Below are positions 1-64,000 of a DNA stretch of 64,000 nucleotides, one piece after another. Numbering within the stretch: the stretch's first letter is position 1; every line of letters starts with the position of its first letter. The stretch is taken from NCBI GenBank assembly GCA_001874265.1, contig MPDD01000007.1:1-64000 (forward strand), given 5' to 3'. The position numbers and the translations under genes are program-made. This stretch comes from Bacteroidetes bacterium MedPE-SWsnd-G1 (GTDB lineage Bacteria > Bacteroidota > Bacteroidia > Flavobacteriales > Flavobacteriaceae). The notes beneath the pieces were generated by a model that saw only the letters and a program-made list of their open reading frames with translations, was not told the origin of the DNA and made no database searches.

Positions 1-47
1 GGCTACCAAAAAATGATAGCCGCTTCTAAATATAATTTAATAAAAAA

Positions 48-509
48 CTATTTCAATTCTCCAGGACGTGCCGAATACGTAACTTTTAATGCATTGATTT
101 CTCTTAACTCCTTTTTAATGTCATTAATAGTACCAACACTACAGTTCTCATCTGCTTTTATCATGGTTGTCATATAATCACGCTCGTCTTCGTTAATTCC
201 TTCACGAGCAGCAAAAATAAAACTTCTTACTTCCTTTACATCCGATATCTTATCGTTCAATTGAATCTTATCTCCTTCTCCGTAGGCATCTTTATCTTGA
301 GCTTCACCTACATAGATATAACTAATCAATCGTTTGTCTTGTAATTTTTTAATTTCCGTTGCATTTGGAATTTGCTGTGCTACCATAACAGTAGTTTCAC
401 GCATTGTTGTTGCAACCATAAAAAAGAACAATAACATAAATACAATATCAGGTAACGACGCCGTATTAATTGGCGGCAATCCTTTTTTCTTTTTGCTAAA
501 TTTAGACAT
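48..509 (-). CDS. exbD: ExbD/TolR-family biopolymer transport protein
   Basis: Short protein with one N-terminal TM segment (PDIVFMLLFFFMVATTM) typical of ExbD; adjacent to second ExbD and MotA/TolQ/ExbB gene. Confidence 0.88.
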   Translation of the reverse strand: MSKFSKKKKGLPPINTASLPDIVFMLLFFFMVATTMRETTVMVAQQIPNATEIKKLQDKRLISYIYVGEAQDKDAYGEGDKIQLNDKISDVKEVRSFIFAAREGINEDERDYMTTMIKADENCSVGTINDIKKELREINALKVTYSARPGELK

Positions 510-524
510 GTATTCTTTTTTTAA

Positions 525-1154
525 TTAATTGTTTTCTGATTCAGAAATAATCTCAGGGTACATTGCACGAATTCTTTTAATCTTCGATTTAATAGACTCA
601 TTAGCTTTATCCTTTTCCAAGGCAATTACTAAATCTGAATATGAAATTCCATATTCCTCTTGAGATAATCTATTTCTTAAAGTTGTATACGCTGCTCCTA
701 ACTCATTCTGAACTTTAATAAACATACCGTACGACGTACTCCTGTCTGTTTTTAAAGAAATTACAGCTTTATTAGGATGATCTGATGATTCCGGGTCTTT
801 TGCCCCTTGACACCAATCACATTCCTTTCCAACTTCTTCTCCAAAAGGAATTATTGCATTACCTATTCCTCCTCCGTTATCAATAAAATCCATTGCCATT
901 TGGCGAACATCTTTTACTTCTTTGTAATCGCCTTCTATTAAAAGGTCATCATTCTTATTAAGAATAACTTCGAATACGTTCTTTTCTTTAATAACTGGCG
1001 GTGGTGGCGCATCTATTGGTTGCTTCTCCGGCAACCTACGCGAAATTCCTGCATCAACATCCATCGTTGTCGTTACTAAGAAAAATATCAATAGTAAGAA
1101 CGCGATGTCGGCCATAGAACCTGCGTTAATTTCTGGTGTGTCTCTTCTTGCCAT
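525..1154 (-). CDS. exbD: ExbD/TolR-family biopolymer transport protein
   Basis: N-terminal INAGSMADIAFLLLIFFLVTTTMD signature of ExbD. Confidence 0.9.
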   Translation of the reverse strand: MARRDTPEINAGSMADIAFLLLIFFLVTTTMDVDAGISRRLPEKQPIDAPPPPVIKEKNVFEVILNKNDDLLIEGDYKEVKDVRQMAMDFIDNGGGIGNAIIPFGEEVGKECDWCQGAKDPESSDHPNKAVISLKTDRSTSYGMFIKVQNELGAAYTTLRNRLSQEEYGISYSDLVIALEKDKANESIKSKIKRIRAMYPEIISESENN

Positions 1155-1162
1155 GTCCTAAA

Positions 1163-1627
1163 TTAATTTTTAGCAAACATATCCTTTACAGACCCCCATA
1201 ATACTGAAGCCAAACCAATCGCTCCTAAAAAGTAGGAGAAAATGATAAGTGCACCTGCATTTTTAGAAATTGATCCCTTTTCACCAAATTCGATTACTTG
1301 TCCAAATTTGTTAGTTACTTCTCCATCACTAGATACAGAATATGCAATGATAAAAAACACCGCTAATAGTCCAACACTTAAAAGTGCCTTTTTTAATGCC
1401 GCACCGTTTTTCAACAGACCCAACAATGAGAATCCTACGGCTAAAACAGTCGTTACTACAAGCATTACTATAGTAAAGGAAACAAATGGATCTACAACAC
1501 TAGTTTGCAATTCAGCATCAGTCTCAACAGCCTCACCACCCATAATAACTCTTACTAAAAGAATTATACCAATAATACCTAAAGCTGCGGCACCATATTT
1601 TGCTATTGTATAAAATTTATTTGTCAT
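1163..1627 (-). CDS. Small multi-pass membrane protein in the ExbB/ExbD operon
   Basis: Several hydrophobic segments; sandwiched in same-strand operon. Confidence 0.7.
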   Translation of the reverse strand: MTNKFYTIAKYGAAALGIIGIILLVRVIMGGEAVETDAELQTSVVDPFVSFTIVMLVVTTVLAVGFSLLGLLKNGAALKKALLSVGLLAVFFIIAYSVSSDGEVTNKFGQVIEFGEKGSISKNAGALIIFSYFLGAIGLASVLWGSVKDMFAKN

Positions 1628-1633
1628 AATGTC

Positions 1634-2371
1634 TTATTTTTTGTGAGCAACCAAAAGGTCTACTAATGAGATAGAAGCATCTTCCATATTATTTACAATA
1701 CTATCAACTTTTGCGATGATATAGTTGTAAAAAATTTGAAGTATAATTGCTACTACAAGACCAAATACTGTTGTTAATAATGCTACCTGAATACCACCTG
1801 CAACCGTTGCTGGAGACATTTCGTTAGATGCAGCAATATTATCAAATGCTTTAATCATACCAATTACAGTTCCCATGAACCCTAACATTGGTGCCAATGC
1901 AATAAATAATGTTAACCATGAGATGTTTTTCTCTAATAATCCCATTTGAACTCCACCGTAACCAACGATAGCTTTTTCTGCTGCTTCAACTCCGTCGTCA
2001 GAACGATCTAAACCTTGATAAAAAATAGCTGCAACAGGTCCTTTTGTATTTCTACAAACTTCTTTAGCTGCTTCAACACCTCCAGATGCTAATGCTTCCT
2101 CAACCGAACCAATTAACTTCTTAGTGTTTGTAGTTGCTAAATTCAAATATATGATTCTTTCAATAGCAATTGCAAGACCTAATATCAAAGCAATTAATAC
2201 AATCCCCATAAAGAAAGGACCTCCTTGAATGAATCGTTGTTTTAGTTCTTGATGAAAACCTTTTTCGCCGTCAACTTGTTCTGTCTGTGTGTCATCCTGT
2301 GCATACGTTGTTTGCGTCGTTCCTAAAAACAATAATCCTGTAATTGCTAGGATAGTAAATAATTTTTTCAT
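1634..2371 (-). CDS. exbB: MotA/TolQ/ExbB proton channel family protein
   Basis: Conserved APMLGFMGTVIGMI and GGIQVALLTTVFGLVVAI segments; N-terminal signal-like extension. Confidence 0.92.
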   Translation of the reverse strand: MKKLFTILAITGLLFLGTTQTTYAQDDTQTEQVDGEKGFHQELKQRFIQGGPFFMGIVLIALILGLAIAIERIIYLNLATTNTKKLIGSVEEALASGGVEAAKEVCRNTKGPVAAIFYQGLDRSDDGVEAAEKAIVGYGGVQMGLLEKNISWLTLFIALAPMLGFMGTVIGMIKAFDNIAASNEMSPATVAGGIQVALLTTVFGLVVAIILQIFYNYIIAKVDSIVNNMEDASISLVDLLVAHKK

Positions 2372-2452
2372 TGTGTAATAATTAATTGTTATTTTATTAA
2401 ATTAGATTATGGGTTAAAGATATAACATTTTTGCAAAAAAACAATTTAGCGC

Positions 2453-2538
2453 GGAGAGAAAGGGATTCGAACCCCCGATACAGTTTCCCGTAAACACGCT
2501 TTCCAGGCGCGCGCCTTAAACCACTCAGCCATCTCTCC
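2453..2538 (-). tRNA. tRNA-Ser(GGA)
   Basis: Cloverleaf with long variable arm; 7-bp acceptor GGAGAGA...TCTCTCC; T-loop GGTTCGAACCC-like; anticodon GGA in CTGGAAAG context on minus strand. Confidence 0.93.
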
Positions 2539-2725
2539 TAAATTGCAAAATTTTGCGATTGCCAAGTAACAAAAAAATGTTGGTTCGTGAAAGTTTTATT
2601 TTTAAATAAACAATAATTAAAACTTCACTAAGACTTTAATAAAAATCAATCTTTTTATTGTCAATTGTTTAACGATTTTCTTAAATCTCAATTATTCTTC
2701 TAAGCAATTTCAAAACTGCGATCTT

Positions 2726-3757
2726 TTAACGCATCATTTCACCTCTTAATGGTGTTTCAAAAACCTCTTTAAATTGAGTATTCGGAATTTTTTCACCTAA
2801 CAGATACATTAATTTAGCCAAAGCACTTTCAGTTGTTAAGTCTTTACCGCTTATCAAGCCTATTTTTTTTAACTGAACACTTGTTTCATATAAACCAAGT
2901 ACAACACTTCCACTTGTGCACTGCGTAGTATTAACAATTTTAATGCCACGTTTTATGGCATCTCTTAGAGCATTCACAAACCATTTATCTGTAGGTGCAT
3001 TTCCTGATCCAAAGGTTTCCAATACTACACCTTTTAAACCATCAATTTCTAATACGCTACGCACCACCTTTTCAGTAATTCCTGGAAATAGTTTCAACAA
3101 AACAATATTCTCTTCTAATCGCTTTCTAATTTTAATTTTTTTAAACCTTCTATTTTGTAATAATAGGTTCTCACTAAATTTAAGATGAACCCCACTTTCA
3201 CCCAATGCTGGATAATTCGGAGAAGCGTATGCCTCAAAATTTTCCGCACTGACTTTTGTAGTTCTATTTGCTCTGTACAATTTATATTCGAAATACAAGC
3301 AAACTTCTGAAATTATAGGCCTTCCTTTTTTCTGAGCAGCCGCGATTTCCAAAGAAGTTATAAGGTTTTCTTTTGCATCTGTTCTTAAATCTCCAATTGG
3401 TAATTGTGAACCTGTAAAAATTACTGGCTTTGATAAGTTTTCGAACATAAAACTAATTGCAGATGCTGAGTATGACATTGTATCCGAACCATGCAACACC
3501 ACAAACCCATCAAAATTGGAGTAATTATCTTCAATTACTTCGGTAATTGTAATCCAATGTTTAGGATTCATATTTGAAGAATCTATTGGCTCTTTAAATG
3601 TATAACTTTCGATTTCACAATTTAAATGTTTCAATTCTGGAATATGTGTAAGTAATTTATCAAAATTAAATGCTTTCAAGGCTCCAGTTTCAAAATCCTT
3701 TGTCATACCTATAGTACCTCCAGTATAAATGAGTAGAATCTTGGGTTGTTTTGCCAT
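2726..3757 (-). CDS. ansA: Type I L-asparaginase
   Basis: ILLIYTGGTIGM N-terminus and VVLHGSDTMSYSASAISFM motif. Confidence 0.93.
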   Translation of the reverse strand: MAKQPKILLIYTGGTIGMTKDFETGALKAFNFDKLLTHIPELKHLNCEIESYTFKEPIDSSNMNPKHWITITEVIEDNYSNFDGFVVLHGSDTMSYSASAISFMFENLSKPVIFTGSQLPIGDLRTDAKENLITSLEIAAAQKKGRPIISEVCLYFEYKLYRANRTTKVSAENFEAYASPNYPALGESGVHLKFSENLLLQNRRFKKIKIRKRLEENIVLLKLFPGITEKVVRSVLEIDGLKGVVLETFGSGNAPTDKWFVNALRDAIKRGIKIVNTTQCTSGSVVLGLYETSVQLKKIGLISGKDLTTESALAKLMYLLGEKIPNTQFKEVFETPLRGEMMR

Positions 3758-3843
3758 TTTGTCGTTAATTTTGAATTGGAATACTTTATGCAGTAAAATT
3801 ACGTATTAATAATAATTAAATTGAAACTCTAAAAATATTAAAT

Positions 3844-4518
3844 ATGGTAATAGGATATATAATTTTTGGTGTAATTGCATTGGCAGGTTGGATGGTGCAA
3901 TCCAAATTAAAAAGTAAATTCAAAAAATACTCGAAATTGACATTGCAAAATGGAATGTCAGGAAGAGAAATTGCCGAGCAAATGCTAAATGATCATGGGA
4001 TTTATGACGTACAAGTTATATCTACACCAGGTCGATTGACAGATCACTACAATCCAAAAGATAAAACTGTAAATTTAAGTGAGGCCGTTTACAATCAAAG
4101 AAACGCTGCGGCTGCCGCCGTTGCGGCTCACGAAGTTGGGCATGCCGTTCAACATGCAACCGCGTATTCATGGTTACAATTCAGATCTAGTTTAGTGCCA
4201 ATGGTTGGTATTGCCAGCAAACTTTCAATGTGGGTAATTATGGCCGGTATATTCTTTCAGTCATTCCCGATCTTATTACCACTTGGAATCGTATTATTTG
4301 CAGCAACAGTGTTCTTCAGCTTTGTTACATTACCAGTAGAATACGATGCAAGTAATAGAGCCTTGGCCTGGCTAGGAGATAAAAACATGTTAACGCAAGA
4401 AGAGCAAGCTGGCGCACATGATGCTTTAAATTGGGCTGCGCGGACATATGTAGTTGCTGCACTCGGCGCCCTTGCTACACTAGTATACTATATAATGATA
4501 TACGCAGGACGAGATTAA
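3844..4518 (+). CDS. Zinc metallopeptidase, YugP family
   Basis: AAHEVGHAVQHA zinc-binding HEXXH-type motif plus membrane segments. Confidence 0.88.
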   Translation: MVIGYIIFGVIALAGWMVQSKLKSKFKKYSKLTLQNGMSGREIAEQMLNDHGIYDVQVISTPGRLTDHYNPKDKTVNLSEAVYNQRNAAAAAVAAHEVGHAVQHATAYSWLQFRSSLVPMVGIASKLSMWVIMAGIFFQSFPILLPLGIVLFAATVFFSFVTLPVEYDASNRALAWLGDKNMLTQEEQAGAHDALNWAARTYVVAALGALATLVYYIMIYAGRD

Positions 4519-5004
4519 TTACAAACTAATTTGTCTGTCAATATGTTGATCTAGCGATATAAAAGTTTCAGTTCTAGCAACTCCTTTTATATTTTGAATC
4601 TCAACGTTTAACACATTCATTAAGTGTTCATTGTCTCTACAAAGAATCTTAATAAAAATAGCATAATTCCCCGTGGTATAATGACTTTCAATTACTTCGG
4701 GGATTTCCTTTAGTCTTTTTATTGCTGCCGAGTTTTTACTAGCAGCATCCAAAAAGATTCCAACAAAGGCCAATGTTTTATAACCAAGTACTTTCGGATT
4801 CAATACAAATTTTGAACCAGCAATTAATCCTGAGGCCTCCAATTTTCTCAAGCGTTGATGTATAGCAGCGCCTGAAATTCCAACTTCTCTAGCTATACTT
4901 AAGATTGGTGTACGTGCGTCGTCAATTAACTTTTTTAAAATAATCTTATCTATACCATCAATATGTAAGGACTTATCTTTCATTCGAGTTGAATTTGAAA
5001 TCAA
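4519..5004 (-). CDS. Lrp/AsnC family transcriptional regulator (start may be internal Met, MKDKSLHIDG)
   Basis: N-terminal HTH (LDxxDKxIL...ARTPILSIAREVGISGAAIHQRLRKLEASGLI) and AsnC C-terminal domain. Confidence 0.92.
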   Translation of the reverse strand: MISNSTRMKDKSLHIDGIDKIILKKLIDDARTPILSIAREVGISGAAIHQRLRKLEASGLIAGSKFVLNPKVLGYKTLAFVGIFLDAASKNSAAIKRLKEIPEVIESHYTTGNYAIFIKILCRDNEHLMNVLNVEIQNIKGVARTETFISLDQHIDRQISL

Positions 5005-5013
5005 AAATAAAAA

Positions 5014-5045
5014 AATAAAGGATATGATTTCTCATATCCTTTATT
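5014..5045 (-). terminator. Rho-independent-like terminator after accC
   Basis: Perfect inverted repeat AATAAAGGATATGA-tttc-TCATATCCTTTATT. Confidence 0.7.
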
Positions 5046-5069
5046 CTATATTATAATTTGAAACTAAAA

Positions 5070-6410
5070 CTAAGCTTGCATTTCAAAATCTTCCATAAAC
5101 TTCGTTGTATAATTTCCTGCAACATAATCAGGATTATCCATCAATTGTCTGTGGAAAGGAATCGTAGTTTTAATTCCCTCAATAACAAACTCATCTAAAG
5201 CTCTCTTCATTTTATTAATCGCCTCTTCCCTTGTTTGTGCTGTTGTAATCAACTTTGCAATCATAGAATCGTAATTTGGAGGAATGCTATACCCGGCATA
5301 TACATGCGTATCCAATCTCACTCCATGACCTCCCGGTGCGTGTAAAGTTTCAATTCTACCCGGTGAAGGTCTAAATCCGTTATGTGGATCTTCTGCGTTA
5401 ATTCTACATTCGATTGAATGTAATTTTGGCTCATAATTTTTTCCAGAAATTGGAACACCTGCAGCCACTAATATTTGCTCACGAATCAAATCAAAATCAA
5501 TTACTTGTTCCGTAATTGGATGCTCTACTTGTATCCGTGTATTCATTTCCATAAAATAGAAGTTACGGTGCTTGTCAACTAAAAACTCAACAGTACCTGC
5601 TCCTTCATATTTAATATATTCTGCTGCTTTCACAGCTGCTTCTCCCATATCCTTTCTTAACTTTTTGGTCATAAAAGGAGAAGGAACTTCTTCTGTTAAT
5701 TTTTGATGACGTCTTTGAACAGAACAATCTCTTTCAGATAAATGACATGCTTTTCCATAAGAATCTCCAACAACCTGAATTTCAATATGGCGTGGTTCTT
5801 GAATCAACTTCTCCATATACATGGTATCGTCATTGAACGAAGCCATTGATTCTTGGCGAGCATCATCCCATCCTTTTCTAAGACTTTCTTGTTCCCAAAC
5901 TGCACGCATACCTTTACCTCCACCTCCAGAAGTTGCTTTTAGCATAACGGGATACCCCATTTCTTCTGCTAATTTTTCAGCATCTTCATAAGTATCAAGA
6001 ACACCATCAGAACCAGGAACAACAGGAACACCAGCTTCTATCATAGTTGCTCTAGCTGAGGCCTTGTCTCCCATTCTATTAATCATTTCGGCAGAAGCAC
6101 CAATAAATTTAATATTGTGCTCTTCACATATCTTAGAAAATTTAGCATTTTCTGACAAGAATCCATAACCTGGATGTATAGCATCTGCATTTGTGATCTC
6201 AGCTGCTGAAATAATATTAGAAATCTTTAAATAAGATTCTGAACTAGGCGCTGGACCAATACACACTGCCTCATCGGCAAATTTAACATGTAAACTATCA
6301 GCATCTGCAGTTGAATAAACCGCTACAGATTTTATCCCCATTTCTTTACAGGTTCTAATAACTCTTAGAGCTATTTCACCTCTATTTGCAATTAATATTT
6401 TTTTAAACAT
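5070..6410 (-). CDS. accC: Acetyl-CoA carboxylase biotin carboxylase subunit
   Basis: [21 protein letters not shown]-grasp motifs, [13 protein letters not shown]. Confidence 0.97.
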
Positions 6411-6466
6411 AACTCAATTGAATTAGAAGTTTATAAATTTAAACTTCAGAATTAATAGCAAACTAA

Positions 6467-6961
6467 CTATGATGGATCTACCAAGAATAAAGGTTGCCCA
6501 AACTCAACTGGTGAAGATTCATCTACCAACACCTTTACAATTTTACCAGATACTTCTGATTCAATTTCATTAAATAATTTCATTGCCTCAACAATACAAA
6601 CAACTGTATCTGCTTGTACTGTATCTCCAACCTCAACAAAATTCGGTTTATCTGGAGAAGGTCTTCTATAGAACGTTCCAATAATTGGTGATTTTATTTC
6701 TATGTATTTAGAATCATCACTACCTGCTGCAGGAGCTGCATCTGCTGGAGCCGCTGCTGGTGCCGCAGCCGGCGGCGCTGTTGGCGCAACTGCCATAGGT
6801 GCTGCTTGAGCCATCATTGGTGCTTGATGCACAATTGTTGTTTCAGGAGCACTAGATCCTGCCTTAATCGTGATTTTAAAATCTTCTCTTTCTAATTTAA
6901 CTTCGTTAACTCCAGATTTGGAAACAAATTTAATTAGGTTTTGAATATCCTTTAATTCCAT
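6467..6961 (-). CDS. accB: Acetyl-CoA carboxylase biotin carboxyl carrier protein
   Basis: Ala/Pro linker and biotinylation motif CIVEAMKLFNEIE. Confidence 0.97.
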   Translation of the reverse strand: MELKDIQNLIKFVSKSGVNEVKLEREDFKITIKAGSSAPETTIVHQAPMMAQAAPMAVAPTAPPAAAPAAAPADAAPAAGSDDSKYIEIKSPIIGTFYRRPSPDKPNFVEVGDTVQADTVVCIVEAMKLFNEIESEVSGKIVKVLVDESSPVEFGQPLFLVDPS

Positions 6962-6998
6962 AAAATATAATTTTTACGTTGATTTTTTTTATCTATTA

Positions 6999-7997
6999 TT
7001 ATGAATTGTATGCCCATTTAAAATAAATAGACCCCCAAGAGAACCCTCCACCAAAAGCAGCAAATACAATAGTATCTCCTTTTTTTAATTGAGATTCGTA
7101 ATCAGCCAAAAGTAATGGTAATGTTGCTGAAGTTGTATTTCCATATTTTTCAATATTTATCATAACTTGCTCTTCTGCTAAACCAATTCTGTTTGCCGTC
7201 GCGTCTATAATTCTTTTGTTAGCTTGATGTGCAGCCAACCAATTTACATCTTCTTTTGTTAGATTATTTCTGTCAAGTATTTTCTCACTTACATCAGCCA
7301 TATTAAATACCGCATTCTTAAATACAGTTTTTCCATCTTGATGCGCAAAGCACTCATGTGCTCCGAAAACCTCTCCTTTTTTAAGCGGATTAACAGATCC
7401 ACCTTTAAGCACTCTTAAAAATTCTCTACCAGAACCATCTGTTCTTAAATATTCATCTTGCAATCCTAACCCTTCTTCATTTGGTTCAAACAATACGGCT
7501 CCAGCTCCATCTCCAAAAATGATACATGTTGCTCTATCCGAATAATCGATCATTGAAGAGTTCTTATCCGCACCTATTAAAAGGACTTTCTTATACTTTC
7601 CCGATTCAATAAAACCAGAAACAACAGACATTCCGAATAGAAAACTCGAACAAGCCGAATCCATATCAAATGCAAAAGCATTTGAAGCTCCTATTTCATG
7701 TGCAACATATGCACCTGTACTAGCAGCTTGCATATCTGGTGTGGCAGTTGCCACAATTACTAAATCAATTTCTTTGGGATCTAATTGAGATTTCGACAAC
7801 AAGTCTTGTGCTGCCTTTATGGCTAGGAATCCTGTTCCTTTACCATCCTCTTTTAAAATTCTTCTTTCTTTAATTCCTGTACGAGTGACAATCCATTCAT
7901 CATTCGTCTCTACCATCGTTTCCAAAATCTTATTCGTTAACACGTATTCTGGAAGATATTTTCCTACGGCTGTAATGGCTGCAGTTAATTTAGTCAT
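6999..7997 (-). CDS. fabH: Beta-ketoacyl-ACP synthase III
   Basis: Cys-His-Asn KAS III architecture: DMDSACSSFLFG, AAHQANKRI, KYGNTTSATLPLLL. Confidence 0.96.
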   Translation of the reverse strand: MTKLTAAITAVGKYLPEYVLTNKILETMVETNDEWIVTRTGIKERRILKEDGKGTGFLAIKAAQDLLSKSQLDPKEIDLVIVATATPDMQAASTGAYVAHEIGASNAFAFDMDSACSSFLFGMSVVSGFIESGKYKKVLLIGADKNSSMIDYSDRATCIIFGDGAGAVLFEPNEEGLGLQDEYLRTDGSGREFLRVLKGGSVNPLKKGEVFGAHECFAHQDGKTVFKNAVFNMADVSEKILDRNNLTKEDVNWLAAHQANKRIIDATANRIGLAEEQVMINIEKYGNTTSATLPLLLADYESQLKKGDTIVFAAFGGGFSWGSIYFKWAYNS

Positions 7998-8101
7998 ACT
8001 TGAAAAAAATTTTACTTATAAAAGTGTGTCAAAGTAATGAAAATTATTTTTAAAAAAAGCCAAAAGCAATCAATTTTCATTCATTTTTGATTAAAAAGCA
8101 T

Positions 8102-8130
8102 AAAAAAACCCTCAAATATGAGAGTTTTTT
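8102..8130 (-). terminator. Hairpin between rpmF and fabH
   Basis: AAACTCTC-atattt-GAGGGTTTTTTT on minus strand. Confidence 0.5.
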
Positions 8131-8152
8131 ACATTTTTTATGTTTTTGCTAT

Positions 8153-8347
8153 TTATGCTTCAGCAGCTGTTGCATCTATAACAATTTGCCCACGATAGTA
8201 TAATTTTCCTTCGTGCCAATGTGCTCTATGATATAAATGCGCTTCTCCTGTTGTCGGATCTACAGCAACCTGAGGAACTGAAGCCTTGTAATGAGTTCTT
8301 CTTTTGTCTCTTCTTGTTTTCGAGATTTTTCTTTTAGGATGTGCCAT
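8153..8347 (-). CDS. rpmF: 50S ribosomal protein L32
   Basis: [22 protein letters not shown]; genomic context with fabH and DUF177. Confidence 0.97.
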
Positions 8348-8349
8348 TT

Positions 8350-8898
8350 TTATTCGTTTTTATTCGTTTTTAATTCTTTTAACTTTGCCCATCTAGGGTC
8401 TATAGTTTCTTTTACTTCTTCTTTTTTCTTTTCAAATTCTTTCAACTTTTCCAATACTTCTGATTCTAATGTCCCATCCTCAATTCCTGGATGTACCTTT
8501 TTAATAGGTAAAGACAATACTACCATTTCATACATAAACTGAGCGCCATTTAATTGATAACTATTATGAGGAATAATTAAAATCTCATCATTATCGTCAT
8601 CATATTCATCGCCAAACTTTACAATTAAAGATAGTTGTCCGTTAACTTTCAATTCAAAAGGTTCTCCTGTAACGTCGCAAGCAACAATAACCTTACCCTT
8701 AGAATTAAATTCGAGATTAAACATGTTGTTTTTTTTCTCGAACAATAAATCAACTTTCAATTCAGCCGTATCAAACTCATCGTATTGAAAAAACTCAAAG
8801 AACGTGTTATCAATTTGATAACTGAATTGATGTTTTCCTAACTTTAATCCTATAAAAGATATTTCAAATTCTTTTAAGTCTTTCATTTCGAACATCAA
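8350..8898 (-). CDS. DUF177 (YceD-like) protein
   Basis: CDVTGEPFE region and [24 protein letters not shown]; position directly upstream of rpmF. Confidence 0.88.
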
Positions 8899-8953
8899 TT
8901 TGAGCGTGCAAAGATAAAAAAATAACTGTAAAAACTAACTCAAAGTTTATTTT

Positions 8954-9997
8954 TTATTTTCTCTTTGAAACTTTTAACACATTTTGAGTTAACTCCTTAA
9001 AATTGACTCTATTTCTATGTATTTCGATAGCACTAAATAAAGCTGCTTTAAAAGAACTTTCATCTGCCATTCCCTTACCAGAAATATCAAATCCTGTCCC
9101 ATGGTCGGGTGATGTCCTTACTTTATCTAATCCCGCTGTATAATTAACTCCATTTCCAAAAGATAATGATTTAAACGGGGCCAAACCTTGATCATGATAC
9201 ATCGCTAACACTGCATCGAAATTTTTATATGCTTTCGACCCAAAAAAACCATCAGCAGCATAAGGTCCATAGACTAATTTTCCTCCATCTTGAATTTTTT
9301 CAATGGTAGGTTTAATCACTTCTTCATCTTCTTTTCCTATTACCCCATTATCACCACAATGCGGATTTAATCCTAAAAAGGCTATTTTTGGTCTTTCTAT
9401 ACCAAAATCTTGCATCAATGAATTGTATAGTACATTCACTTTTTGAGTAATCAAATCTTCTGTTATAGCAGATGAGATTTCTGAAACTGGAATATGCCCA
9501 GTTACTAAACCTACTTTTAACTCATCCGTCATTAAAATCATTAGACTGCTTCCATTTAATTCACTTTCCAAGTATTCTGTATGACCTGCAAAATGAAAAT
9601 CGTCCGATTGAATATTCTCTTTATTAATAGGAGCTGTCACCAATGTATCTACAAAACCTTCTTTCAAACTCTTCACCGCCGATTGTAGTGAAAGAAAAGA
9701 ATATTTTCCACCAATTTCATTACTATGACCAGGTGAAACCTCAACATCTTCTTTCCAAACATTTAAAACGTTAACCTTTCCATCGACAACTTGTTTTATA
9801 TCAGAAATTACCTGAATTTGAATATTAGGTGAAACTTCTTTCTTATAAAACGATACTACCTTTGACGAACCAAATAAAATCGGCGTACAAAAATCTAACA
9901 TTCGCTTGTCATTAAACGCTTTTAAAATTACTTCGATTCCAATTCCATTTATATCACCCAAAGAAATACCAACTTTTATTTTATCTGTCGCTTCCAT
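8954..9997 (-). CDS. pdxA: 4-hydroxythreonine-4-phosphate dehydrogenase
   Basis: VGISLGDINGIG, FAGHTEYLE, AMYHDQGLAPFK, RTSPDHGTGFDI. Confidence 0.96.
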   Translation of the reverse strand: MEATDKIKVGISLGDINGIGIEVILKAFNDKRMLDFCTPILFGSSKVVSFYKKEVSPNIQIQVISDIKQVVDGKVNVLNVWKEDVEVSPGHSNEIGGKYSFLSLQSAVKSLKEGFVDTLVTAPINKENIQSDDFHFAGHTEYLESELNGSSLMILMTDELKVGLVTGHIPVSEISSAITEDLITQKVNVLYNSLMQDFGIERPKIAFLGLNPHCGDNGVIGKEDEEVIKPTIEKIQDGGKLVYGPYAADGFFGSKAYKNFDAVLAMYHDQGLAPFKSLSFGNGVNYTAGLDKVRTSPDHGTGFDISGKGMADESSFKAALFSAIEIHRNRVNFKELTQNVLKVSKRK

Positions 9998-10053
9998 TCA
10001 CTCGTTTATGCTTAAATTTGAGACCTCAAAAGTAATCAATAAAATCGAGAATT

Positions 10054-10638
10054 ATGTTTACCGGAATCATCGAAACCTTTGGAATTATTAAATCTATTGA
10101 GCATGAAAATACGAACGCTCATATTACTGTAAAAAGCGAATTTACTTCAGAATTGAAAATTGACCAAAGTGTTGCCCATAACGGCGTATGCCTTACAGTT
10201 GTTTCTGTAAAGGATGACGAGTATGTTGTAACCGCAATCCAAGAAACATTAGATAAAACAAATTTGAATACTTGGGAAGTTGGAGAATTGATTAATTTGG
10301 AGCGCGGAATGCAATTAGGGAATAGACTAGATGGTCATATTGTTCAGGGTCATGTGGATCAAACCGCAACTTGTACTGGAATAGAACCAATGGATGGCAG
10401 TCACTTATTTACTTTCGAATACGATAAATCTAACGGAAACGTAACAATTGAAAAGGGGTCTATCACAATAAATGGAGTTAGCCTGACTGTTGTAAATTCT
10501 AAAAACAATTCATTTAGTGTTGCTATAATTCCTTACACCATTGAACATACAAATTTCAAGAATTTTAAAATTGGAACAATTGTAAATTTAGAATTTGATG
10601 TTATAGGAAAATATGTTGCGCGTTTAATGCAACAATAA
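10054..10638 (+). CDS. ribE: Riboflavin synthase alpha subunit
   Basis: MFTGIIETFG start and duplicated lumazine-binding domains (GVCLTVV..., GVSLTVV...). Confidence 0.96.
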   Translation: MFTGIIETFGIIKSIEHENTNAHITVKSEFTSELKIDQSVAHNGVCLTVVSVKDDEYVVTAIQETLDKTNLNTWEVGELINLERGMQLGNRLDGHIVQGHVDQTATCTGIEPMDGSHLFTFEYDKSNGNVTIEKGSITINGVSLTVVNSKNNSFSVAIIPYTIEHTNFKNFKIGTIVNLEFDVIGKYVARLMQQ

Positions 10639-10640
10639 AA

Positions 10641-10874
10641 TTAATCTTCCTTTTTTCGGAGTTTAGACACTCCTAACAATAATCCCGAAACTAATAAAAA
10701 AACCACACCTCCATCAATTGGAGCTAACCCTGGAGGGTTTGGTGGGTTACAAGGAGGATTCGTACAAGGTCCAGGACCACCGCCACCTGGAGGACCTTGA
10801 GCAAGACCATCTTCACTTGTCAATAAAACAAAAGTAAATACTGTAGCAATACAGTAAGACACTATCTTTTTCAT
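10641..10874 (-). CDS. Small secreted Pro/Gly-rich protein with PID-CTERM-like C-terminal sorting signal
   Basis: Signal peptide, then GPPGGGGPGPCTNPPCNPPNPPG linker, then PIDGGVVFLLVSGLLLGVSKLRKKED (PID motif + TM + basic tail). Confidence 0.75.
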   Translation of the reverse strand: MKKIVSYCIATVFTFVLLTSEDGLAQGPPGGGGPGPCTNPPCNPPNPPGLAPIDGGVVFLLVSGLLLGVSKLRKKED

Positions 10875-11056
10875 TCTTCTTTTAATTGGGGTTAATAGAA
10901 GTCATAATTCACAAATATACATTTTATTAACCAACTAACAACAATCTAGTGATTTAAGACAAATTTTTACCCTATTTATATTTGACAAAATTAAGTTCTC
11001 TTTTTGGTTTCAAATACGACATTACTTGTCATCTTTTGACACTAAAGTCATGAAAC

Positions 11057-11088
11057 AAAAAAGACTTGCAATCTCTTACAAGTCTTTT
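11057..11088 (-). terminator. Terminator of the CAU-anticodon tRNA
   Basis: AAGACTTG-taagagattg-CAAGTCTTTTTT on minus strand immediately 3' of tRNA. Confidence 0.75.
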
Positions 11089-11099
11089 GTTTCAAATGT

Positions 11100-11172
11100 G
11101 GACCCACAAGGGCTCGAACCTTGGACCCCCTGATTATGAGTCAGGTGCTCTAACCAGCTGAGCTATGGGTCC
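11100..11172 (-). tRNA. tRNA with CAU anticodon (elongator tRNA-Met or tRNA-Ile2)
   Basis: GGACCCATAGCTCAGCTGGTTAGAGCACCTGACTCATAATCAGGGGGTCCAAGGTTCGAGCCCTTGTGGGTCC. Confidence 0.93.
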
Positions 11173-11288
11173 TGAAACTGGGTGCAATATTACTATATTT
11201 TTACAATCTGTACAATATTTTGTTCATTAATAATTTCAACTTTTATGCAAATAGTAAATAATCACTACATTAGCTAAAAAGACCTATT

Positions 11289-11807
11289 ATGAATAAAAAC
11301 TTATACTTCCTACTTTTATTAATTGTTAGCTTTAGTTTATCCACTTTTAGCCAAAATAGAGGTGATAAGTTTGGAGACCATATGAGATATGGCGGTAGTG
11401 TTAATCTAGGATTTAGCAATAATTTCACCACCATTGGAGTTGCTCCAAGTGCAATTTATGATTTTTATAATGGATTCAGTACAGGTGCTAGTATTAGTTA
11501 CTATTATACCGAAAGAAAAGATACTTTTTTTGATTATAAATCAAATGTGATTGGAGGTAGTTTAATAACTATGTACAGTCCATTACCTTACATGCAGTTG
11601 TCCGCAGAATTTGAGCAATTAAATGTTAACAGAACTGAAGGAATTATTGATATAGATCCTTATTGGGTTTCTGGACTTTATTTAGGAATTGCATATTTCA
11701 CGGGGAATGTTTCTTTGGGAATAAGATATGATGTTTTATATGATGATGGACCTAGGGGCAGTATTTATGGGTCGGCAATTTCTCCTGTACTTAGAGCTTA
11801 TTTCTAA
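11289..11807 (+). CDS. Secreted/outer-membrane beta-barrel-like protein of unknown function
   Basis: Signal peptide and alternating Gly/aromatic beta-strand-like pattern. Confidence 0.6.
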   Translation: MNKNLYFLLLLIVSFSLSTFSQNRGDKFGDHMRYGGSVNLGFSNNFTTIGVAPSAIYDFYNGFSTGASISYYYTERKDTFFDYKSNVIGGSLITMYSPLPYMQLSAEFEQLNVNRTEGIIDIDPYWVSGLYLGIAYFTGNVSLGIRYDVLYDDGPRGSIYGSAISPVLRAYF

Positions 11808-12138
11808 GCCAGACTTTTTGACATTCTCTTTTTAAAATTAGGGTAGAAACTTGGACCGCTAATTTTTCAATATCTGAGCCATCCATTTTTTTTATTTCCG
11901 ATTCTGAAATATCTATACGATATAATAGATTAAGATAATCGGCAAAATTTCTGTTTATCAAATTATAGATAATAGTGATCAACCTATTTTGTAATTCATT
12001 CGCTTTAACGGTTGATTCGATCTCATCAGGAATACCTAAGAATCGGAAATCCTTATTCAATTGTTCTAATAAATTAGGATACAAATTATCTGATGCAATT
12101 TTATCTATAAATTGTAGAGACGTTTCTTCCTTAGACAT
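11791..12138 (-). CDS. Hypothetical protein, overlaps start of polyprenyl synthetase gene
   Basis: Intact 115-aa ORF overlapping the end of the upstream gene by 8 nt, typical of operon partners. Confidence 0.6.
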   Translation of the reverse strand: MSKEETSLQFIDKIASDNLYPNLLEQLNKDFRFLGIPDEIESTVKANELQNRLITIIYNLINRNFADYLNLLYRIDISESEIKKMDGSDIEKLAVQVSTLILKRECQKVWLRNKL

Positions 12139-13099
12139 TTCTTTCCATCAAGTTTTGACCAAACTGTTTCAAAAACTCCTTCTTTTCAGGCGCGATATCA
12201 ATCTGTTTCAAATTTTCAAATGCCAAATGTGTGTAGTTTTTAATCTCTTCTAAAGTCGCTTTCGAAGCACCTGAAGATTCAAAAATACGCATAACTTGAT
12301 CAATTTTGTTACTGTTCTCTTTCAACTTTGAACAATACAATTCTTTCAAAATAAGTTTATCTGAATTTTCGGCATTCATTAAAGCTGTTAAATACAAAAA
12401 TGTTTTTTTATTCTCAATGATATCGCCTCCGACTTGTTTTCCAAAAGTTTCTGGATTTCCGAAAGTATCAAGGTAATCATCTTGTAATTGAAAAGCGATA
12501 CCTAAATTAAGTCCAAACTCATACACTTTTCGAGCATTTTCACTATCTGCATTGGCTATAATGGCACCAAACTGCATAGCACAGGCTATTAAAACAGATG
12601 TCTTTAAAGAAATCATTTTAATATACTCCTCAATAGTTACGTCATTTCGAGTTTCAAAATCAACATCTAATTGCTGACCTTCACAAACCTCAAGAGCCGT
12701 TTTACTAAACAACAGCATTAATTGCTTAAATGTCTTAGGCTCATATTTATCAAAGCATTGATACGCCATAATCATCATGGCATCACCAGAAAGAATACCC
12801 GTGTTTACATCCCATTTTTCATGCACCGTTGCATTTCCTCTACGTAACGGAGCATCATCCATAATATCATCATGAATCAAGGTGAAATTATGAAAAACCT
12901 CAACCGCAAGTGCAGCATCCATTGCCTTTACATAATCTTCACCAAAAGAATCTGCAATCATTAGGGTTAATAAAGGTCTAATCTTTTTTCCTCCCAATCC
13001 CAATATATAGGTAATAGGGTCGTACAAATTCTTAGGCTCTTTACTTTTAATTTTTGTCTCTAAAAACTGTAAGAAATCTAACTTTAATTCGGCTATCAC
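12131..13099 (-). CDS. Polyprenyl synthetase (short/medium-chain prenyl diphosphate synthase)
   Basis: GGKKIRPLL, first Asp-rich motif LIHDDIMDDA, second QLQDDYLD. Confidence 0.95.
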   Translation of the reverse strand: MIAELKLDFLQFLETKIKSKEPKNLYDPITYILGLGGKKIRPLLTLMIADSFGEDYVKAMDAALAVEVFHNFTLIHDDIMDDAPLRRGNATVHEKWDVNTGILSGDAMMIMAYQCFDKYEPKTFKQLMLLFSKTALEVCEGQQLDVDFETRNDVTIEEYIKMISLKTSVLIACAMQFGAIIANADSENARKVYEFGLNLGIAFQLQDDYLDTFGNPETFGKQVGGDIIENKKTFLYLTALMNAENSDKLILKELYCSKLKENSNKIDQVMRIFESSGASKATLEEIKNYTHLAFENLKQIDIAPEKKEFLKQFGQNLMERNV

Positions 13100-13162
13100 A
13101 ATATTATTTTTTTGTAAAAATACTTCTTGACATAATATTAATGTTAAAAAATTGTAAAAACT

Positions 13163-13194
13163 TTGGAAACTTTTTGTGTGTTAAAAGTTTCCAA
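13163..13194. promoter_or_regulatory. Putative TetR operator
   Basis: TTGGAAACTTTT-TGTGTGTT-AAAAGTTTCCAA, perfect 12-bp arms, just upstream of -7 box TACATTTG (13197-13204). Confidence 0.7.
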
Positions 13195-13223
13195 GTTACA
13201 TTTGCCTCGTTATTTAACAACAC

Positions 13224-13829
13224 ATGAAAGAAAAAATTTTAGAAAAAGCCGGTGAGTTATTTATAAAATATGGCTTTAAAAGTGTTACTATGGATGAGAT
13301 TGCCGATCAAATGGGAATCTCTAAAAAAACCATTTACACGCATTTTAAAAACAAAACATTACTTGTTAAGGAAACAGTGATGTCTTTTTTTGATATGATT
13401 GCACACGGTATTGATTGTATTTGCGAAACTCAAAAAGACCCTATCGAAGAGCTGTTTGCAATTAAAAATTATACCCATGAAAATTTAAAAGATGAATCCT
13501 GTTCATCTCATTACCAATTACAAAAATATTACCCCGCAATTTTTCAAACACTAAAAACAAGACAATTAGAATTGATGAAAAGTTGTGTGAAAGATAATTT
13601 AGAAAGAGGAATAGCATTAGGACTATTTAGAGATGATTTAGATATCGATTTTATTGCACGAATATACTTTACTGGAGTTGTCGGAATTAAAGACGAAGAA
13701 ACATTTTCTCCAGAAGAATTTAATTATCAATATTTATCAAGCACCTATTTAAACTATCATATCCGTGCAATTGCTACAGAAAAAGGAAAACTAAAACTAG
13801 AAAAACTATTATTGAAAAATGAAAACTAA
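13224..13829 (+). CDS. TetR/AcrR family transcriptional regulator
   Basis: N-terminal HTH: AGELFIKYGFKSVTMDEIADQMGISKKTIYTHFKNKTLLV. Confidence 0.93.
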   Translation: MKEKILEKAGELFIKYGFKSVTMDEIADQMGISKKTIYTHFKNKTLLVKETVMSFFDMIAHGIDCICETQKDPIEELFAIKNYTHENLKDESCSSHYQLQKYYPAIFQTLKTRQLELMKSCVKDNLERGIALGLFRDDLDIDFIARIYFTGVVGIKDEETFSPEEFNYQYLSSTYLNYHIRAIATEKGKLKLEKLLLKNEN

Positions 13830-15225
13830 ACTATTACTACTAATCACCTTATTATCCGTTACCCTTTATGGCCAAGACGTTGAAAAAACAACGTTTAGTC
13901 TAAATGAAGCCGTTGCCTATGGAATGGAAAATGCTTATGAAATTGACTATGCAAATAAGGATGTAGAAATCGCCGAACAAAGAGTACGTGAAACTACAGC
14001 AATAGGGCTACCACAAGTTAATGGAGCTGTAGATTATCAAAATTATTTAAAACAACCAGTATCTTTATTGCCAGCAGCTGCCTTTGACCCATACAATCAA
14101 ATTAGAGATTTAGATGACTATTACCAAGTAACACCTGTTCCTGGCAACCCAGTACCAGGAGCCCCTGAAGGATTTATTCCGATTAATTTTGGAACAAAAC
14201 AAAATATTTCAGCTTCCGTAATACTAAATCAACTAATATTTGATGGCTCATATTTAATTGGCTTAAAGGGTGTAAAAGTATATCTAAAACAAGGAGAAAA
14301 TGCCAAGTCAAAAACAGAATTTATTGTAAAACAAACAATAACGAATGCTTACACTTACGTGTTGCTTGTTGAAGAAAACTTGTCAATTCTAGAAAAAAAC
14401 AAAACTGTTTTAGAAAGCAACTTAAATCAAACCTTAAAACTGGTAGAAAACGGTTTTAGTGAAGAGCAAGATGCACAACAACTTCAGTTAACTCTATCTG
14501 CAATTATTAATGAAATAAATAGTACAAACAGAGTAAAAGCTTCAGCATATAAACTTTTAAATCTTGGTTTAGGACTGGATATAAATACACCAATTACTTT
14601 GACTGAAACGTTGGAATCTTTATTAGTCTCAAATCTAAATTTAGGTTTAACTTCTCAAGATTTTGATATTACCAACCATATTGATTACCAAATTGCGAAT
14701 ACGAACAAAGAATCATCAGAATTACTTATGCGATTTGAAAAAAGCAAGTACCTACCCTCTTTGAACGGATTTGTAAATGTAGGAACCGCCGCTAACAATG
14801 ATCAGTTCCAGTTTTTTAATAACGACCAAAAATGGTTTGCTTCTTCTGTACTTGGCGTAAATTTATCTGTCCCTATTTTTAGCAGTTTTAGTAGAGATGC
14901 AAAAACGCAACAGGCTAAAATAGATTTATTAAAAGCAGAAACGCAATTAACGGAAACAGAACAACGCTTAACGGTAGAACTACAAGATGCGCGAAATGAT
15001 TATCAATTTGCCGTTGAAAGTTATAATATCTCTAAAGATAATATGGCATTGGCCGAGAGCATTGAAAGCAAGGAAAATACCAAATTTTTTGAGGGCGTCT
15101 CAACAAGTTTCGACTTAAGTAACGCTCAAAACCAATTGTATTCTAGACAAAGAGAATACTTAGAATCTATACTCTATTTAATAAATTCTAGAGTAACCTT
15201 AGAAAACGCATTAAACATAAAATAA
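13819..15225 (+). CDS. tolC: TolC family outer membrane efflux protein
   Basis: Signal peptide, repeated coiled-coil/beta OEP pattern; operon with HlyD and RND genes. Confidence 0.92.
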   Translation: MKTKLLLLITLLSVTLYGQDVEKTTFSLNEAVAYGMENAYEIDYANKDVEIAEQRVRETTAIGLPQVNGAVDYQNYLKQPVSLLPAAAFDPYNQIRDLDDYYQVTPVPGNPVPGAPEGFIPINFGTKQNISASVILNQLIFDGSYLIGLKGVKVYLKQGENAKSKTEFIVKQTITNAYTYVLLVEENLSILEKNKTVLESNLNQTLKLVENGFSEEQDAQQLQLTLSAIINEINSTNRVKASAYKLLNLGLGLDINTPITLTETLESLLVSNLNLGLTSQDFDITNHIDYQIANTNKESSELLMRFEKSKYLPSLNGFVNVGTAANNDQFQFFNNDQKWFASSVLGVNLSVPIFSSFSRDAKTQQAKIDLLKAETQLTETEQRLTVELQDARNDYQFAVESYNISKDNMALAESIESKENTKFFEGVSTSFDLSNAQNQLYSRQREYLESILYLINSRVTLENALNIK

Positions 15226-15239
15226 AACTACTAAATAAC

Positions 15240-16412
15240 TTGAAAATGAAAAATATACTAACTATCGCAATCTTATCACTTTTGATAATTTCATGTGGCC
15301 AAAACGCATCAAATTCTATTGATGAAATAGTTGCAGAAAGTAATCCTGAAGCACTTAAAACCAAGCGAAATGAATTGAAAAAAATTCAGCAACAAAATGC
15401 AACCGATCTTAAAAAAATAGAAGATGAATTAGCTAAACATAGTGCTGATGCTAAAAACCCATTAGTAACTTCTTTTACTACAGCAACAGTAGAATTTAAG
15501 CATCATCTAGAAATTCAAGGGAACGTTGTTACCAAACAAAATATTCTAATTTTTCCAGAACATGCCGGGCTTTTGACAAATGTATATGTTAAAGAAGGAC
15601 AGAAAGTTATACGAGGTCAAGAATTGGCAAAAATAGATGATGGCGGTCTTAGTCAACAATTACTTCAATTAGAAGCGCAAACGGCTTTAGCAAAAACTAC
15701 CTACGAACGTCAAAAAAGACTTTGGGAACAAAAAATCGGTTCTGAAATCCAATACTTACAGGCTGAAACTTCTTATACAGCCCAAAAGAATGCTACCGAA
15801 CAAATGAAAGTTATGCTTTCTAAAACCATCGTAAGAGCTCCATTCTCTGGAGTAATTGATGATGTCTTAACGGAACAAGGAACTGTCGTTGCTCCTGGTC
15901 AATCTCAATTAATGCGTATTGTAAATTTAGACAACATGTATATTGAAGCAGAAGTTCCAGAAAACAACTTACGAAATATTAAAAAAGGGAAATCGGTTGA
16001 AGTTTTCTTCCCTGTTTTAGGAAAGACAATTCTCACAAAAGTGAGACAGGTTGGTAACTATATCAATCCAAGTAATAGGTCTTTTAAAATCGAAATCGGT
16101 ATTCCGAATAAAGATGGAGAAATTAAGCCTAATCTTACAAGTCGCTTAAAAATTAACGATTACACCAATGAAAATGCCATTTTAATTCCTCAAAGCATTA
16201 TAACTGAAAATGCTAATGGCGAACAATATGTATATACCATTACAGATAAAAACGGAGATAAAGGAACTGCTAAAAGAGAGATTATCGAAACTGGTAAAAC
16301 CCAAGGAGATTTTATTGAAGTGCTAAGCGGAATTAAGGTTGGTGATGAAATAATTGAAGAAGGAGCGAGAAATGTGAACGAGGGGCAAATTGTAAAGGTG
16401 CTGACTAAATAA
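15240..16412 (+). CDS. Efflux RND transporter periplasmic adaptor (HlyD/MFP) lipoprotein
   Basis: Lipobox IISCGQ; barrel-sandwich hybrid VKEGQKVIRGQELAKID ... IVRAPFSGVIDDVL. Confidence 0.93.
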   Translation: MKMKNILTIAILSLLIISCGQNASNSIDEIVAESNPEALKTKRNELKKIQQQNATDLKKIEDELAKHSADAKNPLVTSFTTATVEFKHHLEIQGNVVTKQNILIFPEHAGLLTNVYVKEGQKVIRGQELAKIDDGGLSQQLLQLEAQTALAKTTYERQKRLWEQKIGSEIQYLQAETSYTAQKNATEQMKVMLSKTIVRAPFSGVIDDVLTEQGTVVAPGQSQLMRIVNLDNMYIEAEVPENNLRNIKKGKSVEVFFPVLGKTILTKVRQVGNYINPSNRSFKIEIGIPNKDGEIKPNLTSRLKINDYTNENAILIPQSIITENANGEQYVYTITDKNGDKGTAKREIIETGKTQGDFIEVLSGIKVGDEIIEEGARNVNEGQIVKVLTK

Positions 16413-16420
16413 AAACTGCT

Positions 16421-19400
16421 ATGACTGACAAACAAAAAAAGTTAGATAAGGAATTTGGTCTGTCTTCATGGGCCATAAATAACAAAACAACTATATATGT
16501 TGTAATTGCCTTGATTCTGTTTTTAGGATTCTCTGCATACCAAAGTATGCCAAGAGAAAGTTTCCCAGAAATTAAAGAAACAAAAATTTACATCAATTCT
16601 ATATTCCCTGGAAATACAGCTGAAGACATTGAAAAATTAATTACCGACCCGATTGAAGATAAATTAAAAACGGTTAGTAATGTTGTAGAAATTACTTCTA
16701 CATCTCAAGAAGATGTTTCTATGGTAATTGTAGAATTCGACGAAAACATTTCTGTTGAGGCCGCGAAACAAAAAGTAAAAGATGAAATAGATACAGAAAC
16801 ATCCGGAGAAGATTGGCCTACATTTAATGGAGCTAAAGTTGAGCCAAATGTGTTTGACTTAAGTATGTCTGAAGAAATGCCAATTTTAAATATTAACATT
16901 TCCGGAGACTACCCTGTAAAGAAACTAAAAGAGTTTGGAGAATACTTAGAAGATGAAATAGAAGGACTTGACGAAATTAAACAAGTTGATATTCGTGGAG
17001 CTCAGGAAAAAGAAGTTGAAGTAGCAGTAGACATTTATAAAATGATGGCGGCTAAAGTAAGTTTCAACGATGTTATGACTGCTATTCAAAATGGAAACAC
17101 AACTATGTCTGCCGGTAATTTAATTGCCAGTGGTCAGAGAAGAACTATTAGAATTATTGGTGAAATTCAGGATCCATCGGAATTAGAAAACTTTGTAGTA
17201 AAATCTGAATTCAACAACCCTATTTATCTTCAAGATATTGCTAAAATAGAATTCAAAGAGAAAGAACGTACTACATATGCTCGTGAAACTGGAAACAGTG
17301 TGGTAATGCTAGACGTTAAGAAAAGAGCAGGAAAAAACATGGTTGCCGCAGCTGAAAAAATCTATACAATTGTAGATGATGCCAAAGCAAATGTATTTCC
17401 GTCTAACCTTAAAATAACCGTTTCTAATGATCAATCAACCAAAACTATTGGTCAGGTAGATGACTTGGTAAACAATATCATCTTCGGAATTATTTTGGTT
17501 GTAGGTGTACTTATGTTCTTTTTAGGGTTTAGGAATGCATTGTTTGTTGGGTTTGCGATTCCTATGTCGATGTTCATGTCCTTAATGATATTAAGTACCT
17601 TAGGATATACCATGAATACCATGATTCTTTTTGCCCTAATTATGGGGTTAGGAATGTTGGTGGATAATGGAATTGTAGTTGTAGAAAACGTCTATCGTTT
17701 AATGGATGAAGAAGGTATGTCTCGTGTTGATGCCGCTAAAAAAGGAATTAGTGAAATTGCCTTTCCAATTATTATTTCAACTGCCACAACAGTGGCAGCC
17801 TTTGTGCCTCTTGGCCTTTGGCCAGGATTAATGGGACAATTTATGATCTATTTCCCAATAACACTTTCTGTGGTTCTTGGTTCTTCATTGTTCGTAGCAA
17901 TTTTCTTTAATTCGGTATTGGTATCTCAGTTTATGAAAACTGAAGATAAAGAAATGCCTTTAAAGAACATTATTGCTATATCTGGAATCTTAATATTTCT
18001 TGGTCTATTCATTTTCTTTGTTGGAGGAAGTGCCAAACTGTTAGGAACTGTAATGATCTTTACGGCCGTTATGCTTTGGGTTTATCGATTCATATTAAGA
18101 AAAGCAGCGAACTTTTTCCAGAACAAAATCTTAACAAGATTAGAACGTGTGTATGAAAAAACACTGCGTGCAGCATTAAAAGGATGGAGACCATATGTTA
18201 TAACAATAGGAACATTCATATTACTTTTTGTTGCCTTTGGAGGATTTGGAGCATCCGTTGCTTCTCAAAGGACTAAAATTGAATTTTTTCCAGATAACAA
18301 ACCGAATCAAATTATAGTTTATATCGAATATCCACAGGGAACTGATATTGATAAAACAAATGTAATTACCAAAGAAATTGAGAAGCAGGTTTACTCCATT
18401 ATGAATGCTGAAGACAATATGGACGGTGATTTTAACTATTTGGTAGAAAGTGTTGTTTCACAAGTTGGAGAAGGTGCAGGTAACCCTCAAACCGATGGAG
18501 GATCTACTGCAGAAATGCCTCATAAAGCGAAGATTACAGCTTCCATGAGAGAATATAAATATAGAAAAGGGCGAGATAGTGAAACTTTGCGTAAAACGGT
18601 GCAGGAAGCTTTAACGGGTATTTACCCTGGTGTTCTTATCTCTGTAGAAAAAGATGTAAACGGACCTCCAATTGGGCATCCTATAAATGTGGAACTGGAA
18701 GGTGAAAATTATGATGAATTGATCGTAACTGCAGAACGAATGCGTGAATTTATCAATTCAAAAAACATTGAAGGAATAGATGAAATCAAGATTGATGTAA
18801 ATAAATCTAAACCTGCCATGTTAGTAGAAATTGACCGTAAAAAATCCGGAGAACTCGGTGTTAATGCTGGTCAAGTAGGACAACAACTAAGAAACTCTAT
18901 TTTTGGAGCCAAGGCGGGAATCTATAAAGAAAGTGGAGAAGATTACGATATTTACGTTCGATTTAATGAAGAAAATAGATACAACACTTCTGCAATTTTC
19001 AATCAGAAAATCACTTTTAGAGACATGGCCTCCGGTAAAATCAAAGAGATTCCTGTTTCGGCTGTTGCAAAACAAAAGAACACCTCAGGTTTTAGTGCTA
19101 TTAAGCATCGTGATCTTAATAGAGTAGTGACCGTATATTCTGCGCTTGCACCTGGCTATACAGATGCGACTGTAATTGTTGCTCAAATTCAAGAGGAAAT
19201 GAAAACTTTTACAAACCTTCCAGAAGGTGTAAAAGTAGATTATACAGGTCAAATTGAAGAGCAAAATGAACAAATGGCCTTTTTAATGGGAGCCTTTTTT
19301 AAAGGATTGGCATTAATTTTCTTCATCTTAATTTTCCAATTTAACTCCGTTTCAAAACCAGCAATCATTATGGTGGCGATTTTCTTAAGTTTAATAGGTG

Positions 19401-19900
19401 TGTTTGGTGGAATTGTGATTACTGGTTCATCATTTGTTATTATGATGACTATGATGGGAATTATTTCACTTGCCGGTATTGTAGTAAATAATGGAGTTGT
19501 ATTACTCGATTATACGCAATTACTTATTGACCGTAAAAAAGTAGAAGAAAATATTGGCGAAAATGAAAGATTATCAATCAATGGAATTTATGAAAGTATT
19601 GTAATTGCGGGTAAAGCTCGTTTAAGGCCGGTATTATTAACAGCAATTACAACTATTTTAGGATTGATTCCGTTAGCCATTGGCTTCAACATTAACTTTT
19701 ATACGTTGTTTATCGAATTCAATCCAAATATTTACTTTGGAGGTGATAACGTTATATTTTGGGGTCCATTGGCATGGACAGTAATTTACGGACTGTTTAT
19801 AGCCACCTTCTTAACTTTAATTGTGGTACCAATTCTATTTTATTTAATTAACAAATTTAAAGTTTGGCTAAATAAAAAAGGGATGGCAATCACCTCTTAA
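16421..19900 (+). CDS. Efflux RND transporter permease (AcrB/MdtB superfamily)
   Basis: 1159 aa, FPEIKETKIYINSIFPGNTAEDIEKLITDPIE; GLGMLVDNGIVVVENVYR. Confidence 0.95.
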   Translation: MTDKQKKLDKEFGLSSWAINNKTTIYVVIALILFLGFSAYQSMPRESFPEIKETKIYINSIFPGNTAEDIEKLITDPIEDKLKTVSNVVEITSTSQEDVSMVIVEFDENISVEAAKQKVKDEIDTETSGEDWPTFNGAKVEPNVFDLSMSEEMPILNINISGDYPVKKLKEFGEYLEDEIEGLDEIKQVDIRGAQEKEVEVAVDIYKMMAAKVSFNDVMTAIQNGNTTMSAGNLIASGQRRTIRIIGEIQDPSELENFVVKSEFNNPIYLQDIAKIEFKEKERTTYARETGNSVVMLDVKKRAGKNMVAAAEKIYTIVDDAKANVFPSNLKITVSNDQSTKTIGQVDDLVNNIIFGIILVVGVLMFFLGFRNALFVGFAIPMSMFMSLMILSTLGYTMNTMILFALIMGLGMLVDNGIVVVENVYRLMDEEGMSRVDAAKKGISEIAFPIIISTATTVAAFVPLGLWPGLMGQFMIYFPITLSVVLGSSLFVAIFFNSVLVSQFMKTEDKEMPLKNIIAISGILIFLGLFIFFVGGSAKLLGTVMIFTAVMLWVYRFILRKAANFFQNKILTRLERVYEKTLRAALKGWRPYVITIGTFILLFVAFGGFGASVASQRTKIEFFPDNKPNQIIVYIEYPQGTDIDKTNVITKEIEKQVYSIMNAEDNMDGDFNYLVESVVSQVGEGAGNPQTDGGSTAEMPHKAKITASMREYKYRKGRDSETLRKTVQEALTGIYPGVLISVEKDVNGPPIGHPINVELEGENYDELIVTAERMREFINSKNIEGIDEIKIDVNKSKPAMLVEIDRKKSGELGVNAGQVGQQLRNSIFGAKAGIYKESGEDYDIYVRFNEENRYNTSAIFNQKITFRDMASGKIKEIPVSAVAKQKNTSGFSAIKHRDLNRVVTVYSALAPGYTDATVIVAQIQEEMKTFTNLPEGVKVDYTGQIEEQNEQMAFLMGAFFKGLALIFFILIFQFNSVSKPAIIMVAIFLSLIGVFGGIVITGSSFVIMMTMMGIISLAGIVVNNGVVLLDYTQLLIDRKKVEENIGENERLSINGIYESIVIAGKARLRPVLLTAITTILGLIPLAIGFNINFYTLFIEFNPNIYFGGDNVIFWGPLAWTVIYGLFIATFLTLIVVPILFYLINKFKVWLNKKGMAITS

Positions 19901-19908
19901 TTCAATTT

Positions 19909-19939
19909 AAAAACCGAAGCAATTTGCTTCGGTTTTTTT
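19909..19939 (+). terminator. Terminator after RND operon
   Basis: AAACCGAAGC-aattt-GCTTCGGTTTTTTT. Confidence 0.85.
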
Positions 19940-19985
19940 ATTCATAATTAAAACATCTTTCATTGCTTTTAGTTATTTTCGAACA

Positions 19986-20459
19986 ATGATTTCTCAAAAG
20001 ACATATACTGTAGATGAAGCCAAAAGAGCCATAGAACGCTACTGTGTATATCAAGAAAGGTGTCATAAAGAAATTGAAAAGAAACTTATCGCTTATAAAA
20101 TGATTCCTGAGGTTAGAGATCATATTATTGTGCACCTAATAGAACACAATTTCTTGAACGAAGAACGTTTTGCAAAAAGTTTTACTCGTGGAAAGTTCAA
20201 CATTAAAAAGTGGGGAAAACAACGTATTACTCGAGAATTGAAGTTTAGAGAAATTTCCGATTATAATATCAAATCCGCATTAAAAGAAATTTCAAATGAG
20301 GATTATCTTTTTACATTTAATGAATTAGCCGAAAAAAAGTTCGTATCAATTAATGAATCGAATCATTTCAAAAAAAAGAGGAAGTTATCAGATTATTTAT
20401 TGTATCGAGGTTGGGAATCTCATTTAGTTTATGAAAAAGTAAACGAGCTTGTAAAATAA
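19986..20459 (+). CDS. recX: Regulatory protein RecX
   Basis: RecX-like three-helix repeats: ALxRYCxYQERCHKEIEKKL...FLNEERFAKSFTRGKFNIKKWGKQRITREL. Confidence 0.9.
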   Translation: MISQKTYTVDEAKRAIERYCVYQERCHKEIEKKLIAYKMIPEVRDHIIVHLIEHNFLNEERFAKSFTRGKFNIKKWGKQRITRELKFREISDYNIKSALKEISNEDYLFTFNELAEKKFVSINESNHFKKKRKLSDYLLYRGWESHLVYEKVNELVK

Positions 20460-20511
20460 TTCCACTAATTATGTACATTTGGAAACCACATTAAAATTAA
20501 AGTGTTTTCAA

Positions 20512-23016
20512 ATGAAAAAATTCATCCTACTCCTAAGTATTCTTACTTTTACAATTGGTTTTTCTCAAGACAATTTAGACTTGTCTTATTACATTTCTGA
20601 AACCAATTTAGATCCTAATATCCCAACACCTGAAAGCGTAATCGGTCACCCTGTTGGAAAATGGCATATTACCCACGACAAACTAGCGCAATATATGTAC
20701 GCTTTGGCTGATGCGTCTGATAGAATTACCATAGAAAATAGAGGTAAAACATTTGAAGACAGACCATTATTACTTCTTACAATCACTGCGCCAGACAACC
20801 ATTCTAATTTAGAAAATATTAGAACGGCACATGTAGCACTAACTGAAAATGGATCAGAAAACTTAGATGTTGCAGAAATGCCAATTGTTGTTTATCAAGG
20901 GTTCTCTATCCATGGTAACGAGCCTAGCGGTTCTAACGCAGCATTGGTTGCCGCTTATTATTTAGCCGCGTCACAAAGTGAAGAAACTAAACAACTACTG
21001 AATGATGTGGTAATCTTATTTGACCCAGCGTTTAATCCAGATGGGTTACAACGTTTTGCATATTGGGCAAATACCAATAAAAACAAAAACTTAACGGCTG
21101 ACGGGAATGACCGTGAATATGACGAAGTTTGGCCGGGTGGAAGAACTAATCATTACTGGTTTGATATGAATCGTGACTGGCTTCCTGTTCAACTGCCAGA
21201 ATCTAGAGCTAGAATTAAATCATTTCATAAATGGATGCCTAATATCTTAACAGATCATCACGAAATGGGAACAAATTCAACATTCTTTTTTCAACCTGGA
21301 ATTCCTAGTAGAACGCATCCTTTAACACCAAAATTAAATCAAGAATTAACCGGGAAAATTGGGAATTACCACGCAAAGACATTGGATAAAATTGGTTCAC
21401 TATATTTTACTGAAGAAAACTATGATGACTTTTATTATGGAAAAGGATCAACATTTCCAGATGTAAATGGAAGTATCGGAATTTTATTTGAACAAGGAAG
21501 CTCTAGAGGTCATTTGCAAGAATCTAGCAATGGAGTCTTAACCTTTCCATTCACCATTAGAAATCAATACACTGCGGCAATGTCTACCTTAGAAGCTGCG
21601 CAAAATATGCGAGAAGAAATTCTTACGTACCAACGTAATTTTTATAAGAACGCACGTGGAGAACAAGAAAACAAAGCCATTATTTTTGGTGATGAAAAAG
21701 ATGCTGCAAAAACATATCACTTAGCAGAAATTTTAAATCGTCATAAAATAAAATTTCACGAATTAAAGAACGATGTAACATTAAATGGAAAAAACTATAA
21801 AAAAGGATATAGTTATGTTGTTCCTAAAAATCAGAAAAACAATCGCTTAATTCAAGCAATGTTTGAAAAAAGAACCACTTTTCAAGACAGTTTATTTTAC
21901 GACATTTCTGCATGGACCTTCCCTCTAGCCTTTAATTTAGATTATACAGAAGATGCATCTTTAAACAATGCAGGAGCACTAGTAGGTGATTTACAATTTA
22001 AACAAGGTAATGTATCGGAAAAAAGCGATTATGCTTACGTAATGGAATGGCATGAATACTATACACCACGATTGTTAAATCAATTATTAGAAAATGGAAT
22101 TAGAGCCAAAGCATCTACGAAACAATTCACCACTAATAATAAATTGTACGATTATGGAACTATTCTTATTCCTGTTGAAAATCAAAAACTAAATTCTGAC
22201 CAAATTTATGCGTTAGTTTCGAAACTTGCAGATGAAAACCATGTTCAAATTGACGGTTTACATACTGGATTGACTATTGGTATTGATTTAGGAAGTAATG
22301 GATTTAGAACTGTTCAAAAGCAAAAAATTGCCCTAATTGTCGGAGAAGGAATTTCCAGTTATGATGCGGGTGAAATTTGGCATTTATTAGACCAACGTTA
22401 TGATATTTCAATAACAAAATTAGACACGCAACATTTATCAGGTGCAGATTTAAGTTCTTACACAACTATAATTGGAACCAATTTGCGTTACTTAACGAAA
22501 TCAGCAACTTCAAACCTTAAAGAATGGATACAAGGAGGTGGAACCTTTATTGGTTACAGAAACACACTTAGCTGGTTAAACTCTCAAGAACTTGTCAAAC
22601 TAGAATTTAAGAAATTTAGTAGAACTGCTACAAATATTTCTTTTGAACAAAGGAGAGATTATAGTGGCGCACAGAATATTGGAGGTGCTATTTTTCAAGT
22701 TGATTTAGATCTGTCACACCCGATTAACTTCGGCTACAAAAACGATCAAATAGCAATGTTTAGGAACACTTCTATTTTCATGGAAGCGGATAAAAATAGT
22801 TACAATAACCCAATTAGATATACTGACAATCCCCTATTAAGTGGTTATATTTCTAAACCAAAATTAGACAGTTTAAAAAACACGGTACCCTTTAAAGTTT
22901 CAAGATTAAGTAAAGGAAAAATATTGTCTTTTACAGACAATACCAACTTTAGAGCGTTTTGGTACGGAACCAACAAACTACTTATGAATGCTATTTTCTT
23001 TAATAGCATGATGTAA
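20512..23016 (+). CDS. M14 family zinc carboxypeptidase (track ORF starts at 20479; ATG at 20512 gives signal peptide)
   Basis: IHGNEPSGSNAA (HxxE) and TDHHEMG zinc ligand motifs; MKKFILLLSILTFTIGFS signal. Confidence 0.9.
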   Translation: MKKFILLLSILTFTIGFSQDNLDLSYYISETNLDPNIPTPESVIGHPVGKWHITHDKLAQYMYALADASDRITIENRGKTFEDRPLLLLTITAPDNHSNLENIRTAHVALTENGSENLDVAEMPIVVYQGFSIHGNEPSGSNAALVAAYYLAASQSEETKQLLNDVVILFDPAFNPDGLQRFAYWANTNKNKNLTADGNDREYDEVWPGGRTNHYWFDMNRDWLPVQLPESRARIKSFHKWMPNILTDHHEMGTNSTFFFQPGIPSRTHPLTPKLNQELTGKIGNYHAKTLDKIGSLYFTEENYDDFYYGKGSTFPDVNGSIGILFEQGSSRGHLQESSNGVLTFPFTIRNQYTAAMSTLEAAQNMREEILTYQRNFYKNARGEQENKAIIFGDEKDAAKTYHLAEILNRHKIKFHELKNDVTLNGKNYKKGYSYVVPKNQKNNRLIQAMFEKRTTFQDSLFYDISAWTFPLAFNLDYTEDASLNNAGALVGDLQFKQGNVSEKSDYAYVMEWHEYYTPRLLNQLLENGIRAKASTKQFTTNNKLYDYGTILIPVENQKLNSDQIYALVSKLADENHVQIDGLHTGLTIGIDLGSNGFRTVQKQKIALIVGEGISSYDAGEIWHLLDQRYDISITKLDTQHLSGADLSSYTTIIGTNLRYLTKSATSNLKEWIQGGGTFIGYRNTLSWLNSQELVKLEFKKFSRTATNISFEQRRDYSGAQNIGGAIFQVDLDLSHPINFGYKNDQIAMFRNTSIFMEADKNSYNNPIRYTDNPLLSGYISKPKLDSLKNTVPFKVSRLSKGKILSFTDNTNFRAFWYGTNKLLMNAIFFNSMM

Positions 23017-23031
23017 TAATAAATTAACAAC

Positions 23032-23064
23032 AAAAAAAGCAACCTAAACAGGTTGCTTTTTTTT
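23032..23064 (+). terminator. Terminator after M14 peptidase gene
   Basis: AAAAAAAGCAACC-taaaca-GGTTGCTTTTTTTT. Confidence 0.85.
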
Positions 23065-23085
23065 GTTACAATGGTCTTGCACTTG

Positions 23086-23457
23086 TTAATCTGCTTGTTG
23101 TAAATATATCTGATGCCAATCGTGCATCGTGTTTTGAGAACTATATCCTTGTAAAGAACTCAATTGACTTTGTGTTAGATTTACTGTTAGAAGTACTCCG
23201 TTATTCATTAATCTTCTTAAATTTAAGTAAGCAGAACACTGTAAATTTTCCATTACTTCTTTCCATTGACTTTTTGTATATCCTACCGGAGTTGTATAAT
23301 TTTGAGTTTGAATTAATCGTTGGATGTTATCATATGCGTCAAAATAAAAACGTTTCACTCTAGAAACCGTGCTTTTTACTTTTGAAATTTTTACTCCGTT
23401 CGAATTTGTTGATTTTTCAACTTCTTTATTCTTTCTTTTTCTTTGATAAGGAAACAT
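23086..23457 (-). CDS. Hypothetical basic protein
   Basis: Intact 123-aa ORF with its own -7-like box TAATTTTG at about 23488-23495. Confidence 0.55.
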   Translation of the reverse strand: MFPYQRKRKNKEVEKSTNSNGVKISKVKSTVSRVKRFYFDAYDNIQRLIQTQNYTTPVGYTKSQWKEVMENLQCSAYLNLRRLMNNGVLLTVNLTQSQLSSLQGYSSQNTMHDWHQIYLQQAD

Positions 23458-23553
23458 AACTATAAGTTTTTAAGATTATTATAGTTCAAAATTACCTTGG
23501 ATTACTGAAAGACAACACGACATTTCATGTCTTATCATCCAAAAAAAGACTCC

Positions 23554-24354
23554 CTAATTTACTAACTCCAATACTGTAAGAATAGGTCTATGATCAGAAG
23601 CAATACTTTCATCGATAACACGCGACTCAATTACACGCCATCTATGAGCTGGTCTAAATAAAACGTAATCTATTTTAATTCTTGGGTTATCTGCAGGATA
23701 AGTAAATTCAGAATTCTTATGTGATGCACTCCACTCTTCAAATAAAATCTGCATTGCCTCACTAGTTGGTTCCGCATTTAAATCTCCCGTAAGAATGGTT
23801 GGCATATCTGAATCTGAAAACAATTTGTTTAATGCTACAGCTTGATTAATTCTATCTGTGGAATCTTTGGTATGATCTAAGTGTGTTCCTACAAACCGAA
23901 TTGTATCTCCACTTTTAAGTTGGACTTGAACTTCTAATGCGGCCCTCGGCTCTTTGTTTTCTCTGACCGGTAAAGCATGATTCTGAGTTGATAAAAATGA
24001 ATAACGAGACAAAACACCTTCGCCGTAACCTCCACCATCAAAATCCATAGCTTTTCCAAAAAGTGGAGCCATTTTAGTTCTTAAACCTAATTCAGTTACC
24101 AAATCATAATTCCTTGCTCTCTTGGTTTTATTGTCTACTTCTTGTAAAGCAACTAAATCTGGTTGTACATCATTAATTACTTTCGCTAATAAATCTAAAT
24201 CGAATTTTTTATCAGCTCCTACGGTTTCTCCATGATAAATATTGTAAGATAACACACGTACAATTTTTGTAGAATCTATTACCATTTGAGCTGAAATGTT
24301 AGCAAAACTTACAAGAAAAAAGATTTGCAGCAAAAATGATTTAAACGCTTTCAT
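23554..24354 (-). CDS. Secreted endonuclease/exonuclease/phosphatase family protein
   Basis: RVLSYNIYHGE, DLVALQEVD, GTHLDH, TGDLNAEP, IDYVLF, SDHRPIL motifs. Confidence 0.92.
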   Translation of the reverse strand: MKAFKSFLLQIFFLVSFANISAQMVIDSTKIVRVLSYNIYHGETVGADKKFDLDLLAKVINDVQPDLVALQEVDNKTKRARNYDLVTELGLRTKMAPLFGKAMDFDGGGYGEGVLSRYSFLSTQNHALPVRENKEPRAALEVQVQLKSGDTIRFVGTHLDHTKDSTDRINQAVALNKLFSDSDMPTILTGDLNAEPTSEAMQILFEEWSASHKNSEFTYPADNPRIKIDYVLFRPAHRWRVIESRVIDESIASDHRPILTVLELVN

Positions 24355-24428
24355 GAATATAAAAAATGAGAATTATTAAGAAATTAAAGGTAAACAATTA
24401 TGTTTAGGAATAAGGAAAGCTTATAAAC

Positions 24429-24458
24429 AAAAAAAGCATCTCAATTGAGATGCTTTTT
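24429..24458 (-). terminator. Terminator of tRNA-Asp
   Basis: AAAAAGCATCTCAATTGAGATGCTTTTT perfect hairpin. Confidence 0.85.
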
Positions 24459-24460
24459 GC

Positions 24461-24533
24461 GGTCTGGACGGGACTCGAACCCGCGACCTCCTGCGTGACA
24501 GGCAGGCATTCTAACCAGCTGAACTACCAAACC
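24461..24533 (-). tRNA. tRNA-Asp(GTC)
   Basis: GGTTTGGTAGTTCAGCTGGTTAGAATGCCTGCCTGTCACGCAGGAGGTCGCGGGTTCGAGTCCCGTCCAGACC. Confidence 0.93.
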
Positions 24534-24597
24534 GTTGCTGTTAGCGGATGCAAATATACTCGTGTTTTTTAATTCTGCAAAGGAAAAATGAGAAAAT

Positions 24598-25539
24598 TTA
24601 TAAAAATCTTTGGCGACTAATTAAATACGAAATCAAGACTGTTTCAAATCCCTTTTGAATGTCAACCGGCACATAATCTATCTTATACTGCATACACTTC
24701 AATTTCAATTCATTAAAGTACCTATCAATACTTTCTTTGTATTGCTTTTGAATGGAATCTGCATATAAATTAATTTCCTCTCCAGTCTCTACATCTACAA
24801 ATTTTTTAGGTCTATTGTCAAAATCAAAGTTTTTTTCAAACTTACCATCATAAGTATGGAACAAAACCACCTCATGCTTATTGTATTTTAAATGTCTTAA
24901 GGCCTCGAACAACTCTTCTTCTTTCTTATCGGACTGAAACATATCGGTAAATAAAAAAATTAATGACCTTCTATGTATTTTTTCCGCGATTTGATGCAAT
25001 ACTTTATATGTTTCCGTCGTCTTGTTAGATTTAGAAGACAACAAGTCTTCCAATTGCTTTAACAACATTCTTCTGTGTGCATCACTTCCCTTTTCTGGAG
25101 CATAATAATCAATTTGATCAGAATACACACTTAAACCAACAGCATCTCGCTGTCTTTTCAAAATCTCTAACAAGGCTGCCGACGCAATTGCAGAAAATCC
25201 TATTTTATTTAAATTAGAAATTGATGGCTTTTCTAAAACCGGAAAGTGCATAGAAGCCGAATTATCTATAATTATATGACAGCGCAAATTGGTTTCTTCT
25301 TCGTATCGTTTTACATATAACTTGTCCGTCTTTGCAAATAATTTCCAATCTATATGACGCGTACTTTCACCCTTATTATATAATCTATGCTCTGCAAACT
25401 CCACCGAAAACCCATGAAAAGGACTTTTATGCATACCAGTTATAAAACCCTCTACCACTTGTCTTGCAAGCAATTCAAGGTTTTTCAATTCAGAAATATG
25501 TTTTACCGATATTTTACTCATAGTAACAAATATAGTCAA
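24598..25539 (-). CDS. DUF58 domain-containing protein
   Basis: GxSxxFAEHRLYNKGESTRHIDWKLFAKTDKLYVKRYEEE and vWA-like IIIDNSASM. Confidence 0.92.
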   Translation of the reverse strand: MTIFVTMSKISVKHISELKNLELLARQVVEGFITGMHKSPFHGFSVEFAEHRLYNKGESTRHIDWKLFAKTDKLYVKRYEEETNLRCHIIIDNSASMHFPVLEKPSISNLNKIGFSAIASAALLEILKRQRDAVGLSVYSDQIDYYAPEKGSDAHRRMLLKQLEDLLSSKSNKTTETYKVLHQIAEKIHRRSLIFLFTDMFQSDKKEEELFEALRHLKYNKHEVVLFHTYDGKFEKNFDFDNRPKKFVDVETGEEINLYADSIQKQYKESIDRYFNELKLKCMQYKIDYVPVDIQKGFETVLISYLISRQRFL

Positions 25540-25597
25540 TTGTCATCCCTATGAAAAAGAGAGTCAAATTTTTAATAAAATTCTCAATAGATTTTAG

Positions 25598-25622
25598 ATT
25601 CTTCATTACGTTCAGAATGACA
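25598..25622. repeat. Interspersed stem-loop element copy 1
   Basis: ATTCT-TCATTACGTTC-AGAAT-GACA. Confidence 0.6.
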
Positions 25623-25623
25623 T

Positions 25624-25656
25624 AAAAAAAGGCTCAACTTTCGTTGAGCCTTCATT
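25624..25656 (-). terminator. Terminator after trxA
   Basis: AAGGCTCAACgaaaGTTGAGCCTTTTTTT on minus strand. Confidence 0.8.
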
Positions 25657-25675
25657 TATCTTTGGAGCCTGCTTT

Positions 25676-25993
25676 TTATAAAGCGGCATCAATTTTTCCA
25701 GTGTATGTTGTTTTTGGAGCAACACCAACTTGCTTATCAACAACTTCTCCGTTTTTGAATAACAATACAGTTGGAATGTTACGTACACCATATTTAGCAG
25801 CAAATTCCTGATTTGCATCAACATCAACTTTACCAACAACTGCCTTACCTTCGTAATCAGTAGCAATTTCTTCGATGATTGGCCCAACCATTCTACAAGG
25901 CCCACACCATGCTGCCCAAAAATCTACTAATACTGGTTTGTCTGACTTTAATACTACTTCATCAAAAGTTGCATCTGTTATTTCTAATGCCAT
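25676..25993 (-). CDS. trxA: Thioredoxin
   Basis: VDFWAAWCGPCRMVGP active site. Confidence 0.97.
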   Translation of the reverse strand: MALEITDATFDEVVLKSDKPVLVDFWAAWCGPCRMVGPIIEEIATDYEGKAVVGKVDVDANQEFAAKYGVRNIPTVLLFKNGEVVDKQVGVAPKTTYTGKIDAAL

Positions 25994-26118
25994 AATTTTA
26001 TTTTTAATCTGTTATTATTTCGTTTTTACATTGCAAAAATAGAAAAATTATCCCCTGAATTTTATGAATTTTATCAGTTTTATTTATAACAGTATTAAGG
26101 AAACTAATTTTATACTAA

Positions 26119-27075
26119 CTAAAATATTGCTTTCGCAATAGCCTGGATATTGCTCGACTTACCCATAGAATAATAATGCACTCCTGGAACACCCGCGGCA
26201 ATTAATTCTTTACTTTGTTGAATAGCCCATTCAATTCCAACTTGGCGCACTTCTTTATTATTTGAGCATTTTTGAACTTCTTTTATTAAGGCCTCTGGCA
26301 CATCTAAGCTAAACACTTGAGGTAAAATTTGCATGTGTCTTTTTACCGCTACAGGTTTTATTCCTGGTAAAATTGGAACATTTATCCCCATTGCTTTTGC
26401 AGCATCACAAAACTCAAAGAATTTTTGATTGTCAAAAAACATTTGCGTAACCACATAATCAGCACCTGCATCTACCTTCTCTTTTAATCTCATTAAATCA
26501 GTTTGCATACTCGGTGCCTCCATATGCTTTTCTGGATATCCTGCAACCCCTACACAGAAACTAGACGTGTGTTTCGTTTCAATTTCATCATGCAAATAAT
26601 TACCCTTATTCAATTCTGATATTTGCTTTACCAAGTCGCTAGCAAATGCATTTCCACCTTCTGTAGGTTTAAAATATTGTTCGTGTTTGGCGGCGTCACC
26701 TCTCAATGCCATGATATTATCAATCCCCAAATATTGACAATCTACCAAAACATATTCTGTTTCTTCTTTTGTAAAACCACCACATAATACATGCGGTACC
26801 GTGTCAACATCGAACTTGTGCTTTATTGATGCACAAATACCAACTGTACCTGGACGCATCCTCGTAACTTTACGCTCTAACAACCCATTCTCTCGTTTTA
26901 CATAAATATATTCTTCTCTTGATGTTGTCACATCAATAAAAGGGGGTTGAAATTCCATCAAAGGCTCAATATTATCATATAAATCCTTGATATTTTGCCC
27001 CTTTACTGGCGGAACCACTTCAAAAGAAAATAAGGTTTTCCCGTTGGCATTTTTTATGTGATCTGTTACTTTCAT
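26119..27075 (-). CDS. metF: Methylenetetrahydrofolate reductase
   Basis: FSFEVVPP, DVTTSREEYIYVKR, CGGFTKEE...DNIMALRGD, GADYVVTQMFFD. Confidence 0.96.
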   Translation of the reverse strand: MKVTDHIKNANGKTLFSFEVVPPVKGQNIKDLYDNIEPLMEFQPPFIDVTTSREEYIYVKRENGLLERKVTRMRPGTVGICASIKHKFDVDTVPHVLCGGFTKEETEYVLVDCQYLGIDNIMALRGDAAKHEQYFKPTEGGNAFASDLVKQISELNKGNYLHDEIETKHTSSFCVGVAGYPEKHMEAPSMQTDLMRLKEKVDAGADYVVTQMFFDNQKFFEFCDAAKAMGINVPILPGIKPVAVKRHMQILPQVFSLDVPEALIKEVQKCSNNKEVRQVGIEWAIQQSKELIAAGVPGVHYYSMGKSSNIQAIAKAIF

Positions 27076-27119
27076 TTATGCTGAATTTAGTTCAGTATCG
27101 TTTTATTTTATATGATGAG

Positions 27120-27144
27120 ACACTTCGACAGGCTCAGTGTGACA
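27120..27144. repeat. Interspersed stem-loop element copy 2
   Basis: ACACT-TCGACAGGCTC-AGTGT-GACA, abuts the metH stop codon. Confidence 0.6.
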
Positions 27145-29856
27145 TTAACTATCTACAATATTCGGGTTTAACCATTTCTCGGCTTCTTTTAAATCTACTC
27201 CCTTTCTTGCTGAATAATCTGCTACTTGATCCTGAGTGATTTTTCCAAGTCCAAAATATTTCGCTTCCTTATTTCCAAAATAGTATCCAGAAACAGAGGC
27301 TGCCGGCCACATGGCCAAACTCTCTGTTAATTCAACTCCAATTCTTTCTTTCACCTTTAAAACTTCCCAAATCGTTAATTTTTCTGTGTGATCTGGACAA
27401 GCAGGATACCCCGGCGCAGGTCGAATACCTTTATATCCTTCTTTGATTAACTCTTCATTAGATAATTTTTCATTAGCAGCATAGCCCCAATAATTTGTAC
27501 GGACTTCTTTATGTAAAAATTCTGCATAAGCTTCTGCAAAGCGATCTGCTAAGGCTTTTACCATAATGGCATTATAATCATCGTTCTTAGCTTCATAAGC
27601 CTCAGCTAATTCTTTAGTTCCAAATCCTGTTGATACACAGAAACAACCCATATAATCCTGAATTCCGGAATTTTTGGGAGCAATAAAATCCGCCAATGCA
27701 AAATTTGGTTTCCCTTCTCTTTTATCTAACTGCTGACGAAGAGTTCTAAAGATGTTTTTTTCATTTGAGGCGACTTCCACTTCGACATCGTCTTCATTAA
27801 TTGTGTTTGCAGGAAACAATCCAAAAACTGCTTTCGTTTTAAGCAACTTCTTAGAAACAATTTCTTTTAACAATTTTTGAGCGTCTTCGTATAACTCCGT
27901 TGCTTGATCTCCTACCACCTCATCTGTTAATATAGCCGGAAATTTACCATGCAAATCCCAAGATCTAAAAAACGGGCTCCAATCTATAAATGGAAGCAAT
28001 TGCTCTAATGTTATATGCTCTAAAACGTAGGTTCCTAACTTATTTGGTTTCGTAATTTCTGTAGTATTCCAATCTATTTTGAACTTTCTTTCACGAGCCT
28101 CATCTAAAGAAATCATTTTCTTTTTCTTAGTTCTCTTTAGGAAATTATCTCTAAACTCTTCATAGTCCGATTTCAATTCGGTTATATAAGAATCTGAATC
28201 TTCATTTAACAAATCGCCTGCAACTGTAACCGCTCTAGACGCATCATTTACATGGACAACTGCATTTTTATATTGCGGATCAATTTTCACTGAAGTATGA
28301 GCCTTAGAAGTTGTTGCTCCTCCAATCATCAATGGCAACTTAAAATTAAGTCTTTCCATTTCTTTGGCCAAATACACCATTTCATCTAATGATGGTGTAA
28401 TCAATCCGCTTAACCCAATAATATCTACATTTTCTTCTTTGGCTTTTTCAATAATCTTTTCAGGTGGCACCATAACACCCATGTCAACAATTTCATAATT
28501 GTTACATGCTAATACAACTCCAACAATATTTTTTCCAATATCGTGTACATCACCTTTTACCGTTGCCAATAAAATTTTTCCGTTAGAATCAGACGAACCT
28601 TCGGTTCCCAAAGACTTCTTCTCTTCTTCAATAAATGGTAGCAAATGAGCAACCGCTTTTTTCATTACACGAGCGGATTTTACAACTTGCGGTAAGAACA
28701 TTTTCCCTGCACCGAACAAATCACCAACAACATTCATTCCGGTCATTAAGTTCCCTTCAATTACGTGAATTGGTCTTTCTGCATTGCAACGTGCTTCTTC
28801 AACATCTTCTACTATATACTCATCAATTCCTTTTACCAAGGCCCTTGTAATTCTATCTTGTAAAGGCTCATCTCTCCAAGACAAATCAATAACAACTTCT
28901 TTCTTTGTTCCTTTTACCGTTTCAGCAAAATCTAACAAGCGTTCTGTTGCGTCATCTCTTTTATCTAGGATAACATCCTCAATACGCTCTAATAAGTCCT
29001 TCGGTATATCATCATAAACCTCTAGCATCGCAGGGTTCACAATTCCCATATTCATACCTGCCTCAATGGCATAGTATAAAAACACGGAGTGCATGGCTTC
29101 TCTTACTGTATTATTTCCTCTAAAAGAAAAGGACACGTTACTCACACCACCACTTACACTAACATGTGGTAAGTTTTGACGCACCCATCGCGTTGCCTCA
29201 ATGAAATCGGTTGCATTTTTTCTATGCTCATCCATTCCCGTGGCAACTGGAAAAATATTTAAATCGAAGATAATATCTTCTGGTGGAAAATTTACTTTTT
29301 CAACTAAAACGTCATATGAACGTTTTGCGATTTCAATTCTTCGCTCATATGTGTCTGCTTGTCCAACTTCATCAAAGGCCATTACAATTACAGCTGCACC
29401 ATAACGTTTTATTTTCTTTGCATGTTCAATAAACTCTGCTTCTCCTTCTTTTAAACTGATGGAATTCACAACACATTTACCCTGAACAACTTGCAACCCC
29501 GCTTCAATAATATCCCATTTAGAGGAATCTATCATTAACGGAACTCGTGCAATATCTGGTTCAGAAGCAATTAAATTTAAAAAGCGAACCATTGCTGCCT
29601 TTCCGTCGATCAAACCGTCATCCATATTCACATCAACAATCTGCGCTCCTCCTTCTACCTGATGACGTGCAATAGCCAAAGCTTCATCGAACTTCTCCTC
29701 TTTTACCAAACGTAAAAACTTACGAGAACCTGCTACATTAGTACGTTCACCAACATTAATGAAATTGCTGTGCTCGTCAATAATAAGAGGTTCTAAACCG
29801 GATAATCTCATCGGTTTTCTCTGGATTGTATTTCTATTTTGATTACTCAACTTCAC
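27145..29856 (-). CDS. metH: Methionine synthase, pterin-, B12-binding and activation domains
   Basis: [49 protein letters not shown]; lacks the N-terminal Hcy domain. Confidence 0.96.
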
Positions 29857-29869
29857 TTAATTTTTTGAG

Positions 29870-29894
29870 ACTTCTCGACTAGGCTTGAAGTAAC
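29870..29894. repeat. Interspersed stem-loop element copy 3
   Basis: ACTTC-TCGACTAGGCTT-GAAGT-AAC. Confidence 0.5.
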
Positions 29895-29915
29895 TTTATT
29901 AATTAAAAATTACAT

Positions 29916-30197
29916 CTATTTATAATGCTGAACCGTTGGAAATGGTTCATAAAAATGATGTAATAGTTTTTTCCAATCTTGATATTCCTGTGATTCTCTA
30001 AATCCTATTTCGTGATCTTCCATGGTTTCCCAATTCACTAATAGTATATATTTATTTTCTTCTTCGATGCATTTTTTCATTTCATGAGAAATATAGCCCT
30101 TCATAGATGAAATAATTATTTGTGCTTTCGAAAAAGTTTTTTCAAATTCACTTGACAGCCCTTGTTTGATATTTAAAATGGCTACTTCTAAAATCAT
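29916..30197 (-). CDS. Antibiotic biosynthesis monooxygenase (ABM)-domain protein
   Basis: [26 protein letters not shown]...[20 protein letters not shown] dimeric alpha/beta barrel pattern; ATG-A overlap with upstream metH fragment gene. Confidence 0.8.
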
Positions 30198-31192
30198 ACT
30201 TCTCTTGGAGAATAATTAGATGCAACTTCAGCAATTGCATTTATATGTTCAGGAGTTGTTCCACAACAACCACCAATAATATTAATCAAACTCTTGTCTA
30301 AATATTCCTTTATTTTTCCAGCCATTACCTCTGGTGTTTCGTCATATTCTCCAAAAGCATTAGGCAAACCAGCATTTGGGTGTGCAGAAACTCCAAAATC
30401 AGTTCTATCTGAAACGACTTGTAAATATGGTGTTAATTGATCAGCACCCAACGCACAATTAAATCCAACAGTTAACAAATCTAAATGCGATACTGAAATT
30501 AAAAATGCTTCCGCTGTTTGACCAGATAAAGTTCTTCCCGAAGCGTCTGTAATAGTACCACTTACCATAATTGGAATATTAATTCCTCTCTCTTCATTCA
30601 CTTCTTCGATGGCGAATAGTGCTGCCTTTGCGTTTAAAGTATCAAAAATAGTTTCTACTAATAATATATCGACCCCTCCATCGACTAAGGCTTCCGTTTG
30701 TTGTTTGTATGCAATACGCAATTCATCAAAAGTTACAGCTCTATATCCAGGATCATTTACATCTGGAGACATACTCGCAGTTCTGTTCGTTGGCCCAATA
30801 GAACCTGCAACAAACCTTGGTTTATTGGGCTCTTTTGCTGAAAACTCATTTGCAACCTCCTTGGCTATTTTTGCCGATTGAAAATTCAACTCATATACCC
30901 ATTCCTCCATATCATAATCTGCCATGGCAATTGTAGTCCCGGAAAATGTATTCGTCTCAACAATATCTGCACCTGCCTTGAAATATTTCGCATGAATTTC
31001 TTTGATGGCTTTTGGCTGTGTAATAGACAACATATCATTGTTTCCTTTTACAGAAGTATGGAAATCTTTAAACTGCTCTCCACGATAATCTTCCTCCGTA
31101 AAATTGTATTGTTGAATCATGGTTCCCATGGCTCCGTCCAATACTAGAATGCGTTCTTTTAATATATCTTTAATATTCGGCATAAGTTTCAA
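30194..31192 (-). CDS. metH: Methionine synthase homocysteine-binding domain
   Basis: [45 protein letters not shown] zinc-binding motif. Confidence 0.94.
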
Positions 31193-31223
31193 TTCTTTAA
31201 AACGTCTTTTTTACAAGTAAAAG

Positions 31224-31269
31224 ATCCTTCACTCCAGTACTCATAAGCACAAACTCGCTCAGGATGACA
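31224..31269. repeat. Interspersed stem-loop element copy 4 (long loop)
   Basis: ATCCT-N32 ending in CTCGCTC-AGGAT-GACA. Confidence 0.45.
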
Positions 31270-31346
31270 TTACATAATATCAAAGTTCAATTTTAAGTAG
31301 CGGCAAAGATATTTAATATCTCAACCAATTACTATAATGATTATTT

Positions 31347-31380
31347 AAAAAAACCCTCAATAAATTGAGGGTTTGTCTTT
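31347..31380 (-). terminator. Terminator after ferredoxin gene
   Basis: CCCTCAATTTATTGAGGGTTTTTTT on minus strand. Confidence 0.8.
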
Positions 31381-31715
31381 TATACTTCCGATTCTGGTGC
31401 GAGTTCAATTTCGAGTCCCTCTAACTCGGGGGTTATGGCTATTTGACAGCCCAACCTGCTATTGTCCTCTACATAAAATGCCTCTGCTAACATTAAATCT
31501 TCATCTACGCTCATTTCTGGCAATTCATGATCTGAATGCACGTAGCACTGGCAAGACGCACACATGGCCATTCCGCCACAAATACCTACTGTACCTTCTG
31601 GAGCCAATTCATAAGCTCTAACCACTTCCATAACATTCATTGCCATATCTGTTGGTGCCTGAATATCATGGGTTACACCATCTCTATCCTTAATTTTTAT
31701 ATTTACGTCTGACAT
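31380..31715 (-). CDS. 2Fe-2S ferredoxin (true start MSDVNIKIK at 31715; track ORF is over-extended)
   Basis: CGGMAMCASCQCYV [2Fe-2S] motif and distal Cys (LGCQIAITPELEGLEIELA). Confidence 0.93.
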   Translation of the reverse strand: MSDVNIKIKDRDGVTHDIQAPTDMAMNVMEVVRAYELAPEGTVGICGGMAMCASCQCYVHSDHELPEMSVDEDLMLAEAFYVEDNSRLGCQIAITPELEGLEIELAPESEV

Positions 31716-31730
31716 TACTTTTTTATTTAA

Positions 31731-31754
31731 AAAAGGTTCCCGAAAATTCGGGAA
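31731..31754 (-). terminator. Hairpin between reductase and ferredoxin genes
   Basis: GGTTCCCGAATTTTCGGGAACC followed by TTTTTT on minus strand. Confidence 0.75.
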
Positions 31755-31792
31755 CCACAAAAATACTCATTTAAGAATTTCTTACTAAATGA

Positions 31793-32848
31793 TTATCCAA
31801 TACTTTTTACAACCGCCGCTTCCGCTTTCTTTGTTTCTCCATCGAAACCAGTTACTCCGTTTACAGTTGTATATTTCATTACATATCGTTTACCTGGATT
31901 GATGATATTGTAGGCATATTGCACTGCAATAGTTGCTTCATGAAAACCGCATAAAATCAATTTCAATTTACCTGGGTAGGTATTTACATCACCAATAGCG
32001 AATACGCCCGGTATGTTGGTTTGATAATCCAAGGCATTGTTCACTACGATAGCGTTCTTTACAATTTCTAATCCCCAGTTACCTATTGGGCCAAGTTTCG
32101 GTGACAATCCAAATAACGGAATAAAGTGATCCGTTTCTTTTAAAAATTCACCTTTCTCTTTATGCTTTATCTTGACAGAATCTACATGATTTGTTCCGTA
32201 AATTTCTTTTACTTCAGCATCAGTAATTAGGTTTATTTTACCAGCGTTGTATAACTCTTCTACTTTCTCAACAGAATCTAAAGCTCCTCTAAATTCTTTT
32301 CGTCTATGTACCAGTGAAACTTCACTAGCAATATCGGCCAAATAAATAGACCAATCTAAAGCAGAATCACCTCCACCTGCTATAACCACTCTTTTATCTC
32401 TGTAAATTTCTGGATCTCGAATAATATATTCTACTCCTTTATCTTCAAAATCAGCAATACTTGGAATCGGTGGTTTACGCGGCTCAAAAGAACCTAATCC
32501 TCCTGCTATAAATACCGCTGGAGCATAATGTTCTGTTCCTTTATTTGTTACAACTTTAAACGTTCCATCCTCTAATTTCTCAATAGTTTCAGCACGTTCA
32601 CCTAAGGTATATCCAGGTTCAAATGGTTTAATTTGTTCTGCTAAATTATCTATTAATTCTCCTGCCATTACTTCTGGAAATCCAGGTATATCGTAAATAG
32701 GTTTTTTAGGGTAAATCTCTGAACATTGTCCTCCAGGTTGCGGCAATGCGTCTATTAAATGACATTTTAATTTTAATAATCCTGCTTCAAATACGGCAAA
32801 CATCCCTACTGGTCCTGCCCCGATTATTAATATATCTGTTTTAATCAT
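31793..32848 (-). CDS. NAD(P)/FAD-dependent oxidoreductase, ferredoxin-NADP reductase type
   Basis: ILIIGAGPVGMFAVFEAG, VVIAGGGDSALDWS, GVFAIGDVNTYPGKLKLILCGFHEA. Confidence 0.92.
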   Translation of the reverse strand: MIKTDILIIGAGPVGMFAVFEAGLLKLKCHLIDALPQPGGQCSEIYPKKPIYDIPGFPEVMAGELIDNLAEQIKPFEPGYTLGERAETIEKLEDGTFKVVTNKGTEHYAPAVFIAGGLGSFEPRKPPIPSIADFEDKGVEYIIRDPEIYRDKRVVIAGGGDSALDWSIYLADIASEVSLVHRRKEFRGALDSVEKVEELYNAGKINLITDAEVKEIYGTNHVDSVKIKHKEKGEFLKETDHFIPLFGLSPKLGPIGNWGLEIVKNAIVVNNALDYQTNIPGVFAIGDVNTYPGKLKLILCGFHEATIAVQYAYNIINPGKRYVMKYTTVNGVTGFDGETKKAEAAVVKSIG

Positions 32849-33425
32849 TCGTTCTAAGTATAAAACTTTGTGTTAATTTATTTAATCTTGAAACCTTTTC
32901 TGAAAAGTTCCCTTTAATTGTTCTTCTATAAATATTCAAATTTTCTACAAGGTCGTCAACATTCTCTGGAATTACTTCCTCAAAAAATTGACGTAACCTC
33001 TTCGCCATTGTAGGTGATTTACCATTGGTAGAAATTGCAACTTTTACGTTGCCCTTTGTAACAATACCTCCTAAATAAAAATCGCATAAATCCGGAGTAT
33101 CAGCAACATTAACTAACAGCTGCTTTTGTTTTGCATCATAATGAATCTCCTTATTCACATCTAAATCATTAGTAGCAGCAATAACCATATGTTGTTTATG
33201 TAGCAGATTGCTCGTATATGGCCTCCACATTAATGGGATCTTATGCACTTTAGCCAAGGCTATTATATCTTTAGAGAATTCTTTTGCAGCAACTACCACA
33301 TTGGCATTTGGGCTCGATTTTAATAAAAAAGATAATTTCTCAAAACCAACGGTACCCCCACCAATGATCATTACATTGAGCTTAGATACTTTTAAAAATA
33401 CTGGATATAAATCGTTCTTCATCAT
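32841..33425 (-). CDS. Precorrin-2 dehydrogenase/sirohydrochlorin ferrochelatase (CysG N-terminal type)
   Basis: YPVFLKVSKLNVMIIGGGTVGFEKL, VNVADTPDLCDFYLGGIVTKGNVKVAISTNGKSPTMAKRLR. Confidence 0.93.
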   Translation of the reverse strand: MMKNDLYPVFLKVSKLNVMIIGGGTVGFEKLSFLLKSSPNANVVVAAKEFSKDIIALAKVHKIPLMWRPYTSNLLHKQHMVIAATNDLDVNKEIHYDAKQKQLLVNVADTPDLCDFYLGGIVTKGNVKVAISTNGKSPTMAKRLRQFFEEVIPENVDDLVENLNIYRRTIKGNFSEKVSRLNKLTQSFILRTND

Positions 33426-35521
33426 ACTACGGATTTAAGTTCAACTTCTCTAAATTCTTCAATCGACTTTACAAATAATTTAGCATCTTCTAAATATTTC
33501 AAAGCGAAGTCTTTTGAAGGTTTGTTTTGGTTAATTTGATATACAAATGTACTAAAATTGGTTGGTAAATTAATGATTCCTGTTTCTACAAAATGCGAAT
33601 CAAAATCTCTTACAATTCCAGCATGTGTATTTGTCTTTTTACTTTCTGAAAGCAATAAGGCCTTTGCCGCATTCACAATGGCTGCATAGGAATGATAAAT
33701 GCTATCTGACCATTTCTCAATTACTATTGTTTCTTCAGCATTGGCAATCTTTTCCTCACTTTCATAAATCAACGTTTGAATAAGATCAATAACAACTCCT
33801 GCACACTCTCCTACTCCTATTGCCTTGACATATTTTTTATCATTACCCCAATCTATAAAATCGCTTGGAATTAGATTTTCAATATTGGCCAATGGTTTTA
33901 ATAATTCATAAAAATACTTCTCCCCTTGTCGGTCGTAGTAATTTAAAAATCTTTCTTCTTTTTCAGCATTTTTCCCATAATCGTTTAGCAAATATCTCAA
34001 GGCTTCATCACCTCTTTTACTCGGAATTTTAATCACCTTATCAGAAAACCGTCCGTTTCCATTGCCCAAATTTCCTCCACCTAACAGCACCTGCAATGCC
34101 GGAGCAACTTGTTTGTCTTTTGTTCTAATTGTCATCCCTTGGAACCCAATTTCAGACATATTGTGTTGTCCACAGGCATTCATACATCCACTAATTTTAA
34201 TGGTAATATCTTTGTTATTCGTATACTGCGGATATTCCGTTTTTAACACCTCCTCTAATCTTTCTGCAATTCCAGTACTACTAGAAATTCCTAGATTACA
34301 TGTATCAGTTCCAGGGCAAGCGGTAATATCTTGAGTTGTGTTATAACCTAATTCAGCAAAGCCAAGTTTACCCAATTCCACAAAGAAAAATGGTAATAAT
34401 TCCTCTTTTACATGCTTTATTAAAATATTCTGACGTAATGACAAACGCAATTCATCACCTGCATAATTCTTAATTAAATCGGCAAGTAATCGTGCTTTAT
34501 CAGTGTAAAAATCACCTAATAACACTTTTATTCCAATAGCAAATAATCCCTCTTGTTTTTGTTGAATCACATTAGATTCTTTCCATAATTGAAAGGCTTC
34601 AACATCGTAGTTTTCAACGACTGGAATTACAATATGTGACAAATCGATAGGTTGTTCAAACCCCTTTGTTTCTATAGCAAGGTTATGATTAGACAAAGCC
34701 AATCTTTCTTCATTTACCAATTCAACAAAAGCATCAAATCCAATATCTTTTATCAAAAATTTCATTCGCGCTTTAGCTCGTCTAGAACGTTCTCCATAAC
34801 GATCAAATACACGTAAAACACCTTCCATTAGTGGAATAATCTTATCCGACTCTATAAATTCATACAGCACATCACCATGTCTAGGCTGCGACCCTAAGCC
34901 ACCACCTGCAAGTACTTTAAACCCTTTCTTCCCATCTTTAATTTTGGCGATAAAACCTAAATCGTGCATATAGCTCAAACCAGTATCTGCCTCCGTCCCA
35001 GAAAAAGAAATTTTGAATTTACGTCCCATTTCTTGACAAATTGGGTTTCTTAAAAAGAAACGAAATAAGGCATCTGCATACGGCGATACATCAAAAGGCT
35101 CGTTTCTATCTATCCCAGCCGTTTCAGAGGCTGTTACATTTCTAACAGTATTACCACAAGCTTCACGAAGTGTGACATCACTCTTTTCAAGTTCTGCCCA
35201 CAACTCTGGAGTCCTATCTAAACTCACATGGTGAATTTGAATATCTTGTCTAGTTGTTATATGCAAACGTCCTCGAGAATATTCATCTGACACATCACAA
35301 ATACGGTGCAATTGATCGCTTGTAACTCTACCAAAAGGCAATTTAATTCGAATCATTTGAACACCTAATTGACGCTGCCCATAAACTCCTCTAGCCAAAC
35401 GTAAACTTCGGAACTTCTCTTCGTCTACCTTGCCCTCTTTAAATTCGCGAATCTTACGTTCCAATTCAATGATATCTCTCTCTACAATTGGATTTTCGAA
35501 TTCTGTTCTAAAACTTTGCAT
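33422..35521 (-). CDS. Nitrite/sulfite reductase hemoprotein with C-terminal HEPN-like extension
   Basis: Siroheme/4Fe-4S ligands CPGTDTC and CMNACGQH; RQDIQIHHV; approx. 150-aa helical C-terminal extension. Confidence 0.93.
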   Translation of the reverse strand: MQSFRTEFENPIVERDIIELERKIREFKEGKVDEEKFRSLRLARGVYGQRQLGVQMIRIKLPFGRVTSDQLHRICDVSDEYSRGRLHITTRQDIQIHHVSLDRTPELWAELEKSDVTLREACGNTVRNVTASETAGIDRNEPFDVSPYADALFRFFLRNPICQEMGRKFKISFSGTEADTGLSYMHDLGFIAKIKDGKKGFKVLAGGGLGSQPRHGDVLYEFIESDKIIPLMEGVLRVFDRYGERSRRAKARMKFLIKDIGFDAFVELVNEERLALSNHNLAIETKGFEQPIDLSHIVIPVVENYDVEAFQLWKESNVIQQKQEGLFAIGIKVLLGDFYTDKARLLADLIKNYAGDELRLSLRQNILIKHVKEELLPFFFVELGKLGFAELGYNTTQDITACPGTDTCNLGISSSTGIAERLEEVLKTEYPQYTNNKDITIKISGCMNACGQHNMSEIGFQGMTIRTKDKQVAPALQVLLGGGNLGNGNGRFSDKVIKIPSKRGDEALRYLLNDYGKNAEKEERFLNYYDRQGEKYFYELLKPLANIENLIPSDFIDWGNDKKYVKAIGVGECAGVVIDLIQTLIYESEEKIANAEETIVIEKWSDSIYHSYAAIVNAAKALLLSESKKTNTHAGIVRDFDSHFVETGIINLPTNFSTFVYQINQNKPSKDFALKYLEDAKLFVKSIEEFREVELKSVV

Positions 35522-35555
35522 AATTAGTGTTCTTTGTTAGTTTATTCTAATTCCT

Positions 35556-36185
35556 TTAAGCGTGCAAACCACACTCTCTATTCTCTAAAACTTTTGTTGG
35601 ATCAAAGTATTTAAATTCGTTTGGTAATTTTCTTTCTTCTAAATACAGATCTAATTCTGTGTCTGACCAGTTATAAAACGGGCTTACTTTTAACACACCA
35701 TCCGCACTTAATGATAAAATATCGATACTATCTCTAAATGCAGTTTGCCCTTTTCTTAGATTTGTAAACCATACATCCGGTTGATGCTCGGTCATGGCTC
35801 GTCTAAATGGCTCTAGTTTAACTTGCTCTGTAAATAATTTATGATTTGGATCCTCTATTTGAGGAATTCCAAGTGTTGCATCTCTATGACTTGTCGTTTG
35901 TTTGGGAACGTATAAATGTACGTTCAACTCTAATTTTTCAATTAACTCGTTAGCGTGGTTATAAGTATTTGGAGTATTATAACCGGTATCGCACCAAATT
36001 ACTTTTACATCTGAATTCACCGATGTTACAGCATTTAAAATTGCCACTTCATAGGGTCTAAAATTTGTCGTTACCACTGGGTTTTGAGCAACCTCCAATG
36101 CCCATGAAATAATTTCTTCTGGACTTTTACCTCTCAACGATTTATTCAATCTCTCAACTTCCGCTCTATTTAATTGTATGCTCAT
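35556..36185 (-). CDS. cysH: Phosphoadenylyl-sulfate reductase
   Basis: C-terminal ECGLHA catalytic motif; KVIWCDTGYNTPNTY; no Cys-Cys pairs of APS reductases. Confidence 0.93.
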   Translation of the reverse strand: MSIQLNRAEVERLNKSLRGKSPEEIISWALEVAQNPVVTTNFRPYEVAILNAVTSVNSDVKVIWCDTGYNTPNTYNHANELIEKLELNVHLYVPKQTTSHRDATLGIPQIEDPNHKLFTEQVKLEPFRRAMTEHQPDVWFTNLRKGQTAFRDSIDILSLSADGVLKVSPFYNWSDTELDLYLEERKLPNEFKYFDPTKVLENRECGLHA

Positions 36186-36238
36186 TAGTACTACATTTAG
36201 GTTCTTTTCTTCATCCTTTGTCGTTATAAAAGTAATTT

Positions 36239-36305
36239 CCTATCGACTTACTAGACTTAAAGCAGCAAATGTACACTATTTCTATTACCCTACAAGTTTG
36301 ATAGG
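36239..36305. promoter_or_regulatory. Putative Rrf2 operator pair flanking cysH promoter (-7 box TACATTTG, 36266-36273 minus)
   Basis: Two opposed CCTATCRA-like sites: CCTATCGACTTACTAGAC (36239-36256) and CCTATCAAACTTGTAGGG (36305-36288, minus). Confidence 0.5.
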
Positions 36306-36331
36306 ATAAAAATAACGTTAAATTTTAAAAA

Positions 36332-36745
36332 TTATTCTGAAATTAAATCGGCCAAAGAAGTATGGCGAAAAATTTGAAGTGTACTATCTCTAACCTGAAT
36401 CATCAACTTGTTAACGCTACATGCATTTTCGTCTGGGCAATCGTCACATTTTTCATAGAAATTTAAACTAACACAAGGCAACATAGCAATTGGTCCTTCT
36501 AACACGCGAATAACATCAGTCATTGGAACATCAGCCGCATCTCTAATTAAATAGTAGCCTCCACCTTTTCCTTTTTTAGAACCAAGAATTCCGGCTTTAC
36601 GCAATGTCAATAAAATACTCTCCAAAAACTTTTGAGATATGTTTTCACTCCTAGAAATTTCAGCAATTTGTACCGGACCTTTTACATCTCGGCGCGCTAA
36701 AAATGTAAGTGCCTTTAGTCCGTATTTCGTTTTCTTTGAAAGCAT
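36332..36745 (-). CDS. Rrf2 family transcriptional regulator
   Basis: MLSKKTKYGLKALTFLARRD, SKKGKGGGYYL, Cys-rich C-VSLNFYEK-C-DD-C-PDENA-C region. Confidence 0.94.
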   Translation of the reverse strand: MLSKKTKYGLKALTFLARRDVKGPVQIAEISRSENISQKFLESILLTLRKAGILGSKKGKGGGYYLIRDAADVPMTDVIRVLEGPIAMLPCVSLNFYEKCDDCPDENACSVNKLMIQVRDSTLQIFRHTSLADLISE

Positions 36746-36748
36746 AAC

Positions 36749-36774
36749 CCTATTAAATTGATAGTTTGAATAGG
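36749..36774. promoter_or_regulatory. Putative Rrf2 autoregulatory site
   Basis: CCTATT-N14-AATAGG inverted repeat 3 nt upstream of rrf2 start codon. Confidence 0.5.
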
Positions 36775-36805
36775 AAGTAAAAATGCGAAAAAACTTTTAC
36801 AAAAC

Positions 36806-37972
36806 CTAACTTAGTGCTTGTTGTAAATCTGCGATTACGTCTTCAGTATTTTCTAAACCTACAGAAACACGAACAGAACCGTCCGTAATTCCAACTTCCA
36901 ATCTATCTTCTACGGCTAATTTACTATGAGTTGTCGAAGCTGGATGTGTTACAATAGTTCTAGTATCACCTAGATTGGCAGATAGTGAACACATTTTTAT
37001 TTTATTTAAGAAATTTCTACCCGCTTCTATACCTCCTTTTACTTCAAAGGCAATGATATTACCTCCTAATTTCATTTGCTTTTTTGCAACTTCGTATTGT
37101 GGGTGCGATTTTAAAAATGGGTATTTAACCCAATTTACTTTCGGATGTTCTTCCAAAAACTCTGCAACTTTAAATGCATTTTCACAATGTTTTTCAACTC
37201 TTATTGCTAGTGTTTCTAAACTTTTAGACAACACCCAAGCGTTAAAAGGCGACATTGCTGGCCCTGTATTTCTTGAGAACAAATAAATTTCGCGAATTAA
37301 ATCCTTTCTTCCAACCGCAACTCCTCCAAGTACACGTCCTTGTCCATCCATTAACTTCGTAGCAGAATGCACTACGATATCGGCTCCAAACTTAATTGGT
37401 TGCTGTATGTATGGAGTTGCAAAACAGTTATCAATAACCAACAATAAATTGTGTTTTTTGGCTAGAGCTCCTAACAACTCTAAATCAATGATATCAATTC
37501 CTGGATTTGTTGGAGATTCGGCATATAATATTTTGGTATTTGGCTGAATTAAACCTTCAATATCTTCAGGTTTGTTAATATCGAAATACGAAGTTTCTAT
37601 GTTCCATTTTGGCAAGTACTTTGTAAATAAAGAATGTGTTGAACCAAAAACAGATCTCGCAGACACGATATGATCTCCACTTTTTAACAAAGCCGCAAAT
37701 GTCGAAAAAATGGCAGCCATACCGGTTGCAAAGGCGTATCCGTCTTCAGCACCTTCCATTTTTACAACTTTTGAAACAAATTCGCTTGTATTTGGATTTG
37801 AAAATCTACTATACAGATTTTTCTCTTTCTCTTCTGCAAAAGAAGCGCGCATATCTTCGGCGTCATCAAATACAAAACTCGATGTAACGTACATCGGAGT
37901 AGAATGTTCTGAAAATTGAGAACGCTCATTTTGCGTTCTTATCGCTTCTGTTTCAAAATTGTAATCACTCAT
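36806..37972 (-). CDS. Trans-sulfuration family PLP enzyme (O-succinylhomoserine sulfhydrylase/cystathionine synthase type)
   Basis: NPTxxEF, YAFATGMAAIFSTF, VVIDNCFATPYIQQP, DIVVHSATKLMDGQGR. Confidence 0.93.
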   Translation of the reverse strand: MSDYNFETEAIRTQNERSQFSEHSTPMYVTSSFVFDDAEDMRASFAEEKEKNLYSRFSNPNTSEFVSKVVKMEGAEDGYAFATGMAAIFSTFAALLKSGDHIVSARSVFGSTHSLFTKYLPKWNIETSYFDINKPEDIEGLIQPNTKILYAESPTNPGIDIIDLELLGALAKKHNLLLVIDNCFATPYIQQPIKFGADIVVHSATKLMDGQGRVLGGVAVGRKDLIREIYLFSRNTGPAMSPFNAWVLSKSLETLAIRVEKHCENAFKVAEFLEEHPKVNWVKYPFLKSHPQYEVAKKQMKLGGNIIAFEVKGGIEAGRNFLNKIKMCSLSANLGDTRTIVTHPASTTHSKLAVEDRLEVGITDGSVRVSVGLENTEDVIADLQQALS

Positions 37973-37987
37973 AATTTCTATATTTAT

Positions 37988-38012
37988 ACATCTCGACTCC
38001 GCTCGATGTGAC
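37988..38012. repeat. Interspersed stem-loop element copy 5
   Basis: ACATC-TCGACTCCGCTC-GATGT-GAC. Confidence 0.6.
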
Positions 38013-38019
38013 TTATTTA

Positions 38020-38991
38020 TTATAAAAAAATATCTTTCAAAAGAATATTTAATTGATCAAATTCTATTAAAAATCCATCATGACCATAAATAGATTTTAT
38101 TTCTTTTAATTCATTTCTAACACCTACCTCATTAAGTAACGCTTCTGTTTCAATATTTTCTTCTGGAACGAAGAATATATCTGTGTCAATCGTAACCTGT
38201 GTAACTTTTGCTTTAATCAATTTCGCCACTTCGACGAACTCTCCTCTTCCTCTTGTTATGTCTATATGCGTTAATAAATGATTCATTAATTGATACGATT
38301 CTAGATTAAATCGTTCTTCAATTCTTTTTCCATGATGCAACAACCAACTTTCCGCGTTAAATATCCCTAACTCTTCATTGGTCGATCTGTTAAATCTATG
38401 TTTAAATGAAACGGCTGTTCTATAAAAAAGCATCGCCATTAAACGTGCATCGTGCATTGGTCTTTTTGAATTATTCAATATTTGCTCTTGCGTAAGATTG
38501 TGTGCAATAATCCAATCTGAAGTTTTCCAATCAGATCCTAAAGCAACCAAGTGCTCCATTAAGTCTGGAAACAATACTGCCATTTCCCATGCGATTCCTC
38601 CTCCTAAAGAAGGTCCAATTACAGCGTGTAATTTTAAAATATTTAACTGTTCTAAACCTAAACCAAATAATTTAGCAATGTCTCTTGGCTTAAAATCTTT
38701 ATAGTTTTTGATAAGTTTATCAGAATTCTCGTCATATCCATTTCCAGGAATATCAAAAGAAATAATAGTGAATTTATTAGTATCTATTAATTTTCCTTTT
38801 CCAATAATTCCACTCCACCAACCATTTTCTCCAGCAACTTCTGAGTTTCCGGTTAAAGCATGACTTACCTGCACAATTGGAGCTGTATGTAATGGCTTTC
38901 CAAAAATTTGATACGTCAAATCAAAATTTGATGTATAACCTGTTTCAGTTGTAAAATCTGAAATTGTAATATGTTGTAATTGTTGTGTCAA
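38020..38991 (-). CDS. metX: Homoserine O-acetyltransferase family alpha/beta hydrolase (TTG start if track ORF is right)
   Basis: SHALTGNSEV, IGPSLGGGIAWEMAVLFPDLMEHLVALGSDWKTSDW, YGHDGFLIEFDQL; SAM-I riboswitch upstream. Confidence 0.88.
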   Translation of the reverse strand: MTQQLQHITISDFTTETGYTSNFDLTYQIFGKPLHTAPIVQVSHALTGNSEVAGENGWWSGIIGKGKLIDTNKFTIISFDIPGNGYDENSDKLIKNYKDFKPRDIAKLFGLGLEQLNILKLHAVIGPSLGGGIAWEMAVLFPDLMEHLVALGSDWKTSDWIIAHNLTQEQILNNSKRPMHDARLMAMLFYRTAVSFKHRFNRSTNEELGIFNAESWLLHHGKRIEERFNLESYQLMNHLLTHIDITRGRGEFVEVAKLIKAKVTQVTIDTDIFFVPEENIETEALLNEVGVRNELKEIKSIYGHDGFLIEFDQLNILLKDIFL

Positions 38992-39059
38992 CGTACTTAA
39001 CTTTTAATTTAATACGATTGAAAATGAAATAAGGAAAGTGAATTGTTTTGAAATTCATC

Positions 39060-39154
39060 TGTTATCTATCCAATTTGGTAGAATTTAGCACCTTCTTTAA
39101 AAGTAAAGGGTTGCTAAGGCTTCATCGGGTCTAATCCCTCTGCCTTTCTTTATA
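39060..39154 (-). ncRNA. SAM-I (S-box) riboswitch upstream of metX
   Basis: RNA: GTTATAAAGAAAGGCAGAGGGATTAGACCCGATGAAGCCTTAGCAACCCTTTACTTTTAAAGAAGGTGCTAAATTCTACCAAATTGGATAGATAAC; conserved AGAGGGA, GAYCC, GCAACC, AAGGTGCTAAWTTC and closing P1 GTTAT/ATAAC. Confidence 0.93.
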
Positions 39155-39310
39155 ACACAATCAATAAGTATCTGAACTTGACCGCAAAGTAATGCATAAA
39201 AAAAATAGCACGCAATGAATTTGAAATTTTTCTTTAAATTTCAAATAAGAATTGAGAATAAGCAACATTGGCCACCTATTCTCAATCTGAAAATTTAACA
39301 ATTCTTATTT

Positions 39311-40579
39311 TTAAGCCAATGCTTGTTCAATATCTGCAATAAGATCAGAAATAGCCTCTAACCCCACTGACAAACGAATCAAGTCTTTGGTTACACCACT
39401 TGCTTCTTGCTGCTCATCATTTAATTGTTGATGTGTAGTGCTTACTGGATGAATAATCAATGATTTGGTATCGCCAATATTGGCCAACAAAGAGAATATT
39501 TTTGTTTTATCAGTAAACGTTTTGGCCGCATCAAAACCACCTTTAAGACCAAAAGTTACAATTCCACTTTGTCCTTTAGGTAAATATTTTTTTGCTAAAT
39601 TGCTGTATTTACTACTTTCTAAACCAGGATAATTTACCCAGGCAACATTGTCATTTGTCTCTAACCATTTTGCCAATGCTAATGCATTTTCGCTATGTTT
39701 TGCAACTCTAATTGGTAAGGTTTCTAATCCTTGAATAATTTGAAATGCGTTATACGGACTTAAGGCTCCGCCATAATCACGCAAACCTTCAATTCTAACT
39801 TTGGCTATATAAGCAATAGCACCCAAAGCTTCGGCATAATTTAATCCATGATAACTTGGGTTCGGCTCCGTAAATTCAGGGAAATTACCATTGGCCCAAT
39901 CAAAAGTACCAGCGTCTATTATTACACCTCCTAATGAATTTCCTTGACCGCCAATATATTTTGTCAACGAATGAATTACAATATTGGCTCCATGCTCTAT
40001 TGGATTTAATAAATAAGGAGTTGCAACCGTATTGTCTACAATAAACGGGATTTTCGCCGCTTTCGCTTCCACCGAAATCGCCTTTAAATCCAATACATCT
40101 AGTTTCGGATTTCCTAAACTCTCTACAAAAATGGCTTTGGTGTTTTTTTGAACCGCCTTCCCAAAATTCGCTGCATCTGATGCATCTACAAACGTAGTTG
40201 TAATTCCCAATCTAGGCAAGGTGTTATTTAAAAGGTTGTAGGTTCCTCCATATAGCGAACTTGAAGCAACAACATGATCTCCACTTTTCAACAAAGTTAA
40301 TAATCCGGTTGAAATCGCAGCAGTTCCAGAAGCAAAAACCGCGGCAGCAACACCGCCTTCTATGGCCGCCAAACGCTGTTCTAAAATATCATTTGTAGGG
40401 TTATTTAATCTAGTATAAATAAATCCAGGCTCTGCAAGGGAAAATAAATTTGCAGCATGATCTGTATCATTAAAAACATATGAAGTTGATTGATAAATTG
40501 GCACAGCACGTGTTCCTGCTGTAGTTGTTGTATCGTGTCCCGCGTGTAATGCTTGTGTTGAAATTTTTTGAGTACTCAT
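39311..40579 (-). CDS. metY: O-acetylhomoserine aminocarboxypropyltransferase/sulfhydrylase
   Basis: TQALHAGHDTTTTAGTRAVPIYQSTSYVF, LNNPTNDILEQRLAAIEGG, VDNTVATPYL, IVIHSLTKYIGGQG. Confidence 0.94.
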   Translation of the reverse strand: MSTQKISTQALHAGHDTTTTAGTRAVPIYQSTSYVFNDTDHAANLFSLAEPGFIYTRLNNPTNDILEQRLAAIEGGVAAAVFASGTAAISTGLLTLLKSGDHVVASSSLYGGTYNLLNNTLPRLGITTTFVDASDAANFGKAVQKNTKAIFVESLGNPKLDVLDLKAISVEAKAAKIPFIVDNTVATPYLLNPIEHGANIVIHSLTKYIGGQGNSLGGVIIDAGTFDWANGNFPEFTEPNPSYHGLNYAEALGAIAYIAKVRIEGLRDYGGALSPYNAFQIIQGLETLPIRVAKHSENALALAKWLETNDNVAWVNYPGLESSKYSNLAKKYLPKGQSGIVTFGLKGGFDAAKTFTDKTKIFSLLANIGDTKSLIIHPVSTTHQQLNDEQQEASGVTKDLIRLSVGLEAISDLIADIEQALA

Positions 40580-40716
40580 TTTATATTTATTTTATTTTTT
40601 TGACTTGTTTTTTGTTGAGCCATCATTTCGGTAGTACCACTGGGCTCTTTTTCAATTGTGGCAATACCCAAGCATTATCATACAGTTTATCGTTTTCATC
40701 GTTTTTAATTTGATTC

Positions 40717-40785
40717 AAAAAAAAGCCTCTGAAAAATCAGAGGCTTGTTATTCTATTGTTAAATCTTAACCAAAATAAGCCTCTG
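40717..40785 (-). promoter_or_regulatory. Attenuator: overlapping antiterminator/terminator with 3 arms
   Basis: Arm A CAGAGGCTT (40777-40785), arm B AAGCCTCTG (40738-40746), arm C CAGAGGCTT + U8 (40717-40731), reading on minus strand. Confidence 0.8.
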
Positions 40786-40834
40786 CATAATATTTACACA
40801 TCATAAAGCGCATTTTGTTAGATATTTTATTCAT
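40766..40834 (-). CDS. Putative methionine leader peptide MNKISNKMRFMMCKYYAEAYFG
   Basis: 22-codon ORF preceding terminator; tandem ATG ATG at codons 11-12; codons 17-20 contain antiterminator arm A; -7 box TATATTTG at 40855-40862 upstream. Confidence 0.75.
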   Translation of the reverse strand: MNKISNKMRFMMCKYYAEAYFG

Positions 40835-40854
40835 TACCCTAGTTAATTAGTAGG

Positions 40855-40862
40855 CAAATATA
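40855..40862 (-). promoter_or_regulatory. Bacteroidota-type -7 box for leader/metY transcript
   Basis: TATATTTG matches TAnnTTTG; TTTG further upstream at about 40884-40887 as -33 candidate. Confidence 0.55.
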
Positions 40863-40994
40863 AAAGAATAATAATTAGCTGACCAAATAAATTTTGAAGA
40901 AAATTTTATTTTTAACTCAGTATAACCGAAACTAATCTAGAAATGACAAATAAAATATTTCAACTATTTCTATAGATATTGATTTTAATTGTTA

Positions 40995-41002
40995 TAAATT
41001 TG
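40995..41002 (+). promoter_or_regulatory. -7 box for metK transcript
   Basis: TAAATTTG matches TAnnTTTG, about 9 nt upstream of the riboswitch-like element. Confidence 0.55.
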
Positions 41003-41012
41003 CACCCGAATC

Positions 41013-41065
41013 TCAGAGGAAAAATTTGAACTGATTGCAACCTCTTCAAAAAATGCTAAAGCAGT
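41013..41065 (+). ncRNA. SAM-II/SAM-V-like pseudoknot riboswitch candidate upstream of metK
   Basis: AGAGG-AAAAATTTGAACTGATTGCAA-CCTCT-TCAAAAAATGCTAAAGCAGT: P1 stem AGAGG/CCTCT, loop ATTTGAACTGATTGCAA, tail AAAAATGCTAAAG, pseudoknot ACTG/CAGT. Confidence 0.72.
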
Positions 41066-41132
41066 AAGTGTATACTTCCCTTTGGCTTTTACTTTTTTTT
41101 CTGGATTCTCTAAAACATTAAAAGTTAAGACT

Positions 41133-42386
41133 ATGTCATATTTATTTACATCAGAATCTGTGTCGGAAGGGCACCCTGATAAAATTGCAGATCAAATTTC
41201 AGATGCATTAATCGATCGTTTTTTAGCCTTCGACAAAAGTTCTAAAGTTGCTTGTGAAACCTTAGTTACAACGGGGCAAGTTATTTTGGCAGGAGAGGTA
41301 AAATCTACTGCTTATTTAGATGTTCAAAAAATAGCGAGAGATGTAATTAACAAGATTGGTTACACCAAAGGAGAATATATGTTCGACGGAAATTCATGTG
41401 GTGTTTTAAACGCTATTCACGAACAATCTCAAGATATTAATCAAGGTGTTGACAGAGGCAACTATGATGAGCAAGGTGCTGGTGACCAAGGAATGATGTT
41501 TGGTTATGCTACTAAAGAAACAGAAAATTTTATGCCTTTGGCATTGGATTTAAGTCATCGTTTACTAAAGGAACTTGCTGTAGTAAGAAGAGAAAATTCT
41601 GAAATTACTTACTTAAGACCAGATGCAAAAAGTCAAGTAACTATTGAGTATTCTGATGACAATGTACCACAACGAATTGATACGATTGTAATTTCGACAC
41701 AACACGACCAATTTGATGAAGATGAACCAATGTTGGCTAAAATCAAGGAGGATTTAGTTGGCATATTAATTCCAAGAGTAATTGCGCAACTACCATCAAA
41801 TCTTCAAGCATTATTTAATGATGATATTACGTACCACATTAACCCAACAGGAAAATTTGTAATTGGTGGACCGCATGGAGATACTGGATTAACAGGAAGG
41901 AAAATTATTGTGGATACGTATGGAGGAAAAGGAGCACACGGTGGTGGTGCTTTTTCTGGAAAAGATCCAAGTAAAGTAGATAGATCAGCGGCATATGCTT
42001 CAAGACATATTGCAAAAAATTTAGTTGCTGCCGGAGTTGCTGATGAAATTTTAGTTCAAGTTTCTTACGCTATTGGTGTAGCACAACCAACATCTATAAA
42101 TGTTGAAACTTATGGAACTGCTAAGATTGATTTAACCGATGGTGAAATTTCTAAAGTGGTAGAACAATTATTTGATATGCGACCAGCGGCTATTGAAAAG
42201 CGTTTGAAATTACGCAACCCTATTTATCTAGAAACTGCGGCTTATGGTCATATGGGTAGAACTCCAGAAGTAAAAACCTTAGAGTTCACATCTACAGAAG
42301 GAAAAACCGTTGCCTTAGAGGTAGAGACTTTTACATGGGAAAAACTAGACTATTTAGAAAAAGTAAAAGACGCTTTTAATATCTAA
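41133..42386 (+). CDS. metK: S-adenosylmethionine synthetase (true start 41133)
   Basis: [51 protein letters not shown]. Confidence 0.97.
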
Positions 42387-42404
42387 TAAAGCACCTATAA
42401 AGTG

Positions 42405-42443
42405 AAAAGCAGCAGGAGAATATAATTCTTCTGCTGCTTTTTT
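42405..42443 (+). terminator. Terminator after metK
   Basis: AAAAGCAGCAGgagaatataattcttCTGCTGCTTTTTT. Confidence 0.85.
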
Positions 42444-42514
42444 ATATATAGAAATCAAACCTCTAAAAACAGTTCGATTGACACAATGTTTTAGTCGTAT
42501 AAACTTTCGAATAA

Positions 42515-45196
42515 TTACAAATTATATTTAACGGTAAACATTAAACGCAAGGGCATTACGTAATAACTTGTAGCCGTTGTAAATGTTTCGCTAAAATTGT
42601 CTCTATTTATAGATTCATTATCGGTTAAGTTCTTACCTGAAAAAATAAATTCCCAATGGCTATCTTGCTTTTGATAAAACAAACTTGCATTTAAAAAAGA
42701 ATATGTGTTTTCTATAGTATTAGTTCCATCTCTATAATTATAATAACTATAATCTGCTATAAAACTGAAGTCCTGCAGGAATACTACATCTAGTTTGGCA
42801 AAAGGTCTGTCCGTTGTAAAATCACTACTTCTTGTAGATGAATCGTACTGATTAAATGTTTTGGCATACCCAATTTCCAAATTTGGTGCAGTTTTAAAAT
42901 TGGTAGCAAAGCTTGCTGTATAATTTTGAGTAAATGATTCTGAAACATTTGGTCTGTTATTTACAATACCATTTAATTTTGAGTAGTTTAAACGGGCACT
43001 CGCGTTTGCCTTAAACTTCCCAAACCTGCGACCGTAGCGTGCATTTCCACTTACAACCTCATCGGCTAAATTAGAATTAAATGGTGTACTAATCGTTTGA
43101 TTGAAACCTGTAGAATTCGCAATATTTTTTATATCATTAGTTTTTTTAGAATAGGTAACTGAAGCGTTCATATTTGTAAAATTGAACATACTAAAACTAA
43201 AGAAATTCACATTGAATCTATTATAAACTGCGCTTTCTAGTTCTCGATTTCCTTCGAACATAGAATTAAAGTTATTTAGCACATAACCTTCGGCCAGTCT
43301 ATTAATATCTGTGTATTCCCTAGTCATGGAATAACTAAAACGTAAATTTTGCGATTGCTTCAATTTCCATTGAACTAATAAATCTGGCAATATTTCTACA
43401 TCCGATTCAGAATTCTCTGTGCCCAACTGAGTATCTTCAGTGAAATAATTGTGAACCGTAAACCCTGGTGTAAATGTAAATTTACCCGTTACAGCTTTAT
43501 AATGTGCTCCTAAGAATATATCATTAAATTGGAATTTTACATCATTTATTAATTCTTCATCTCCAAAATCCAATCGATCTCCATTGGTGAGTATTTGATA
43601 AATGTTTGAATCAAAATTTTGATGACTTATGGTACTTCCTAGTGTAAAATTTAAATTACTTTTATTATTCAACACATAGAAATAATCAACTTTTCCATCA
43701 AATTTAGTTGTCCGCACATCTTTCTGTTGAGACATGTCATAAACGGCTTGTGGAACAGTTGGAATAATATTATCGAAAGGTTGGCTACTTCTTAAATAAT
43801 TTAATAATGGATTTTCTTCAGTGTACAAATGTTGCATTTCAAATGAAACTACGTTCTTATCATTCAAAACTTTGTAATAACTTAAATTTTGATTTATAGA
43901 AGATGGCGTTTGTTCTTGATTGTCTACTATATTTTCAGTATTTCCATTTACGATGGATTCTATTCCTCCTATTTCTTCTTGTTTAGATGTTTTCATTATA
44001 ACATCATAATCGAAATGCGTGTCTGCATTAGGAATATAGTTTGCACTTAATTTAAGCATTCCTAATTTTGAACGTTGGCTATTTACACTTTCTCTAACTT
44101 CTAAATTATCTGTTACAATATTTCTTGTTACTGTTTGCGTAAACATATCTACTTCGGAGTCATTAAAAATGGTAAATCCGCTTAATGTTAATTCATCTTT
44201 AGGTGAATAGGTAAAGTTCGCTGCTCCAAAACGAGAAATTACTTCTTGAGCCATATTATTTTGCATCGCAGAAAAACCCAAACCTCCGTCAGAAACATTG
44301 AAACTTGTACCACCTCTTCGCATCATGTTTTGAAATCCTCCTGAAAACCGATTAAAATCCTGTCTTGTAAAAGGTACTTCTCCAATATTATTTAAATCTG
44401 CAATGATGTTTACACTCGTTTTAGGGCTATAATAGAATAGTTTAGGATGCACCAAATATCCCTCTTCAGTTCCAGCTCCTGCGGAAATATCTCCAAACCA
44501 AAAGTTCTTTTTCCCCTCTTTCAATTTAATATTGATGGCAACATTATCAGAATCATCTCCCATTCCTCTCATCGGTGAGACTTCGTTGTAATTTCTTAAT
44601 ACTTCTATTTTATCAACTGCGTTGGCAGGAATATTCTTAGATGCAATTTTGGAATCTCCATCAAAAAAATCTTTCCCTTCTACCATTACCTTCTGAACCG
44701 TTTTTCCTTCAACCTCAATCTGCCCGTCCTCAGTAATTTCTACACCAGGTAATTTCTTTAAAACATCTTCTAACTTTTTCTCCGCACCGTTGGTAAAAGA
44801 GTCAGAATTATAAACAATGGTATCACCTTTTATGGTAACAGGCATATCAAAGGTTAGCTCAACCTCATTTAAGGTATTATCCTCCTCTTTCAAAGTGAAG
44901 TTTTGTGTAATATCAGCAGAGTCGTCAGGTAAATTTACTTCTGAATTTTGCGTTTCAAAACCAATATAACTGATTCTAAAACTATAGGTATTATTAGTAG
45001 GAAGCACTAATTTAAATTCTCCTTTATCGTTTGTAATAGAGTACGATTCAACTTTGTTAGATCCTTTTACAAAAGCAATAACATTTGCTAGTTCTAATGG
45101 GTTTCCTATACTGTCTTTAATTGTTCCTTCTACTCTAGCCGTTTGAGAATAAGAAGTCAATCCTATTAAAAATAGGACAAAAAATATATTTTTCAT
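42515..45196 (-). CDS. Outer membrane beta-barrel protein with N-terminal CarboxypepD_reg-like domain (TonB-dependent receptor superfamily)
   Basis: VEGTIKDSIGNPLELANVIAFV; plug-like KKLEDVLKKLPGVEITEDGQIEVEGKTVQKVMVEGKDFF; C-terminal beta-barrel. Confidence 0.9.
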   Translation of the reverse strand: MKNIFFVLFLIGLTSYSQTARVEGTIKDSIGNPLELANVIAFVKGSNKVESYSITNDKGEFKLVLPTNNTYSFRISYIGFETQNSEVNLPDDSADITQNFTLKEEDNTLNEVELTFDMPVTIKGDTIVYNSDSFTNGAEKKLEDVLKKLPGVEITEDGQIEVEGKTVQKVMVEGKDFFDGDSKIASKNIPANAVDKIEVLRNYNEVSPMRGMGDDSDNVAINIKLKEGKKNFWFGDISAGAGTEEGYLVHPKLFYYSPKTSVNIIADLNNIGEVPFTRQDFNRFSGGFQNMMRRGGTSFNVSDGGLGFSAMQNNMAQEVISRFGAANFTYSPKDELTLSGFTIFNDSEVDMFTQTVTRNIVTDNLEVRESVNSQRSKLGMLKLSANYIPNADTHFDYDVIMKTSKQEEIGGIESIVNGNTENIVDNQEQTPSSINQNLSYYKVLNDKNVVSFEMQHLYTEENPLLNYLRSSQPFDNIIPTVPQAVYDMSQQKDVRTTKFDGKVDYFYVLNNKSNLNFTLGSTISHQNFDSNIYQILTNGDRLDFGDEELINDVKFQFNDIFLGAHYKAVTGKFTFTPGFTVHNYFTEDTQLGTENSESDVEILPDLLVQWKLKQSQNLRFSYSMTREYTDINRLAEGYVLNNFNSMFEGNRELESAVYNRFNVNFFSFSMFNFTNMNASVTYSKKTNDIKNIANSTGFNQTISTPFNSNLADEVVSGNARYGRRFGKFKANASARLNYSKLNGIVNNRPNVSESFTQNYTASFATNFKTAPNLEIGYAKTFNQYDSSTRSSDFTTDRPFAKLDVVFLQDFSFIADYSYYNYRDGTNTIENTYSFLNASLFYQKQDSHWEFIFSGKNLTDNESINRDNFSETFTTATSYYVMPLRLMFTVKYNL

Positions 45197-45232
45197 TTAG
45201 TTAATTGAGTTTAAAAAACGCTTAAGTATTCT

Positions 45233-46072
45233 TTAGTTTCGAGAAGGCCTTCCACCACCTCTCCTTTCATTTCCGTACATCTCGCGCATTTCTTTCATTT
45301 TTTTAATAGATATTTCCCTATACTCTTCAGCTGTAACTACCTCTCCTTTTTTTGGCATTTTAATTTCAGCTTTCTCCTTAGGGTTTAGCACAATTTTCGT
45401 GCAGACGATTTGTGTATTATCAGCATTAATTTCTAGAATTAGACCTGGTAAACCCCAATACGAATCCGGTCCATGACTAACCGGAATATCTGGTGTATAC
45501 CAAGCAACGACTTCTATTTCTTTTAAAGAATCCTTCGGTTTTTCGGAAGTATCATTATTATTTCCTCCTCTTCCTCTTCCAAATCTAAAAGCCTCTACAT
45601 TTGGCGCCATCTTCTTAGCAACTGCCTTAAAACACAAATGCTTCCCAACTACTTTAGATTCATCTAAAAATTCCCATTCCAATTTTTCCAATTCATCCTT
45701 TACCAAAAACTCTTTTCCCATTAAATTTTGTTCCTGAGTATATTGTTGGTCTTTAATGTTTTTATAGTTTTTCCCTGCTCCAAACCCACCAAATCGCATA
45801 CCTCTACCTCCTTGTCCTGGTCTGTCTAATTGTTCTTCTTCTTTGTATATAGACTCAGTTGAATTGAAACTTAATTCAAATACTTTCTCAAGACGGCTTT
45901 TCATTCGCTCCTTTATTCTCTCTTGCTGATCTAATGGAATATTGCTCCCTTCTAAATTTAAATCCATCGTGGTTTTGGTTTGGTACGTGGCTTTTCCTTG
46001 AAAACCTTGCCCAAACGATAAAATGCTTGAACATAGAACTAAGAAAACAAAAAGGGTCATTGTATTTTTCAT
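45233..46072 (-). CDS. GLPGLI family protein
   Basis: Contains SYWGLPGLILEI; signal peptide; paralog of 46138-46995. Confidence 0.94.
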   Translation of the reverse strand: MKNTMTLFVFLVLCSSILSFGQGFQGKATYQTKTTMDLNLEGSNIPLDQQERIKERMKSRLEKVFELSFNSTESIYKEEEQLDRPGQGGRGMRFGGFGAGKNYKNIKDQQYTQEQNLMGKEFLVKDELEKLEWEFLDESKVVGKHLCFKAVAKKMAPNVEAFRFGRGRGGNNNDTSEKPKDSLKEIEVVAWYTPDIPVSHGPDSYWGLPGLILEINADNTQIVCTKIVLNPKEKAEIKMPKKGEVVTAEEYREISIKKMKEMREMYGNERRGGGRPSRN

Positions 46073-46137
46073 AACTAAACTATTTATAATTCATTTAAAC
46101 CTAAGACTGTAAAAATTACAAAAAGTTTAATCAACTA

Positions 46138-46995
46138 TTAACCCCCTATTCTAATACTAATAGACTCACCGCTTCCGCCTTTCCGTTCTCTTCCTCCATA
46201 TTGTTGCTGCATCTCTTTCATTTTCTTTTCCATTAACTTTCGATACTCAGCTTGATTCACCACTTTTCCACTTGTTGGCTCTTCAATCTTATCCTTAGTA
46301 TTCATTACAATTTTAGTGCACAAATAAGACATACTATCTCCGTCATGCAATTCTAAAATAAGACCTGGTAAGCCCCAATAATCGTCTGGACCATTACTTA
46401 CCGGAATATCGGCAGTATACCACGCTGTCAATACGCGCTCATTCTTCTCTTTTTCAACATCTTTAGATTTTTCTTCATCATCACTATCTACCCTAAAAGA
46501 CATACTCTCTACTTCTCTTTTAGCCACAGCTTTGAAACACAGGTATTTACCGATAATTTTTGATTCATCTGTAAATTCCCAGTTATAGGTTTCTAATTCA
46601 TCTTTTACCAAAAAACTCTTACCAAATAAATCTTGCTCATTTGCAAACTTTTTAGTCTTTGTATTCTTGTACTGTTCTAAACCAGCATTTCCACCCATTA
46701 CCATTACACGCATCCCTCCAGATTGCACATTACCAGTTGGAGCATCTAATTTCTCCTCTTCCTTATAAATTGAAGCCTCTTTATTAAAAGTTAATATATA
46801 AGTACGCTCAAATTGCTTCTTTAACATGGCTTCCATTTTTTCTTTTTGAGCATCGGACATTTCAGAATCTTCAAGACTCATTTCCATTTTACGTTGAGTT
46901 TGATAATATGCTTTTCCCTGAAAATCTTGTGCATTTACCAAATAACTAATCAAGAATGCACAAAAAGTAACTAAGTTTATAATAAGTGTTTTCAT
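46138..46995 (-). CDS. GLPGLI family protein
   Basis: Contains DYWGLPGLILEL; signal peptide; paralog of 45233-46072. Confidence 0.94.
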   Translation of the reverse strand: MKTLIINLVTFCAFLISYLVNAQDFQGKAYYQTQRKMEMSLEDSEMSDAQKEKMEAMLKKQFERTYILTFNKEASIYKEEEKLDAPTGNVQSGGMRVMVMGGNAGLEQYKNTKTKKFANEQDLFGKSFLVKDELETYNWEFTDESKIIGKYLCFKAVAKREVESMSFRVDSDDEEKSKDVEKEKNERVLTAWYTADIPVSNGPDDYWGLPGLILELHDGDSMSYLCTKIVMNTKDKIEEPTSGKVVNQAEYRKLMEKKMKEMQQQYGGRERKGGSGESISIRIGG

Positions 46996-47020
46996 TTTTT
47001 TTAAGTTTAAATTATATCTA

Positions 47021-47028
47021 CAAAAGTA
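47021..47028 (-). promoter_or_regulatory. -7 box for GLPGLI operon
   Basis: TACTTTTG (TAnnTTTG). Confidence 0.55.
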
Positions 47029-47050
47029 ACGGGCATTAGTACAACTCAGC

Positions 47051-47077
47051 GTTAATGAGTGTTAACGAGTGTTAACC
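47051..47077. promoter_or_regulatory. Three-unit direct-repeat operator candidate
   Basis: GTTAATGAGT GTTAACGAGT GTTAACC, 10-bp period, midway between divergent -7 boxes. Confidence 0.65.
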
Positions 47078-47103
47078 GGCTTTTTCCTTCTAATTTAACT
47101 ACT

Positions 47104-47111
47104 TACTTTTG
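47104..47111 (+). promoter_or_regulatory. -7 box for small ORF-HK-RR operon
   Basis: TACTTTTG (TAnnTTTG). Confidence 0.55.
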
Positions 47112-47140
47112 AACCAACTAAATCGAAAAAATCACTAGTC

Positions 47141-47509
47141 ATGAACAAAAATATAATCCTTACAATTGTCTTTCTAAGCACTACTTTTATTGGGTTTTGT
47201 CAATCCAAAACAAAAACAGAAATGAAGATTTCAACAGTTTCAGATTTTAAAATTGAAACCGATAATTTTGAAGAATTATCAGATTTTGATTGGAATATGA
47301 TTAAAGAAATGTTTGAAAACAACGAACCTGAAGAAAATATTACTTTAGCATTTGTTTATAGTAAAAAACCAACAGATTTAAATGAGGCTATTTACATAGA
47401 TGATTTAACATTTAAAATAACAGGGAAATCTTCAGAAATTGATAAACTGACAAAACAAATGCAAAAGACATTGTCTAAAATTGCAAAAATAGATTTTAAA
47501 ACAAAATAA
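47141..47509 (+). CDS. Small secreted/periplasmic protein of unknown function
   Basis: Signal peptide MNKNIILTIVFLSTTFIGFCQ; first gene of the two-component operon. Confidence 0.65.
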   Translation: MNKNIILTIVFLSTTFIGFCQSKTKTEMKISTVSDFKIETDNFEELSDFDWNMIKEMFENNEPEENITLAFVYSKKPTDLNEAIYIDDLTFKITGKSSEIDKLTKQMQKTLSKIAKIDFKTK

Positions 47510-47531
47510 TATTATTCGAAATAGAACTGGA

Positions 47532-49043
47532 ATGGATACTAAAAAACATCAATGGATTATCATATTAATTGCGGTTACAATTGTAACTACAATTGCCGTG
47601 CAGTTCTATTGGAATTACAAAAATTATATTGACAATAAAACACGTGTAAACAATGAAATTCAGAATAGTTTAGACAACGCAATTGATGAATATTATAGTA
47701 CCATTTCTAAGGACAAATTCTTAACGATAGTTAGCTACGACAGTATTAATAACAATCATAACTTATTTGCAAATTTTCAATCAGACATATCGGATACAAG
47801 TTTAAATAGTAAAAGAAAATTTAAAATAAATTCATTAGAAATAAAAACTGATGATCCTGAAGAATTTGAAAAAATGCCAGATCTCATCAATCAATTATTG
47901 TTTGATGGAGACAGTATGGGGTTTGAAGACTTAAATGAAAAAGACACTCTAATTGAAAAAAGACCATTACGCATTTATCATGATAAAAAAAATACTGATA
48001 GTTTACGAGTTTTAAAGGGAATTCAATCCGTAATGATTGCTTTTTCTACGGATTCGATAAACATGAAGCAATTAGATTCACTATTTTTAAATCAATTGGC
48101 TAAAAACAGCATTTCTACTCCTTATTATTTTGAATTTAAAGATCGTGACTCAATTTTACAAACCAACAATATAGAAAGGTTAAAGTTTGATTACAAAGTC
48201 GGTTCAAAATCGACTTACTTAAGAGATCATCAATCTTTTATTACGTTTTACAAAGATCCAACTGCCGCTGCACTAAGGAAAAGTTCATTTGGCATTCTTT
48301 TATCTTTTATTTTATCCTCTGCAGTAATACTATGCTTAATTTATTTATTAAAGATAATCAATCAACAAAAGAAACTTTCAGAGATTAAGAATGACCTAAT
48401 CAGTAATATTACTCATGAGTTCAAAACACCTATTACAACTATAGGTATAGCACTAGAAGGATTACAAAATTTTGACGCCATTAAAAGTCCTGAAAGAGCG
48501 CAAAGTTATGTTAGCATGTCTCAAGAACAGTTAATTAAACTAAACTTGATGGTTGAAAAACTTTTAGAAACGGCAACCTTAAAAAATGGTCAGTTTACCT
48601 TAGAAAAAGAGCGAGCGGATGTAGTTTCATTAATAAAAAGTATTTCAGAAAAACAGCGTATTGCAAATCCATCTGCAACCATCCAGTTTTCTTCAGCTTT
48701 AAAAAGTAAAGAATTTAATTTAGACATATTACATTTTGAAAATGCCATATTAAACTTGATAGATAATGCTATCAAATATGGAAACGGATTGGTTGAAATA
48801 TTAATACAAGATGATGCCTCCGTATTAATTATGGATAACGGCCCAGGTATTCCCCAAAACGAACAAAAGAAGATTTTTGAGCAGTTTTATCGAATTCCAA
48901 CCGGTAATGTGCACGACGTAAAAGGCTTCGGTATTGGCTTACATTACACTAAAAAAATTATCGAAAAGCACGAAGGCAATATCAGTGTTCATAGTAAAAA
49001 AGGAAAAACAATTTTTAAAATTTCTCTCGCTCATGGATCATAA
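47532..49043 (+). CDS. Sensor histidine kinase
   Basis: Two TM segments, H-box LISNITHEFKTPITTIGIALEGL, N-box LIDNAIKYG, GFGIGLHYTKKII. Confidence 0.95.
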   Translation: MDTKKHQWIIILIAVTIVTTIAVQFYWNYKNYIDNKTRVNNEIQNSLDNAIDEYYSTISKDKFLTIVSYDSINNNHNLFANFQSDISDTSLNSKRKFKINSLEIKTDDPEEFEKMPDLINQLLFDGDSMGFEDLNEKDTLIEKRPLRIYHDKKNTDSLRVLKGIQSVMIAFSTDSINMKQLDSLFLNQLAKNSISTPYYFEFKDRDSILQTNNIERLKFDYKVGSKSTYLRDHQSFITFYKDPTAAALRKSSFGILLSFILSSAVILCLIYLLKIINQQKKLSEIKNDLISNITHEFKTPITTIGIALEGLQNFDAIKSPERAQSYVSMSQEQLIKLNLMVEKLLETATLKNGQFTLEKERADVVSLIKSISEKQRIANPSATIQFSSALKSKEFNLDILHFENAILNLIDNAIKYGNGLVEILIQDDASVLIMDNGPGIPQNEQKKIFEQFYRIPTGNVHDVKGFGIGLHYTKKIIEKHEGNISVHSKKGKTIFKISLAHGS

Positions 49044-49707
49044 AATAAAAATCTTATTGGCGGAAGACGAACCTGCTTTAGGTCAAATTATTAAAGAAAG
49101 TCTGACTACACGGAATTTTGATGTTACACTTTGCGCCAATGGTGAAGAAGCATTTCAACAATATAAAACGGATGCTCCGGACATATTAGTATTAGATGTT
49201 ATGATGCCAATTAAAGATGGTTTTACATTGGCAAAAGAAATTCGTTTTGAAAACGAGCATATTCCTATTCTTTTTCTAACAGCAAAATCACAGGTTAAAG
49301 ATGTTGTTGAAGGGTTTGAAATTGGTGGTAACGATTATTTAAAGAAACCATTTAGCATGGAAGAATTAATCGTGCGAATTAATGCTTTATTAAAACGGCA
49401 AAAATCTAAAAATGAACCGATTAATATTGGAAAGTATACCTTTGACTTGTTAAAACAAGAATTGTCATTTGGCACTTCTAAAGAAAATTTAACACATAGA
49501 GAAGCACAATTATTATGGCATTTACACATTCAGAGAAATAAGGTTTTAGAACGCTCAATAATTTTAAAAAAATTATGGGGTGATGATGACTTTTTCAATG
49601 CCCGAAGCATGGATGTTTTCATTTCAAAACTCAGAAAAAAACTAAAACAAGACGCAAACATTCAAATCATTAATATTAGAGGTTTTGGCTATAAAATGAT
49701 TTGCTAA
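49033..49707 (+). CDS. OmpR-family response regulator (true start 49033)
   Basis: ILLAEDEPALG receiver, LVLDVMMPIKDGF, K in LFLTAKS; C-terminal winged helix SMDVFISKLRKKLK. Confidence 0.94.
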   Translation: MDHKIKILLAEDEPALGQIIKESLTTRNFDVTLCANGEEAFQQYKTDAPDILVLDVMMPIKDGFTLAKEIRFENEHIPILFLTAKSQVKDVVEGFEIGGNDYLKKPFSMEELIVRINALLKRQKSKNEPINIGKYTFDLLKQELSFGTSKENLTHREAQLLWHLHIQRNKVLERSIILKKLWGDDDFFNARSMDVFISKLRKKLKQDANIQIINIRGFGYKMIC

Positions 49708-50058
49708 AGTTTTTAATAATAATGGTCAAGTTATTTTGATCTAGGTACTTTCAGAATTTACTTATATATCTCATTTATAAGATTACAAATCGAAAAACGT
49801 TGGCATTTTTTCGGGTGAAATGATAAACTTTAAATCATCCACTAAAACACAGATTTTAATAGAGTGCAATTTATCAGTGTTGATAAAACCCTTGTTTTAA
49901 TCCATATTTGTATTTATAGAACCCTTTGATTCACTAAAAAATAATTAAATTAGCATTCTGTTTTTCTTAAAACTTCCTATACTTTAAAGGAAGTAAACAG
50001 ACTAACAAACAAACCATTATTAGATAAATCTAATTTTAAAGTTTATAAAAAATAAATT

Positions 50059-50673
50059 ATGCACGTAGCCATTGCAGGTAATATTGGAGCCGGAAAAACA
50101 ACCCTCACAAAACTTTTAGCCAAACATTATAAATGGACACCGCATTATGAATCGGTTGATGAAAACCCATATTTAGATGATTTTTATGGTGAAATGGAAC
50201 GTTGGAGTTTTAATCTTCAAGTATTCTTTTTGAATAGCAGATTTAGACAAGTTTTAGAACTAAGACAAAGTGGTAAAAATATCATTCAGGATAGAACCAT
50301 TTATGAAGACGCCAGTATTTTTGCTCCCAACCTACATGCAATGGGTTTAATGACTAATAGAGATTTTAACAACTATGCATCTTTGTTTGAATTGATGGAA
50401 AACCTAGTTACACCACCAGATTTATTAATTTATTTAAGAGGAAGTATTGAAAAATTGGTAGGCCAAATTCACAAGCGTGGGCGCGACTATGAAAACACCA
50501 TTTCTATCGATTATTTGAGTAGATTAAATGAAAGATACGAAGCTTGGGTTAGCCAATATAGCAAAGGAAAATTATTAGTTATTGATATCGACAATTTAAA
50601 CTTTGTAGACAATCCAGAAGATCTTTCTTCAATTATAGAACGTATAGATGCCCAGATACATGGGTTGTTTTAG
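50059..50673 (+). CDS. Deoxynucleoside kinase
   Basis: MHVAIAGNIGAGKTTLTKLLAKHY, QDRTIYEDASIFA. Confidence 0.94.
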   Translation: MHVAIAGNIGAGKTTLTKLLAKHYKWTPHYESVDENPYLDDFYGEMERWSFNLQVFFLNSRFRQVLELRQSGKNIIQDRTIYEDASIFAPNLHAMGLMTNRDFNNYASLFELMENLVTPPDLLIYLRGSIEKLVGQIHKRGRDYENTISIDYLSRLNERYEAWVSQYSKGKLLVIDIDNLNFVDNPEDLSSIIERIDAQIHGLF

Positions 50674-51829
50674 ACTTAAACTCTTAGTATTTAATATCCT
50701 TTTATCAAGTTTGTTTATTGGATGTAAAGATAGTTCTAATAACATCGATACTCGAAATTCAGATCGTACCAACAATGTAAATGATAACGATTTTTCATTT
50801 TATCTTGGAGCCGATTTGTCCTATATAAATGAACTCGAAGATTTTAATGCTGAATATAAATTTAATGGAGAAATAGTAGACCCATTTAAGCATTTCAGTC
50901 AAAGTGGTTGTAATATTACAAGGGTTAGACTTTGGAACAATCCGCCAACCGGATATTCAGATTTTAACGATGTTAAAAAAACCATTGAAAGAGCCAAAAA
51001 TGAAAAAATGCACATTCTATTAGATTTTCACTATTCTGATTTTTGGGCTGACCCTCATAAACAAACAATTCCTGTTGCTTGGAAAGACATTTCAAATGTA
51101 GAAATTTTAGCAGATTCGGTGTATCAATACACGTATAACACGTTATCTAAATTGATTGATAACAATTTAGCTCCAGAATTGGTTCAAATAGGAAATGAAA
51201 CTAATATCGAGATTCTTCAAAAAGAAGATGATACAAATACATCTGAAATAAATTGGACAAGGAATAGCGCGTTGTTTAATGCAGGAATTAAAGCTGTGAA
51301 TAATATAAATACAGCTTATAATTTAAATATTAAAAAAGTGCTTCATATTGCACAGCCAGAAAACGCATTTGATTGGTTCGAAAAAGCGTTTGAAAATAAT
51401 TTAACCGATTTTGATATCATCGGGCTGTCTTATTATGCAAAATGGTCTTCCTATAGTTTAAATGAAATTCCTGATGCTATTAGCTCTTTACAAAATGAAT
51501 TTAAAAAGTCTGTTTTAATAGTTGAAACTGCATACCCACATTCTTTACAAAATGTTGATGCGGCCGATAATATATTAGGAAACGACGCCCTCATTGATGG
51601 CTTCAATGCAACACCAAACGGACAGTTAAATTATTTAATTCAACTTACGAAAAATGTAAAGAAAGCCGATGGCCTTGGCGTAATTTATTGGGAGCCAGCT
51701 TGGATAACTTCAGATGCTAAAACGGCTTGGGGAATAGGATCTCATTGGGATAATGCAACCTTTTTTGATGCATATAATAACAACGAAGCATTACCTGCAT
51801 TCAATTTTTTCAATAAGGAAAACTATTAA
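50648..51829 (+). CDS. GH53 arabinogalactan endo-beta-1,4-galactanase, lipoprotein
   Basis: FYLGADLSYINELE, NITRVRLWNNP, HILLDFHYSDFWADPHKQ, PELVQIGNETN, IVETAYP; lipobox LFIGCK. Confidence 0.9.
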   Translation: MPRYMGCFRLKLLVFNILLSSLFIGCKDSSNNIDTRNSDRTNNVNDNDFSFYLGADLSYINELEDFNAEYKFNGEIVDPFKHFSQSGCNITRVRLWNNPPTGYSDFNDVKKTIERAKNEKMHILLDFHYSDFWADPHKQTIPVAWKDISNVEILADSVYQYTYNTLSKLIDNNLAPELVQIGNETNIEILQKEDDTNTSEINWTRNSALFNAGIKAVNNINTAYNLNIKKVLHIAQPENAFDWFEKAFENNLTDFDIIGLSYYAKWSSYSLNEIPDAISSLQNEFKKSVLIVETAYPHSLQNVDAADNILGNDALIDGFNATPNGQLNYLIQLTKNVKKADGLGVIYWEPAWITSDAKTAWGIGSHWDNATFFDAYNNNEALPAFNFFNKENY

Positions 51830-51847
51830 CTTTTTAACTTCAGCAAT

Positions 51848-51880
51848 AAAAAAGCCAGCAAATTGCTGGCTTTTTTTATT
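51848..51880. terminator. Bidirectional terminator
   Basis: AAAAAAGCCAGCAAATTGCTGGCTTTTTTT between convergent genes. Confidence 0.85.
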
Positions 51881-51895
51881 TATTCAGAATCGTGA

Positions 51896-54310
51896 TTAAC
51901 TTTTCTTAACCACTTTTTTCTTTTCAATCTTCACTTCAATCTTATCTCCATCTTTTACTTCAGACTGTAGTTTTTTGATTTGTGCTTCAATCTCTTCGTC
52001 AGTTCCGTCAACCTTTGTGGTAACTTCAACTTTCTCTCCATCAACTTCAGAGATAATTGTTATAGTCCCCGTTGCAACATCAGAATGCTCAGCATGTACC
52101 TCAACTTTAATTTCTTTATGCATCTCTTTTGAACCTGTATGTTCGTTAGAAGAAGTACTTCCTAAAATTGGAGCAAGTACCAATCCAACTAAACATGTCA
52201 ATTTAATTAAGATATTCATAGACGGTCCAGAAGTATCTTTAAACGGATCTCCAACCGTATCTCCAGTTACTGCCGCTTTATGAGCCTCAGAACCTTTAAA
52301 TGTCATCTCACCATCAATTTCTACACCTGCTTCAAAAGATTTCTTAGCATTATCCCAAGCACCTCCAGCATTGTTTTGGAAGATAGCCCACATAACACCA
52401 CTAACACATACACCTGCCATATAACCTCCTAACGGCTCAGCACCAAATGCCAATCCGATAATAATCGGCGTAATAATCGTAATCAATCCAGGAATAATCA
52501 TTTCTCTTAAAGCTGCTTTTGTAGAAATATCTACACACTTAGCATACTCAGGTGTTCCTGTTCCTTCCATAATTCCAGGAATTTCTTTGAACTGACGACG
52601 TACCTCATGTACCATTTCCATGGCCGCCTTACCTACAGATTCCATTGCTAGTGCAGAAAAGATTACGGGAATCATTCCACCTACAAATAGCATTGCTAAT
52701 ACATCTGCCTTAAAGATGTTAATTCCATCAATACCTGTAAATGTAACATACGCTGCAAATAAAGCCAAGGCAGTTAATGCCGCTGATGCAATTGCAAATC
52801 CTTTACCAACTGCTGCAGTTGTATTACCAACTGAATCTAATATATCTGTACGTTCCCTAACGTGACTTTCTAACTCACTCATTTCTGCAACACCCCCAGC
52901 ATTATCTGCAATTGGTCCAAATGCATCAATTGCTAATTGCATCGCTGTTGTAGCCATCATTGCCGACGCTGCTAATGCAACACCATAAAATCCTGCCAAT
53001 TCATAAGAACCATAAATAGCTGCTGCAAATAAAATAACCGATAAGAAAGTAGATTTCATTCCTACCGCCAATCCTGCGATTATGTTCGTTGCTGCTCCAG
53101 TTCCAGAATTTTGAACAATGTCCATAACTGGCTTCTTACCTAAAGAGGTATAGTATGCTGTAACCACAGAAATTAATGCACCTACTGCTAAACCAATACA
53201 CGCTGCATAAAATACGTTCATTGCTGGTACAGTAACATAACCTTCACCAAAGAATTTCATTTCCATTGTTTCTGGTAACATCCAAGTAATTAAAAAATAA
53301 CTCGCTGCTAATGTTAAAATAATCGCCACCCAGTTGCCTAAATCTAACGCTTTCTGAACCTGTGCCTCTTTTGCATCGTTGTTTTTAATTCCAACTAAAA
53401 ATGTTCCAATAATAGACGCTAAAATTCCAACACCTGCAATTACTACAGGCAAAAGAATTGGCCCCATGTTATTGAAATTGTCTGTAAATTGAGCGCCATT
53501 TGCTAAACTAATATCTTGGATTACATAGTTACCCAAAACCATTGCAGCCAATACTGTAGCCACATACGAACCAAATAAATCTGCTCCCATTCCTGCAACA
53601 TCTCCAACATTATCTCCAACGTTATCTGCAATTGTTGCTGGGTTTCTAGGATCATCTTCTGGAATACCCGCTTCAACTTTACCTACTAAATCTGCACCAA
53701 CATCTGCTGCTTTTGTATAAATACCTCCACCTACACGTGCAAATAATGCAATAGATTCAGCACCTAAAGAAAAACCTGCAAGTGTTTCTAACACGATGGT
53801 CATATTTTCATAAAAAGAACCATCATTCCCCATGAATTGCCCAACGAAAAACATAAATATTAAAGTTAAACCTAGTACTGCCAATCCTGCAACTCCTAAG
53901 CCCATTACTGTACCTCCGCCAAATGAAACTTTTAATGCTTGAGGCAAACTAGTTTTTGCTGCTTCCGCTGTACGTGCGTTTGCATCTGTTGCAATACGCA
54001 TCCCAATATTTCCTGCAAATGCCGAAAATACAGCTCCTATAATAAACGCTGGAACGATCATCCAATGTGTATGAACTCCTTCTACAGTAGTAATGAAGAA
54101 TAATGCGATTGATGCGATGACAACAAAAATTGCCAACAATCGGTATTCAGCACTTAAAAAGGCCAAGGCCCCCTCTTTAATACTTTTAGAAATACTTTGC
54201 ATTCTTTCGTTACCGCTAGGCTGTTTTTTAACCCAAGCCATTTTAACTAGCATAAATACCAGTCCTAATACTGCCAAAGCAACTGGCACGTATATAATAT
54301 TAGATTCCAT
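51896..54310 (-). CDS. hppA: Membrane-bound ion-translocating pyrophosphatase with long C-terminal extension
   Basis: [65 protein letters not shown]. Confidence 0.96.
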
Positions 54311-54362
54311 ATTATAGTTTTAATTAATTAAGTGGAGCAAATGTAGTAAAATAAGGGTGAAT

Positions 54363-54400
54363 AAAAAACCTCCTAAAAGTCAAACTTTTAGGAGGTTTTA
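54363..54400 (-). terminator. Terminator after inorganic pyrophosphatase gene
   Basis: AAAACCTCCTAAAAGtcaaaCTTTTAGGAGGTTTT. Confidence 0.8.
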
Positions 54401-54420
54401 ATATACTTAATTCACACTAA

Positions 54421-54948
54421 TTAAATGGTGAAATTTCCACTCGTTTTGTGCTCACTATTCTCATATCTTTCGATGCATTTTTCAAGGATTTCATAAGCTT
54501 CTTCAGCATTACCCCAATCTCCAACATCAACTTTTTTCTTCTCTAAATCTTTATATACCTGAAAGAAATGCTCAATTTCTTGAAGTCTATGTGGATTCAA
54601 TTCAGAAATATCCCCCTTCTTACTCCAAATTGGGTCCGATACGGGAACGCAAACTATTTTTTCGTCTGGTCCTTTCTCATCAGCCATGTGGAAAACACCA
54701 ACTGCTTTCACCTCCATTACGCACATCGGAAATGTTGGCTCGTGCATTAAAACCAAAACATCTAATGGGTCTCCATCTAAAGCCAAAGTTTCTGGAACGA
54801 ATCCGTAATCTCCAGGATACATCATTGAAGAAAATAACATTCGGTCAAAACGAATTTTATTCAATTCAAAATCATACTCATACTTATTTCTACTTCCTTT
54901 TGGAATTTCTATTAAGACATCAAAAGTCTTGGTTTTGCTAATTGTCAT
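54421..54948 (-). CDS. ppa: Inorganic diphosphatase (soluble, family I)
   Basis: IEIPKGSRNKYEYD, MYPGDYGFVPETLALDGDPLDVLVL. Confidence 0.96.
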   Translation of the reverse strand: MTISKTKTFDVLIEIPKGSRNKYEYDFELNKIRFDRMLFSSMMYPGDYGFVPETLALDGDPLDVLVLMHEPTFPMCVMEVKAVGVFHMADEKGPDEKIVCVPVSDPIWSKKGDISELNPHRLQEIEHFFQVYKDLEKKKVDVGDWGNAEEAYEILEKCIERYENSEHKTSGNFTI

Positions 54949-55021
54949 CTTCTAAATTTTGGAGTGCAAAAGTAGTGAATATCAACAGTTACCCAAAGTA
55001 ATATCTACTAAATTTATGTTT

Positions 55022-57496
55022 TTAAAAACGGAAACCAAAGGAGCCTTTGATTCCAAAATTGTTAGCGTTAGGCATATCTCTATAACTTCCCCGCCAAATA
55101 AAGTCTAAACGAAACACTTTAAATATATTTTCAATTCCTGCACTGTATTCAAAATAAACATCTTCTGGAGCCTGATAAATAACATCGGAAGCATTGATAG
55201 CAATGTTCTCATCGGATATACTTCCCCAAACCGATTTGAATCCTACAACTTCCCTAAAGTTTAACTTTTTTAGAAAAGGAATTTTAGAGAAAAAGCGTCC
55301 GTTAAAATGATGCTCTAAGTGCACTGATGCATGAGTATCGGTAACAAAATCATAATAATCTAATAATGCGTAGGTATTCGGAATTACAAAATAGGATTGG
55401 TTTCCAGGCACAACACTTAATAAACCTAGCGGTACTTCGCCAAATATTTTCCCAGTCTCAAAAGTGGTATATAACCTACCAAAACCTCCGACTAAAAAAC
55501 GCTGATGGTAGTAAAATTGTAACTTATGATAATCGAAATCCGAATCGAAAAGATTTGGAAGACCACGTGTGTAATTAACCAAAATCCTTGCGTAATCCTG
55601 ATTAACGTCATTTCGCTCTACACCGTAACCGATCGTTTCTCTTTTCGGTGTCAATTGCAAAGTAAAATCAAATTCTGCTTGTTTCACTTGAGATTGAGTA
55701 TCTCCGTTTTCATCAAAATAATCAAGATTAAATTCTGGTGATGCGGACTTTAAAGTCCTATATGAAATACCCGTTCTAAAGGTTACATTTTTCTTGGGTT
55801 CAGCCGTAACTAAAAAGTTAGATAAATTTATCGAGGTTAACTTATTAGAATCGCCTGTGGTAAAAAATGCGGATGAAGCAAAACTACGTCCCAAAATATC
55901 ATTTGTCGTGGTTAAACTCACCCCAATTTGCTCCACATCTCTACGGTTACCACCACTTAAAATTATACGGTTCTTTTTATCAACCATCCACTTACCTGAT
56001 AGTCCGTATTTAACCTGATCGTCCTTAAAACCATAAGCCATATAACCTTGCAAACGCCAAGGCTCATTCCCACCAAAATAGGTTCTTCCACCTGCCCGAA
56101 TTCGAAGCCCTTCAACATCATTCATTCCAAAAGTTGAGAATATCGGTCCAAAATCGAAATTATTGAATTCTACATAACCAGATCCTAAAATGGTAACAAG
56201 ACTAGTAATTCGTTTAAATTTAGGAACAGTACTTAAAGTGTCTAACATTTTGTAAACACCTAATTCATCTTTATTTAGTTTCTCTTGTCTGTTTTCATCC
56301 CAATAAGTGTCATCACGTACATAAATACTTTCATCATTTATATCCGCTTCAGTCTTATAGAAATCTTCTCCTTTATCTTCATTGAATCTATAATTCCGGT
56401 ACATGGTGGTACGTTTCCCGTACATACCTTTCGATTTTTCTTTCTTACCAATACTAAAATCAGAAAGCATAAAATCTTTTTTCAAAAGAAAAACAGAATC
56501 ATTCAATACGTCATATTCTTGCTCTATATAAATATCTTTAATCCAATTAATATTTGCACTTTTATTAGCGTACATATTAATTTCTTTAACCGCGAATGTT
56601 GAATCATTTACCCAAAAATCACCTTTAAATGTAAGCTCACCCTTTCTACGAGGGTAATACACTATATTATAGCACCATTTATTATCTATATAGGCACTAT
56701 CAGTTAATGCATAATTGTAGGTTAGTAAACCTGTTTTAGAAAGTGGACTTACAAAACTCTTGTCAAAAATTTTAATATAATTATCGTAGATATTATACTC
56801 TAAATACAAGTCTTTTATATAGGCTATTACATGTTGATTCGATTCAAATCCAGAATTTTTATTACCTACTAAATCTTCTCTTTTTCTTTTAGACTTGTTA
56901 TTTCCGTAGGTCTTATATACAGCTTCATTAATAAATATTGGCAAATACGATTTACCCGTAACTCTTGAAGTATCTACATTATCAAAAATAAATTCCATCC
57001 CCTTATAAATCTTGCGTTGCATCATAACGCTATCTATATTATTGAGGTCGAATTCTAATTTTTCATACTTCTCATATTCATATTGATCAAAAAGATTGGT
57101 TCCGTTTTGCCTTTTCTTTTCCCATATTTTTCTCAGAATTGCAACCGCTGGATTTCCTTTGTTTTTAATTCTTCCAGAATAAATGACCACCTCATCCAGT
57201 TCGTCACTATCTTCTTCTAAAACTATAGATAAATTAAGGTCTCTATTTTTTACTGTTAATTGTTTCGTTTTATAACCAAGGAATGATACTTCAATCTCGG
57301 TGAAGGTTTCATCAGATTCTAAATAAAATCTTCCATCTTCGTCTGAAACGGTACCAACAGTAGAACCAACAAAAACAACATTGGCAAATGGAATACTTTC
57401 CCTATTTTCATCAACAACCACTCCCCCTATTTTTACTTGAGCAAAAATAGTAGTAGCGAATATTAGAAATAATATGGAAAACAGTTTCTTCTTCAT
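55022..57496 (-). CDS. DUF5686/carboxypeptidase-like regulatory domain outer membrane protein
   Basis: N-terminal IGGVVVDENRESIPFANVVFVGSTVGTVSDEDGRF; large beta-barrel C-terminus. Confidence 0.85.
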   Translation of the reverse strand: MKKKLFSILFLIFATTIFAQVKIGGVVVDENRESIPFANVVFVGSTVGTVSDEDGRFYLESDETFTEIEVSFLGYKTKQLTVKNRDLNLSIVLEEDSDELDEVVIYSGRIKNKGNPAVAILRKIWEKKRQNGTNLFDQYEYEKYEKLEFDLNNIDSVMMQRKIYKGMEFIFDNVDTSRVTGKSYLPIFINEAVYKTYGNNKSKRKREDLVGNKNSGFESNQHVIAYIKDLYLEYNIYDNYIKIFDKSFVSPLSKTGLLTYNYALTDSAYIDNKWCYNIVYYPRRKGELTFKGDFWVNDSTFAVKEINMYANKSANINWIKDIYIEQEYDVLNDSVFLLKKDFMLSDFSIGKKEKSKGMYGKRTTMYRNYRFNEDKGEDFYKTEADINDESIYVRDDTYWDENRQEKLNKDELGVYKMLDTLSTVPKFKRITSLVTILGSGYVEFNNFDFGPIFSTFGMNDVEGLRIRAGGRTYFGGNEPWRLQGYMAYGFKDDQVKYGLSGKWMVDKKNRIILSGGNRRDVEQIGVSLTTTNDILGRSFASSAFFTTGDSNKLTSINLSNFLVTAEPKKNVTFRTGISYRTLKSASPEFNLDYFDENGDTQSQVKQAEFDFTLQLTPKRETIGYGVERNDVNQDYARILVNYTRGLPNLFDSDFDYHKLQFYYHQRFLVGGFGRLYTTFETGKIFGEVPLGLLSVVPGNQSYFVIPNTYALLDYYDFVTDTHASVHLEHHFNGRFFSKIPFLKKLNFREVVGFKSVWGSISDENIAINASDVIYQAPEDVYFEYSAGIENIFKVFRLDFIWRGSYRDMPNANNFGIKGSFGFRF

Positions 57497-57500
57497 AAAT

Positions 57501-57538
57501 AAAAAAACCTTTCAAAGACTATAGTTTGAAAGGTTTTA
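57501..57538 (-). terminator. Terminator after pdhB
   Basis: AAACCTTTCAAACtatagtctTTGAAAGGTTTTTTT on minus strand. Confidence 0.75.
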
Positions 57539-57556
57539 AACGAATTTTATACGTTA

Positions 57557-58537
57557 TTATTTTACGTACATCACTTCTTTAACCGCCTTTACAACATCTC
57601 CTGCATTTGGCAACCACTCTTCTAAAAGAACTGGTGAAAATGGTGCTGGAGTATCAGCAGTCGTTATTCTTTTTATTGGTGCATCTAAATAATCAAATGC
57701 ATTCTCTTGAACTTGATATGTAATTTCAGAAGCTACACTAGCAAAAGGCCAAGCTTCTTCCAATACTACCAATCTATTTGTTTTTTTAACAGACTCGAAA
57801 ATAGTAGCATGGTCCATTGGACGAACAGTTCTTAAATCGATGATTTCACAAGAAATTCCATCCTTTTCTAATTCATCTGCCGCTTTGTAAGCCTCTTTAA
57901 TAATTTTACCAAAAGAAACAATAGTTACATCTGTTCCTTTTCTTTTAATATCTGCAACACCTAAAGGTAATATGTATTCTCCTTCTGGCACTTCTCCCTT
58001 ATCTCCATACATTTGCTCAGACTCCATAAAAATTACTGGATCGTCATCACGAATTGCAGCTTTTAACAAACCTTTTGCATCATATGGATTAGAAGGTACA
58101 ACAACTTTTAATCCCGGTGTATTCGCAAACCAGTTTTCAAACGCTTGTGAATGCGTTGCTCCTAACTGACCTGCAGATGCTGTTGGTCCTCTAAAAACAA
58201 TTGGACATGGAAATTGACCGCCACTCATTTGACGAATCTTTGCTGCATTATTTATAATTTGATCAATACCAACTAATGCAAAGTTAAAGGTCATAAACTC
58301 TACAATTGGTCTATTACCTCCCATTGTAGACCCAACTGAAATACCTGCAAAACCAAGTTCAGCAATTGGAGCATCTATCACTCTTTTTTCCCCAAACTCA
58401 TCTAACATTCCCTTAGAAGCCTTATATGCTCCATTGTATTCTGCAACCTCTTCACCTATTAAAAAAATAGACTCATCTCTGCGCATTTCTTCGCTCATTG
58501 CTTCGCAAACTGCCTCTCTGAATTGTATTGTCTTCAT
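57557..58537 (-). CDS. pdhB: Pyruvate dehydrogenase E1 component beta subunit
   Basis: REAVCEAMSEEMRRDESIFLIGEEVAEYNGAYKASKGM; EFMTFNFALVGIDQIINNAAK. Confidence 0.93.
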   Translation of the reverse strand: MKTIQFREAVCEAMSEEMRRDESIFLIGEEVAEYNGAYKASKGMLDEFGEKRVIDAPIAELGFAGISVGSTMGGNRPIVEFMTFNFALVGIDQIINNAAKIRQMSGGQFPCPIVFRGPTASAGQLGATHSQAFENWFANTPGLKVVVPSNPYDAKGLLKAAIRDDDPVIFMESEQMYGDKGEVPEGEYILPLGVADIKRKGTDVTIVSFGKIIKEAYKAADELEKDGISCEIIDLRTVRPMDHATIFESVKKTNRLVVLEEAWPFASVASEITYQVQENAFDYLDAPIKRITTADTPAPFSPVLLEEWLPNAGDVVKAVKEVMYVK

Positions 58538-58720
58538 TTACTATTAATTTGAGAACGCAAAAATAAAACATTTCAGACAATTTTGAAGTCTTTTTCATTT
58601 TAAAATATGACAATAATTTAGGCCATTTACTCCAACATTATCAATTCATATCCAATTTAATTCAAGTTAACTACCCTCATATAATAAGATAGTTAATACT
58701 CCATAATTTTATAATAATTT

Positions 58721-58738
58721 TACTATGCATGCATAGTA
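58721..58738. promoter_or_regulatory. Perfect 18-bp palindrome, candidate operator upstream of etfB
   Basis: TACTATGCATGCATAGTA. Confidence 0.6.
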
Positions 58739-58806
58739 TTTTACAAAAAAATGTCATAACTTCGTACCGTTATAAATCCATTATATCAATTTTAAAAACT
58801 GTTTAA

Positions 58807-59553
58807 ATGAAAATATTAGTTTGTATAAGTCACGTTCCAGACACGACTTCAAAAATAAACTTTACCGAAAATGACTCTAAATTCGACTCGAATGGAGTTC
58901 AATTTGTGATTAATCCGTATGATGAATTTGCACTTACACGTGCCATGTGGTTTAAAGAAAAACAAGGCGCTAGTGTTACCGTTGTTAACGTAGGGAGTTC
59001 AGCAACAGAGCCTACTTTAAGAAAAGCCTTAGCTATTGGCGCAGATGACGCAATAAGGGTAAATGCTGAACCCTTGGATGGATTTTTTGTAGCCAAACAA
59101 TTAGCTGAAGTTGCCAAAAATGGCAGTTATGACTTAGTATTAGCCGGTAAAGAATCTATCGATTATAATGGCGGTATGGTTCCAGGTATGATGTCAGCAA
59201 TACTAGACTGTAATTTTGTAACCGCCTGTGTTGGATTAGAAATTGAAGGATCTAGTGCTACAATTACAAGAGAAATAGATGGAGGTAAAGAAACACTTTC
59301 TGCAGATTTACCTTTAGTTATTGGTGGGCAAAAAGGATTGGTTGAAGAAAAAGACCTTAGAATTCCGAATATGAGAGGAATTATGATGGCTCGTAAAAAG
59401 CCTTTAAACATTGTTGAACCGGTTGATTTTGAACCAACAACAACCACTGTTAGTTTTGAAAAACCTGAAGCCAAAGGTGCTTGCACAATGATAGACGCAG
59501 GGAATTTAGATGAACTTATTTCATTATTGCACAACGAAGCTAAAGTAATTTAA
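58807..59553 (+). CDS. etfB: Electron transfer flavoprotein beta subunit
   Basis: MKILVCISHVPDT; LVLAGKESIDYNGGMVPGM; adjacent etfA. Confidence 0.95.
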   Translation: MKILVCISHVPDTTSKINFTENDSKFDSNGVQFVINPYDEFALTRAMWFKEKQGASVTVVNVGSSATEPTLRKALAIGADDAIRVNAEPLDGFFVAKQLAEVAKNGSYDLVLAGKESIDYNGGMVPGMMSAILDCNFVTACVGLEIEGSSATITREIDGGKETLSADLPLVIGGQKGLVEEKDLRIPNMRGIMMARKKPLNIVEPVDFEPTTTTVSFEKPEAKGACTMIDAGNLDELISLLHNEAKVI

Positions 59554-59631
59554 TCAATATCCAATCGAAAAGACTTTATCATTTAAAAGTAGATGAATGA
59601 TTCAAAAGTTTAGGATTAAAAAATCAGAAAT

Positions 59632-60591
59632 ATGTCAGTTTTAGTATATGCCGAGTCATCGGAAGGAAAATATAAAAAAGTAGCTTTTGAAGCTACATCA
59701 TACGGTAAACAAGTTGCAGATCAACTCGGAGTTGATTTACATGTTTTAACCATAGGTGGTGAAAACCCATCTGAACTTGGTGCTTATGGAGCATCAAATA
59801 TTATATCAGTTAATAATGTGACAAATAATTCGGATGCTAAAGTAGTTGCCAATGTAATTAAGGAAACTGCAAACAATAAAGGCGCAACTGTTATCATAAT
59901 CGATTCAAGCGCTAATGGATTATCTATTACTCCGTTAGTTGCTGTTAATTTAAATGCAGGATTGGCTACAAATGTAGTTGCTGTTCCTTCTAGTACAACT
60001 CCTTTTGTTGTTAAAAGGAAGGCATTTTCTAACAAAGCATTTAACAGTACCCAAATTTCATCTGATGTGAAAGTAATTGGTCTTGCTAAAAACTCATTCG
60101 GAATACTTGAAAACAAGGTAGAGGCATCTGTTGAATCATTTGATGCAACAATAATTTCAAGTGGAATAACTTCAACTTCTTTGGATAAATCCACCGGTAC
60201 AGTAACAATTGCTGATGCAGAAACCGTAGTTTCAGGTGGACGTGGATTGAAAGGTCCGGAGAACTGGGGTATGATTGAAGAACTTGCCACGGTTTTAGGA
60301 GCAGCAACTGCTTGTTCTAAACCAGTATCGGATTTGGGATGGAGACCACATAATGAACACGTTGGACAAACAGGAAAACCTGTATCATCTAATCTTTATA
60401 TTGCCATTGGTATTTCAGGAGCGATTCAACATCTTGCTGGAATAAATGCATCAAAAGTTAAAGTTGTAATCAATACGGACCCTGAAGCTCCATTCTTTAA
60501 AGCTGCAGATTACGGTATCGTTGGAGACGCATTTGAGGTGGTTCCTAGCTTAATAGAAAAGTTAAAGGCTTTTAAAGCCCAAAACGCATAA
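59632..60591 (+). CDS. etfA: Electron transfer flavoprotein alpha subunit
   Basis: VSGGRGLKGPENW, GWRPHNEHVGQTGKPVSSNLYIAIGISGAIQHLAGI FAD-binding motif. Confidence 0.97.
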   Translation: MSVLVYAESSEGKYKKVAFEATSYGKQVADQLGVDLHVLTIGGENPSELGAYGASNIISVNNVTNNSDAKVVANVIKETANNKGATVIIIDSSANGLSITPLVAVNLNAGLATNVVAVPSSTTPFVVKRKAFSNKAFNSTQISSDVKVIGLAKNSFGILENKVEASVESFDATIISSGITSTSLDKSTGTVTIADAETVVSGGRGLKGPENWGMIEELATVLGAATACSKPVSDLGWRPHNEHVGQTGKPVSSNLYIAIGISGAIQHLAGINASKVKVVINTDPEAPFFKAADYGIVGDAFEVVPSLIEKLKAFKAQNA

Positions 60592-60615
60592 TTTTTGTAA
60601 ATTGTGCCGCGAAGG

Positions 60616-60662
60616 CTGTCTAATTTTAGATTTTCTAAAGGTCTTGAATTAGACAGTTTTTT
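60616..60662 (+). terminator. Terminator after etfA
   Basis: CTGTCTAATT...AATTAGACAGTTTTTT. Confidence 0.7.
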
Positions 60663-60695
60663 ATTGCATTATGATTAACGAAAAAACGTTCCAAA

Positions 60696-61298
60696 TTGAG
60701 TTTAGTTAGATTAGATATAAAAGGAATTTCATATAGCCAAACACAAAGTGGTGCATATGCCTTAGTATTGAGTGAGGTTGATGGATCGCGAACTCTTCCA
60801 ATTGTAATTGGCGCTTTTGAAGCACAATCTATTGCAATTGCACTTGAAAAAGAAATAAAACCACCTAGACCTTTAACACACGATCTCTTTAAAAGTTTTG
60901 CTGACAGGTTTCATATTATTATTAAACAAGTTATCATACATAAATTGGTAGATGGTGTTTTCTACTCTAGTTTAATCTGTGAAAGAGATGGTATAAAGGA
61001 AATTATAGATACTAGAACATCAGATGCTATTGCTTTGGCAACTCGTTTTGATGCACCAATATTCACCTATGAAAATATATTAGACAAAGCAGGTGTATAT
61101 CTAAAATTAAAAGACGAAGAAGAAGTTGAAGAAGAAGAGTTGATTTTAGAAGATTTAATTCCTGAAACCATTGAAGAAACTTCATATTCTTCTGAAAGTT
61201 TAGAGTCGTTGAATCAAAAATTGTCGGAAGCTGTTACTAACGAAGACTACGAATTAGCTGCTAAAATTCGAGACGAAATAAATAAAAGAAATATCTAA
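60696..61298 (+). CDS. Bifunctional nuclease family protein (DUF151) with C-terminal UVR motif; TTG start
   Basis: GSRTLPIVIGAFEAQSIAIALE, TRTSDAIALATR; UVR-like LNQKLSEAVTNEDYELAAKIRDEIN. Confidence 0.92.
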   Translation: MSLVRLDIKGISYSQTQSGAYALVLSEVDGSRTLPIVIGAFEAQSIAIALEKEIKPPRPLTHDLFKSFADRFHIIIKQVIIHKLVDGVFYSSLICERDGIKEIIDTRTSDAIALATRFDAPIFTYENILDKAGVYLKLKDEEEVEEEELILEDLIPETIEETSYSSESLESLNQKLSEAVTNEDYELAAKIRDEINKRNI

Positions 61299-61303
61299 CT
61301 TAT

Positions 61304-62701
61304 ATGAATAAAAAACTGCTTTTAACTATTGGTATGCTCTTTAGTTTTATCGTAACAAATGCTCAAGATGCAGCCCAAGCAGGTATCATTCAAAGTCAAG
61401 GCATTTCGCTTTCTTCAGTTTTAAGAGGTGTATTAGGAATGGTTTCCCTTATAGTTTTAGCCTTTCTTTTTAGTTCTAACAAAAGAGCCATTAATTGGAA
61501 AACAGTTGGAATTGGTCTTGGAATTCAGCTTTTTATTGCTATAGGTGTTCTAAAAGTTCCATTTATTCAGGTTATTTTCGAATCTATCGGTAAAATATTT
61601 GTTAAGGTTCTTGATTTTACGAGAGCTGGTAGTAAGTTTTTATTCGAAGGGTTAGTGGTAGATATGGATACGTTTGGATTCATTTTTGCATTTCAAGTCT
61701 TACCAACAATTTTATTCTTTTCCGCACTAACTTCCGTATTATTTTATTTAGGAGTAATTCAATGGGTAGTAAAGGCATTTGGTTGGTTATTATCTAAACT
61801 ATTAAAAATTTCTGGCGCTGAAAGTTTAAGTGTTGCAGGAAATATATTCCTTGGTCAAACCGAGGCTCCCTTATTAATTAAGGCTTATTTAGAAAAAATG
61901 AATAAGTCTGAAATGCTATTGGTTATGATTGGCGGTATGGCAACAGTCGCTGGAGCGGTATTAGCAGCTTATATTGGATTTTTAGGAGGCGATGACCCGG
62001 TATTAAGGTTACAATATGCAAAGCATTTGCTAGCAGCCTCAGTTATGGCTGCACCTGGTGCAATTGTTATATCAAAAATTTTATACCCTCAAACAGAATC
62101 AATTGATACCGATGTAAAAGTATCTTCAGATAAAATTGGATCTAATATATTAGATGCGATTGCAAACGGAACAACGGAAGGATTAAAACTAGCTGTAAAC
62201 GTGGGTGCCATGTTATTAGTATTTGTTGCTTTTATTGCAATGATAAATTTTGGATTTGACAAAATAGGTCATTATACAGGAATTAATGATTGGGTAATTT
62301 CAAATACAAGTTATGATGGCTTGTCTTTAGAATTAATTTTAGGTACCGTTTTTGCTCCTTTAATGTGGTTAATTGGCATTGCCAGTGAAGATATGATGAT
62401 GATGGGGCAGTTATTAGGAATTAAACTTGCAGCAAGTGAATTTGTAGGGTATATACAATTAGCAGAATTAAAAGATGTGGCTAGTGCAACACATTTAACT
62501 TATAATAAGTCAATTATTATGGCTACCTATATGCTTTGTGGATTTGCAAATTTTGCATCTATAGGGATTCAGATAGGTGGAATTGGTTCTTTAGCTCCAG
62601 GACAGCGTAAAGTATTGTCAGAATTTGGAATGAAAGCATTAATTGGAGGTACTATTGCTTCACTAATGTCTGCCACAATTGCAGGAATGATTATCGGATA
62701 A
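61304..62701 (+). CDS. CNT-family nucleoside transporter
   Basis: NIFLGQTEAPLLIKAYLEKMNKSEM, GFANFASIGIQIGGIGSLAPGQR. Confidence 0.94.
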   Translation: MNKKLLLTIGMLFSFIVTNAQDAAQAGIIQSQGISLSSVLRGVLGMVSLIVLAFLFSSNKRAINWKTVGIGLGIQLFIAIGVLKVPFIQVIFESIGKIFVKVLDFTRAGSKFLFEGLVVDMDTFGFIFAFQVLPTILFFSALTSVLFYLGVIQWVVKAFGWLLSKLLKISGAESLSVAGNIFLGQTEAPLLIKAYLEKMNKSEMLLVMIGGMATVAGAVLAAYIGFLGGDDPVLRLQYAKHLLAASVMAAPGAIVISKILYPQTESIDTDVKVSSDKIGSNILDAIANGTTEGLKLAVNVGAMLLVFVAFIAMINFGFDKIGHYTGINDWVISNTSYDGLSLELILGTVFAPLMWLIGIASEDMMMMGQLLGIKLAASEFVGYIQLAELKDVASATHLTYNKSIIMATYMLCGFANFASIGIQIGGIGSLAPGQRKVLSEFGMKALIGGTIASLMSATIAGMIIG

Positions 62702-62869
62702 TTATTGATAAATTCTATTTTATCATCAATTCCAACGCACCAAACTTTCGTTAATAACTTTTAAAGAAATCAAAGATTTTAAGGAATCAACTCATTGGTT
62801 TTTAATTATTTTTAGCAACGAATTTTACGCAAAAAAATCTCTTATTTTTAATAGATATAAGACTCAAAT

Positions 62870-63694
62870 ATGAAACAATACTTAGACTTAATAAAGCACG
62901 TTCAAGAAAACGGTTTTGAAAAAACTGACAGAACAGGAACAGGAACCAAAAGTGTTTTTGGTTATCAAATGCGTTTTAATTTGGAAGAAGGGTTTCCAAT
63001 GGTTACAACTAAAAAATTACACTTAAAGTCTATTATTCATGAATTATTGTGGTTTTTAAAAGGGGATACAAACATTGATTATCTTAAAGAGCATAATGTA
63101 AAAATTTGGGATGCTTGGGCAGATGAAAATGGAGATTTAGGTCCAGTTTATGGTCATCAGTGGAGAAATTGGAATAGCGATGGAATCGATCAAATTACCG
63201 AAGTCATCAATCAAATCAAAAATAATCCGGATAGTAGAAGAATGATTGTTTCTGCTTGGAACCCTAGTGTTTTACCAGATACTTCTGTTTCATTTTCTGA
63301 AAATGTTGCAAATAACAAGGCTGCTCTGCCTCCATGTCATGCATTTTTTCAATTTTATGTAGCTGATGGCAAATTATCTTGTCAGTTGTATCAGCGCAGT
63401 GCAGATATATTTTTAGGCGTTCCTTTTAACATTGCTTCGTACGCATTATTGGTAATGATGATGGCGCAGGTCTGTGGTTTAGGCTACGGAGATTTTGTAC
63501 ACACCTTTGGCGATGCTCACATATATAACAATCATCAAGAACAAATAGATTTACAGTTATCTAGAGACCCAAAACCACTACCTACAATGAAATTGAACCC
63601 TGAGATTACAGATATATTCGATTTTAAATTTGAAGATTTTGAATTGGTAAATTACAATCCTCACCCAACAATTAGAGGTAAGGTTTCGGTTTAA
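62870..63694 (+). CDS. thyA: Thymidylate synthase
   Basis: [60 protein letters not shown]. Confidence 0.98.
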
Positions 63695-63703
63695 ATTATT
63701 GAT

Positions 63704-64000
63704 ATGAACAATTCAAATCAAGTGGTTACAATAATTGCCGCCATTGCAGAAAACAATGCCTTAGGAAAAGATAATGATCTAATTTGGCATTTACCAGCCG
63801 ACTTAAAACGCTTTAAAAAAACAACTTCTGGTCACCATATCATTATGGGTAGAAACACTTTTGAATCTATTGGTAAACCTCTACCAAATAGAACAACGGT
63901 TATAATTACTCGAAATAAAAATTACACTTCTGCTGGCTGTGTAATTGTTGATAGCTTAGATAAAGCATTAGAAGTTGCAAAAGAGGATGAATCTCCTTTT
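63704..64000 (+). CDS. folA: Dihydrofolate reductase, truncated by window end
   Basis: IIAAIAENNALGKDNDLIWHLPADLKRFKKTTSGHHIIMGRNTFESIGKPLPNRTTVIITR. Confidence 0.96.
   Translation, partial: MNNSNQVVTIIAAIAENNALGKDNDLIWHLPADLKRFKKTTSGHHIIMGRNTFESIGKPLPNRTTVIITRNKNYTSAGCVIVDSLDKALEVAKEDESPF

Follow-up and report, generated by a model that had tools for sequence, protein, structure and literature searches.

A candidate methionine-codon attenuator of the trp type upstream of metY in Flavobacteriaceae

The metY gene of Bacteroidetes bacterium MedPE-SWsnd-G1 is very probably controlled by a trp-type ribosome-mediated attenuator, through which its expression would depend on the supply of Met-tRNA and possibly also of Cys-tRNA, as codon 13 of the leader is a Cys codon. 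The element is located at 40715-40862 on the minus strand of the window, the 64,000-nucleotide stretch of DNA that was analysed, between metY (39311-40579, minus strand) and the divergent metK (41136-42386, plus strand). The metY product scores 632.7 bits (cut-off 495.1) with TIGR01326, O-acetylhomoserine aminocarboxypropyltransferase, in agreement with the O-acetylhomoserine sulfhydrylase gene named in the first-pass annotation of this DNA. The same annotation had proposed a trp-style layout with Met or Met/Cys specificity. This layout is supported by the comparative data, whereas a 1:2 hairpin, a second attenuator in tandem and an alternation with the SAM-I riboswitch were absent from that proposal. 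The features of a trp-type attenuator are found together here: a leader rich in codons of the pathway amino acid, mutually exclusive pairings of segments 2:3 and 3:4, a 1:2 protector hairpin, and an appropriate spacing of the control codons. The elements themselves, their conservation, their covariation and their gene context are directly observed.

The -7 box TATATTTG (TAnnTTTG; 40855-40862, minus strand) is the sole TAnnTTTG on the minus strand between metK and metY. A promoter downstream of the terminator had been named beforehand as an argument against attenuation, and no TAnnTTTG is present on the minus strand of the window between the terminator and metY. Across elements the box is strongly enriched: 38 of 57 carry an exact TAnnTTTG no more than 45 nt 5' of the leader ATG, compared to 3.0% of background windows, and it mostly sits 18-22 nt before the ATG. 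A TTTG at 40884-40887 (minus strand), 21 nt 5' of the box, possibly represents the -33 element, which we take to follow the consensus of Bacteroidetes promoters. Transcription of the metY leader is predicted to start near 40850, which would leave a 5' UTR of about 16 nt, because PMC9723704 places the TAnnTTTG box of flavobacteria at -12 to -5 and we applied this position to TATATTTG.

The box is followed by a leader ORF of 22 residues, MNKISNKMRFMMCKYYAEAYFG (40766-40834, minus strand), whose length and Met positions are conserved in relatives. Met occupies codons 1, 8, 11 and 12 and Cys codon 13, and the tandem Met codons 11-12 (ATGATG; 40799-40804), which are conserved as an MM pair across leaders, are the putative control codons. 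Four RNA segments can be traced on the same strand. Segment 1 (TGTGTAA, 40794-40800) starts within the last Met codon and pairs with TTATGCA at 40790-40784 in segment 2 (40777-40790). Segment 2 also contains arm A, CAGAGGCTT at 40785-40777, which corresponds to leader codons 17-20 and is complementary to segment 3, or arm B, AAGCCTCTG at 40746-40738. Segment 4 (40717-40731) consists of arm C, a second copy of CAGAGGCTT at 40731-40723, and a U tract at 40722-40717; the B:C stem has 10 bp closed by a TTTT loop. The box, the leader with its Met and Cys codons, the three identical or complementary 9-mers and the position of arm A inside the leader had all been described in the first-pass annotation and hold at these coordinates. 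Of the U8 that it placed after arm C, the U tract stands, but only six U lie beyond the arm, and a T run of eight is reached by counting the last two bases of the stem; the gap between ATGATG and arm A, from 40799 to 40785, is 13 nt and not the 12 nt given there. There are 25 terminator-like sites on the two strands of the window, and a copy of the 3' arm of at least 7 nt within 110 nt upstream was found at the metY site only (9 nt). Codon-shuffled leaders reached the A:B score of the window leader with p = 0.005.

Use of the promoter, translation of the leader, ribosome stalling, the kinetics and the sign of the response are inferred from the sequence analysis, as follows. RNA polymerase would start near 40850, and a ribosome would enter the 22-residue leader almost at once. 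When Met is ample, the ribosome would pass the Met codons, reach the stop codon and cover arm A, so that B pairs with C and transcription terminates near 40717, yielding an RNA of about 134 nt. When Met is scarce, the ribosome would wait at codons 11-12, covering segment 1 and leaving arm A free; A would then capture B ahead of the synthesis of C, which would prevent the terminator from forming and let transcription proceed into metY. A leader that no ribosome translates would have its arm A held in the 1:2 hairpin, so that termination would be the default. As Met is also the initiating residue of every protein, severe starvation could stop initiation at the leader and thereby restore termination. 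Starvation would thus act on the leader at two steps, initiation and elongation, a situation on which the conserved 1:2 hairpin, linking an untranslated leader to termination, would bear.

When GTDB genomes were searched with MetY, 80 metY loci were obtained. Analysis by cmscan revealed a SAM-I riboswitch directly upstream of metY in 56 of them, a SAM-II riboswitch in three and neither in 21, and it is at the riboswitch-free loci that Met-rich short ORFs occur. Examples are MKKVMYNMSMMMWKISAEDSIV in Saonia flava, MNQVMCNMCMMMWGKPAADAIA in Gillisia lutea, MKFLTNMCSMMMYRFISVGDTIV in Flavicella marina and MKNIKLNMVKMMMRNITQRICML in Lutimonas halocynthiae. A covariance model, R1, was built from 13 elements, the window element among them, and its seeds came from metY upstream regions that had been chosen because they contain a leader ORF and a terminator. 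R1 matches 15 of the 21 riboswitch-free metY loci against none of the 56 SAM-I loci (p = 1.5e-11), 12 of the 15 being members of the training set and three (L069, L013 and L075) lying outside it; the match upstream of metY at L069, a locus not in the model, reaches 97.6 bits.

At E <= 2e-5, R1 matches 46 of 400 Flavobacteriaceae genomes from 32 genera, with false matches among the weakest. At 60 bits or more there are 35 hits, and the first large ORF on their 3' side is metY in 30 cases, metX in two and metZ in one. One of the remaining hits precedes a TonB-dependent receptor gene and then metY, and the other runs into a contig end or a transposase; counting the receptor-metY case, 34 of the 35 precede metY, metX or metZ. 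A draw across the phylum (398 genomes, 173 genera) gave R1 hits in four genera, all of them Flavobacteriaceae, and a weaker form of the element may exist outside the family. Matches below about 50 bits proved to be mostly plain terminators by unrelated genes (L162-L170, joined by L158 and L160 with 51-53 bits), and a candidate at 54359-54485 of the window was rejected as an ordinary gene-end terminator. In genus g129, which is probably Flavobacterium, a second copy of the leader precedes an operon of serine acetyltransferase, cysK and sulfite reductase. Met/Cys leaders stand before such an operon at L187 (473-601, MMLFVCNMCCMMWKNPQSISIA) and L188 (481-609, MMLFVCNMCCMMWKNPQSITIA), and at both loci another Met leader is found before metY about 7-8 kb beyond.

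RNAalifold, unprompted, chose two helices, the 3:4 terminator and the 1:2 hairpin, the latter beginning at TG in the last Met codon and reaching the first bases of arm A. In these two helices 96.4% of the cells are paired and eight pairs show double-sided changes; 500 shuffles never gave pairing measures as high, and every slid version was far lower. For the antiterminator 2:3 the paired fraction is 85.7%, and two of its pairs have changed on both sides. The leader ORF, the Met run and the arm complementarity are all present at homologous loci, and the exclusive pairing of B with either A or C, already suggested by the window alone, is conserved there with compensatory changes. The arm triples vary jointly, as in GCAGAGG/CCTCTGC, GCAGCGG/CCGCTGC, GCAAGGGC/GCCCTTGC, CTGTAGGGG/CCTCTATAG and GCGAAGGC/GCCTTTGC. 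The complementarity of A to its own B exceeds that to B arms exchanged among elements (matched in 0 of 10,000 permutations, also when dereplicated to 31), and the same holds for 1:2 against exchanged partners (0 of 10,000, also when dereplicated to 37), with shared ancestry removed in part only by both permutations.

The arms of the 1:2 hairpin alternate between TGTGGAA/TTCCGCA, TGCGTA/TACGCA, TGTGTAAA/TTTACGCA and TACAGA/TCTGTA, and for this reason the frequent W next to the Met run, like the SA or TQ pair behind it, looks like an RNA signal rather than a peptide signal. The conserved peptide C-terminus MRFMMCKYYAEAYFG expected in the first-pass annotation is accordingly not seen: the tail varies as a peptide, and the SA/TQ/AE positions track the RNA hairpin. 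In the window itself the 1:2 hairpin is weak (-1.5 kcal/mol alone, with two of seven pairs G-U), and the 3:4 and 2:3 hairpins have energies of -16.5 and -15.8 kcal/mol, respectively. The fold of the whole naked leader (-31.8 kcal/mol) contains the terminator and leaves arm A sequestered. With a ribosome stalled at codon 12, the RNA ahead of it, synthesized as far as the end of B, folds as 2:3 at -16.9 kcal/mol. Once the RNA ahead of the stalled ribosome is completed, the terminator is preferred at equilibrium, so antitermination would have to be kinetic, as is likewise assumed for trp.

Analysis of the internal codons of 47 leaders revealed 191 ATG among 1025 (18.6%) in frame, compared to 4 (0.4%) and 2 (0.2%) in the other frames; the Met content of leaders found by the model is partly selected, because R1 includes the ATGATG columns. 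The leaders are mostly 22-23 residues long, 54 of 57 have their last Met at codon 12 or 13, and 51 of 57 have another Met directly before it. The other residues are variable and explained by the RNA arms. In 32 of 46 elements, 12-13 nt separate the last Met codon from arm A; the end of arm A usually lies 7-12 nt short of the leader stop codon. Taking the size of the ribosome footprint into account, the 12-13 nt spacing matches the leading edge of a ribosome whose A site is occupied by the last Met codon.

The Met leader and the SAM-I riboswitch were never found together upstream of metY among the 80 loci. Three congeners of the window genome, with MetY proteins 75-76% identical, carry SAM-I before metY, so the swap between the two regulators occurs within a genus. 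The exclusion is not absolute, since at L126 (G159) a Met leader and a SAM-I riboswitch stand in series before metX, a possible two-signal control. The SAM-I riboswitch (RF00162) resembles the Met leader in its position upstream of metY in other Flavobacteriaceae; however, it senses SAM directly, and its aptamer is absent at 40715-40862. No known riboswitch was matched by Rfam in this region, no SAM aptamer (SAM-I, SAM-II and others) was found, and no T-box was matched at the gathering score. Elsewhere in the window, Rfam identified a SAM-I riboswitch before metX (39059-39158, minus strand) and a SAM-II riboswitch before metK (41010-41069, plus strand); together with the Met leader of metY, the methionine cluster thus contains three different RNA regulators. 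A gene for an Rrf2-family regulator (36332-36745, minus strand) lies between metZ and cysH; its product matches CymR weakly (81 bits, cut-off 195), and it may add protein control to the cluster.

Many relatives possess a second ORF on the 3' side of the first terminator, mostly of 19-42 residues and even richer in Met and Cys, such as MKNLVIANIMMCMDMMAMCMCRMECYYLKRRI and MKKAMNNMMMRDMMMSMMMRHMNRYCQNRI. The in-frame content of these second leaders is 22.4% Met and 11.6% Cys (n = 25). The ORF ends with an arm A2 resembling GCTATTACC, which pairs with B2, GGTAATAGC, atop a second terminator formed by AAGTCCCTTTGG...CCAAAGGGACTTTTTT; A2 and B2 vary jointly, as in GGTATTACC/GGTAATACC, GATATTGCC/GGTAATATC and CGTATTACC/GGTAATACG. 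A model of this second element, R2, matches 21 of 400 genomes, in 20 of which an R1 hit lies just upstream; in the 21st the first leader, MIFKTKNTMYSKMCKPIYIKDTVV, is present and was missed by R1. Two serial gates, if at work, would give a steep response or a two-signal response to Met and Cys. The window contains a second small ORF, MKTINCMIMLGYCHN (40652-40699, minus strand), which is probably a remnant of the second attenuator seen in relatives. R2 scores it at 5 bits without filters, against 50-83 bits in relatives. In its surroundings (40616-40669, minus strand), GGGTATTGCCAC (40669-40658) can pair with GTGGTACTACC (40639-40629), and there is a weak GAGCC/GGCTC stem without a U tract; this region is degenerate relative to its counterpart in relatives. 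A working second attenuator in the window was rejected on the score and the missing U tract.

The specificity of the leader deserves separate consideration. It is conceivable, though we consider it unlikely, that the leader senses Cys, or the sulfur amino acids jointly, instead of Met alone, as arm A would remain just accessible if the ribosome stalled at the Cys codon that follows the last Met. Cys takes this position in 15 of 57 leaders, including that of the window, and both the Cys content of the second leaders and the occurrence of the same leader before the cysteine-related operon of g129 point in this direction. On the other hand, W (22 leaders) and R (8) occur at this position along with C (15) as the 1:2 hairpin requires, while the MM pair is kept; moreover, Cys accounts for 6.0% of the codons in the 47 first leaders, compared to 18.6% for Met, and some leaders have no Cys at all.

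The preferred reading, attenuation governed by Met-tRNA, was also weighed against three mechanisms of another kind. We consider it very unlikely that, on top of regulation in cis, the short RNA of about 134 nt left by termination or the peptide encoded in it works in trans: rnTrpL and peTrpL of Sinorhizobium, which reportedly act in trans, offer a precedent, but the tails of the leader peptides are not conserved. Arrest of the nascent peptide by a metabolite such as SAM, comparable to TnaC or plant CGS1, would replace slow decoding and is consistent with the conserved Met positions and peptide length; it is nevertheless highly improbable, as the variable non-Met residues are accounted for by the RNA arms, and arrest by excess Met or SAM would turn a biosynthetic gene on when it is unneeded. 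That an ordinary fixed terminator stands beside a chance ORF, with metY served by its own promoter, is barely credible, for although short ORFs are common in AT-rich DNA and terminator-like sites are numerous in the window, no upstream gene on the same strand ends at this terminator (metK being divergent), the -7 motif is missing between terminator and metY, and the frame-specific Met enrichment, triple covariation and gene specificity all argue against it.

Methionine genes are classic targets of SAM riboswitches, T-boxes or repressors. The metY element resembles the trp-, his-, thr-, leu- and phe-type attenuators of Proteobacteria and the trp and leu attenuators of Actinobacteria (PMC1262725) in having a run of product codons in the leader peptide, four segments with exclusive 1:2, 2:3 and 3:4 pairings, and an intrinsic terminator before the first gene. 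It differs from them in its Met codons, its sulfur amino-acid genes, its occurrence in Flavobacteriaceae, its very short predicted 5' UTR, and the second attenuator in tandem in many relatives. In Actinobacteria, no conserved RNA regulatory structure was found upstream of methionine operons (PMC1262725). The cys operon of Mycobacterium and Propionibacterium is preceded by leaders with runs of Cys; these share with the metY element the short ORF, the sulfur amino-acid codons and the sulfur genes, but they lack conserved terminator hairpins (PMC1262725), whereas both terminator and antiterminator are conserved in the metY element. Closer in phylogeny, the main text of PMC9723704 describes clues for leader-peptide attenuation before amino-acid operons of Flavobacterium psychrophilum, where pheA and hisG are among the genes preceded by conserved 5' elements; these belong to the same bacterial family and the same general mechanism is proposed, yet methionine is unmentioned in that main text.

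The comparative surveys consulted (PMC1262725, PMC2965389) describe attenuators with leader peptides for other amino acids, but Met is not among them. In the openly accessible literature that we searched we found no Met leader-peptide attenuator; on balance we lean towards an apparently undescribed class of Met-specific ribosome-mediated attenuators, often two in series with a terminator each, that replaces the SAM riboswitch before metY in Flavobacteriaceae. If this is true, the cell would sense the amino acid via its tRNA and not the derivative SAM. The family would then provide a natural experiment, in which metY is placed under SAM sensing or, as it seems, Met-tRNA sensing, sometimes within one genus.

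At L173 (G035:C2:27400-34000), tandem Met-rich leaders near 137 and 282 precede a small ORF and a Peripla_BP_2/FecCD importer; no sulfur gene was recognized downstream by sequence, and the importer is perhaps of the B12 type and under Met control. The TonB-dependent receptor gene mentioned above (L172, ORF 446-3292) follows a Met leader at 257-383 and is itself followed by metY, which makes the receptor a candidate outer-membrane importer of a sulfur or methionine-related nutrient. Finally, the leader before metY in Flavobacterium luteum (L075, 1657-1779), MNSNICYTSKAIQEIS, scores 54.6 bits with R1 and has no Met run; it may respond to a different control amino acid or represent a decaying element.

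Follow-up and report, generated by a model that had tools for sequence, protein, structure and literature searches.

A SAM-II long-loop riboswitch ahead of metK in a flavobacterial genome, with a candidate antisense expression platform

What does the leader of the S-adenosylmethionine synthetase gene metK sense in this marine flavobacterium, and how might the signal be relayed to the gene? In the window, by which we mean the whole 64-kb stretch of DNA analyzed, metK occupies positions 41133–42386 of the forward strand (TIGR01034 equivalog, 516 bits with a cut-off of 309). Translation starts at the ATG at 41133; a longer open reading frame would begin with a TTG at 41082, a start that is probably unused. 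A Bacteroidetes −7-like promoter box, TAAATTTG, can be read directly at 40995–41002 (+), confirming the −7 box that a preliminary description of this DNA had placed just 5′ of the leader, and the −7 consensus points to a transcription start near 41007–41008.

A SAM-II long-loop aptamer upstream of metK

A cmscan of the window returned a match to RF01726, the SAM-II "long loop" family, at 41010–41069 (+) with a score of 64.0 bits (E 5.3e-10; gathering cut-off 44 bits), in which the full length of the model, positions 1–60, is covered. The metK ATG lies 64 nt beyond the aptamer end; at the other end, the riboswitch more probably than otherwise begins practically at the 5′ end of the metK transcript. 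The preliminary description had proposed a pseudoknot riboswitch of SAM-II or SAM-V type directly upstream of metK. The riboswitch and its SAM-II type are borne out by the RF01726 score, while membership in the two other families considered was rejected. The SAM_alpha family (RF00521) shares the P1 stem, the loop–tail pseudoknot topology and a GCUAAA-type tail, but the window element scores 16.0 bits with that model, below its cut-off of 36 bits. SAM-V, likewise a SAM-binding H-type pseudoknot (PMC6061858), gave no match at E ≤ 10 in a 701-nt Rfam scan. One RF01726 copy and one SAM-I copy were found in this genome, which is 85% complete.

P1 pairs AGAGG (41015–41019, +) with CCUCU (41041–41045, +), and the loop strand ACUG (41030–41033, +) pairs with CAGU (41062–41065) in the tail; all five pairs of the former helix and all four of the latter are standard, and the bases are exactly those of the preliminary description. 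Absent from that description was a second pseudoknot helix, formed by the loop strand GCA (41037–41039, +) and UGC (41054–41056). The pseudoknot tail, UGCUAAAGCAGU (41054–41065, +), carries the 3′ strands of both helices around a conserved GCUAAA. We label the helices P2a (GCA/UGC) and P2b (ACUG/CAGU), assuming the usual naming and topology of SAM-II. A comparison of 186 distinct leaders of metK showed the inner four pairs of P1 to be present in 185–186, with compensatory exchange at the third pair (A-U in 160, U-A in 22, G-C in 3). P2b is complete in 114 of the 186, mostly as an invariant ACUG:CAGU, with UUGU:ACAA and ACAG:CUGU as rare alternatives. In several relatives (L007, L008, L043 and others) the 'long loop' that separates P1 from the tail contains an extra hairpin, which the window aptamer is without.

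RF01726 is present in 285 of 301 sampled Flavobacteriaceae genomes and in 64 of 396 genomes sampled across the phylum; it was found in 9 of 14 congeners, and in 6 of the 6 that are near-complete. The nearest named relatives by metK belong to Polaribacter. Nearly all aptamer matches (205 of 209, with a few loci contributing overlapping matches) lie 5′ of metK, and the other four precede a metY-like gene (two), an uncharacterised small gene (one) and a metK missed by the motif (one). Weinberg et al. 2010 list the motif, from Bacteroidetes and marine samples, as a structured switch acting in cis (PMC2864571); the window element shares with the motif as listed there the full-length model match, the metK context and the Bacteroidetes host, and nothing in the window aptamer sets it apart. 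The metK leader element is thus a genuine, well-conserved member of the described RF01726 family, and an ordinary one within it. SAM sensing by the window aptamer is predicted by homology, from which P1 and the two-helix pseudoknot would be expected to fold around SAM.

Genomes with two copies of the aptamer offer further contexts. In L036 (G017) and L169 (G253), the gene behind one of the copies is metY-like rather than metK, and a CAAATC antisense motif lies downstream of both. In L014 (G312), one copy precedes an uncharacterised 144-aa open reading frame and a 188-aa membrane-protein-like one, which are possibly SAM- or methionine-related.

Antisense complementarity downstream of the aptamer

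Folded without the pseudoknot, the leader adopts a single long nested hairpin as its minimum-energy structure. Two helices make up this proposed SAM-free fold: i) an outer helix, in which a 5′ strand at 41008–41024 (+), comprising the GAAUC leader end, the P1 5′ strand and the start of the A-rich loop L1, pairs with the antisense strand UUUUUUUUCUGGAUUC at 41093–41108 (+) with a duplex energy of −16.5 kcal/mol, and ii) an inner helix, in which the tail bases GCUAAAG (41055–41061) pair with the anti-tail strand CUUUGGC (41080–41086, +). All pairs of both helices were checked, and both helices are incompatible with the formed aptamer.

Own and swapped downstream regions were compared by permutation across the 186 leaders. 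Duplexes that the aptamer 5′ half forms with the downstream region of the same leader averaged −13.30 kcal/mol versus −11.90 kcal/mol for swapped regions (z −8.4), and the excess of own pairing was still z −4.0 when swaps were confined to leaders of the same L1 class, the main classes being AAAUUUG, AGAUUUG and GGAUUUG. As controls, reversing the downstream region reduced the signal to z −2.0 and reverse-complementing it gave z +1.0. The downstream regions are also strongly asymmetric between strands, with CTTCC occurring 60 times versus 2 for GGAAG, GCAATC 33 versus 0 for GATTGC, and TTCCTC 18 versus 0 for GAGGAA.

The identity of L1 is mirrored downstream. Tabulating L1 class (AAAUUU, AGAUUU or GGAUUU) against the exact antisense 6-mer yielded diagonal counts of 17, 31 and 13 and off-diagonal counts of 2, 0, 12, 5, 4 and 2 (χ2 58.9). 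At least 34 changes of class are required on the metK tree, a FastTree reconstruction from about 140 residues in which single branches are uncertain. Among edge-disjoint pairs differing in L1 class, drawn from the whole tree as supported branches alone gave too few, 9.0 of 15.6 matched on both sides, versus 1.8 (maximum 5) with shuffled labels.

Within this set, the window leader ranks 2 of 186 both ways, that is, in the fit of its downstream region to its own 5′ strand and of its 5′ strand to its own downstream region, and 1 of 60 dinucleotide shuffles matched the pairing between the two. The window core alone (GAGG..UUUG), without the 5′ flank, pairs no better than shuffles. Among congeners, the flank 5′ of P1 is complementary to the end of the antisense strand in 9 of 9 leaders despite sequence change (GAAUCU:GGAUUC, GAAUCA:UGAUUC, GGAACUA:UAGUUCU, AUGAAAUCUA:UAGAUUUCAU and others), a co-variation with an exact p of 0.006 over all 9! 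permutations; it is seen in the genus only, there being none family-wide (z −0.2). Only about 30% of leaders individually beat their shuffles at z < −1.64; either some leaders do without the antisense platform, or it is too degenerate for detection in part of them. The tail is nearly invariant, and hence its preference for its own downstream region is weak by swapping (z −1.7); shuffles gave a modest signal (mean z −0.87). Together, these comparisons suggest that the RNA downstream of the aptamer carries an antisense copy of the first half of the sensor.

Regulatory direction and competing explanations

To relate the two folds to the gene, we forced the aptamer in the fold prediction. Positions 41081–41091 (+) were then freed and paired with 41119–41129 (+), a pre-AUG stretch, UAAAAGUUAAG, located 4–14 nt before the AUG (duplex −8.2 kcal/mol, pairs checked). 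With fold energies that omit the contributions of SAM and the pseudoknot, the predicted mean unpaired probability of the window pre-AUG region (−20 to −1) was 0.70 in the free state versus 0.32 in the bound state. Across relatives, pre-AUG pairing with the downstream region was stronger for own than for swapped partners (−7.10 versus −6.18, z −6.3), and it is obvious in the clade of L012, L017 and L023, where UUGCUUU..AAAGCAA abuts the AUG and holds the antisense strand in its loop. The window's own pre-AUG pairing is unremarkable relative to swaps (ranks 53 and 37 of 184), and no change in pre-AUG accessibility is predicted in several congeners. As a general rule, lowered accessibility around the AUG upon SAM binding was rejected, the average effect over the 186 leaders being tiny (0.55 versus 0.57).

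A model of strand exchange can be drawn from these elements. Without SAM, the 5′ half would pair with the antisense strand 70–85 nt downstream, as the comparative statistics support, and the tail would pair with the anti-tail strand, so that a long nested hairpin forms and the pre-AUG region stays open. With SAM, the aptamer would retain its own strands and the anti-tail/antisense strand would be released; this strand could then pair with the A-rich stretch before the AUG, and translation initiation would fall. Flavobacteria are without Shine-Dalgarno sites, and their initiation is modulated by RNA structure around the start codon (PMC6847099). We infer a translational OFF switch because of this mode of initiation, the predicted pre-AUG closure and the excess of own pairing; that the RF01726 aptamer and strand exchange make up a SAM-responsive OFF switch at metK translation initiation appears reasonably likely, the OFF direction being the weakest step of the mechanism. 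For SAM-II riboswitches elsewhere, other means are predicted: a terminator for Sinorhizobium metZ, and a sequestered Shine-Dalgarno site for the metA and Sargasso Sea examples (PMC9373788); flavobacteria make no use of such sites.

Could the leader instead act at the level of transcription? The preliminary description considered the hairpin followed by CUUUUUUUU a plausible expression platform. As a terminator, this hairpin found no support in a consensus scan, which detected no intrinsic terminator at the metK leader; the only terminator listed for the region lies at 40723–40746. A SAM-controlled attenuator would terminate at the tail hairpin GCUAAAG:CUUUGGC (41055–41086) followed by CUUUUACUUUUUUUU, and indeed both hairpin and U-run exist, and predicted terminators follow many SAM-II aptamers elsewhere (PMC9373788). 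However, the hairpin uses the pseudoknot tail and would therefore terminate in the absence of SAM, the wrong sign for metK. Nor do relatives retain the U-run: where AAGGAUUUG takes the place of AAAAAUUUG as L1, CCUUCC stands in its stead, and in relatives with GGAAGGAUUUG as L1 this replacement is what an antisense strand would be expected to undergo. The U-run thus seems better explained as the antisense strand to L1, and we consider attenuation improbable.

A simpler possibility is that the SAM-stabilised pseudoknot near the 5′ end alters ribosome access or mRNA stability directly, with no strand exchange, and that the complementarity is a by-product of composition. In keeping with it, the antisense strand is individually evident in only about a third of leaders, the average change in pre-AUG accessibility is small, and 64 nt separate the aptamer tail from the AUG. 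A compositional origin is difficult to reconcile with own-specific pairing that does not survive reversal or reverse-complementation of the downstream region, with the co-variation of L1 class and downstream strand on independent tree pairs, or with the strong asymmetry between downstream strands; we regard direct action as unlikely, though less so than attenuation. That the leader merely resembles a riboswitch by chance has a negligible probability. The preliminary description had named the lack of a covariance-model score, and of conserved P1 and pseudoknot pairs upstream of metK, as grounds for abandoning the element; both searches were run and the element survived them, its RF01726 score and its family-wide conservation before metK refuting chance resemblance, in favor of which no point was found.

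The strand-exchange reading has a wider form, in which metK leaders of the Flavobacteriaceae share a platform made up of an antisense copy of the 5′ half and an anti-tail strand, released by SAM and covering the start region. We put this at slightly less than an even chance. If true, it would represent a translational switch that works by exchange among three strands and fits bacteria lacking Shine-Dalgarno sites. The antisense/anti-tail platform appears undescribed, no account of it having been found in the part of the literature searched. The aptamer itself is a routine annotation, and somewhat more weight attaches to the comparative case for a conserved antisense platform; riboswitch control of translation in a Shine-Dalgarno-free phylum is little studied, and the proposed platform opens it to direct tests in Flavobacterium johnsoniae.

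Neighbouring methionine regulators

The same window holds a SAM-I riboswitch (RF00162, 78.9 bits) at 39059–39158 (−), between metY and metX. It shares with the metK element its ligand class and an association with methionine genes; its fold is unrelated, and it heads not metK but the metX operon, a metX/sulfhydrylase/Rrf2/cysH cluster of methionine and sulfate assimilation. Inside this metX–cysH cluster, an Rrf2-family protein at 36332–36745 (−) is CymR/IscR-like, scores below both equivalog cut-offs and is a possible regulator of sulfur assimilation.

Divergent from metK and served by the same intergenic region, metY has a leader (40834–40723, −) that holds a 22-codon open reading frame, MNKISNKMRFMMCKYYAEAYFG (40834–40766), an antiterminator box, GCAGAGG, and the intrinsic terminator AAGCCTCTGATTTTTCAGAGGCTTTTTTTT (40746–40723, followed by a T-run). 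From its layout, it looks like a candidate leader-peptide attenuator that would sense the supply of methionine, perhaps of cysteine. The metY leader has no match in Rfam, and no paper on methionine leader-peptide attenuation was found in the literature searched; for Flavobacterium psychrophilum, there is a general report of amino-acid operons preceded by leader-peptide attenuation (PMC9723704). About a dozen Flavobacteriaceae loci (L008, L063, L257, L275, L284 and L285, for example) have similar leaders, in which an MMC, MMMR, MMMW or MCCMM run is combined with the same CCTCTG..CAGRGG terminator; some MC-rich short open reading frames before metY that had no terminator were left out of this set; in most of these loci, an automatic scan found metY to be the first recognisable downstream gene. 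Three different RNA regulators of methionine metabolism, the metK SAM-II element, the metX SAM-I element and the putative metY leader peptide, are hence located within about 2 kb.
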